DNA of 32,688 nt, taken from NCBI GenBank assembly GCA_902797395.1, contig CADBSO010000126.1, positions 1-32,688 on the forward strand, written 5' to 3'. This document shows, in pieces, positions 1 through 32,688 of the stretch (within the stretch, counting starts at the first letter, position 1; each line of letters begins with the position of its first letter). The translations under genes and the position numbers were made by a program. Source of the DNA: an uncultured Spirochaetales bacterium. GTDB lineage: Bacteria; Spirochaetota; Spirochaetia; Sphaerochaetales; Sphaerochaetaceae. The notes under the pieces were generated by a model. That model was not told the origin of the DNA. It searched no databases and was given only the letters and a program-made list of their open reading frames with translations.

Positions 1-86
1 CCAAATGGCTTTGCGACCCAAAGCGCGCATATGCGGCGCATATCCGGCGATTGGATATGGCAGAATAAATGTATTCGGACATAGCC
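1..86 (+). mobile_element. Right end of a MITE-like repeat (cut by window edge)
   Basis: These bases match the right half of the complete element at 30887-31090 almost exactly. The only length difference is an 8-nt tandem duplication present in the other copy. The segment ends in TTCGGACATAGCC (74-86), the same 13-bp terminal inverted repeat that bounds the complete copy. It also has the same small hairpin, CATATCC and GGATATG separated by 7 nt. The left end lies outside the window, so target duplication cannot be tested here. It is non-coding; the short open frame across it is not supported. Confidence 0.8.
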
Positions 87-189
87 ATAACTTTCCAATT
101 GATTTATACAATGGCATGCGTTGGGCATTCGATGTCGCATGGAAACACACTTTGCAAAACACCGTGATTTGTTTTATCATAACCCCCTA

Positions 190-1908
190 ATGAAATACTT
201 GTTCAAAACCTATTTTATGAAGCATAAGCGGCTATTTGCGATAGATATGATATCCGCAACATTAGTCGCAGTAATAGACCTGGTGTTTCCGATCATCACA
301 AGGACATGCCTGCACCATTTCATTCCGAACGAGATGTGGAAGGTTTTCTTCATAGTGATCGGCATCATGATCGCATTCTATGCGCTCAGATCCCTAGCCG
401 TATTCAACATGTGGTATTTCGGACATAGCTTCGGAGTATGCGTCGAACGCGATATGAGAATAGACCTGTTCTCACACCTGCAAACGCTCGGATACGATTA
501 TTACAACGCGAACAGAACCGGTCAGCTTCTGAGCAGGCTCACAACGGACCTTTTCGACATAACCGAAATGTCGCATCATGTCCCCGAAGACATATTCATA
601 AGCTTCATGACAATCATCGGAGCAATCTCCATAATGTTTGCAATAAGATGGGAACTTGCCCTGACAATAGCATTAGCGCTTCCGGTTTTCTTGTTTCTGG
701 TCTTGAGGAACCGAAAGAAAATGAAGGAAACCTCCACGGAAGTCAAAAAGAAAACATCACACATAAACACAGAATTCGAAGAGGCGATCTCAGCCTTGAA
801 GCTGGCGAAAGCGGAAAACAGCGAAGCGGAGGAGAAATCGAAATTCGTGCAAGCAAGCGAGACCTACAAGAATGCGAAATACTCGTTCTACAAGGCAATG
901 GGACGGTTCAATGCCTCGATGGAATACCTGCTGTGCTTCCTGCCTCTTGCAGTCATAGGCGTAAGCGGCATATTGGTCATGAAGCAAAGCATGGATGTTC
1001 TCGACATAATAACGTTCAATCTGTATGTCGCTTCGTTCGTCAGCCCGCTTAGAAAACTGGCTGCAACCGTAGAAATACTCGCCAACGGCAAAGCCGGATT
1101 AAGAAGGTTTTCGGAAATGATGAGCATAAAGCCTGCGATCAAGGATTCGCCTGATGCGATAGAGCTTGAAAACGTAAAAGGCAGCATACAATTCGAGGAT
1201 GTCAGCTTTTCATATGACGGGCAAAACAAGGTGCTCAAGGAATTCTCGTTGCAGGTGAATCCAGGCGAAACAGTCGCATTCTGCGGCGATTCAGGGGGCG
1301 GCAAGACAACACTGATAAACCTCATCCCCCGCTTCTACGATGCCGACAGCGGCAGGATTCTCATAGATGGCATCGATGTGAAAGACATCAGGCAGGATTC
1401 CCTGAGAAGCCAGATCGGACTCATAAGCCAAAACGTATTCCTGTTCGCGGCAAGCATCATGGAAAACGTGCGGTATTCCAAACCGGATGCGAGCGATGAT
1501 GAAGTGCTCAAGGCCCTCGATCTAGCCTCACTGACCGACGATATGCGCAAAATGCCGGATGGCGCAAACACCATTGTCGGGGAAAACGGCGTCCTGCTCT
1601 CAGGCGGACAGCGCCAAAGGATAGCGATCGCAAGAACATTCCTGAAAAACCCGCCGATACTCATACTGGACGAGGCCACCAGCGAACTCGACAACATAAC
1701 GAAATCCAAAATACAGAAGACTTTCGAGCAACTCAGCAAAAACCGCACGACAATAATAATCGCCCACAGGCTTTCCACCACCCGCAATGCGGATCGGATC
1801 GTAGTGATATCCGACGGACGCATAGCCGAAACCGGAACGCCCGATGAATTGCTCGCCGACAAAAGCAGTAAATACTGGCAGCTGAACCACACTAGCCCGC
1901 AGGATTGA
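190..1908 (+). CDS. ABC exporter, fused permease-ATPase (MsbA/MDR-like)
   Basis: A half-transporter of 572 residues with an N-terminal six-helix type-1 exporter domain (about 1-310) and a C-terminal ATPase. Walker A is GDSGGGKT (366-373), the signature LSGGQ is at 470-474, Walker B ends in Asp494-Glu495 and the H-loop His is 526, so the ATPase looks intact. It probably works as a homodimer in the inner membrane exporting a lipid, drug or peptide; the substrate cannot be read from sequence. I chose the ATG at 190 because the protein then begins as exporters usually do, with a short basic segment before helix 1. An in-frame ATG at 121 would add 23 residues of atypical sequence. No clear Shine-Dalgarno site precedes either start. 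It converges on the next gene. Confidence 0.9.
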   Translation: MKYLFKTYFMKHKRLFAIDMISATLVAVIDLVFPIITRTCLHHFIPNEMWKVFFIVIGIMIAFYALRSLAVFNMWYFGHSFGVCVERDMRIDLFSHLQTLGYDYYNANRTGQLLSRLTTDLFDITEMSHHVPEDIFISFMTIIGAISIMFAIRWELALTIALALPVFLFLVLRNRKKMKETSTEVKKKTSHINTEFEEAISALKLAKAENSEAEEKSKFVQASETYKNAKYSFYKAMGRFNASMEYLLCFLPLAVIGVSGILVMKQSMDVLDIITFNLYVASFVSPLRKLAATVEILANGKAGLRRFSEMMSIKPAIKDSPDAIELENVKGSIQFEDVSFSYDGQNKVLKEFSLQVNPGETVAFCGDSGGGKTTLINLIPRFYDADSGRILIDGIDVKDIRQDSLRSQIGLISQNVFLFAASIMENVRYSKPDASDDEVLKALDLASLTDDMRKMPDGANTIVGENGVLLSGGQRQRIAIARTFLKNPPILILDEATSELDNITKSKIQKTFEQLSKNRTTIIIAHRLSTTRNADRIVVISDGRIAETGTPDELLADKSSKYWQLNHTSPQD

Positions 1909-1956
1909 AACCGGCGAGTTTGCAAGGCAAAGCATGTCATCCCGCATGCTCACCCT

Positions 1957-2577
1957 TCAGCCCTCCGGCTTCCAATGCTTTAGCGATATCTCAATCCGCT
2001 CGCACTTGGCGGAGTGCTTGCCGGCTTCGCCATCGGAAAACTCCTCCTCAATCATCCTAACGGAACGGATGGCCGCCCTGTAGTCATCGGATCTCACAAT
2101 GTACATGAACTCATCCAGGATCCAATCCCTATAGCAGGCCAGAAAACAGCTGCGGAGCTTGAACACGATAGCGTTGTCCACGACGATGTCATACACCGCC
2201 GATCCGTCGCTGTTGTCCCTGACCGAGACGGCATCCCTTACGATGATGACATCATCGATGGCTTCGCCTATCGGGTACACTTTAGAACAACCGTTAGAAC
2301 CCAAAGCCTCTCTTTCCGGCGATTCGTCAATACGGAATCTCGCAACCTCTTCCGCTGCGTTGTAATACTCAGCCAGCTCAAGTTCATTCACAATATCAAA
2401 AACACACCCCGAAACCATAAAGCCGGCATCGTGATAAATCGACTTCGAATACGGCATCTCACAACAAATATAGGAATCAAGCATCCTGCCGATGGTTCTT
2501 TTAAGAAACCGCACATCTTCGGATTTCAAAATATGTTCATTTTCCAACAAATACACGCTAGATACACGCTGAAGCAT
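1957..2577 (-). CDS. Hypothetical protein, 206 aa
   Basis: I do not recognise this family. The product is acidic, with no signal peptide or obvious membrane helix, and contains several Cys residues in its middle part. A frame overlapping it on the opposite strand is as long but lacks protein-like composition, so the minus-strand reading is preferred on modest grounds. The first ATG (2577) has no convincing ribosome site. The gene ends 48 nt from the convergent ABC exporter gene, and its start lies only a few bases from the truncated remnant at 2583, so this edge is a likely recombination junction. Confidence 0.55.
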   Translation of the reverse strand: MLQRVSSVYLLENEHILKSEDVRFLKRTIGRMLDSYICCEMPYSKSIYHDAGFMVSGCVFDIVNELELAEYYNAAEEVARFRIDESPEREALGSNGCSKVYPIGEAIDDVIIVRDAVSVRDNSDGSAVYDIVVDNAIVFKLRSCFLACYRDWILDEFMYIVRSDDYRAAIRSVRMIEEEFSDGEAGKHSAKCERIEISLKHWKPEG

Positions 2578-2582
2578 TTATA

Positions 2583-2871
2583 AACAATAGCATTACAGTA
2601 GAACAATTAGCACGCAGTGTGCAACTTGGAAAACATGGAGAACAAACCGTCCTTAAATCTCAATTCGCTTTTTCAAAAATCAAATACGAAGGATTTGAAA
2701 TCGCGAATAAAAAACACCTACTACATTCTGCGAAAAACCAGAGATGACGATGCAAACAAAACATATCTTGAAATTCTGAATGAAAATTCTGATGGCTTGT
2801 ACATTCAGGACATTATAAGAGGAAATATCAAAAATGATGGCCCACGCATACCCCGAAATGTATCTTGCTAA
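2583..2871 (+). pseudogene. Remnant resembling the C-terminal part of a DUF3990-type protein
   Basis: Two overlapping frames read as one interrupted protein. Frame one (2583-2747) contains VEQLARSVQLGKHGEQTVLKS, and frame two continues as a basic helix, then DANKTYLEILNENSDGLYIQ and DIIRGNIKND, up to the stop at 2871. The switch would fall near 2690-2700. The pattern resembles the C-terminus of DUF3990 proteins, a putative ADP-ribosyltransferase-like family often encoded beside small helix-turn-helix regulators, as here. The 5' part is absent, cut at about 2583. The family assignment is from memory of the motif and remains tentative. Confidence 0.4.
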
Positions 2872-3473
2872 CACACAATCAGCACTCGGCGATGCCTTTG
2901 ATTATGCAACAAATGCTTGCGGTATAACAGGCAATGATTTTGCAAAGCTCTTTATCACAAGTTCGATCAGCAAACGCATGGAAAATGGAGAACCTGCTAT
3001 CATTGCTGGCAAAAGTGGAATAGAAATTGCGATTGAACTGATTTACGATACTACTGGTGAAAATCTTGAGGCGCGACAATATGAACAAATAGGACACTCT
3101 GCTGAATATTGGATCGGCTGGGCAGTTGCATATTATCAATGGTATTCATCCAGGCGATATGTGGAAATTTTCAATGCTTTGCCGTTTGATGATTTAAAAG
3201 AGTGTATCACACCCTCCACGAAGCGGATATTACAAAGTTTGTTGAAATCACAGATAAAAAAATCAAGGAACACTTTAAAGACACCAATCTCAAAAGAGTT
3301 CGCACCCTGCGCAACTATACACAAGCAGAACTTGCAAGCATTTCAATGGTAGGACTCCGCTCAATCCAAATGTATGAACAACGGCACAAAGACATCAATA
3401 AAGCAAGTGTCGAAACGCTATACAGCATCTCAAAGGCACTCGCTGCACGATCGAAGACTTGATTGAGAAATAA
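2834..3473 (+). pseudogene. Helix-turn-helix transcriptional regulator broken by two single-base deletions
   Basis: This is a family of about 210 residues known mainly from Firmicutes. An N-terminal domain (SPEYWxGW-like motif, here SAEYWIGWAVAYYQWYSSR) precedes an XRE-type HTH (TLRNYTQAELASISMVGLRS then YEQRHKDINKAS). The reading changes frame twice. Near 3201, restoring one base turns GAG TGT into GAG ATG TAT and continues as MYHTLHEADI. Near 3441, restoring one G gives ALGCTIEDLIEK followed by the stop at 3471-3473. Without those bases the frames end at 3352 and 3462. The start overlaps the upstream remnant, as in an intact two-gene operon. Either both are true mutations or they are read errors. 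Confidence 0.75.
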
Positions 3474-3548
3474 ATAACTTTCCAGCAGACCATATCAAAA
3501 GTTCTTGTTATAAATTTGATTGGTGCTTGACCAGTTGAGAGAGGGTAT

Positions 3549-4227
3549 TCAATCCTCTTTTTTTCTAGTCTTTTTTGTTATGCTAGCATATGGTTTTCTA
3601 ATCGGTTTGTGCATATCATTGTAGCGATGATTATATCGTCGTTCGCACACATTCAAATGGCATATGAAGTTATCGGACGAGCAGCCATTGAATTTGGAAA
3701 GCCTTCCTTTTGCGAAGCTCCAGAAGTTCTCTATGCCGTTCGCATGGCCCTTGCCTCCAGCGAGCCCGTTCGCACTGTGGAAGACCCTGTAACGGCCATA
3801 CCTATTGAGAACCAATCCGACATATGCCTTTCATCCGTCGAAACAGATGACAGATCTCTCCAGCATCGGGCCCTTTATCATGGGCAAGAGTGTCTCTTTG
3901 GCGCAATCCTTAACTATTGTCACGAAGACCTTCCCTTCTCTTTCCAAAAAAACGAACACAAGGTTTTGTCGACGGTTCCTCCTCCCTTTCGCCCCCCTCA
4001 TTCTTCTTGCGCTAAAATGTGGTTCGTCTTATTCGCATTTGCCGATCTACGATCTTGCTTCCCTTATGCTTCCTAAAAGTTTTTTTTCTAAGCTTGTTAA
4101 AATTGCGATTTACCGCATTTCCATTGACTTTGGAAATGTCTGGAGTTTGCGTTGCGGTAAGGTCGTTTTTGAAGCATGAAAACAGCAGGCGCTTTTTCTT
4201 GTCGCTAATTCGTTGGAATGCTATAAG
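3549..4227 (-). pseudogene. Decayed IS1595-family (ISXO2-like) transposase
   Basis: The C-terminal part is clear: HANGIENFWSFAKGRLSKF followed by a conserved RYNHR, the ISXO2-like signature. Reading upstream in the same frame, a TGA at 3831-3833 interrupts CFDG-KAYVGL, where the family normally has an aromatic residue (TGG to TGA fits). Further upstream DEPHFS marks the first catalytic Asp region. A frameshift near 4028-4032 then leads to a basic N-terminal segment (SDKKKRLLFSCF and TVN-like VNRNFNKLRKK). No start codon or clear terminal inverted repeats were found. It is a dead insertion sequence beside the 3' edge of the defence island. Confidence 0.8.
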
Positions 4228-4556
4228 TTAAAGTGTAGTATTTGTTCTTTAGCCAGCTATTATTATATAAATGAACAATCCCGTCATTTTTTTGTTGTAA
4301 TTTGTTGCGGCTTCACATGCTATCTACGCTTTGGTTTTAGCTTTGTAAAGTATTATTTCCCATTGAAAAAATAAAAATAGTAAAGTCTGATTCCGTCCGA
4401 TTTCAATTCGTGCACATTAACGCCTGCTTGTCGGCAGCCCTGCTGGATAACGGGCGTTGTAATCCGAGTTTCGTATTTTATTCATTGCGCAGTCGCTTGA
4501 CGCTGTTATAATGTCCAAATTATTTTAGAAAATAATGAAGGCTTGAAATCAAAAAA
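4228..4556. other. AT-rich intergenic stretch between IS relic and defence island
   Basis: I see no gene here. It contains an imperfect inverted repeat at 4419-4458 (listed separately). Near the 3' end of the minus-strand operon there is a near-perfect palindrome, ATTATTTTAGAAAATAAT, around 4520-4540, too AT-rich and with too short a loop to call a terminator with confidence. Confidence 0.5.
4419..4458. repeat. Imperfect inverted repeat, AACGCC...GGCGTT
   Basis: AACGCC (4419-4424) can pair with GGCGTT (4453-4458) across 28 nt that contain a smaller GCAG/CTGC palindrome. The outer arms recall integron attC ends, but the consensus RYYYAAC/GTTRRRY is not met and the length is shorter than a typical attC. 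Its role is unknown. Confidence 0.35.
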
Positions 4557-5336
4557 TTAGACCAGTTTAATATTATGATTTAATATTACTTTCTTTATGC
4601 TCTCCTTCCATTCGATTTTTTTATTATCATTATACTTGTTGTATAATTTAATAATCTCATCATCGCTTTGAAATTCAATTATTTCCTTAATCTTGTTCGT
4701 TGGAAACAATGAATTGGTATTGCAACACACCCTCTTCATAGGACTATTCATTTTTCCAACCCATATTTTCTCTGTTACAAATTCTTTAATAAGCTCATAA
4801 AGTTTATCAAAATTATTATCAAGCAATGGTTCGCAGGAGACACTCGTTTTAAAACCATTATCAAAGGCAAATTTTAAAGAATTAAGTCTCTCATCAAAAC
4901 TAGGTGCATTTGGTTCCCATAACTTTAAAATATTTGTATCTACAGAACCTATTGTGAATCTAAAAGTTATATTATTTTTAAACTTCATAAATCTATCTAT
5001 AATTTTCTTGATACAATTAAAATTAGGTTTTGTTACGACAAGTAGTTTAGTTCCTTTGTTCAATAATTTATCAAAAACTTCTAATGTTAATTCAATATTT
5101 TCTGGTGTAATATCATGGGAAGAAGGTATCATAATCATTCCATTTTTTTTAGTAAAAGCTTTTTTGCTAATATCTAGCATTTCCATTTCACACCAATCAT
5201 CGTAACGTTTTCTTTTGAATCTAATTGCCATATCTTTTGCATAACAATATACGCAATCATTACTGCATCCATTACAATAATTAAAGTTGTATGGTGCCCA
5301 TTCTTTAGTTCCAAATTTTATTTCATTCTTATTCAT
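4557..5336 (-). CDS. Phage Gp37/Gp68-like radical-SAM protein (DUF5131 type), TcmP partner
   Basis: The N-terminus carries CNGCSNDCVYCYA, giving Cys21 and the radical-SAM cluster triad Cys24, Cys28, Cys31 (CxxxCxxC) that would bind a 4Fe-4S cluster and S-adenosylmethionine. The rest reads as a partial TIM barrel of the spore photoproduct lyase/Gp37 type, 259 residues, near the usual length. The start ATG overlaps the stop of tcmP by 4 nt, implying translational coupling. Proteins with this three-Cys motif are regularly encoded next to TcmP. The substrate is not established; DNA or nucleotide modification is an inference. Very AT-rich, like tcmP and hsdS. Last gene of the minus-strand island. 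Confidence 0.8.
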   Translation of the reverse strand: MNKNEIKFGTKEWAPYNFNYCNGCSNDCVYCYAKDMAIRFKRKRYDDWCEMEMLDISKKAFTKKNGMIMIPSSHDITPENIELTLEVFDKLLNKGTKLLVVTKPNFNCIKKIIDRFMKFKNNITFRFTIGSVDTNILKLWEPNAPSFDERLNSLKFAFDNGFKTSVSCEPLLDNNFDKLYELIKEFVTEKIWVGKMNSPMKRVCCNTNSLFPTNKIKEIIEFQSDDEIIKLYNKYNDNKKIEWKESIKKVILNHNIKLV

Positions 5337-6514
5337 TTATTCAACCCAATTAAAACTTTCTGATTTGCATTTTCTGTCCAAGATTTGGATTTTTTATTCG
5401 TATTTTTAAAAAATGCAGGATATCTTGTAACTAAAATTTTACCATCACCTTCCATTTGTTTTAATACATCTTTTACATTACAAGATAGACCATATTTATC
5501 ATAATAAAATCCAATCAATTTATTTAGATGAATCCCTGAATATTCTTTCAACAACTCAATCAAATTGGCTCTTGTAATTTCTGGGTCTAAATCTTCAAAA
5601 GAAAACAAACTATCCGGATAATAAATGTTTGAATTAATGGCTTTTGCATTACACATTGTACTACCCATTAAAACAGCCCCATCAGGATGATTGGTTGCAT
5701 ATACCATATAATACTTACATATATCTGAATTCATTTTTATAGGTATCGGTATTACGTATTCAAAATACTTATTCAAAAACTTTTTGTATAAGTGTAAAAG
5801 TTCCTCTTCAACTATTTTATAATTAATTGATTGGCTATATTTCTCAGAAACTATTTCTTGCCATTCTACCCCATCTAATATTCCGTTAATTCTATTGATT
5901 AAACCATCAGAACCTATCATTTTATCTTCAACAAAGTCATCGCAACCAGAAAAATGAATATCCTTAGGTAAATGTTTTTTTAGTGCTAAGCAGCAAGTTC
6001 TAAACAAACCATTTGCATTAAAATTTATGAACAATTCGACAGTATTCAATTTTTGTAAATTTAATTTTTCAAGGATACTTTTATTCAATGATATAACACC
6101 ATAAGGATCTATATATAAAAATAAATTTACATTACCAAAACGATTGACAATGTCAACAATAGTAGTTTCAAAAGAATCATTAAAAAAATCACCAATTATA
6201 TTATTGTTTTTATTTTCAAAATTACTAACTAGAGATTTGAAATTATTTTTATCCTTTTCAATAAAATACAGTTTTAAAACATTGTCGTTATTTTTACTAA
6301 TCTCCAATGCTTCAACTGCTGCTTCATAAGCAATCAATGGAGAACCTAAAGTTCCATCTTTAAATCTACCAGCACCTGCAAAACAATCAATATATCTAAC
6401 TGGCTTTTTGGTCGCCAAGATTTTTGTAAAATATGGCATCAAGTATGATCGAAGTAACCGATCTTTGATTGTTGACCAATCTTTCTTGATATCAAAAAAT
6501 TCATCATTACTCAT
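5333..6514 (-). CDS. tcmP: Three-Cys-motif partner protein TcmP
   Basis: 393 residues. The N-terminal half has a Rossmann-like core with YIDCFAGAGRF (41-51), resembling a SAM-binding glycine loop, and FLYIDPYG (132-139) at the position of a methyltransferase motif IV. The C-terminal third looks like a winged-helix region. This matches TcmP, defined by its adjacency to Gp37/Gp68 radical-SAM proteins, and that partner follows with a 4-nt overlap. It starts 2 nt after the hsdS stop, so it is almost certainly co-transcribed with the type I restriction genes. The biochemical reaction is not known to me; methyltransferase-like or nuclease-regulating activity is conjecture. Confidence 0.8.
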   Translation of the reverse strand: MSNDEFFDIKKDWSTIKDRLLRSYLMPYFTKILATKKPVRYIDCFAGAGRFKDGTLGSPLIAYEAAVEALEISKNNDNVLKLYFIEKDKNNFKSLVSNFENKNNNIIGDFFNDSFETTIVDIVNRFGNVNLFLYIDPYGVISLNKSILEKLNLQKLNTVELFINFNANGLFRTCCLALKKHLPKDIHFSGCDDFVEDKMIGSDGLINRINGILDGVEWQEIVSEKYSQSINYKIVEEELLHLYKKFLNKYFEYVIPIPIKMNSDICKYYMVYATNHPDGAVLMGSTMCNAKAINSNIYYPDSLFSFEDLDPEITRANLIELLKEYSGIHLNKLIGFYYDKYGLSCNVKDVLKQMEGDGKILVTRYPAFFKNTNKKSKSWTENANQKVLIGLNK

Positions 6515-6516
6515 TT

Positions 6517-8082
6517 TTATACCTCTGCTTTTAGGGATTCTTCTATTGTGTCGATTTGGGCAAAGAGTTCGTTAATTTTTGCGACAATCCGCTTCTGTTC
6601 GGCAAGGGGCGGAAGCGGAATTAGTTGATTGGCAACATTATCAACTGAAATTGCCTTAAAGGTAGTTCCAGTTGCTTTTTTCTCAAAATCCTCTCTTTGA
6701 CATGAAATCCAATAAAACCAAAAATCAATTAACATATTACAAGAGGGTTGAATAGCACAAAGTCCTCTTCCTATACATATTTCTCTATCAGTTATATTTG
6801 CTATTCCAACAGGAGCTCTAACACAAAGCAATATAGAATTTTTCGTTGCGACTTTTGTTATTTTACTAGTATAGCTATCAGATTTATTTAATATCTTGTC
6901 ACTAAAGCAAATCTTCCCTTGGTGGAACTCCATTCCTAAGGCACGATTATTTATAAAATTACCTTCAGGAGACTGACCCATAATAACCAAGCAAGATTCT
7001 TTCAGCCTACACCACACCCACCCTTCAGGGATTTCAAAAGGCAAATCATCGAGTTTTACAGGTTCGTTGTTTCCTGCTTTTTCATAGTATGAGCCATCAT
7101 CGGCTTTGAAGATGTAGGACTGGTTTTTGTCTTTTTTTAGTTTGCCTTGTTTGATTAGTTCGGCTCGCTCGGCTTGGATTTTGGTTATAAGCTCGCTTGC
7201 AGGCTCATCGCCTGAATCTTGAGGCACGAGTTTTCCGCGAATGGCGAGGTCGAGTATCTTTTGGCGTGCGAGTTTTGTCAAACTCTGCAAATCTGCTTTA
7301 TTTTCCTTAAGGCTATCAATTAAAGCAAACAACTCCTCGACTTTTGCGACTATTCGCTTTTGCTCGGCAAGGGGTGATAAAGGAATTAATAATAAACTAA
7401 TTTTTGAAACTGAAACAAAACCAAAAGTTGTCGCTGTAGCTAATTCTGCCTTTAGTTGCTGTTTCAATGTAAGTGAGTATATTAACAAATAATATGGTGA
7501 TAAAATTTTTTTAAACTCATCTTTTACTGTAATTCCATTAAATTGTTGATTTGTTGTTACTGGAATTTTAGTAAACGCAACATCTCCTACCGAAGCAGTA
7601 CAGCATAACAAAACACTATTTTCAGGAACAATTCTATCTTTGGAAAGTGCAATTTCTGTTATATGTTGTTTAGTTTTTGTAATAAAAATCCCCTGATTAT
7701 GTTTGTCTTCTATTGTAAACCAAGGAACCGTTCCGTTTTCCCAAAAACTTTTATTATCTCTTTTGGGAGTTGCACCATTTCTGATATCGCATATATTCCC
7801 TAATCTACACCACACCCACCCTTCAGGGATTTCAAAAGGCAAATCATCGAGTTTTACAGGTTCATTGTTTCCTATTTTCTCGTAGTACGAGCCATCATCG
7901 GCTTTGAAGATGTAGGACTGATTTTTGTCTTTTTTGAGTTTTCTTTGTTTGATTAGTTCGGCTCGCTCGGCTTGGATTTTGGTTATAAGCTCGCTTGCAC
8001 TTCTCTCGCCTGAATTTTGAGGCACGAGTTTTCCGCGAATGGCGAGGTCGAGTATCTTTTGACGTAAAAGTTTAGTGTTCAT
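6517..8082 (-). CDS. hsdS: Type I restriction-modification specificity subunit HsdS
   Basis: 521 residues with two target-recognition domains, each preceded by a near-identical segment of about 88 residues. That segment runs from RQKILDLAIRGKLVPQ to LPFEIPEGWVWCRL, and each domain is followed by a helical spacer containing LAEQKRIVAK. HsdS directs the HsdM2/HsdR2 complex to a bipartite DNA site, each domain reading one half. The duplicated module is much more similar at DNA level (257 nt, 7007-7263 and 7805-8061) than the two recognition domains are to each other, a substrate for recombination that would exchange or delete a domain. It lies 36 nt downstream of the Abi-like remnant and 2 nt upstream of tcmP. 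Confidence 0.93.
   Translation of the reverse strand: MNTKLLRQKILDLAIRGKLVPQNSGERSASELITKIQAERAELIKQRKLKKDKNQSYIFKADDGSYYEKIGNNEPVKLDDLPFEIPEGWVWCRLGNICDIRNGATPKRDNKSFWENGTVPWFTIEDKHNQGIFITKTKQHITEIALSKDRIVPENSVLLCCTASVGDVAFTKIPVTTNQQFNGITVKDEFKKILSPYYLLIYSLTLKQQLKAELATATTFGFVSVSKISLLLIPLSPLAEQKRIVAKVEELFALIDSLKENKADLQSLTKLARQKILDLAIRGKLVPQDSGDEPASELITKIQAERAELIKQGKLKKDKNQSYIFKADDGSYYEKAGNNEPVKLDDLPFEIPEGWVWCRLKESCLVIMGQSPEGNFINNRALGMEFHQGKICFSDKILNKSDSYTSKITKVATKNSILLCVRAPVGIANITDREICIGRGLCAIQPSCNMLIDFWFYWISCQREDFEKKATGTTFKAISVDNVANQLIPLPPLAEQKRIVAKINELFAQIDTIEESLKAEV
7007..7263 (-). repeat. Internal hsdS direct repeat, copy 2 (before second recognition domain)
   Basis: 257 nt, nearly identical and exactly equal in length to 7805-8061. 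It encodes the conserved segment that precedes the second target-recognition domain. Confidence 0.88.
7805..8061 (-). repeat. Internal hsdS direct repeat, copy 1 (gene start)
   Basis: 257 nt encoding the N-terminal conserved segment. Its scattered differences from 7007-7263 cluster around codons for NSGERSA versus DSGDEPA and KIG versus KAG. Recombination between the copies would remove 798 nt containing the first recognition domain and keep the frame, since 798 is divisible by three. Confidence 0.88.
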
Positions 8083-8118
8083 ATCAGTTTATAACACCAT
8101 ATAAGTCTATTTTAAAGT

Positions 8119-8547
8119 TTAATGCTTCCTGCACATTATCAAAATTCTATTGCGTAAAATTCTGAAATTCTCAAACTTTTTTTGCATAATCTTCAGTGTT
8201 CGCATATATTTTAGGCAATTGGGAAAAGCATTTTTCAAAATGAAACTCTGATACGGATATTGTGAAAATCTTTTGGAAACGAACGATATCCAAAAACCAA
8301 GACTTAATTCTGCTACAATTCTACCGTGCGTTACATTATAACCACGCAATCCTATCGTATTCTTCGCCTCATTAATCTTTTGAACACTATTTTTGTCAAG
8401 CAATGGATAAAAGGCACGGCACACCTCGATGTTATTAAGGTAATTGCTTATAATTCCCTCCTTGCTCGTATTGCTCGTAGAAATATACGCTGACAATCTG
8501 TCGTTTGAAACTGCCTCTACAATTCCATCATATTCTTGCTGTTTCAT
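8119..8547 (-). CDS. Abi-like protein, C-terminally broken
   Basis: 142 residues. The part AELSLGFWISFVSKRF followed by ILRNRI resembles Abi family proteins (abortive-infection-like, often inserted in type I restriction loci), where a motif such as RNRIAHHEP closes the conserved core. Here the frame leaves that motif right after RNRI and stops shortly after. The next frame continues with protein-like sequence (DNVQEALNFKIDLYGVIN) and a stop 2 nt before the hsdS ATG. This suggests a deletion or frameshift removed the HEP part. Its ATG overlaps the stop of the upstream remnant (ATGA). Probably non-functional. Confidence 0.55.
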   Translation of the reverse strand: MKQQEYDGIVEAVSNDRLSAYISTSNTSKEGIISNYLNNIEVCRAFYPLLDKNSVQKINEAKNTIGLRGYNVTHGRIVAELSLGFWISFVSKRFSQYPYQSFILKNAFPNCLKYMRTLKIMQKKFENFRILRNRILIMCRKH

Positions 8548-8705
8548 ATTACTATAATTATTTTACTTGATTTTTTTAAAATTTTACAGTAGATTTTAAT
8601 CGTAAGCCGCGGAATTCCTTCTCCTTGCCATTGAGCAAGTGTGCCATCAGGCAATAGGGACCGCGGATTGTTTTTAGCATCGTTTTTCGCACCTTTTTCC
8701 CTATT
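8544..8705 (-). pseudogene. C-terminal remnant of a gene that followed hsdM
   Basis: About 53 open codons with no start contain LLPDGTLAQWQGEGIPRLTI and a basic, isoleucine-rich tail. The frame stops with a TGA that overlaps the ATG of the Abi-like gene. It begins only 8 nt after the hsdM stop, so most of a former cargo gene seems deleted. I cannot name the family. Confidence 0.4.
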
Positions 8706-8713
8706 TTATATTT

Positions 8714-10162
<1,449 letters not shown>

Positions 10163-12151
10163 TCAAGCCGCCTTTCCGTAAAATATGTATTCCGATATGG
10201 TATGAAGTTCCGCATCAAGCCTGTCTTTTGTGAATATTCCAATAGCCCTGAAAAACAAATCGCGTTTATAATCGTACAGTTTCTCTTTGCCATCGAAGCA
10301 GCCGTTTTGAACTATGTATTCCGCGATTTGACGAATCGTCTCGATTTCATTTTTCGTGAAACCTTTCTGCTTCTGACCGCAATACAGCTCGAAATACGAA
10401 CCGAACTTTCTTTTAAGCGAAACCAATTCTGCGATATGCTTGTAGCCATAGCGAACAAGCTGGATCAAATTCGTCAGACATTCTCGTTCGCTTTCGCCTT
10501 TCAACGGTTTCACTCTTCCCTCTTCCCCGTCAAGGGTTTCGTAGCACCCCCACAAAAAATCCGCCTTCAAATTGTTGTTGAATGCCAGAAGCTTTTTCTC
10601 CAGCTCCTTGAGCATAGAATATGTAATGACGGTATTTCGACTGTCATGCAGGATCCTTAGCGCCTCTATCTCATCCTTGTTTTTGGTTATATAACCCTCG
10701 AACAGCTCCACATATTCCTTCGATTGCTCTTTTGAAAACCCTGAATAAACAACTTCATCCGACTGTGCATAAGCCTTTGTCAAAAAACCAGCATTGATTT
10801 CCAAAAGCTTCGTTCGCGCCTTCACATCATCGACAATATCCGAAACGAGCAATTTGCGTTCCGTATTCGGTTCGTTGATATCAGTGTATTCGGGCAGGAC
10901 TTTGCCATCGCCGCCAAGAGCGCTGGAGAGATTGATAATAATCTCCCTTAGTGTTTTGGGATCAAGCAAATCATTCAAATCCAAAATATCATCGTTATCA
11001 GCTTTTTTACTTATATTAGACAAATACCCCATGAATAGGTTCAAATTCTCATCTGATACCTCTCCGTGTGCAAGATGCTCCATCAAATCTTTCAATGACA
11101 ATACTCGTCTGACCTTTCCTCTATCATATGCAATTGATGGCATTGATTTTTCATGCTCCGTAACTCCAACAGCATCAATCAAATAATAAAAATCCTTTGA
11201 AACCGCATTTGATGTAACATTTCGCAAGACATCATCATTTATCGTTCTGCATCCCCTGCCCTTCATCTGGGTATAAAGCACCGGCGATTCTACGTCTCTC
11301 ATGAAAACAAGAATCTCCAGTGGTTTCACATCCGTTCCTGTCGCCACCAGAGTAACAGTTATTGCTATTCTGAAATCCTTAGAGTTTCTGAACTCTCTGA
11401 TAAGAGAATTCGTATCATTTTGCGTGCAAGTGATCTTTTGAACAAAGCCATCAGGAACGGTGCCGTTTGGAAACTCGCTGGCAAATACTTTTTTTACCGC
11501 TTCGAGAATATTATCAGCATGTCTTTCATTCTTAGCAAAAAAGAGTGTCTTAGGAACCATATTCCATTCTCTTTTGCGTTCCGGATAAAGCGTGGTGTAT
11601 ATCGCATCCTTATAAACGCGAACAACCGTCTCTATTTGCGACGGCACTACAATGCTCCTATCCAATTCCTCTTTTCCGTATTCCTTTTCCTCAGAGAGTT
11701 TCTTTGTTTGGGCCCTGTTGGTAAGATTCGAAACTCTTTGAATTTCTTCTCCGCTTTTTATGGCCCCTCCTTGCTCTGTAATTTTAGTTTTAATTCTGAA
11801 AACACGAGGCGGAACGTTGACGCCATCTGCAACTGACTTTTCCAAAGTGTAATTCACAACCCGATTATCATCAAAAAAATCAAGGCTTTCCGGTGTCGGT
11901 GTTGCTGTAAGTCCAATGATCTTGGCACTATCGAAATATTCGAAAACGGTGTTCCAGTCACCATAAATAGAACGATGGCACTCGTCTATCACAATCACAT
12001 CAAAGAAGTCTTTCGGTAAAATGGAGTTTGCTGGTATGGGTGATATTTTTGCCGATTCATGCTCTTCATCACCTTCCTCGTTGTCATCCAGATTAGAAAT
12101 CCTTTGCCCGGTTAATGCGGCAAAAAGCCTTTGAATCGTTGAAATGACCAC
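10163..12151 (-). CDS. hsdR: Type I restriction endonuclease HsdR, C-terminal part (frameshifted)
   Basis: 662 codons open from a GTG that is probably not a real start, since the natural reading enters from the N-terminal fragment. It holds the remaining helicase motifs: DECH (56-59), LTATP, and QMKGRGCRTI (motif VI), followed by a C-terminal helical domain that contacts the methylase core. HsdR is the translocating ATPase and nuclease of the complex. Restoring one base at 12156-12158 would join this with the upstream fragment as one protein of 931 residues. As written, the two halves are separate and restriction should be lost, while HsdM/HsdS methylation could persist. Confidence 0.88.
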   Translation of the reverse strand: MVISTIQRLFAALTGQRISNLDDNEEGDEEHESAKISPIPANSILPKDFFDVIVIDECHRSIYGDWNTVFEYFDSAKIIGLTATPTPESLDFFDDNRVVNYTLEKSVADGVNVPPRVFRIKTKITEQGGAIKSGEEIQRVSNLTNRAQTKKLSEEKEYGKEELDRSIVVPSQIETVVRVYKDAIYTTLYPERKREWNMVPKTLFFAKNERHADNILEAVKKVFASEFPNGTVPDGFVQKITCTQNDTNSLIREFRNSKDFRIAITVTLVATGTDVKPLEILVFMRDVESPVLYTQMKGRGCRTINDDVLRNVTSNAVSKDFYYLIDAVGVTEHEKSMPSIAYDRGKVRRVLSLKDLMEHLAHGEVSDENLNLFMGYLSNISKKADNDDILDLNDLLDPKTLREIIINLSSALGGDGKVLPEYTDINEPNTERKLLVSDIVDDVKARTKLLEINAGFLTKAYAQSDEVVYSGFSKEQSKEYVELFEGYITKNKDEIEALRILHDSRNTVITYSMLKELEKKLLAFNNNLKADFLWGCYETLDGEEGRVKPLKGESERECLTNLIQLVRYGYKHIAELVSLKRKFGSYFELYCGQKQKGFTKNEIETIRQIAEYIVQNGCFDGKEKLYDYKRDLFFRAIGIFTKDRLDAELHTISEYIFYGKAA

Positions 12152-12957
12152 GCTTCCCTGCCTAGAGCATTCGCATCTGTCAGTCTCAGAACCACATAAT
12201 CATCCGAAAACCTATTCCCCGACTCCGTCAGCCGATAAGTCTCGAATTCGTTCTCCGCTTGCTTTCCAAGATTATTCCTATCAACAAGGAACAACACTCT
12301 TTTTGCAGAAGTATAATTAAGAAGCCTGTAGCAAGCCGTGCAAGCCGTAAATGTTTTCCCAGCCCCTGTAGCCAAAACAACCAACGCCCTTTTCTTGCCT
12401 TGCTTGAAAGACAACTCAAGGTTGCTGATTGCCTCGAACTGGCACTCCCTCAAGCCTTTCGGACCAACTGGCGGCAGAGACGGAAGCTTCGCATACTCGG
12501 AACAAACAACTCCGTTGCTTCTGTTGACAATTTCCTTCGGTGTGAGCATTTTCTTCAATCGTGAGTATTCTTCATCACCACTCAAATCCTTGAAGAGCAA
12601 ATCATTACCATTGGACAAGAAGATAAAAGGCAAAGGTTTCGCCCAATACTGCACCCATTCAGGAAGGTTTTTCGAATAGTTCTCGGCTTGGGTTGCAACA
12701 TCAGCGCCTAATTTGCTTTCGCTCCTTTTCGCCTCAATCACTCCGATTGCCTTGCCATCAAGGTATAGAACATAATCAGCTTCCAAATTGCCATTCAGAA
12801 GATTTTCCCTAACCGCCAAAGCGTTTATGGAATTTGTAAAACCATCTCTTCCAACAACGCTCCAACCTGCATCTTCGAGCATAGCATCGATCTTCTTCCG
12901 AGCCTTCTCCTCTGGAAGCAAGTCATGCGTTGGATTTTCTATTGCACAATTTTTCAT
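12112..12957 (-). CDS. hsdR: Type I restriction endonuclease HsdR, N-terminal part (frameshifted)
   Basis: 281 residues. The nuclease domain has a PD-(D/E)xK pattern: Asp61, then Glu75-Ala-Lys77 in VIEAKRSE. Helicase motif I is ATGAGKT (196-202). The natural frame ends after LTDANALGR; beyond it the frame reads EAWSFQRFKGFLPH and stops, while the neighbouring frame gives GSVVISTIQRLF, as expected for HsdR. The start ATG at 12957 has AGGTG about 9 nt upstream. It lies 29 nt after the ietS stop, so the restriction genes directly follow IetAS. Confidence 0.88.
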   Translation of the reverse strand: MKNCAIENPTHDLLPEEKARKKIDAMLEDAGWSVVGRDGFTNSINALAVRENLLNGNLEADYVLYLDGKAIGVIEAKRSESKLGADVATQAENYSKNLPEWVQYWAKPLPFIFLSNGNDLLFKDLSGDEEYSRLKKMLTPKEIVNRSNGVVCSEYAKLPSLPPVGPKGLRECQFEAISNLELSFKQGKKRALVVLATGAGKTFTACTACYRLLNYTSAKRVLFLVDRNNLGKQAENEFETYRLTESGNRFSDDYVVLRLTDANALGREAWSFQRFKGFLPH

Positions 12958-12986
12958 TTCAATGCACCTGCCGGTTTCGTATGGCC

Positions 12987-15230
12987 TCAGCTTTCAAACT
13001 CGACTTCTTCCTCTGCCAAAACATAATTTTCAAGCATGCTGTCGATGTCGCAGACCTGAACATCCCAATTATGTTCTGCGCGACAAAGGCGGATAAATTC
13101 ATCATATCTGTTCTTGCCGCTGACTTCTTTCAAGGTGATGACGGCGCCAAAATGAATGCCCTGACCAGAACCCTTTCCAAGCCTTTCATTCACTTTTACG
13201 CTAATCCCCCATTCCCGGTTGCCGTAAGCCTTCTTAGGAGCGCTCCTGCTTGCCTTCTCACAAGTGAATTTGACATTGTCCCACTTGCGATACAAGTCCC
13301 TTGCGTCATCTTCTCTGACTTTATCAACACCTTGCCTGTCGCCGCTGATCGGCTTTATTTTATCGTCATCGCCAAGCCTGCCAAAATGAAAGCTCAACTC
13401 CGTGTCGGTATAGTCAACCCCTTGCTTTCTAGAGCATTTTGGGAAATAGCAAAAAGTCGACCTGCTTGCGAAAGGATATTTTCCCTTGGATTTTGGAATC
13501 GGTATATTATACGCATACGTATCATAATCCTTCGCTTCTCCATAAATGAAAAATCTTATTTCATCTTCCCTTGACTTCAAAACCTCATCGATTCTCACGG
13601 GAACAAGCCCGAAACCTAGCAAATCCCTGTTTTGCTCATTGAACTTCCAATTCGCTGCAGAATCTATAATCAAGGCTTTGGCAACCTCTCGCGGAAGCTT
13701 CATTATGTAAATGAGATATGCCAATTTCCTTGTTATCCAAGGGGCGGCAAAGGATGTCCCTCTTACTTTTTCAAAAGAATTTCCAGGACAACAAACCTTA
13801 ATGCCATCAAAGCTATCCCCGCCATATGCGGAAACATCAGGCTTGTGGAAGAAACACAGGACAGGACCCTTTCTGGAATATTTGGCGGGCTTGCCATCGA
13901 ATGCCGCCGAATTGACCACAACAGAATTCAGGGAATCGGCAGGAGAACCTATGCGAGGGTATTCTTTTCCATTATCACTGTTGTTCGTCCCGGAGACAAC
14001 AAAAATCACATCGTTTTCAAATTGCAATTCATCCAAAACGGCTGCTTCCGGGGAAATTTTATTCAATTCTATTTCTGCCTCACTGCCCAAGGACAGATTC
14101 CAAACCTTTATATCTTTGTTGGAAAGCACGATTTGCCTTATTTCTTTTATAATGCTCAATGAGCTGTTTACGCCCTCCTTCGCAACACCGAAATGTCTGA
14201 CCCTGAACCTTCCGCACCCATCGTCAAATTCCGGATTCAATGAAGCCCCGTCGACTATCAAAGAGGAAACGATTGTCCCATGCCTATAGTCCTTATAGCT
14301 ATCACCATCATCCATCATTGCTTCATCTAAACGATTCTCATACTTCACCCAATCACTAAAATAAACATCATTTGAGAATTGGGTATCAATAACGCCGATG
14401 ATCGGCTCGTTTTGAGGCTCGGGAATTGCCATCGAACCTCCAGAAAGCCTTATAGGGCTTCTGTCGTTTTCATATTTATTGAGGTCTTCGACATCCATCG
14501 ATATTAAGAACCTTGCCTTTTTGACTAATTTGCTATACTGGTCCGGAGTCAGCAGGAATGTCAAATCATCGAATCTGGCTATTGCTTCGCTTTTAAAATC
14601 GATTTTTTTGCATAGTTCATCGTACGAGATGCCTGTATCATATATAGAAACTAATTTTTGCTTATTTATCGTATCCGGCATGCCAGTATTCGGCAATTCA
14701 AATTTTTCAATATAAAACAAATCCTTGACAATTTCAGCAAAAGCGCTTTTGCTGAACGAATTGAACCTCGAACTGCCCTTTGACAACTCATTTATATCAT
14801 TGCAACCGACCCTTCCATTATATTTTTGACTGATAATGTTTTTGCAATTCTCAATTTTTTCCAGCGCGGTTTTAACGCAATCCTCGTCAAGGCAATATGT
14901 TATGATATGCTTAGGATCTGCAGGTGAATTAAACCTCGCGCCCCTAACCGCGTCGTTTGAAGAAATTTTACCATAATCAAAAATATTTGATATCCTGTTC
15001 GACTTCGATACGATTTTCGTATAATGGACATCAATCAAAGGCTTGAACCCCAAGGGATTGTTTTCTTGCCAATGCTTCAAAATGACCGCCAGCTCGCCAT
15101 GCAGCTTTGAGATCCTGCCGACATCAAGGAACGCCCCGTTCGGAATATTGGACATCCCCTGCCCGGACATGCGCTTCCTATGGCTGAGATTGCCCCTCAA
15201 ACATATCAAGTTGTTCGTAAATTTCGTCAT
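12987..15230 (-). CDS. ietS: Subtilisin-like serine protease IetS (anti-phage IetAS)
   Basis: 747 residues. The S8 catalytic triad is visible: Asp282 in GVIDTQ, His317 in YRHGTIVSS and Ser493 in GTSFAAP. About 270 residues precede the protease domain, and a C-terminal domain of about 200 residues follows. There is no signal peptide, so it should be cytoplasmic, unlike most subtilases. Its ATG overlaps the stop of the AAA+ gene by 4 nt. An AAA+ ATPase plus S8 protease encoded this way matches the IetAS anti-phage system. How infection is sensed and what is cleaved is not visible here. Confidence 0.85.
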   Translation of the reverse strand: MTKFTNNLICLRGNLSHRKRMSGQGMSNIPNGAFLDVGRISKLHGELAVILKHWQENNPLGFKPLIDVHYTKIVSKSNRISNIFDYGKISSNDAVRGARFNSPADPKHIITYCLDEDCVKTALEKIENCKNIISQKYNGRVGCNDINELSKGSSRFNSFSKSAFAEIVKDLFYIEKFELPNTGMPDTINKQKLVSIYDTGISYDELCKKIDFKSEAIARFDDLTFLLTPDQYSKLVKKARFLISMDVEDLNKYENDRSPIRLSGGSMAIPEPQNEPIIGVIDTQFSNDVYFSDWVKYENRLDEAMMDDGDSYKDYRHGTIVSSLIVDGASLNPEFDDGCGRFRVRHFGVAKEGVNSSLSIIKEIRQIVLSNKDIKVWNLSLGSEAEIELNKISPEAAVLDELQFENDVIFVVSGTNNSDNGKEYPRIGSPADSLNSVVVNSAAFDGKPAKYSRKGPVLCFFHKPDVSAYGGDSFDGIKVCCPGNSFEKVRGTSFAAPWITRKLAYLIYIMKLPREVAKALIIDSAANWKFNEQNRDLLGFGLVPVRIDEVLKSREDEIRFFIYGEAKDYDTYAYNIPIPKSKGKYPFASRSTFCYFPKCSRKQGVDYTDTELSFHFGRLGDDDKIKPISGDRQGVDKVREDDARDLYRKWDNVKFTCEKASRSAPKKAYGNREWGISVKVNERLGKGSGQGIHFGAVITLKEVSGKNRYDEFIRLCRAEHNWDVQVCDIDSMLENYVLAEEEVEFES

Positions 15231-16264
15231 GCTTTTTGGATTTCCCTTGAAACCTGGCTTTTTGAAACCCCGGTGATAATCTCAATATCCCTGAGAGTAA
15301 AACCCATGTCGGACATCATTTTATAATTCTTGCCTATATCAGGATTAATGCATTCGAACAACCGTCTTAGATAATCATAGTCTTCATTCAAATTGCTGAA
15401 AGCGATTGATGTTTTTATTATGTTCTTCAAATCACCCGGATACGGAATAGGCTTCATCGTCAAAATTATTTTTTCAAACAGCTTTTCATTGTCTTTTATA
15501 TTCCTGAACTTAATTTTAAAATCGTTATATATTGCCTTAGCAACCTCCAAAAGGTCTTTTTGCGTATATTTGTTGAAATCAATAACCTTATCGAATCTTC
15601 TCAAAAGCGCCTTGTCAAAAGTATCAAGCAAGTTCGTTGTGGCAATAAAAACCACGCTGTCGTTCAATTCGTCGAGACCTTTCAAGACCGCCGTTGTTGC
15701 CCTGCCCATCTCGCGCAAGTCGTGATTGCTGATCCTGTCCATTGCAATCGCATCAATTTCATCAAACAGAATGATAATCTGATCCGGATAATCCAAATTG
15801 TTTATTTCATTGAAAACATCATTAATATTCTTAGCAGTTTGACCCAATTTGCTATCTATTATGCTATTGAAATCTACAGCATACAGCTCTCTGCTCAATA
15901 TTCTGCCAAGTTGCTTTGCCGTTTCGGTTTTGCCAGTCCCAGGGCTTCCGGAAAACAAGAACTTATTTACTCCAGAACGCTGCTCAATGGCATTGGAAAT
16001 GCCTTTTATATCATTTGCAATTGGAGTCGGAAGGGGCAGAGACGAATTGGCGTATTCTATTTTCCTGAAATAATCTGAATTCCCATTGAGCTTCTGAGGC
16101 ATGAATGTATTGGTTCCTGATAGGAGCGCTTGTATATATTCCGCCAACTGGTGATTCCCATTATTATTAAAATCTCTCGCTATCTCAAACGCTTCATCAC
16201 TGAAAGCCAGATTGTTGCCTTCAATGTGGTATTTTATCAAATTAATAATGTTTTTCTTTTTCAT
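15227..16264 (-). CDS. ietA: AAA+ ATPase IetA (anti-phage IetAS)
   Basis: 345 residues with a single AAA+ module: Walker A GSPGTGKT (106-113), Walker B LFDEID (166-171), sensor-1 ATTN (208-211) and the arginine-finger region LLRRFD (220-225). The last 25 residues, from GFTLRDIEIITGVSKSQVSR to the end, look like a helix-turn-helix. It probably forms a ring that controls the IetS protease. It is the first gene of the minus-strand island; a promoter-like pair lies just upstream (16280-16308). No Shine-Dalgarno sequence is evident before the ATG. Confidence 0.85.
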   Translation of the reverse strand: MKKKNIINLIKYHIEGNNLAFSDEAFEIARDFNNNGNHQLAEYIQALLSGTNTFMPQKLNGNSDYFRKIEYANSSLPLPTPIANDIKGISNAIEQRSGVNKFLFSGSPGTGKTETAKQLGRILSRELYAVDFNSIIDSKLGQTAKNINDVFNEINNLDYPDQIIILFDEIDAIAMDRISNHDLREMGRATTAVLKGLDELNDSVVFIATTNLLDTFDKALLRRFDKVIDFNKYTQKDLLEVAKAIYNDFKIKFRNIKDNEKLFEKIILTMKPIPYPGDLKNIIKTSIAFSNLNEDYDYLRRLFECINPDIGKNYKMMSDMGFTLRDIEIITGVSKSQVSREIQKA

Positions 16265-16279
16265 ATTTCAACTAATCAC

Positions 16280-16308
16280 ATTTTAGAACGATTTGGGACA
16301 AAAATCAA
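16280..16308 (-). promoter_or_regulatory. Putative promoter of the ietAS-hsd island
   Basis: On the minus strand TTGATT (16303-16308) and TAAAAT (16280-16285) are separated by 17 nt. The predicted transcript would have a very short leader before the ietA ATG at 16264. The bases overlap an HTH-like coding remnant on the other strand. Confidence 0.4.
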
Positions 16309-16360
16309 ATTAATGAGACTTGGTATTGATAAAAATATATCTCAACAAAGTGCTTGCTAA
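16283..16360 (+). pseudogene. Fragment resembling the N-terminus of an XRE-type HTH protein
   Basis: The plus strand reads LERFGTKIKLMRLGIDKNIS then QQ before a stop. This matches the first helices of XRE/Cro regulators (FG-K-I--LR---ISQQ pattern). It breaks off where the 3' end of the next minus-strand gene begins. It is best seen as a recombination scar at the island border; it is short, so chance resemblance is possible. Confidence 0.35.
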
Positions 16361-17157
16361 ATGCTGCAATCGCCTTTCAGCTCTTCAATTTTTATAAAAT
16401 TGCTATCAGGCAAACGATTCGCACCTTTATCGAAGACCGAAACAATTCTATAGCGCTCTTTTGAATGCGTTGCATACTTGACTAATTTGCCCCACATAGC
16501 AACACGATAAATTTTGTCCTTATCAATGAAGACGTTTTTATGAGAGATGACATCCTGATTTGAGAATGTCACGATTTTATTTCTATCATTAATCTTTAGA
16601 AAAAAATTAAAAAACTTATAAGAATCTCCTACGTAGATATCAAACATGGTTTTCCCATAAAATAGATACGGATGTCCGAAATCGCTTTCATCGAAATTCG
16701 CCTCAAGGCTCTTAAAAGGCATGCCATAATATTTTTTGGTTTCGACATGCGTATTCTTTTCAACCTTTTGAGCAAGCTCAAACCTAACATCAGAAAGCCC
16801 AAAAGATGTGCAATCGATCATGTCTCTTGTTTTATTCAAAGCCGCATTGAGCGTACGCTCAAGTCTATCTGAACAGCTAATCCGCTTAACATACTCGGCA
16901 ACAATCCTACTGCTAGCGACTTCGTAAGCATACGGGCATGACTCGGAATGCTTGGAACTTGGATTGGCCCTAAGAAAACCATTTCTATAGCCTTCTCCGA
17001 CATAGTGCAATTCTGCTTTGCGGCAATCAGGGCAGAACATGTGATTCCTATACCCCACAAGCTCCCTATCCGCCACATAAACCCCTCTTAGAACATCAAC
17101 AGGCAAATTATTCGATGTCCTATCATGATAAAAAGAATCGTATTTGGCTTCTCGCAT
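16357..17157 (-). CDS. Hypothetical protein with putative zinc-binding Cys/His motif
   Basis: 266 residues from the ATG at 17157, which follows a G-rich Shine-Dalgarno-like run. A GTG three codons upstream is an alternative. FCPDCRKAEL and, about 30 residues later, KHSESCPYAYE form a CxxC...H...C set that could bind zinc, as in CoiA-like or nuclease-associated fingers. The C-terminal half is beta-rich and unassigned. I do not recognise the family. It lies on the same strand as ietAS, 92 nt upstream, separated by an HTH scar, so it may or may not belong to the same defence cassette. Confidence 0.65.
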   Translation of the reverse strand: MREAKYDSFYHDRTSNNLPVDVLRGVYVADRELVGYRNHMFCPDCRKAELHYVGEGYRNGFLRANPSSKHSESCPYAYEVASSRIVAEYVKRISCSDRLERTLNAALNKTRDMIDCTSFGLSDVRFELAQKVEKNTHVETKKYYGMPFKSLEANFDESDFGHPYLFYGKTMFDIYVGDSYKFFNFFLKINDRNKIVTFSNQDVISHKNVFIDKDKIYRVAMWGKLVKYATHSKERYRIVSVFDKGANRLPDSNFIKIEELKGDCSI

Positions 17158-17242
17158 TGCCCCCACCCCCTATCGCGCTTATAACACATCCGCTAGAATC
17201 ACTTAAGGCTACAGTTCAAAAACATGGAACAAATTGTTTTGG

Positions 17243-17725
17243 TTATTTTGCGAGACTAGATCGACTCGCTAGCAGTTCGTTTATTTGCTTGGATTCCAGC
17301 TTGAAAACATACTCATCGGAATCGTTGGCAACCACCATGTTCAAATCGCTATTGTTAAGCAACATCAGAACCAAATCCGGATGTTCGAATTTCCATGATG
17401 ACTGATCTGACGCAACAGGCAGCCGACATGCATTGCCGTCCTTATCAATGCAGCTGATTTCAAGTTCCCCCAATCGTATTCTACGCATCTTATTGATCTT
17501 GTCGCCATTGTCAAAAACAGCTCCATGCAACATGATTTCAGTAGCATTAGCAGGATTGATGTAAAGTTCCAGAAATTTATTGCTGTTATTGACATCCGAA
17601 TATGAAATGCAATAAGAAAACCCCTTGGGCTGCATGTCGGAAAACATCTTGGGCGGCGGATTCTTACCAGCTGAATAAACATTGAACGATAGCATGCTCA
17701 AAACAAGAACAATTGCTTTTCTCAT
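17243..17725 (-). CDS. Putative secreted protein, 160 aa
   Basis: From the ATG at 17725 the product starts MRKAIVLVLSMLSFNVYSAG: a basic tip, a hydrophobic core and a VYS/A cleavage site, so a Sec signal peptide without lipobox. AGGGGAG (17731-17737) sits 5 nt upstream and decides this start over a 16-codon longer frame. The mature part is small, with a few Cys residues, and not recognised. The IS5-family element lies about 40 nt upstream and may have separated the gene from its promoter. Confidence 0.7.
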   Translation of the reverse strand: MRKAIVLVLSMLSFNVYSAGKNPPPKMFSDMQPKGFSYCISYSDVNNSNKFLELYINPANATEIMLHGAVFDNGDKINKMRRIRLGELEISCIDKDGNACRLPVASDQSSWKFEHPDLVLMLLNNSDLNMVVANDSDEYVFKLESKQINELLASRSSLAK

Positions 17726-17766
17726 ATTCACTCCCCTGTTTTCATTATATGCAAATCCAAATCTTA

Positions 17767-19003
17767 AGGGCACTTCTATTTACCGCAGATTCATACCTCG
17801 AAATCGTAACCTTCGCCTTTCGAGGCTTTAGACGAGCGGAAATCGTGCTTGAAACAGCCCGAAACGGCCGTTTTCGGCCGGCTTTCCAACCCTTTTCGGG
17901 CGGAAATCCGGCCGGTTGCCCGGATCAGGGCGCAGTGATGCCGCAAACGGGCATGCGGCCTCTCGTCAGGAACTCCGCCCTGAGCATGTTGCAGGGGAGG
18001 TTGGAGAGGGCGATGCCGAAGCGCGCCCTGGCGATGCCGATCGTCCTGATCCTCATGCAGCCGGACATCGCGGTCATGAAACGGCCGAAGACGTGCTCGA
18101 TGCGGCACCTTACCTTGGACTTCCTCCTGTTCGGCTCCCTCTGCTCCTCCGTCAGCGGCCTGCCCCTGAGGCCCTTCTCGCATATGATCTTCTCGGTTCC
18201 GGCCGGCATGCCCTTCTCCGCCCCCACGTATCCGGCGTCGGCCCAGACGGCCCTGTCGCCCTCGGACACCAGGAGGCCTATCATCTCGCTGTCGTGGACG
18301 TTGGCGGGCGTCGTGGCGCAGGAGAGCACCAGCTTGGAGCCCTTGTCCGCCTTGACGTGGTTCTTGCAGCCGTAGCGCGCCCCGTTCCGCTTCTTCGTCC
18401 ACTTGGCGTCCCTGTCCTTGCGCCTGAGCTTGCTCCCGCTCCACCCCTCAGGGATCCTGTCGGCCTTGAGCCCGGCGTTCTCCTCGCGCGTGCTCCTCGA
18501 CCTGGGCGCCTCGGCGAACGTGGCGTCCGCTATGCAGCCCTTGTGCGCCACGAGGCCCGCCTTCTCGAGGAGCGAAAGGAAGAGCGAGAACAGCCTGCCC
18601 ATCGCGCCGGAGCGGGAGAGCTCCTCCTTGAACTTCCAGATCGTCCTGGCGTCCGGCATCTTGCCGCCGAACTCGAAGCCGGTGAAGCGCATGAACGACA
18701 GCGAGTCGTTCAGGCGGAACTCCAGCGCCTCGTCGCTGAGGTTGAAGCACTTCTGCACTATCAGGGCCTTGAACATCTTCAGGGCGTCGAACGGCGGCCC
18801 GCCGCCCCTCGAGCCGCCGGACCTCGCCAGCGAGACCTCCAGCTTCGGAGCGAAGACGCCCCAGTCCATCGACTTGTCGAGCCTTTCGAGGTTGTCCCCG
18901 AGCCCTGATAGGAAGTTCAGATGGTATTCTTCGGCGAAAAGGTTGTTCATGCGACCATTATATCACAAAAGGCGGAAAAATGGGAGGTTTTTAGAAGTGC
19001 CCT
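17767..19003 (-). mobile_element. Complete IS5-family insertion sequence, 1237 bp
   Basis: Terminal inverted repeats AGGGCACTTCTA (17767-17778) and TAGAAGTGCCCT (18992-19003) bound one transposase gene, with TA on both sides (17765-17766, 19004-19005) as a likely target duplication. The element is far richer in GC than its surroundings, so it looks recently acquired from a high-GC source. A perfect-looking palindrome at 17859-17877 downstream of the transposase may be a terminator. Removing the element restores an ordinary intergenic sequence between the flanking genes. Confidence 0.88.
17925..18950 (-). CDS. IS5-family transposase
   Basis: 341 residues with an N-terminal DUF772-like domain (FDALKMFKALIVQKCFNLSD then EALEFRLNDSLSFMRF) and the DDE domain. 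The catalytic residues are in IADATF (Asp), WADAGYVG (Asp) and RIEHVFGRF (Glu), so it appears intact. The ORF fills most of the element between its terminal repeats. Long open frames on the opposite strand are a by-product of the GC-rich codons. Its role is cut-and-paste movement of the element. Confidence 0.93.
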   Translation of the reverse strand: MNNLFAEEYHLNFLSGLGDNLERLDKSMDWGVFAPKLEVSLARSGGSRGGGPPFDALKMFKALIVQKCFNLSDEALEFRLNDSLSFMRFTGFEFGGKMPDARTIWKFKEELSRSGAMGRLFSLFLSLLEKAGLVAHKGCIADATFAEAPRSRSTREENAGLKADRIPEGWSGSKLRRKDRDAKWTKKRNGARYGCKNHVKADKGSKLVLSCATTPANVHDSEMIGLLVSEGDRAVWADAGYVGAEKGMPAGTEKIICEKGLRGRPLTEEQREPNRRKSKVRCRIEHVFGRFMTAMSGCMRIRTIGIARARFGIALSNLPCNMLRAEFLTRGRMPVCGITAP

Positions 19004-19530
19004 TATTTGCAAAAAACTTCCCGGAGCCCTTCATTATCCATGAAAACATACCCGCCGCCAGGATAATATGTCAAGCATATGATTGCTGCGGTTACGATCG
19101 CTGCAAGCGCAATCCAAGCCGAAAAGAATCTCCTCGACCAGCCTTTTTGCGCAAAATCAAACGCCATGACAGCCAAAGCAACCATCGTAGAAACATAGAT
19201 GATGATATCCAGAAGCAAAATGGAAAATCCGAAATACGACTGGTAAACGGAAAATGCGCCCAGTTGCACAAGCATGGCCATAATACCGCACACAACAAAT
19301 GCGGCCAAATAGGCTCGGTTCTTTTCCCTATGACCCTGGACTATTCCGGCCGCAAGGAATGGATACCAAATCATCTTCATGTGCTCCCAGCAGGTCTCGT
19401 TCGCAGGGAATATGCTCCCAAGCGCTACCGTAACCGGTCCCGAAGGAAACATCTCCAAAACAAAATGCATGCATGCGCCAATCACGACCATCAAAATAAT
19501 AGTCACATTTTTTTCTTTCTTGCTTATCAC
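19003..19530 (-). CDS. DUF6512-like integral membrane protein
   Basis: 175 residues with five or so hydrophobic helices. The segment GSIFPANETCWEHMKMIWYP matches the conserved S/P-V/A-NE-WEH-K pattern of DUF6512 proteins of unknown function. It starts with GTG at 19530, supported by GAGGG six nt upstream. The TAA stop coincides with the IS5 end: its last base comes from the element, but the sequence rebuilt without the element also gives TAA, so the protein is not truncated. Confidence 0.7.
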   Translation of the reverse strand: MISKKEKNVTIILMVVIGACMHFVLEMFPSGPVTVALGSIFPANETCWEHMKMIWYPFLAAGIVQGHREKNRAYLAAFVVCGIMAMLVQLGAFSVYQSYFGFSILLLDIIIYVSTMVALAVMAFDFAQKGWSRRFFSAWIALAAIVTAAIICLTYYPGGGYVFMDNEGLREVFCK

Positions 19531-19641
19531 CGAGCACCCTCTCTCACAATATCATTATCATTGATACGATAATAATGAAAGAACATATTCTTTTCAAATT
19601 GCTTTTCATATTAAGCGCGCTTCTTGGAATCTCAAATCCGA

Positions 19642-19670
19642 TTGACATTCAGTTGCCATGCCCCTATCAT
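19642..19670 (+). promoter_or_regulatory. Promoter of the WYL regulator gene
   Basis: TTGACA (19642-19647), a 17-nt spacer and TATCAT (19665-19670) form a near-consensus housekeeping promoter. The start site would be at about 19677 with a short leader holding GAGGT before the ATG at 19690. An ATTATC/GATAAT inverted repeat just upstream (about 19552-19574) could be an operator between the divergent genes. Confidence 0.6.
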
Positions 19671-19689
19671 ATGATGCTAGAGGTATTTT

Positions 19690-20679
19690 ATGAAAAAGCC
19701 AAACAACAAAAACATCAACAATCCGCTTCTAAGGCGAGTGCTGAAAATACACAACATGATAAAAAACGGAAAATATCCCAATTGCACGGATTTTTCCAAA
19801 GCAAACGAAATGTCATTGGCTACGACATACAGGGATTTGGATGTTTTAAAGCTCACGCTCCAAGCTCCGGTAAAGTTTGACACTTCCAAAAACGGCTATT
19901 ATTACTACGAGGATTATCAGCTTCCATTTGCAGGAATAAACGATGCCGACTGCGAATCCCTGCTCGGAGCCAAGATGCTTCTGGAATGTTGGAAAGGCAC
20001 GCCAATATATGAAAACCTGTCACAAACCATAATAACGATATTGCACCCTGATGACAGCAAATCATCAAACCTGCTCGATCGTTTCGCCATAGCGCCACGA
20101 CAGAAAGCCCAAGTGAATCGAACGATATGGAATGCGGTCATCGAAGCAATGAAAGAAAACAATGTGCTGGAATTCGATTATAAGGGCAGGAAAGACGATG
20201 AATACAGACGCCGTATAATACATCCATACCAGCTTGTATTCGATCAGGGAAGCATATTCGTCTGGGGGTTCGACCCAAGCAAGAACGATTGCAGGACTTT
20301 TCTTTTCCAAAGAATCAAAAACATAAGGATTACCGATGAAGCATTTGAGCTCCCGAAAGACTGCAAATACGAAAACAGACTCGGCGGGAGCAGATTCGGA
20401 GCGTTTTATACTCCTGAACTTGAGAAATTCAAACTGGAATTCTATGGATCGGCCAGAACCCTTGTCCAAGAATCAACATACGCTGATGACCAAATCGTAA
20501 CCGAAGATGAGGAACGCAATTGCACTATTCTCGAATTCACCTCAGCCCAATGGGAACGCATCATGACATGGCTGCTGTCGCTGGGAGCCGAAGCAAGGCC
20601 AATCGAACCTGAATGGCTTGTCAACGAATGGAAAGGCGCGATAGACAACATGCACCACCTCGCATTCCCCGAAAGCTAG
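19690..20679 (+). CDS. WYL-domain transcriptional regulator (N-terminal winged helix)
   Basis: 329 residues. The N-terminal 70 residues form a winged helix-turn-helix (MSLATTYRDLDVLK). The middle carries a WYL domain: VLEFDYKGR, then RIIHPYQLVFDQGSIFVWGF and RTFLFQRIKNI. A WCX-like C-terminal extension follows. WYL proteins are DNA-binding sensors, several of which control phage-defence or DNA/RNA-damage genes; the ligand is usually a nucleic acid or nucleotide. SD GAGGT precedes the start. It converges on kptA, whose cluster it may regulate; that link is inferred from position only. Confidence 0.85.
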   Translation: MKKPNNKNINNPLLRRVLKIHNMIKNGKYPNCTDFSKANEMSLATTYRDLDVLKLTLQAPVKFDTSKNGYYYYEDYQLPFAGINDADCESLLGAKMLLECWKGTPIYENLSQTIITILHPDDSKSSNLLDRFAIAPRQKAQVNRTIWNAVIEAMKENNVLEFDYKGRKDDEYRRRIIHPYQLVFDQGSIFVWGFDPSKNDCRTFLFQRIKNIRITDEAFELPKDCKYENRLGGSRFGAFYTPELEKFKLEFYGSARTLVQESTYADDQIVTEDEERNCTILEFTSAQWERIMTWLLSLGAEARPIEPEWLVNEWKGAIDNMHHLAFPES

Positions 20680-20768
20680 CAAACAATCCCCATTGCAAAC
20701 CTGCGCCATCCAAACAACAGGTTTTCACAAGTGCCATCATAAAAGCCGCATGGCGATTCAAGAGACAA

Positions 20769-20800
20769 GGCGGCGCAGAAAAACTATCAGCTGCACCGCC
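20769..20800. terminator. Putative terminator after the WYL regulator gene
   Basis: GGCGGCGCAG (20769-20778) pairs with CTGCACCGCC (20791-20800), 9 of 10 positions, loop 12 nt. A pyrimidine-rich tract with TTTT follows on the plus strand. It lies about 90 nt downstream of the regulator stop. Confidence 0.5.
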
Positions 20801-20820
20801 CCTTCTCTTTTCTTTCCCCC

Positions 20821-20983
20821 GGAGGTCGCCCTGGAATTATTCTCAAAGCGATGCGAAGCGATTTCAGATCAGGATGCCGTTCGAGGAAATCGGCAATACT
20901 TTATGTATTGCCGCATTTGCAAGAACCGCATAATGATTCGAAAGGGCAAGCAGCGCGAAGAAAAGAATTCCAGGGCGACCTCC
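20821..20983. repeat. Palindromic repeat element, copy A (divergent)
   Basis: 163 bp bounded by perfect 18-bp inverted repeats: GGAGGTCGCCCTGGAATT (20821-20838) and its complement at 20966-20983. Inside are motifs shared with the other four copies: GATGCGAAG, ATCAGG, TTCGAG-AAA, GATTCGAAAG-GCAAGCAGC. The central hairpin is CGGCAATAC (20891-20899), TTTAT, GTATTGCCG (20905-20913). The ends differ in sequence from the other copies yet still pair perfectly. It directly follows the 3' end of kptA. Confidence 0.8.
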
Positions 20984-20986
20984 AAC

Positions 20987-21529
20987 TCACAAACACCTCA
21001 AGTATTCCACTGGCACGAACTTCGTCAGCCAAACGCCGTTTTCCGACTTGAAAAAAGGAATGCCATCAGCGCTCATTCGCCTTGAATCAACCAGAAAAAC
21101 AACGGGCTTGCCATGACGCGCACCCACTTTCAGCGCAGTCTCCTTATCTGGTGACAAATGAACATAAAGCCTTGATCCCGGCAAGAGGCCTTGTTTGAAA
21201 ATCGACGCGACGGATTTCGATGCAGTTCCATGGTAAAGGAAATCAGGTGGAGAAAGCTCTTTCAACTCCACATCCACATTTACCGAATGGCCCTGATTAG
21301 CCCTTATCTTCGTCTTGTCATCATTGAACGAATAACGCCGCTTGTCATTCGTGCGCACGATTTCATCAAGCTCCTCGAAGGTTATGCTGCGTGTTCTGCT
21401 GATGCCATCCAAAAGCTCCTTGACACTAGCCCACCCATGTTCATCAAGCGTGATCCCTATTGTCTCCGGCTTATGCCTCAATATCAATGAAATGTATTTT
21501 CCAAGCGACTTCTTCCTCTCTTCCGTCAT
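20987..21529 (-). CDS. kptA: RNA 2'-phosphotransferase KptA/Tpt1
   Basis: 180 residues, the usual family length. Motifs: LILRHKPE (15-22, catalytic Arg-His), RYSF (65-68), IRANQGHS (75-82), FLYHGT (97-102) and LYVHLSPD (121-128). The enzyme moves an internal 2'-phosphate from RNA to NAD, giving ADP-ribose cyclic phosphate; in eukaryotes this is the last step of tRNA splicing. Its bacterial substrate is not settled. AGGAG precedes the start. The gene begins 14 nt after the AAA ATPase gene, so the two form an operon. rtcB, a second RNA-repair enzyme, is a few genes upstream on the same strand. Confidence 0.93.
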   Translation of the reverse strand: MTEERKKSLGKYISLILRHKPETIGITLDEHGWASVKELLDGISRTRSITFEELDEIVRTNDKRRYSFNDDKTKIRANQGHSVNVDVELKELSPPDFLYHGTASKSVASIFKQGLLPGSRLYVHLSPDKETALKVGARHGKPVVFLVDSRRMSADGIPFFKSENGVWLTKFVPVEYLRCL

Positions 21530-21543
21530 TTTCGCTCTTGCTC

Positions 21544-22434
21544 CTATTTGTCAATTTCCTTTTCAAAGTAATCCCCGTATGCCTTGAAAAGCCTGTATAA
21601 TATCTGCATATTGCGCAGCTCTGCAAAGTGCATTTTCCTAACGCTGTCAGATTCCAAATTATATATTGTCGCACCATGGCAGCTAAGCAAAACAGGCGAA
21701 TGAGAAGCTATGATGAATTGGCAATCCTCGGAAGCCTTGCCCTCTATCATTTCCAAAAGCTCCAATTGAAAGGAAATCGACAAGCAATTTTCCGGTTCAT
21801 CAAGCAAAAACAGACCGCCTTTTGAAAATTTCTCAGCGAAGTATGACAGCGCGGTCTCACCATTGGATTGCATCGCCTGCTTGCGCTTCGCATAAGTATC
21901 GCAAAATTTCCGATACGTCATCTTATGGGAATCATATATGAACATGAATCTATCCCAATCATCCTCGCTGCATATTCGCCTAGGTGTTTTCTTATACTTA
22001 AGCTCTCTTTTCTTATCCCTCACATCCCTTATGTCCTTTTCCGCAATCCTGTTCTTTTCCGCTCGTTCGGAAATCCGACCGAACACATCGTTGCTTTTTA
22101 TAGTCGAACATGCAAATGTCTCGAATACTTTATCAATCCTCATTTCGCTTACGCAATCGTCATGCGGATTCACAGTTACTTCAGGACCGCAATAATATGT
22201 ATCCGCAAAGAAATCGCCGCTGAACTCCCTCTTGCTTTTCAGCTTGTCTGAGAGCAAATCAAGCAAAGTTGTTTTTCCAGACGCATTTTCACCGTACAAA
22301 AAAGTTATATCATCGAATTCCAAATGCAGGGGAAACAATCCAAGCGAATAAGGCCATGGCACATCCCTGTTGAAATTATAAAAACCAGCTCCGTATTCCT
22401 TGTTTTCATAATACGCCGAATCAACAAATATCAT
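21544..22434 (-). CDS. AAA family ATPase (SMC/ABC-like, AAA_21/AAA_23 type)
   Basis: 296 residues from the ATG at 22434, chosen because AAGGAG lies 6 nt upstream; a start seven codons earlier lacks a site. Walker A is GENASGKTTLLD, an ABC-like signature is SNGETALSYF, Walker B is LFLLDEPENCLS and the His switch is FIIASHSP. There is only a short helical insert, not a long coiled coil. Such stand-alone ATPases often drive an effector encoded beside them; here kptA follows after 14 nt, so an ATPase-KptA pair is a reasonable inference. Palindrome copy B lies upstream. Confidence 0.82.
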   Translation of the reverse strand: MIFVDSAYYENKEYGAGFYNFNRDVPWPYSLGLFPLHLEFDDITFLYGENASGKTTLLDLLSDKLKSKREFSGDFFADTYYCGPEVTVNPHDDCVSEMRIDKVFETFACSTIKSNDVFGRISERAEKNRIAEKDIRDVRDKKRELKYKKTPRRICSEDDWDRFMFIYDSHKMTYRKFCDTYAKRKQAMQSNGETALSYFAEKFSKGGLFLLDEPENCLSISFQLELLEMIEGKASEDCQFIIASHSPVLLSCHGATIYNLESDSVRKMHFAELRNMQILYRLFKAYGDYFEKEIDK

Positions 22435-22552
22435 ATCGCACTCCTTGCAACGCAAGCCTGATCAATGCGACAGGCCCTAATCTTTCTTGCAATCTATTAT
22501 GCGACATGACGTCTGTCATATGACGATATAGGGTAGCATCATGCAGATTTCC

Positions 22553-22727
22553 GAGGTTTTTTCAAAACTCATTTCAAAATGATGCGAAGTCTATTTTGAA
22601 TCAGAGCATTCTTCGAAAAAACCGCGAATACTGTATGCATATGCGAGTTTTCAAGAAGAATCCGTTGGATTTATGCTCTGGTTCGAAAGAGCAAGCAGCA
22701 TGAAAGGAGGAGTTTTGAAAAAACCTC
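22553..22727. repeat. Palindromic repeat element, copy B
   Basis: 175 bp bounded by perfect 18-bp inverted repeats GAGGTTTTTTCAAAACTC (22553-22570) and its complement (22710-22727), flanked by TTCC on both sides. Inner arms TTTTGAATCAGAGCAT and ATGCTCTGGTTCGAAA pair with a few wobble positions. A central AATAC-TGTAT hairpin lies at about 22627-22641. It sits between the 69-aa gene and the AAA ATPase gene, so it would be transcribed if the cluster is one operon. Confidence 0.85.
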
Positions 22728-22737
22728 TTCCCCTGGA

Positions 22738-22947
22738 TCAATATTCGGATTCCATCAGGCTGGAAATCGATTCAAAGTGGGCATACGCCTCATCCTTGTC
22801 CTTGCATGCTATGAATACGGGATATGGCCTGTCCGCATAAACCTCCAAGCCCCACTTGCCTGTTCTCTCATCATGATGCACCCTCACAGCCATGACATCA
22901 TCCATCTTCAAAGCGAAATCCGATGTCTTGTATAACAATTCAGCCAT
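22738..22947 (-). CDS. Small hypothetical protein, 69 aa
   Basis: The ATG at 22947 follows a strong GGGGAGGAG site about 6 nt upstream, which decides against the longer upstream frame. The product is acidic (DDVMAVRVHHDERTGKWGLE then VYADRPYPVF) and reads as a small alpha/beta domain. It is not recognised. It lies 109 nt downstream of the 452-aa gene on the same strand and ends 10 nt before palindrome copy B. Confidence 0.65.
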   Translation of the reverse strand: MAELLYKTSDFALKMDDVMAVRVHHDERTGKWGLEVYADRPYPVFIACKDKDEAYAHFESISSLMESEY

Positions 22948-23056
22948 ATCAAACTCCTCCCCAATGCAAAATGCAGAGCCTTGCGCCGAATCGAATCTTC
23001 CGACTCGAAACGCGCGCCGCCGCCGCGTCTCCTGCCACAAAGCCCCTTCCTGCCAA

Positions 23057-24415
23057 TCAGCTTTTCACACGTTCTGCGGCCCTATACTCGTCCGTCAGAT
23101 GATTAAGTATTTTAGCACACTCGTCGAATCTGGAAAACCTGCTCTTGTCCTCGGAATAACTCGGCGGCTCCAGATCCTTCTCAAAATCAAATCCGTCAAA
23201 CCAATAATCGCTTCCAATGCCGATTTTGCCGTCCAGCATGTCACACAATCCGGGAAACAAAGAATCCAGCTCGCTTCTGTTCCTTTTGAGAAAATCAAAC
23301 GAGCCGGAATAAATCATATCGACTCGCTTCAAATAATCAGCAGGCGTCCGAATGTCATTCGGCAGCCTGGCATCCGAATACATCTCGCAAGGGATGAACT
23401 TCTTCAACATGAACTTATCATAGAAAATATATTCGAACATCCACGATAACGAAACGCAAGCATGAATAGGACGCCCATCGAACTTGAAAACCTCATCAAA
23501 ATCCGAATTGAAGACAACGACTTTTACGCTGTCGATTCCTCCGAATTTTCTTCCGGCCTGATAAGCATTGGAATAATAAATGCCCCGCAGCAAACACAAG
23601 GCGCTCATAAGCCCCTTCAAAGCATGCTTTCCGGACAAGTCTATAATGCGAAGACCGTTTTGCGTCCAGTCGCTATTGTATGGGCTGATTCCTCCGGCAA
23701 TTCTGCTGAATGCCTTTCCGTACCCTTCCGTATCCTCAAACATGTAATCCATGCTTTCATGACTATCAAATTCACGGTCATAAACCTCAGCATATATGCC
23801 GTCATCATAAACAACCTCATACCATGCATCAACATCAGGATTGACTCTAGTGGCGAACATTTCCTCGCACGGAAGCTCAGGAGCGTCATAAAAATGAATT
23901 TTCCCATCAAGAACCAGCCTATCACGACCGGATATGGCCTCATAGATCCTTCCTATCAGATCAAAGCCTTCAGGGTCAGGCTTGCCAAGCCTATCCCTTT
24001 TTTCAAAAATACCGGCAATCACCTTTGAAACTTCCATACCCGACTGCCGCAAACCCGAACCGCACAATTCCACAAATTCGTCGAGAGCCGCAATCTCCCC
24101 ATCGCTCAAGCCAGCGCCTTTGCCAAGCATCACGAGTTTATCAGGAAACGATTCCGGCCGCTCAGCCTCATAGCAATCCTTGGCTATCTTGCAAACAGAA
24201 GGCCATTTAAGAAAAAGCAAAACGAGTTTCTCCTTCAAAGCATCATACTCCATTTGCTCAAGAAAAATGTTGTAGAATTCCCGTTTGAGTCCTGCTGATG
24301 CCTTGCTTTCCAATATCGCCCTCGAATGATACAAAAACGGATTAGACAAAAACAATGCCCAATCATCGATATCTGTTACCATGTCGTTAAAAGCCGAAGC
24401 TTCCTCTTCAGTCAT
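23057..24415 (-). CDS. Hypothetical protein, 452 aa
   Basis: A long acidic protein that I do not recognise. There is no signal peptide, membrane segment or nucleotide-binding loop. The N-terminal 150 residues look helical. The middle (KIHFYDAPELPCEEMFATRV and later WYEVVYDDGIYAEVYDRE) is richer in beta structure and aromatic residues, and the C-terminus is helical and charged. AAGGGGA lies about 8 nt before the ATG. Palindrome copy C ends 12 nt upstream of the start, so the element forms the 5' leader. Its place between RNA-repair genes makes it a candidate accessory or effector protein. Confidence 0.7.
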   Translation of the reverse strand: MTEEEASAFNDMVTDIDDWALFLSNPFLYHSRAILESKASAGLKREFYNIFLEQMEYDALKEKLVLLFLKWPSVCKIAKDCYEAERPESFPDKLVMLGKGAGLSDGEIAALDEFVELCGSGLRQSGMEVSKVIAGIFEKRDRLGKPDPEGFDLIGRIYEAISGRDRLVLDGKIHFYDAPELPCEEMFATRVNPDVDAWYEVVYDDGIYAEVYDREFDSHESMDYMFEDTEGYGKAFSRIAGGISPYNSDWTQNGLRIIDLSGKHALKGLMSALCLLRGIYYSNAYQAGRKFGGIDSVKVVVFNSDFDEVFKFDGRPIHACVSLSWMFEYIFYDKFMLKKFIPCEMYSDARLPNDIRTPADYLKRVDMIYSGSFDFLKRNRSELDSLFPGLCDMLDGKIGIGSDYWFDGFDFEKDLEPPSYSEDKSRFSRFDECAKILNHLTDEYRAAERVKS

Positions 24416-24427
24416 AAAATTCCCCTT

Positions 24428-24600
24428 GAGGTTTTTTCAAAACTCATTTCAAAATGATGCGAAACCTATTTTGAATCAGGGCATTCTTCGAAAAAACGCA
24501 AATACTGTATGTATTTGGGGTTTTTGAGAAGAATCCGTCAGATTTATGCCATGGTTCAAAAGAGCGAGCAGCGTGACGGAAGAAGTTTTGAAAAAACCTC
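24428..24600. repeat. Palindromic repeat element, copy C
   Basis: 173 bp, same orientation as copy B. Ends GAGGTTTTTTCAAAACT and complement; CCCCTT occurs immediately on both sides (24422-24427, 24601-24606), a possible target duplication. The central hairpin CAAATAC (24499-24505), TGTAT, GTATTTG (24511-24517) is extended by A-rich and T-rich arms. It fills the space between the LRR gene and the 452-aa gene. Confidence 0.85.
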
Positions 24601-24604
24601 CCCC

Positions 24605-25288
24605 TTATATATGCCATTCGACTTCACATTTGCTTGAAATCACAAACCTTCCTCTGAATCTGCGATGAATCCTGAGATGCTTCAGGTTCTTGCAATCCAA
24701 AAGAGCGCCCTCTCCTATGCGCTGCACGCTATCAGGCATCTCAAGCGATTCCAGACACCTGCAATTCCTGAATGCCCTCGACCCTATCTCGATCAAGGAC
24801 CGGGGAAGAACCAGCGAAGCGATCTTCTGACAGTTGCAAAACGCTTCTGTGCCAATCCTGACAACAGAACCAGGAATCCTAATTGATTCGAAGAACACGC
24901 TCGCCTCAAAAGCGCTGTCTCCGATTTCAGTCGCAAAATCGGGAATCCCAAACGATTTTCCTTTCAAAGCGCGAGGCTGTGTGGCAAAACTCAATTCGGT
25001 TCCGATCTGACAGCCGTTCTTGTCAAACAGTCTCCTATAAAGCGCGCCGTCCTGAAAGAAAAACCATTTGTTTTCGGGATCCACAACAATATCTTCAAGC
25101 GCATAGCAATGATAAAACACATCCCCGCCGCCTTCCAGCCGCTCCAATGATTTGGGAAATCTGACCGTTTTCAAAGCCGCGCACCAGCAGAGACCATGCG
25201 TTCCTATTGCCTCGACCCCTTCCGGAATCGCCACATCAACCAAGGTTTTCTTATCGTTCCAATTGATATCAAGACGAAAATCATCCAT
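24605..25288 (-). CDS. BspA-like leucine-rich repeat protein (LRR_5)
   Basis: 227 residues with about five repeats of the BspA pattern, for example TVRFPKSLERL, SIRIPGSVVRIGTEAFCNC, SLVLPRSLIEIGSRAFRNC and SLEMPDSVQRIGEGALLDC. No signal peptide is present, so unlike many BspA proteins it should stay in the cytoplasm and act as a protein-binding scaffold. GGAGGG lies about 5 nt before the ATG. The stop is followed after 4 nt by palindrome copy C. Same strand as rtcB, with 134 nt between. Confidence 0.85.
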   Translation of the reverse strand: MDDFRLDINWNDKKTLVDVAIPEGVEAIGTHGLCWCAALKTVRFPKSLERLEGGGDVFYHCYALEDIVVDPENKWFFFQDGALYRRLFDKNGCQIGTELSFATQPRALKGKSFGIPDFATEIGDSAFEASVFFESIRIPGSVVRIGTEAFCNCQKIASLVLPRSLIEIGSRAFRNCRCLESLEMPDSVQRIGEGALLDCKNLKHLRIHRRFRGRFVISSKCEVEWHI

Positions 25289-25391
25289 TCGCGCCCTCCA
25301 TCCAACATGCCCTCAAACTTCTTGCATATTACATGTCTTTCAAATCATATTATACGCCAACACATGTATCATATGAAGACACAACATCAAA

Positions 25392-25421
25392 AGGGCACTC
25401 CTAAAGGGCTCTTCTAAAAAC
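25392..25421. repeat. Two tandem relics of IS5-type element ends
   Basis: AGGGCACTCCTA (25392-25403) and AGGGCTCTTCTAAAAAC (25405-25421) each resemble the terminal repeat AGGGCACTTCTA of the IS5-family element at 17767-19003. The second also shares the AAAAAC that follows the repeat at that element's right end. They lie in the gap just downstream of rtcB without any transposase sequence. Confidence 0.5.
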
Positions 25422-25422
25422 A

Positions 25423-26694
25423 TCACAACCCTTTGAAATTGTATACAGGTTTCAACCTTCTGACAATATCAACCGCGCTGCTGATGTGCGGCAGGATCAT
25501 ATCTATGGACTTATAGGCCATAGGCGACTCATCAATTCTCTTGTCATCTACGCAAGATGACCATATGCCATCCATTGAGCTTTTGAAATCATCAAGGCTT
25601 ATCCTTTCCCTGGATTCGGTTCGGCTCATTATCCGCCCCGCCCCATGAGGCGCGGAAAAGTTGTATTCGGCATTCCCCCTGCCCGCGCAAATCAAAGAGC
25701 CATCTCGCATGTTTATCGGTATGAGAATCTTCTCGCCCTCTCTCGCGCTCACCGCTCCCTTGCGCAATATCATGCTTTCGGTATCTATGTAATTATGAAC
25801 CGTCTCCCAAGTCTCCAAGGAATTGAAATCCTTTGCAATCTCAACATCAACGCTTTTTCTGAGCAATCCGTAAAGCCTTGAAGCCAGTTCCAGCCTATTT
25901 GCCTTGGCAAAAGCCGCACATATCCGCATGTCATTAATATAATCGTCAAATGCATCACCCTCCAAATATGCCAGATCGCGCGGAACCATGTTTCTGGATT
26001 CCTTGAATTGCTTTTTCAACTTGCCGAGGACGCCTTGTATCTCGGATCTTCTGCCCTGCGCCTTGTATTCCGATATGATTACATTCGCCTGTTCAAGATA
26101 TGCGCTGTAGTCATGATTGCAATATTTGTCCGCCAAATCCTGATGATGCTGCGCCACCTGAAGACCCAGATTCCTGCTTCCAGTATGTATGGCGAAATAC
26201 AACCTGCCGTCCTCATCCTCATCCATTTCTATGAAGTGATTTCCACCGCCCAAAGAAGGAATCGCATTGCGTATCTGCCTGTCGCGAACCGGAATGCTTC
26301 TAGCGCAAGTCAATCCGCCGAGCATCTTGTCGATTCCGGGGTAGCATTCATAATTGACATTATGGCCTATGGGAACTTTCGCGCTTATGAAAGCATCGAG
26401 ACGCTCGAAATCCACATTCTCCTTCCTCAGATCCCGAGGCAATTCCACGACCCTCACGCCGCAATTTATATCGACACCAACCAGATTCGGACAAACCCTG
26501 CGATTTTTAAGCGTCATTGTCGTCCCTATCACGCAACCGGCCCCGGCATGACAATCAGGCATGATAGCAATATCCTCGCCCTCTGTGAACTTCTGATCCG
26601 CCAGCGTTTGCAATTGCTCCAGACACGAATCCTCCAAAGACTCCTTGTTCTGAAAAACCCTTATGGTGTTATACTCGCCTTTCAACTCAAACAT
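25423..26694 (-). CDS. rtcB: RNA-splicing ligase RtcB
   Basis: 423 residues. The Mn/GTP active site is visible: MPDCHAGAG (45-53), GVDINCG (73-79, with Asp75 and Cys78), GGGNHFIE (149-156), HTGSRNLG (170-177), and the guanylated His350 in PHGAGRIMSR. RtcB joins RNA 3'-phosphate or 2',3'-cyclic phosphate ends to 5'-hydroxyl ends with GTP, repairing cleaved tRNA or rRNA. GGAGGT just before the ATG supports the start. Palindrome copy D lies 24 nt upstream and a WYL regulator gene diverges beyond it, a plausible controller; this is inference from position. Confidence 0.95.
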   Translation of the reverse strand: MFELKGEYNTIRVFQNKESLEDSCLEQLQTLADQKFTEGEDIAIMPDCHAGAGCVIGTTMTLKNRRVCPNLVGVDINCGVRVVELPRDLRKENVDFERLDAFISAKVPIGHNVNYECYPGIDKMLGGLTCARSIPVRDRQIRNAIPSLGGGNHFIEMDEDEDGRLYFAIHTGSRNLGLQVAQHHQDLADKYCNHDYSAYLEQANVIISEYKAQGRRSEIQGVLGKLKKQFKESRNMVPRDLAYLEGDAFDDYINDMRICAAFAKANRLELASRLYGLLRKSVDVEIAKDFNSLETWETVHNYIDTESMILRKGAVSAREGEKILIPINMRDGSLICAGRGNAEYNFSAPHGAGRIMSRTESRERISLDDFKSSMDGIWSSCVDDKRIDESPMAYKSIDMILPHISSAVDIVRRLKPVYNFKGL

Positions 26695-26718
26695 GCCGCA
26701 CCTCCAAATGCTTCAGAA

Positions 26719-26894
26719 GAGGTTTTTTCAAAACTCCTTCCTTCATGCTGCTCGCTCTTCCGAATCAGGGCGTAAATCCCATGGATTCCCCTCAAAAACG
26801 CGACAAATACATACAGTATTTGCGGTTTTTTCAGAGAACGCCCTGAATCGGAATAGTCTTCGCACCATTTTGAAATTAGTTTTGAAAAAACCTC
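26719..26894. repeat. Palindromic repeat element, copy D (inverted orientation)
   Basis: 176 bp, opposite orientation to copies B and C. Ends GAGGTTTTTTCAAAACT and complement, 17 bp perfect. Inner arms TTCCGAATCAGGGCGT and ACGCCCTGAATCGGAA pair at 15 of 16 positions, though their sequence differs from the equivalents in the other copies. The central hairpin is CAAATAC (26804-26810), ATACA, GTATTTG (26816-26822). It fills most of the rtcB/WYL divergent region. Confidence 0.85.
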
Positions 26895-26968
26895 CGGAAT
26901 AATAATAGAAAAAATTTCCATTTCATAAAATTGGCAATTCTTCCAAATAAATGACCATCTTAAATTTC

Positions 26969-26998
26969 TTGCATTTCAATGAAATATCAGATTATAAT
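26969..26998 (+). promoter_or_regulatory. Promoter of the second WYL regulator gene
   Basis: TTGCAT (26969-26974), an 18-nt spacer and a perfect TATAAT (26993-26998). The start site would be near 27005, about 40 nt before the ATG. Confidence 0.6.
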
Positions 26999-27046
26999 AG
27001 TTTCATATTCAAATATTCCGACCACTTTTAATGGACTTTAGTTGAA

Positions 27047-28045
27047 ATGTATTACGAAAAAATCAAAATAAACGTGCCAGATTCCCTGAAAACCTCATTG
27101 GAAAATGATGCGCAGAGATTCTCTCTTGTGAAAAGCGACGGGAGAGCAAACCTGAATGCGCTGATGAGCCTTATAATACTGAATCATCATGACGAATTCA
27201 AAAGAAATCAAAAACGCATACAAGAAAAAGCCTACGAAGCGATTTCAAAAAACGCAACCATACCGGACGAGCTTGCAAACAAGATAACAGACAGAATATT
27301 GCGTGAAATCAGCCTGTCGTCAAATACCGGAAGAACAGAAAGCTGCAATGCGTCCATAGCGCTGAAGCCGACAACCCAAACAATTGGAACAATAAGGCAA
27401 ATAGAAGAGAATCTCCTGCGATACAGAACCGAATCGGAATATTTCAGAAGCCTGCTGCAGGACTACGATGCGAAAAGCATAAGCGAAAAGGAAACAATAA
27501 TATTCAAAAAGCAATGCGAAGCCATCAGAGCAGCCATAAGCGAAAAGAAAAAGATTTTCCTAACATATGTCAGCAGAAAAGACGAGCTGCGTTCAAAAAC
27601 AGTCAGCCCCTACGCGCTCGAAACATCAAGAGAGGAAATGCATGAATATCTTCTTTCAGCCGAAGGCACAAGCGGCATAGCCACAAACAGGCTATCCAGA
27701 TTAAGCCACATTGAAATCCTGGATGAGCGGGCTGAAATAAGCGATGCGCAAAAATCCTGTCTGGATAAGATGATCAAATACGGCGCGGCATTCCCGATAA
27801 CGCCGGAAGATGGCGAGATAGTCGTCAAGCTCACCGACTTCGGCCTGGAGATGTGGGACCGATATTATGTTCACCGCCCGATACCATTCAAAACCGAAGG
27901 CTACCTGTTTCATTTCGAATGCTCTTCCATGCAAGTGATGACATATTTCGCAAGATTCGGGAAAAACGCCAAAATACTTTCCCCGAACTCACTAAGGAAA
28001 CGCATGAGAAGATTCCACAAGGACGCATGGGAGGAATACCGATAG
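27047..28045 (+). CDS. WYL-domain regulator with ribbon-helix-helix-like N-terminus
   Basis: 332 residues. The first 60 residues (KINVPDSLKTSLENDAQRF then NLNALMSLII) resemble a ribbon-helix-helix DNA-binding domain rather than the usual winged helix. Residues about 150-250 form a WYL-like domain (KKKIFLTYVSRKDELRSKTV then SPYALETSREEMHEYLLSAE and NRLSRLSHIEIL). The end, ILSPNSLRKRMRRFHKDAWE, is a typical WCX tail. It is transcribed away from rtcB, and palindrome copy D separates the two. Such regulators sense nucleic-acid ligands and often repress neighbouring conflict or repair genes. Confidence 0.78.
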   Translation: MYYEKIKINVPDSLKTSLENDAQRFSLVKSDGRANLNALMSLIILNHHDEFKRNQKRIQEKAYEAISKNATIPDELANKITDRILREISLSSNTGRTESCNASIALKPTTQTIGTIRQIEENLLRYRTESEYFRSLLQDYDAKSISEKETIIFKKQCEAIRAAISEKKKIFLTYVSRKDELRSKTVSPYALETSREEMHEYLLSAEGTSGIATNRLSRLSHIEILDERAEISDAQKSCLDKMIKYGAAFPITPEDGEIVVKLTDFGLEMWDRYYVHRPIPFKTEGYLFHFECSSMQVMTYFARFGKNAKILSPNSLRKRMRRFHKDAWEEYR

Positions 28046-28145
28046 GCCACCGAAAACACGCATCATTTAGAAATATCAGGTATTCGCGCCCACCCGAACA
28101 GCTTCCAAATAAAAGGCGATTCTAAAATATGCGCATATCACCTTT

Positions 28146-28178
28146 CCGCAAAACTTAAAAAAATCAAAAGTTTTGCGG
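28146..28178. terminator. Hairpin between convergent genes, putative bidirectional terminator
   Basis: CCGCAAAACTT (28146-28156) pairs perfectly with AAGTTTTGCGG (28168-28178) across an 11-nt A-rich loop. It lies between the WYL gene and the convergent ATPase gene. Nearly the same 31-nt unit recurs at 29682-29712. Confidence 0.55.
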
Positions 28179-28199
28179 TTTACAATCGCAAATAAGTAC

Positions 28200-29405
28200 T
28201 CAAAGGCTGTTTTCATCTAGCAGAAAATCATAAACATTCATCATCCTGTAGCCTTTTTCCAATATCGTCAGAGGATTCGCATCAGCAGTTATGATGATTT
28301 TCCTGTAGCCATCATCAATGCCTCTGAAGGCTGAAAGCTCCCTCTGCCTGACAGAAGGCTCTTCTATCGAAAACGAAACCTGAATATAGATCAGGTCCTG
28401 ATGCGAACGAGCGATGAAATCTATTTCCTTATCTTGGTTTTTTCCAATATCAACTGAAAATCCACGACGCAGCAGCTCAAGATAAACAAGATTCTCAAGA
28501 ATATACGTCAGCTCCATTTGCCTGAAATTCAACCGCTGATTCCTAAGTCCCAAATCACAACAATAGTACTTGTTTTGAGTTTTAAGGTATTCCTTGCCTT
28601 TCATGTCGAATCGCTGCGCCTTATAAAACAAGAATCCATCGCAAATGAAACTCAGATATGCTGAAATCGTTTCGTTGTCCGTCTTTTTGAAACCATTCGA
28701 CTTGAAAGTAGAAGAGATCTTATTCGGTGAAACATAGCTGCCTATCTGCGATGACAGCAACTGGAGCAAAGCATCAAATACACCTTCATTTCGAATGTTA
28801 TTTCGCTCTATCACATCACGAGAAGCCACTGTGTCGTTAAGCATTTTCAAATATTCCACTTTCTCGTAATCCTTGTCGAGCTCGCAAACATATGGCATAC
28901 CTCCGTACCGCACATAGTCGGAAAAAGCGACTCGCACTTCACCGCCCATGTAATCATAATACTCCTTGAATGATAAAGGATGTACCCTGATCTCGACCCC
29001 TCTGCCCCTGAGCCGCGTATTTATATCGCTTGAAAGAAACCTGGAATTCGAACCAGTGATATACAAATCGCAATTGAAATCGGCCTTCAGAGAATTGACA
29101 ACCTCCTCAAACCCGCTGACAAGCTGTATCTCATCAATGAACACATAATGCTTTTCCTTGTCTCTGATCAAATTGCCTATATGCTTGTACAGCTCGTCGT
29201 TGCTTCGCAAGCTCTTGCATTTTCCAGATTCCAAGTTCAAGGCGATCACATGCCTGCCATCAACTCCAACTTCAAGAAGGTATTTGTAAAATATCTCAAA
29301 AAGCAAATAGGATTTTCCGCATCGCCTGACACCAGTGATGATTTTTATGATGTCCTTGTCCTTATAATCAATCAGCCTGTTCAAATACAAGTCTCGTCTT
29401 ATCAT
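28200..29405 (-). CDS. AAA_14/DUF4143 ATP-binding protein
   Basis: 401 residues from the ATG at 29405, which has AAGGA about 8 nt upstream; the longer frame runs back into palindrome copy E and is rejected. Walker A is GVRRCGKS (25-32) and Walker B FIDEIQ (89-94). The C-terminal DUF4143 region ends with a PD-(D/E)xK-like strand pair, KEIDFIA and IYIQVSF. The family is abundant and often multicopy in anaerobes; its role is unclear, though nucleic-acid handling is suspected. The gene stands alone, bracketed by two similar hairpins. Confidence 0.9.
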   Translation of the reverse strand: MIRRDLYLNRLIDYKDKDIIKIITGVRRCGKSYLLFEIFYKYLLEVGVDGRHVIALNLESGKCKSLRSNDELYKHIGNLIRDKEKHYVFIDEIQLVSGFEEVVNSLKADFNCDLYITGSNSRFLSSDINTRLRGRGVEIRVHPLSFKEYYDYMGGEVRVAFSDYVRYGGMPYVCELDKDYEKVEYLKMLNDTVASRDVIERNNIRNEGVFDALLQLLSSQIGSYVSPNKISSTFKSNGFKKTDNETISAYLSFICDGFLFYKAQRFDMKGKEYLKTQNKYYCCDLGLRNQRLNFRQMELTYILENLVYLELLRRGFSVDIGKNQDKEIDFIARSHQDLIYIQVSFSIEEPSVRQRELSAFRGIDDGYRKIIITADANPLTILEKGYRMMNVYDFLLDENSL

Positions 29406-29467
29406 GCTAGTTTCCTTACAGATACGCAACGCAAACAATATGAGGCATACTGTTTTACCTGTTGAAA

Positions 29468-29666
29468 GAGGTTTTTTCAAAACTCCTCCCTTCATGCTGC
29501 TCGCTCTTTTGAACCAGGGCATGAATCCGACGGATTCTTCGAGAAATGTTTTTTCTCAAAAAGAGAAAAAAACACTAATACATACAGTATTTGCGGTTTT
29601 CTCGAAGAATGGCCCTGGTTCAAAATAGGCTTCGCATCATTTTGAAATGAGTTTTGAAAAAACCTC
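29468..29666. repeat. Palindromic repeat element, copy E, with nested palindrome
   Basis: 199 bp, same orientation as copy D. Ends GAGGTTTTTTCAAAACTC and complement (18 bp), flanked on both sides by GAAA (29464-29467, 29667-29670). It is about 24 nt longer than the others because a second palindrome, GTTTTTTCTC-AAAAA-GAGAAAAAAAC, lies beside the core hairpin. Arms TTTTGAACCAGGGC and GCCCTGGTTCAAAA pair perfectly. It lies upstream of the ATPase gene. Confidence 0.85.
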
Positions 29667-29681
29667 GAAACAAATTCTATT

Positions 29682-29712
29682 CGCAAAACTTGAAAAAATC
29701 AAAAGTTTTGCG
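29682..29712. terminator. Hairpin, near-copy of 28146-28178
   Basis: CGCAAAACTT (29682-29691) pairs with AAGTTTTGCG (29703-29712) across 11 nt. The unit is almost identical to that at 28146-28178, so the two are a repeat pair. It could terminate transcripts of the Rpn gene, whose stop is about 100 nt away on the minus strand, but the distance makes this uncertain. Confidence 0.45.
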
Positions 29713-29816
29713 GAAATAATGAAAAGACCCTGTATCTGTTGAAACTCCCAACTGCAAACACTGCACATACGGCAACTGAAAAGCAGACGAGACCTCATCG
29801 CAACATGCAGCTTATT

Positions 29817-30683
29817 TCAAAGGCTTGCAAACCTATCATATTCCTCTTTGGTCAACCTCAGCAGCTTCCGTATCTGCTCAGGAGGCAAGCCATCAGCCAG
29901 CATATTCCTTACATTGCCTGCTTGCACTTCTGCTTTTCCTTGCTCTATGCCCTCCTCACGGCCTTCCTCGCGGATCTGCTCCCTGCCCTTTTCTATCAAT
30001 TCCCTTATCACATCGCTCATGTTATCGCCTCCCTTATCGGATTCTTTAAGCTCTCTCGTCCGATTCCTCAATTCGTCATAATGCATGCCGCTGGCGCTCC
30101 TGCAAAAGAAGTCCTGCATGAGCCTGCCGAGCGCAGTCCCGCCATCGCGGCACGCGCCGTTGACATAGATTATGTGGTCGCCGTCGCCAAGGCGCATCCC
30201 ATCGCCATCCAGTGTCCTGCTGAAACAATAGGATGGCAGGCTGCGGCCGAACACGTCCGACTCGGTTATGAAAATCACATATTTCTCCCTCAACTCATCA
30301 TAACCAGCTCCAGAGGCCAGCATGCTCGCATCCAGAAGGCTCGAATAATATCTCGCCCTCAGCGGATCCGCGCCGGAGTCCGCCCTCTGCACCTCTATGT
30401 CGTAGACCGTTCCGACGCCGTCGGTCGCCACCACGTCCAGCACCGCCCGCCTGCCGGTGGAGGAGAACAGCTCCTCCTGCGTCCTGACGGACTCGACATG
30501 CAAGTCGGGCTTCTCCAGGATGACCCTCAGCACGCACTGCGCGCTTGCCGTGTCATCCTTGAAGAACACCGACATATACAAGTCGTCCATGAGGCAATAG
30601 TCGGCGAACTTCCGCCTGAATTCCTCGTCGATGACAATATTGCTGGAAACCGCTGCCTTGTCGCCTTTGTCATCCCCTTTCAT
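29817..30683 (-). CDS. Rpn-family PD-(D/E)xK nuclease / putative transposase
   Basis: 288 residues from the ATG at 30683; a TTG ten codons earlier is less likely. The nuclease core is visible as AVLDVVATDGVGTVYDIEVQ, with the catalytic Asp and the Glu-x-Gln. It starts with FADYCLMDDLYMSVFFKD, normal for this family. The C-terminal tail is a charged helix (REQIREEGREEGIEQGKAEV) typical of Rpn proteins. These are RecA-independent recombination-promoting nucleases in E. coli, with suspected defence roles. The central part is more GC-rich than its ends. Confidence 0.85.
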   Translation of the reverse strand: MKGDDKGDKAAVSSNIVIDEEFRRKFADYCLMDDLYMSVFFKDDTASAQCVLRVILEKPDLHVESVRTQEELFSSTGRRAVLDVVATDGVGTVYDIEVQRADSGADPLRARYYSSLLDASMLASGAGYDELREKYVIFITESDVFGRSLPSYCFSRTLDGDGMRLGDGDHIIYVNGACRDGGTALGRLMQDFFCRSASGMHYDELRNRTRELKESDKGGDNMSDVIRELIEKGREQIREEGREEGIEQGKAEVQAGNVRNMLADGLPPEQIRKLLRLTKEEYDRFASL

Positions 30684-30886
30684 ACTATACACACATCCCC
30701 CTCTATTTTTCAAATGGGTGCATCAAAATCCGAAAGTTCCGTTTCATGCGCCCCATAATACATATGAGAGAAAATGCGGATTTGTCACCAACTACAAACT
30801 CGAGCACGCTCCTAAAAACATTCCGCCCAGAAAACTCCTATGAATTTCAGAAGCAGAAAATCACCTGCCCCTATTCAAAAACGAAA

Positions 30887-31090
30887 GGCTATGTCCGAAA
30901 GTTTGACCGATAGGACAGAGCCGCAGAGCCGGAGAGATGCTGGAGAGGCGCACTTTGGGGCGAAAAGCCAAATGCAGGATAAGGCCTCGTGCCTATCCAA
31001 ATGGCTTTGCGACCCAAAGCGCGCATATGTGGCGCATATCCGACGATTGGATATGGCAGAATAGCAGAATAAATGTATTCGGACATAGCC
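30887..31090. mobile_element. Complete MITE, 204 bp, with 8-bp target duplication
   Basis: GGCTATGTCCGAA (30887-30899) and its exact complement TTCGGACATAGCC (31078-31090) form 13-bp terminal inverted repeats. AAACGAAA is present immediately outside both ends (30879-30886, 31091-31098), a clear 8-bp target-site duplication. There is no transposase; the element must move with a helper. GG ends and 8-bp duplications fit IS1595 or ISL3 families. A second copy is cut by the left edge of the window (1-86). Apart from this element, the gap from 30714 to 31135 holds nothing I recognise. Confidence 0.9.
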
Positions 31091-31135
31091 AAACGAAAAA
31101 AGAGGAAACGTGATGGCCATCATATTTTGCCGTTT

Positions 31136-32095
31136 TCAAGCATGTTTGAGCTTGCCTTCGTCATGACAAGGGACCATTGGGGTATCCGACGCTTTTTCAT
31201 CGCATGTCGGAACGATTTCCGCCATCAAAACGCTTTTGCCGTCAGAATACAAAAACCTGCGGATCTTCTGCGTAGGCGTCCTGACGAAAGGATCCTTCTG
31301 CAAACGGGCGCTGCCTATCCTGCTTGTGCGCCCAAGCTGGCTGTTGACGCCGGACACGAGCTTGGCAAGATACTTCTGGATTTCCGAATTCATATCCGAA
31401 ATCCTACCGGGCAGCGACTTTGCAAACTCCTCCAAATTGAGTCTTATCAGCGCCACCAAACCCGAACCGCTCGGCACAACAAGACTCTCATCGACAAAAT
31501 CCTGACTGTTCAAAAGCGATTCTATGTTTTCAGGATAAATGTTCTCTCCCGAAGGTCCGAGAATCATAGTCTTGATCCGCCCTTTTATTCCAAGCCAGCC
31601 ATCCTTGTCAAAACATCCGAGATCCCCGGTTTTGAAATACCCGTCCTCGGTGAATGCTTCACGCGTGGCTTCCTCGTTCTTGTAATACCCCTTCATCACA
31701 TTAGGGCCTTTCACAGCGATTTCCCCGATGCCGGTATTCGGATCCGGATTCAGCAGAATCACATCATCTGATTCGACCGTCTTGCCTATGCAGCCGATGC
31801 GACGCCCGGTCTTCGGACCGCAAGCCGAAATCAAAGGGGAAGTCTCAGTCAATCCATAACCAAGCGCATACGGAAATCCGGCTTCAAAAATAAATTGCTC
31901 AATCTTAGCATCCAATGGAGCGCCGCCTATCCCAAAAAACTTCATGTTCCCGCCAAGCGCATACACCAGTTTTTTGCAGATCTTCCTCAAAACGAACTTT
32001 CTGGTCAGCCTGAAATTCGCCAAAGCCCGAACCACCCCTTTGCCCTCAAGCTTGGGTTGAATCATCTTCCGATATATTTTCTGGCGAATTAGCAA
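31136..32095 (-). pseudogene. Long-chain acyl-CoA synthetase (AMP-binding), 5' part lost at IS30 element
   Basis: About 319 codons of the C-terminal portion remain. YGLTETSPLIS is the adenylate-forming motif, YFKTGDLG the motif-A region, GRIKTMI the hinge, and PTQKIRRFLY carries the catalytic lysine of the C-terminal domain. The enzyme would activate fatty acids to acyl-AMP and acyl-CoA. Its ATP-binding N-terminal domain is missing: the frame runs directly into the IS30-family transposase end, where the TTG at 32095 is not a credible start. The gene is therefore interrupted, and the first half should lie beyond the IS. Confidence 0.82.
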
Positions 32096-32688
32096 GCCAA
32101 GTGCAACTGAACTCCATAATATACTTCATAAGGCGTCCGATAGTTTAAGCACTTTTTAGGCCTCAAATTCAACTCTTTAATTCTACTATTTATTTCTTCA
32201 CCTGTCCAATTTGCTATGTCTTCGCCTTTTGGAAAATATTCTCTTAAAAGACCATTGGTATTTTCATTTGTTCCTCTTGCCCAAGGCTGATGTGGAAGGG
32301 GAAAATAAAATTTTACCCCAAGTTTCTTGCTAAGCTCTCTGTAGCCTGCAAACTCCTTGCCTCTATCTGGTGTTATAGAAAAACAAGGTTCGCTTTTCAA
32401 TGCTTCCAATATTTCTTTATTAACCTCTTCTTTCGTTTTCTTCTTAGTCTTTCTGCAGATGAGAAATCTTGATTTTCTGTCTGTTAGCGTAGTGAAGCAA
32501 ACTCCGCCTTTCTTGCCAAGAACGGTATCAGCTTCCCAATGACCGATTTGCTCCCTGTTTTCTGCTTCGGCAGGTCTTTGCTCAATACCAAAGTCTATTT
32601 CAAAAGAGCCTCTTTTATCATCGTTTTTACCCTTTTTATGTCTCTTTTTGCCCTTATGGCGCAGTTTTCTTGATGCTTTTAGTTTTCC
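32089..32688 (-). CDS. IS30-family transposase, partial (runs off window)
   Basis: The frame is open from the window edge to a stop at 32089 (200 codons shown). The DDE residues are in GHWEADTVLG (Asp), FSITPDRGKEFA (Asp) and NENTNGLLREYFPKG (Glu), and the ending YRTPYEVYYGV is typical of IS30. It appears intact where visible. The element's end should lie a few to tens of bases past the stop, inside the acyl-CoA synthetase gene it interrupts; the exact inverted repeat cannot be set without the other end. Confidence 0.9.
   Translation of the reverse strand, partial: GKLKASRKLRHKGKKRHKKGKNDDKRGSFEIDFGIEQRPAEAENREQIGHWEADTVLGKKGGVCFTTLTDRKSRFLICRKTKKKTKEEVNKEILEALKSEPCFSITPDRGKEFAGYRELSKKLGVKFYFPLPHQPWARGTNENTNGLLREYFPKGEDIANWTGEEINSRIKELNLRPKKCLNYRTPYEVYYGVQLHLAC

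Follow-up and report, generated by a model that had tools for sequence, protein, structure and literature searches.

A TcmP/radical-SAM gene pair at the 3' end of a type I restriction-modification operon, a candidate mobile phage-defence module

The tcmP gene and the radical-SAM gene that close a type I restriction-modification (R-M) operon in an uncultured Spirochaetales bacterium form a genuine recurrent unit, which is probably a phage defence in its own right and not a component of the neighbouring restriction system. With moderate confidence we regard it as a self-contained, mobile two-enzyme module, a candidate phage defence that was inserted as the 3' end of the operon. Judged by profile alignment and modelled fold, TcmP has an RlmJ-like methyltransferase domain in which the catalytic Lys/Asp pair is kept. 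The radical-SAM protein represents a divergent partner type outside Pfam DUF5131, with a fold nearest to those of spore photoproduct lyase (SPL), SuiB and viperin. TcmP/DUF5131 pairs are already known to PADLOC as the candidate defences PDC-M30 and PDC-M41; the alignment of TcmP with RlmJ by profile and by predicted fold, as well as the recognition of a divergent partner that is not a DUF5131 protein, are new here.

Locus layout and recurrence of the pair

The window, that is, the whole stretch of 32,688 nucleotides analysed (contig CADBSO010000126.1), contains the following features around the pair:

4557..5336, minus strand: radical-SAM gene, 259 aa (PF04055, E 1.5e-10)
5333..6514, minus strand: tcmP, 393 aa (TIGR04474, 125.9 bits)
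6517..8082, minus strand: hsdS, type I specificity subunit (PF01420, E 3.8e-46, in two stretches corresponding to two target-recognition domains)
8119..8547, minus strand: small ORF of 142 aa between hsdM and hsdS, with a weak PD-T4-5-like N-terminus (PADLOC, E 1.3e-4)
8714..10159, minus strand: hsdM, type I methyltransferase (PF02384, E 2.6e-62; HsdM_N)
10163..12151, minus strand: C-terminal part of hsdR, after the frameshift (EcoEI_R_C, ResIII; frame change)
12112..12957, minus strand: N-terminal part of hsdR, before the frameshift (HSDR_N, ResIII; frame change)

The ATG of tcmP lies 2 nt past the hsdS stop codon, and the tcmP TGA shares a 4-nt overlap (ATGA) with the ATG of the radical-SAM gene, in agreement with the initial annotation. 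Both genes are open and conserved, so that broken genes could be rejected. The AT-rich composition that the same annotation had equated with that of hsdS turned out to be different: the pair has a GC content of 27.2/26.9% (GC3 20/24%) and hence stands out from hsdS, with 37.3% (GC3 31%); hsdM reaches 43.3%.

A radical-SAM gene was found adjacent to tcmP at every TcmP locus of the first sets examined, and in named genomes tcmP adjoined 67 of the 75 scorable DUF5131 loci. Among the viral loci resembling that of the window nine out of ten were paired, the tenth being located at a contig end. Since adjacency of both families recurs across the survey, chance proximity was rejected. The distances of the two proteins are correlated as well (Mantel r 0.14, a value reached in 0 of 999 permutations). 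Gene arrangements comprised 80 TR, 34 convergent and 22 RT cases, and in some elements (L050, L053) a single radical-SAM gene accompanies two TcmPs. Pairs were seen on plasmids, conjugative elements and temperate phages, and their distribution is patchy and mobile (18 of 393 genomes); a scan of the genome contigs with the TcmP of the window retrieved no relative. Alignments A1 and A2 showed too much diversity to allow scans for patterns.

The methyltransferase and its radical-SAM partner

The assignment of tcmP held, its product matching NCBIfam TIGR04474 over residues 12-287 and scoring far higher than the 53 bits set as curated cut-off. Its AlphaFold2 model (pLDDT 90) and its motifs (motif I D43-x-F-A-G-x-G, GSP at 57-59, motif IV D136-P-Y-G, and K17) point to an RlmJ/Trm1-like Rossmann methyltransferase followed by a C-terminal region (~311-393) that is a probable winged helix. 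A search of the PDB with the single TcmP sequence gave no match, and the TcmP profile yielded just weak matches of winged-helix type at residues 290-361. The match to RlmJ required a comparison of family against family profile (hhalign, E 1.4e-6), given that, with E. coli RlmJ as a single sequence, the TcmP profile aligned over motif I alone, at 8% probability; the TcmP model matches the RlmJ fold with a Z of 16.4.

With RlmJ, the N6-adenine methyltransferase of 23S rRNA A2030, TcmP has in common the fold, the motif I D-x-x-AG-x-G and the GSP segment, along with the motif IV aspartate and the lysine of helix 1. D136, kept in 60 of 60 sequences, aligned with the catalytic D164 of RlmJ in the local profile alignment, and K17, kept in 59 of 60, aligned with the catalytic K18 in the global alignment only; the equivalence of both residue pairs is thus suggested by profile alignment together with the fold match. 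RlmJ mutants K18A and D164A are inactive (PMC3814359). Nevertheless, motif IV reads D-[PQ]-x-G in TcmP, with DQ in place of DP in one third of the sequences, as opposed to DPPY (DPP[YF]) in RlmJ, and the RlmJ motif X residues Y4/H6 are replaced by N3/E5, so that RlmJ chemistry is not transferable unchanged. Long TcmPs further differ by their C-terminal probable winged helix, and TcmP belongs to a mobile pair whereas RlmJ is a housekeeping enzyme. The top Foldseek match of TcmP was the tRNA G26 N2 methyltransferase Trm1 (E 7.2e-7), with a Z of 14.1 versus 16.4 for RlmJ in a comparison made for Trm1 by structure alone. The Trm1-type motif IV is DPFG, which resembles the D[PQ]xG of TcmP.

The second gene was confirmed as a radical-SAM gene by its Pfam match to PF04055 and by the three-cysteine motif C24-x3-C28-x2-C31 (CxxxCxxC) of its product. 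Its initial assignment to the Gp37/Gp68 type could not be upheld: the protein gave no match to Pfam DUF5131 (PF07505, Phage Gp37/Gp68) at E<=1e-3, whereas the control partners L044 and L092 match this family at 1e-108 and below, and its TIGR04470 score of 36 bits is far under the cut-off of that model. The TcmP of L092 is close to that of the window and pairs with a true DUF5131 protein, which indicates that partners have been swapped.

In the AlphaFold2 model of the radical-SAM protein (pLDDT 80), SPL was the best Foldseek match (E 1.1e-5). This likeness, a weak profile match to SPL, and S24/LexA-type genes adjoining pairs would be in line with a nucleic-acid repair pair in which an SPL-like enzyme reverses a lesion with the assistance of TcmP. 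However, SPL, SuiB and viperin lie within 1 Z of one another (Z ~13), and what the window protein has in common with SPL/viperin-type enzymes is the radical-SAM barrel, at 16% identity and with a methyltransferase as partner. SPL bears an additional conserved catalytic cysteine (C140/C141), and C140 mutants of SPL are named in PDB titles; in 25 relatives of the window protein the three cluster cysteines alone are invariant, the fourth conserved cysteine being absent. As the patchy, mobile distribution also speaks against repair, we consider this explanation very unlikely.

The PADLOC candidates PDC-M30 and PDC-M41 (TcmP plus DUF5131) were reportedly identified through guilt-by-embedding. They resemble the window in their two-gene TcmP plus radical-SAM architecture and in their embedding in R-M loci, and the window TcmP matches both M30A (1.6e-15, partial) and M41A. 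They differ in the B subunits, to which the window radical-SAM protein has weak, partial matches (1.2e-6 for M41B and 9.9e-6 for M30B, typical members reaching ~1e-119), and in cysteine spacing. PDC systems have the status of candidates that await validation (PMC10855318, PMC11878078), and two PDC-M30 loci have been reported for P. aeruginosa PA14 (PMC11878078). In the searchable literature we found no experimental defence by any TcmP pair, and TcmP itself appeared in annotation or expression mentions only; the main texts on the P. aeruginosa hotspot and on DefensePredictor do not mention the pair.

Genomic contexts and alternative explanations

R-M genes occurred within 5 kb of 24 of the 87 pairs (18 of 67 in named genomes and 6 of 20 in the same phylum) and at none of the 40 centres of control regions. 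For ~70% of pairs R-M genes were not detected at this distance with the few R-M models used, so that these counts are lower bounds. Pairs lie inside or directly beside type I loci (the window, L032, L104, L106 and L123), type III loci (L042, L052 and L127), an McrBC locus (L217) and Eco57I-like loci (L216 and L218). Genes hsdS or hsdM were present within 5 kb of nine of the 67 named-genome pairs versus ~0.5 expected, most pairs having no type I genes nearby. The neighbour survey proposed at the outset sustained an association with R-M systems, though not a constant link to hsdS or hsdM.

These contexts bear on the initial suggestion of a type I modification add-on, by which the pair would alter the DNA or the site bound by HsdS/HsdM and thereby extend or tune R-M specificity. 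The 2-nt coupling to hsdS favours it, as do loci with the pair embedded between hsdR and hsdS (L104, L106) or beside hsdS (L032, L123). Against it stand the occurrence in type III, McrBC and Eco57I-like loci, mostly away from type I, the lack of a constant hsdS/hsdM link, the variable position within type I operons and a composition unlike that of hsdS. We judge the add-on improbable, and a type I-specific accessory was rejected.

Pairs were also found near prophage repressors, as in a Gordonia temperate phage where the pair adjoins the repressor. On viral contigs repressors and R-M-type helicases were the commonest immediate neighbours and tail proteins were few; a prophage structural gene was therefore rejected, and the concentration in prophage structural regions that would have undermined the initial proposal was not observed. 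S24/LexA-type genes were among the neighbours, zeta-toxin genes lay near some pairs, and the S. meliloti pair is located near the abortive-infection gene Hna (PMC12445080). Because islands collect unrelated mobile genes, neighbourhood is weak evidence of function.

A toxin-antitoxin or abortive unit, in which an essential RNA of the host is the target of one enzyme, whose modification the other reverses or restrains, would agree with two small neighbouring genes that are nearly always together, with the RNA-methyltransferase-like fold of TcmP and with the zeta-toxin and Hna genes nearby. Nonetheless, swapping of radical-SAM partner types is unexpected for a specific antitoxin, and the elements with two TcmPs per radical-SAM gene do not fit it either; we hold this to be unlikely. 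Somewhat less doubtful, yet still a minor possibility, is a DNA (hyper)modification that shields the carrier element from restriction as an anti-restriction or self-marking device, which could explain the phage, plasmid and R-M-adjacent occurrence. Many DUF5131 genes reside on plasmids and in phages, lone phage copies adjoin DNA methyltransferases (in Bakery and prophi58-1) or ASCH genes in a setting of replication genes, and the RlmJ active site is like that of DNA m6A enzymes (PMC3814359). However, chromosomal R-M operons would not need such protection, no sequence-specificity domain was seen, and unpaired phage DUF5131 may be another system.

Between the two roles first proposed, the separate defence module is favoured as the more probable over the type I add-on, since pairs accompany type I, type III, McrBC and Eco57I-like loci, prophage repressors and plasmids.

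A possible mode of action and its meaning

The modelled folds make nucleic-acid modification enzymes a plausible reading of the pair. In the defence module that we favour, TcmP, which in its long form has a probable winged helix, would methylate an RNA or DNA base at an exocyclic amine or at a comparable position, and the radical-SAM enzyme would then modify the same base or a neighbour. Trm5 and TYW1 act in succession in wybutosine synthesis, a precedent on which this sequential two-enzyme modification is modelled by analogy. Through the product, invading nucleic acid might be damaged or marked; alternatively, an RNA of the host might be protected or altered while infection proceeds. HsdRMS would not be needed for the pair to function, and the benefit of the operon would lie mainly in shared transcription and transfer. 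As a more specific and tentative proposal, TcmP and its partner may build an undescribed hypermodified RNA or DNA base, by methylation and then radical chemistry, as a defence effector or mark alongside several R-M types, the window representing a branch in which another enzyme has taken over the radical-SAM step.

TcmP/DUF5131 pairs are widespread and already listed as candidate phage defences. The relationship to RlmJ points to specific catalytic residues and to a methylated base as the product class. That pairs stand next to R-M systems of several types is a reason to treat the pair as a system of its own, and the change of radical-SAM partner hints at the step that can be exchanged.

Gene geometry, composition and the surrounding defence genes

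Our analyses bore out the gene order and identities proposed in the initial annotation for the 3' end of the type I restriction-modification (R-M) operon, where tcmP lies between hsdS and a radical-SAM gene. The features concerned are the following:

4557-5336, minus strand: radical-SAM gene (PF04055, E 1.5e-10), overlapping tcmP by 4 nt (ATGA)
5333-6514, minus strand: tcmP (TIGR04474, 125.9 bits, cut-off 53)
6517-8082, minus strand: hsdS, 2 nt upstream of tcmP
10163-12957, minus strand: hsdR, split by one frameshift (from alignment of a homologous HsdR)

Two other statements had to be revised. The pair had been described as sharing the AT-rich composition of hsdS, but composition in fact separates them, with a GC content of 27% in the pair (GC3 20-24%) versus 37% in hsdS and 43% in hsdM. 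Likewise, the 'Gp37/Gp68' label does not suit the radical-SAM protein, which lacks a match to the corresponding Pfam family DUF5131 at E<=1e-3, unlike typical TcmP partners, which match it at about 1e-108.

The homologous HsdR aligns in one frame up to residue 249 and resumes in a different frame at residue 258, the alignment being otherwise ungapped; the frameshift reflects either an inactive restriction subunit or a draft-assembly error. Directly upstream of the operon, two genes encoding an AAA ATPase and an S8 peptidase (12987-16264, minus strand; 4-nt overlap) match the IetA and IetS anti-phage models of PADLOC (E 4.9e-39 and 4.9e-61), and are predicted to add another defence system to this run of genes. 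HsdS carries two near-identical ~70-aa blocks, one at the start of the protein and one in the middle, through which target-recognition domains might recombine. Between hsdM and hsdS, a small AT-rich ORF (8119-8547, minus strand) with a weakly PD-T4-5-like N-terminus is possibly a decayed defence gene.

Pairing and neighbourhood across genomes

TcmP exceeded the cut-off in 18 of 393 same-phylum genomes, and a radical-SAM gene adjoined every TcmP among the loci drawn from this set, plasmids and phages. The distance from tcmP to DUF5131 was <=400 bp in 67 of 75 scorable named-genome loci (the 80 named loci were those that best matched a single DUF5131 protein and are not a random sample) and in 41/68 viral-contig loci; window-like TcmPs in viral contigs were paired in 9/10 cases, the tenth lying at a contig end. 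Gene order varied: tcmP preceded the radical-SAM gene in 80 cases and followed it in 22, and the two were convergent in 34. Distances between TcmPs and between their partners correlated weakly but significantly (Mantel r 0.14, 0/999 permutations). The two genes form a unit, a reading we hold with high confidence, and this unit is mobile. In three elements (loci L050, L053 and L230) a single radical-SAM gene is accompanied by two TcmP genes; the second, short TcmP of L230 adjoins a PDC-S28 helicase.

The survey of neighbours showed an association with R-M genes. For hsdS or hsdM, 9/67 pairs had one within 5 kb, compared with about 0.5 expected from hsdS density. Since the R-M search models were built from a handful of loci, counts are lower bounds: R-M genes occurred <=5 kb from at least 18/67 named-genome pairs, at least 6/20 same-phylum pairs (window included) and at least 11/51 viral-contig pairs. 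In control regions of same-phylum genomes they appeared at the region centre in 0/40, or in 4/320 over all possible centres (24/87 pairs versus 0/40 controls, Fisher P about 5e-5). In L104 and L106 the pair is flanked by hsdR and hsdS (gaps -3, 43, 16 and 1 bp); it adjoins hsdS in L032 and L123 and follows it in the window. Elsewhere its neighbours are type III genes (L042, L052) or Eco57I-like methylases (L216, L218), while in L217 it follows mcrC and in L127 it lies between two R-M-type genes. Among 123 immediate neighbours in named genomes the top Pfam families were ResIII (6), N6_N4_Mtase (5), DEAD (4) and S24 repressor-type peptidase (4), while repressors and helicases were most frequent in viral contigs, with few tail genes. 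In plasmid and phage records its neighbours included an EcoRI-like methyltransferase with DUF262, Eco57I methylase genes, a type ISP R-M gene, the repressor of a Gordonia phage, and a PDC-S28 helicase accompanied by a second TcmP. A tcmP of S. meliloti has been given as part of the same putative unit as the defence gene Hna (PMC12445080).

This R-M association is already known as a class and thus not new, since in PADLOC-DB v2 TcmP is the A subunit and DUF5131 the B subunit of PDC-M30 and PDC-M41, phage-defence candidates named by guilt-by-embedding and experimentally unvalidated (PMC10855318; PMC11878078). PDC-M30 was predicted in 32/100 P. aeruginosa strains, 68.8% of them phage-resistant, a figure that is only a correlation because resistance in that panel also rises with total system number (PMC10855318). 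The window pair is probably a divergent member, its radical-SAM protein being matched weakly by the B-subunit models.

TcmP and its radical-SAM partner as enzymes

TcmP is homologous to methyltransferases, and we consider its assignment as one very probable. Its confident AlphaFold model (pLDDT 90) retrieved Trm1 first with Foldseek (E 7e-7), followed by RlmJ; upon re-alignment RlmJ ranked first (Z 16.4, 3.3 Å, 221 residues), ahead of Trm1 (Z 14.1) and many other class I methyltransferases (Z 12-13). A significant profile-profile match to an RlmJ family alignment (E 1.4e-6, probability 90%, 94 columns) covered motif I (YIDCFAGAGRF / YLDTHAGAGRY), the GSP segment and motif IV, where TcmP D136 aligns with RlmJ D164, and global alignment placed K17 on RlmJ K18. 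Both RlmJ residues are essential for methyl transfer (PMC3814359); the TcmP residues aligned with them are kept in 60/60 (D136) and 59/60 (K17) sequences. TcmP differs from RlmJ in its motif IV (D[PQ]xG) and in not keeping Y4/H6. The region spanning residues ~311-393 resembles a winged helix, judging from model topology and weak profile matches to winged-helix regulators; TcmPs of ~290 aa lack this region.

The partner has a radical-SAM fold. Its fair model (pLDDT 80, with low values near the cluster loop) retrieved spore photoproduct lyase (SPL) first with Foldseek (1.1e-5), and re-alignment left SuiB, SPL and viperin tied near Z 13. The only invariant cysteines in 25 relatives were the three of the cluster, which counts against both an auxiliary cluster and a counterpart of the extra cysteine of SPL. 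Most partners show CX6CX2C spacing; 15/136, including the window's, show CX3CX3C or CX3CX2C. The TcmP of L092 is as near to that of the window (34% identity over 395 aa, E 3.5e-47) as other members of the window clade are, but it is paired with a true DUF5131 (E 1.8e-109). These sequences are most simply read as a swap of radical-SAM partners within the TcmP clade. Four phage DUF5131 genes without TcmP (L235, L236, L237 and L238) adjoin ASCH genes or lie near DNA methyltransferases, among replication genes; this context fits a nucleic-acid role, but these genes may belong to a different system, in which this radical-SAM family perhaps has other partners.

Proposed activity and significance

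We propose that TcmP would act first on an RNA or DNA base, that the radical-SAM enzyme would act on the same base, and that the pair would function without HsdRMS as an antiviral system. The chances of this model as a whole appear evenly balanced; an antiviral role is its rather probable part, while a strictly fixed order of reaction is tentative. As a putative instance of a catalogued candidate defence the window pair is ordinary, and its more interesting side lies in the divergent variant, the apparently swapped radical-SAM partner and a concrete, testable catalytic hypothesis.
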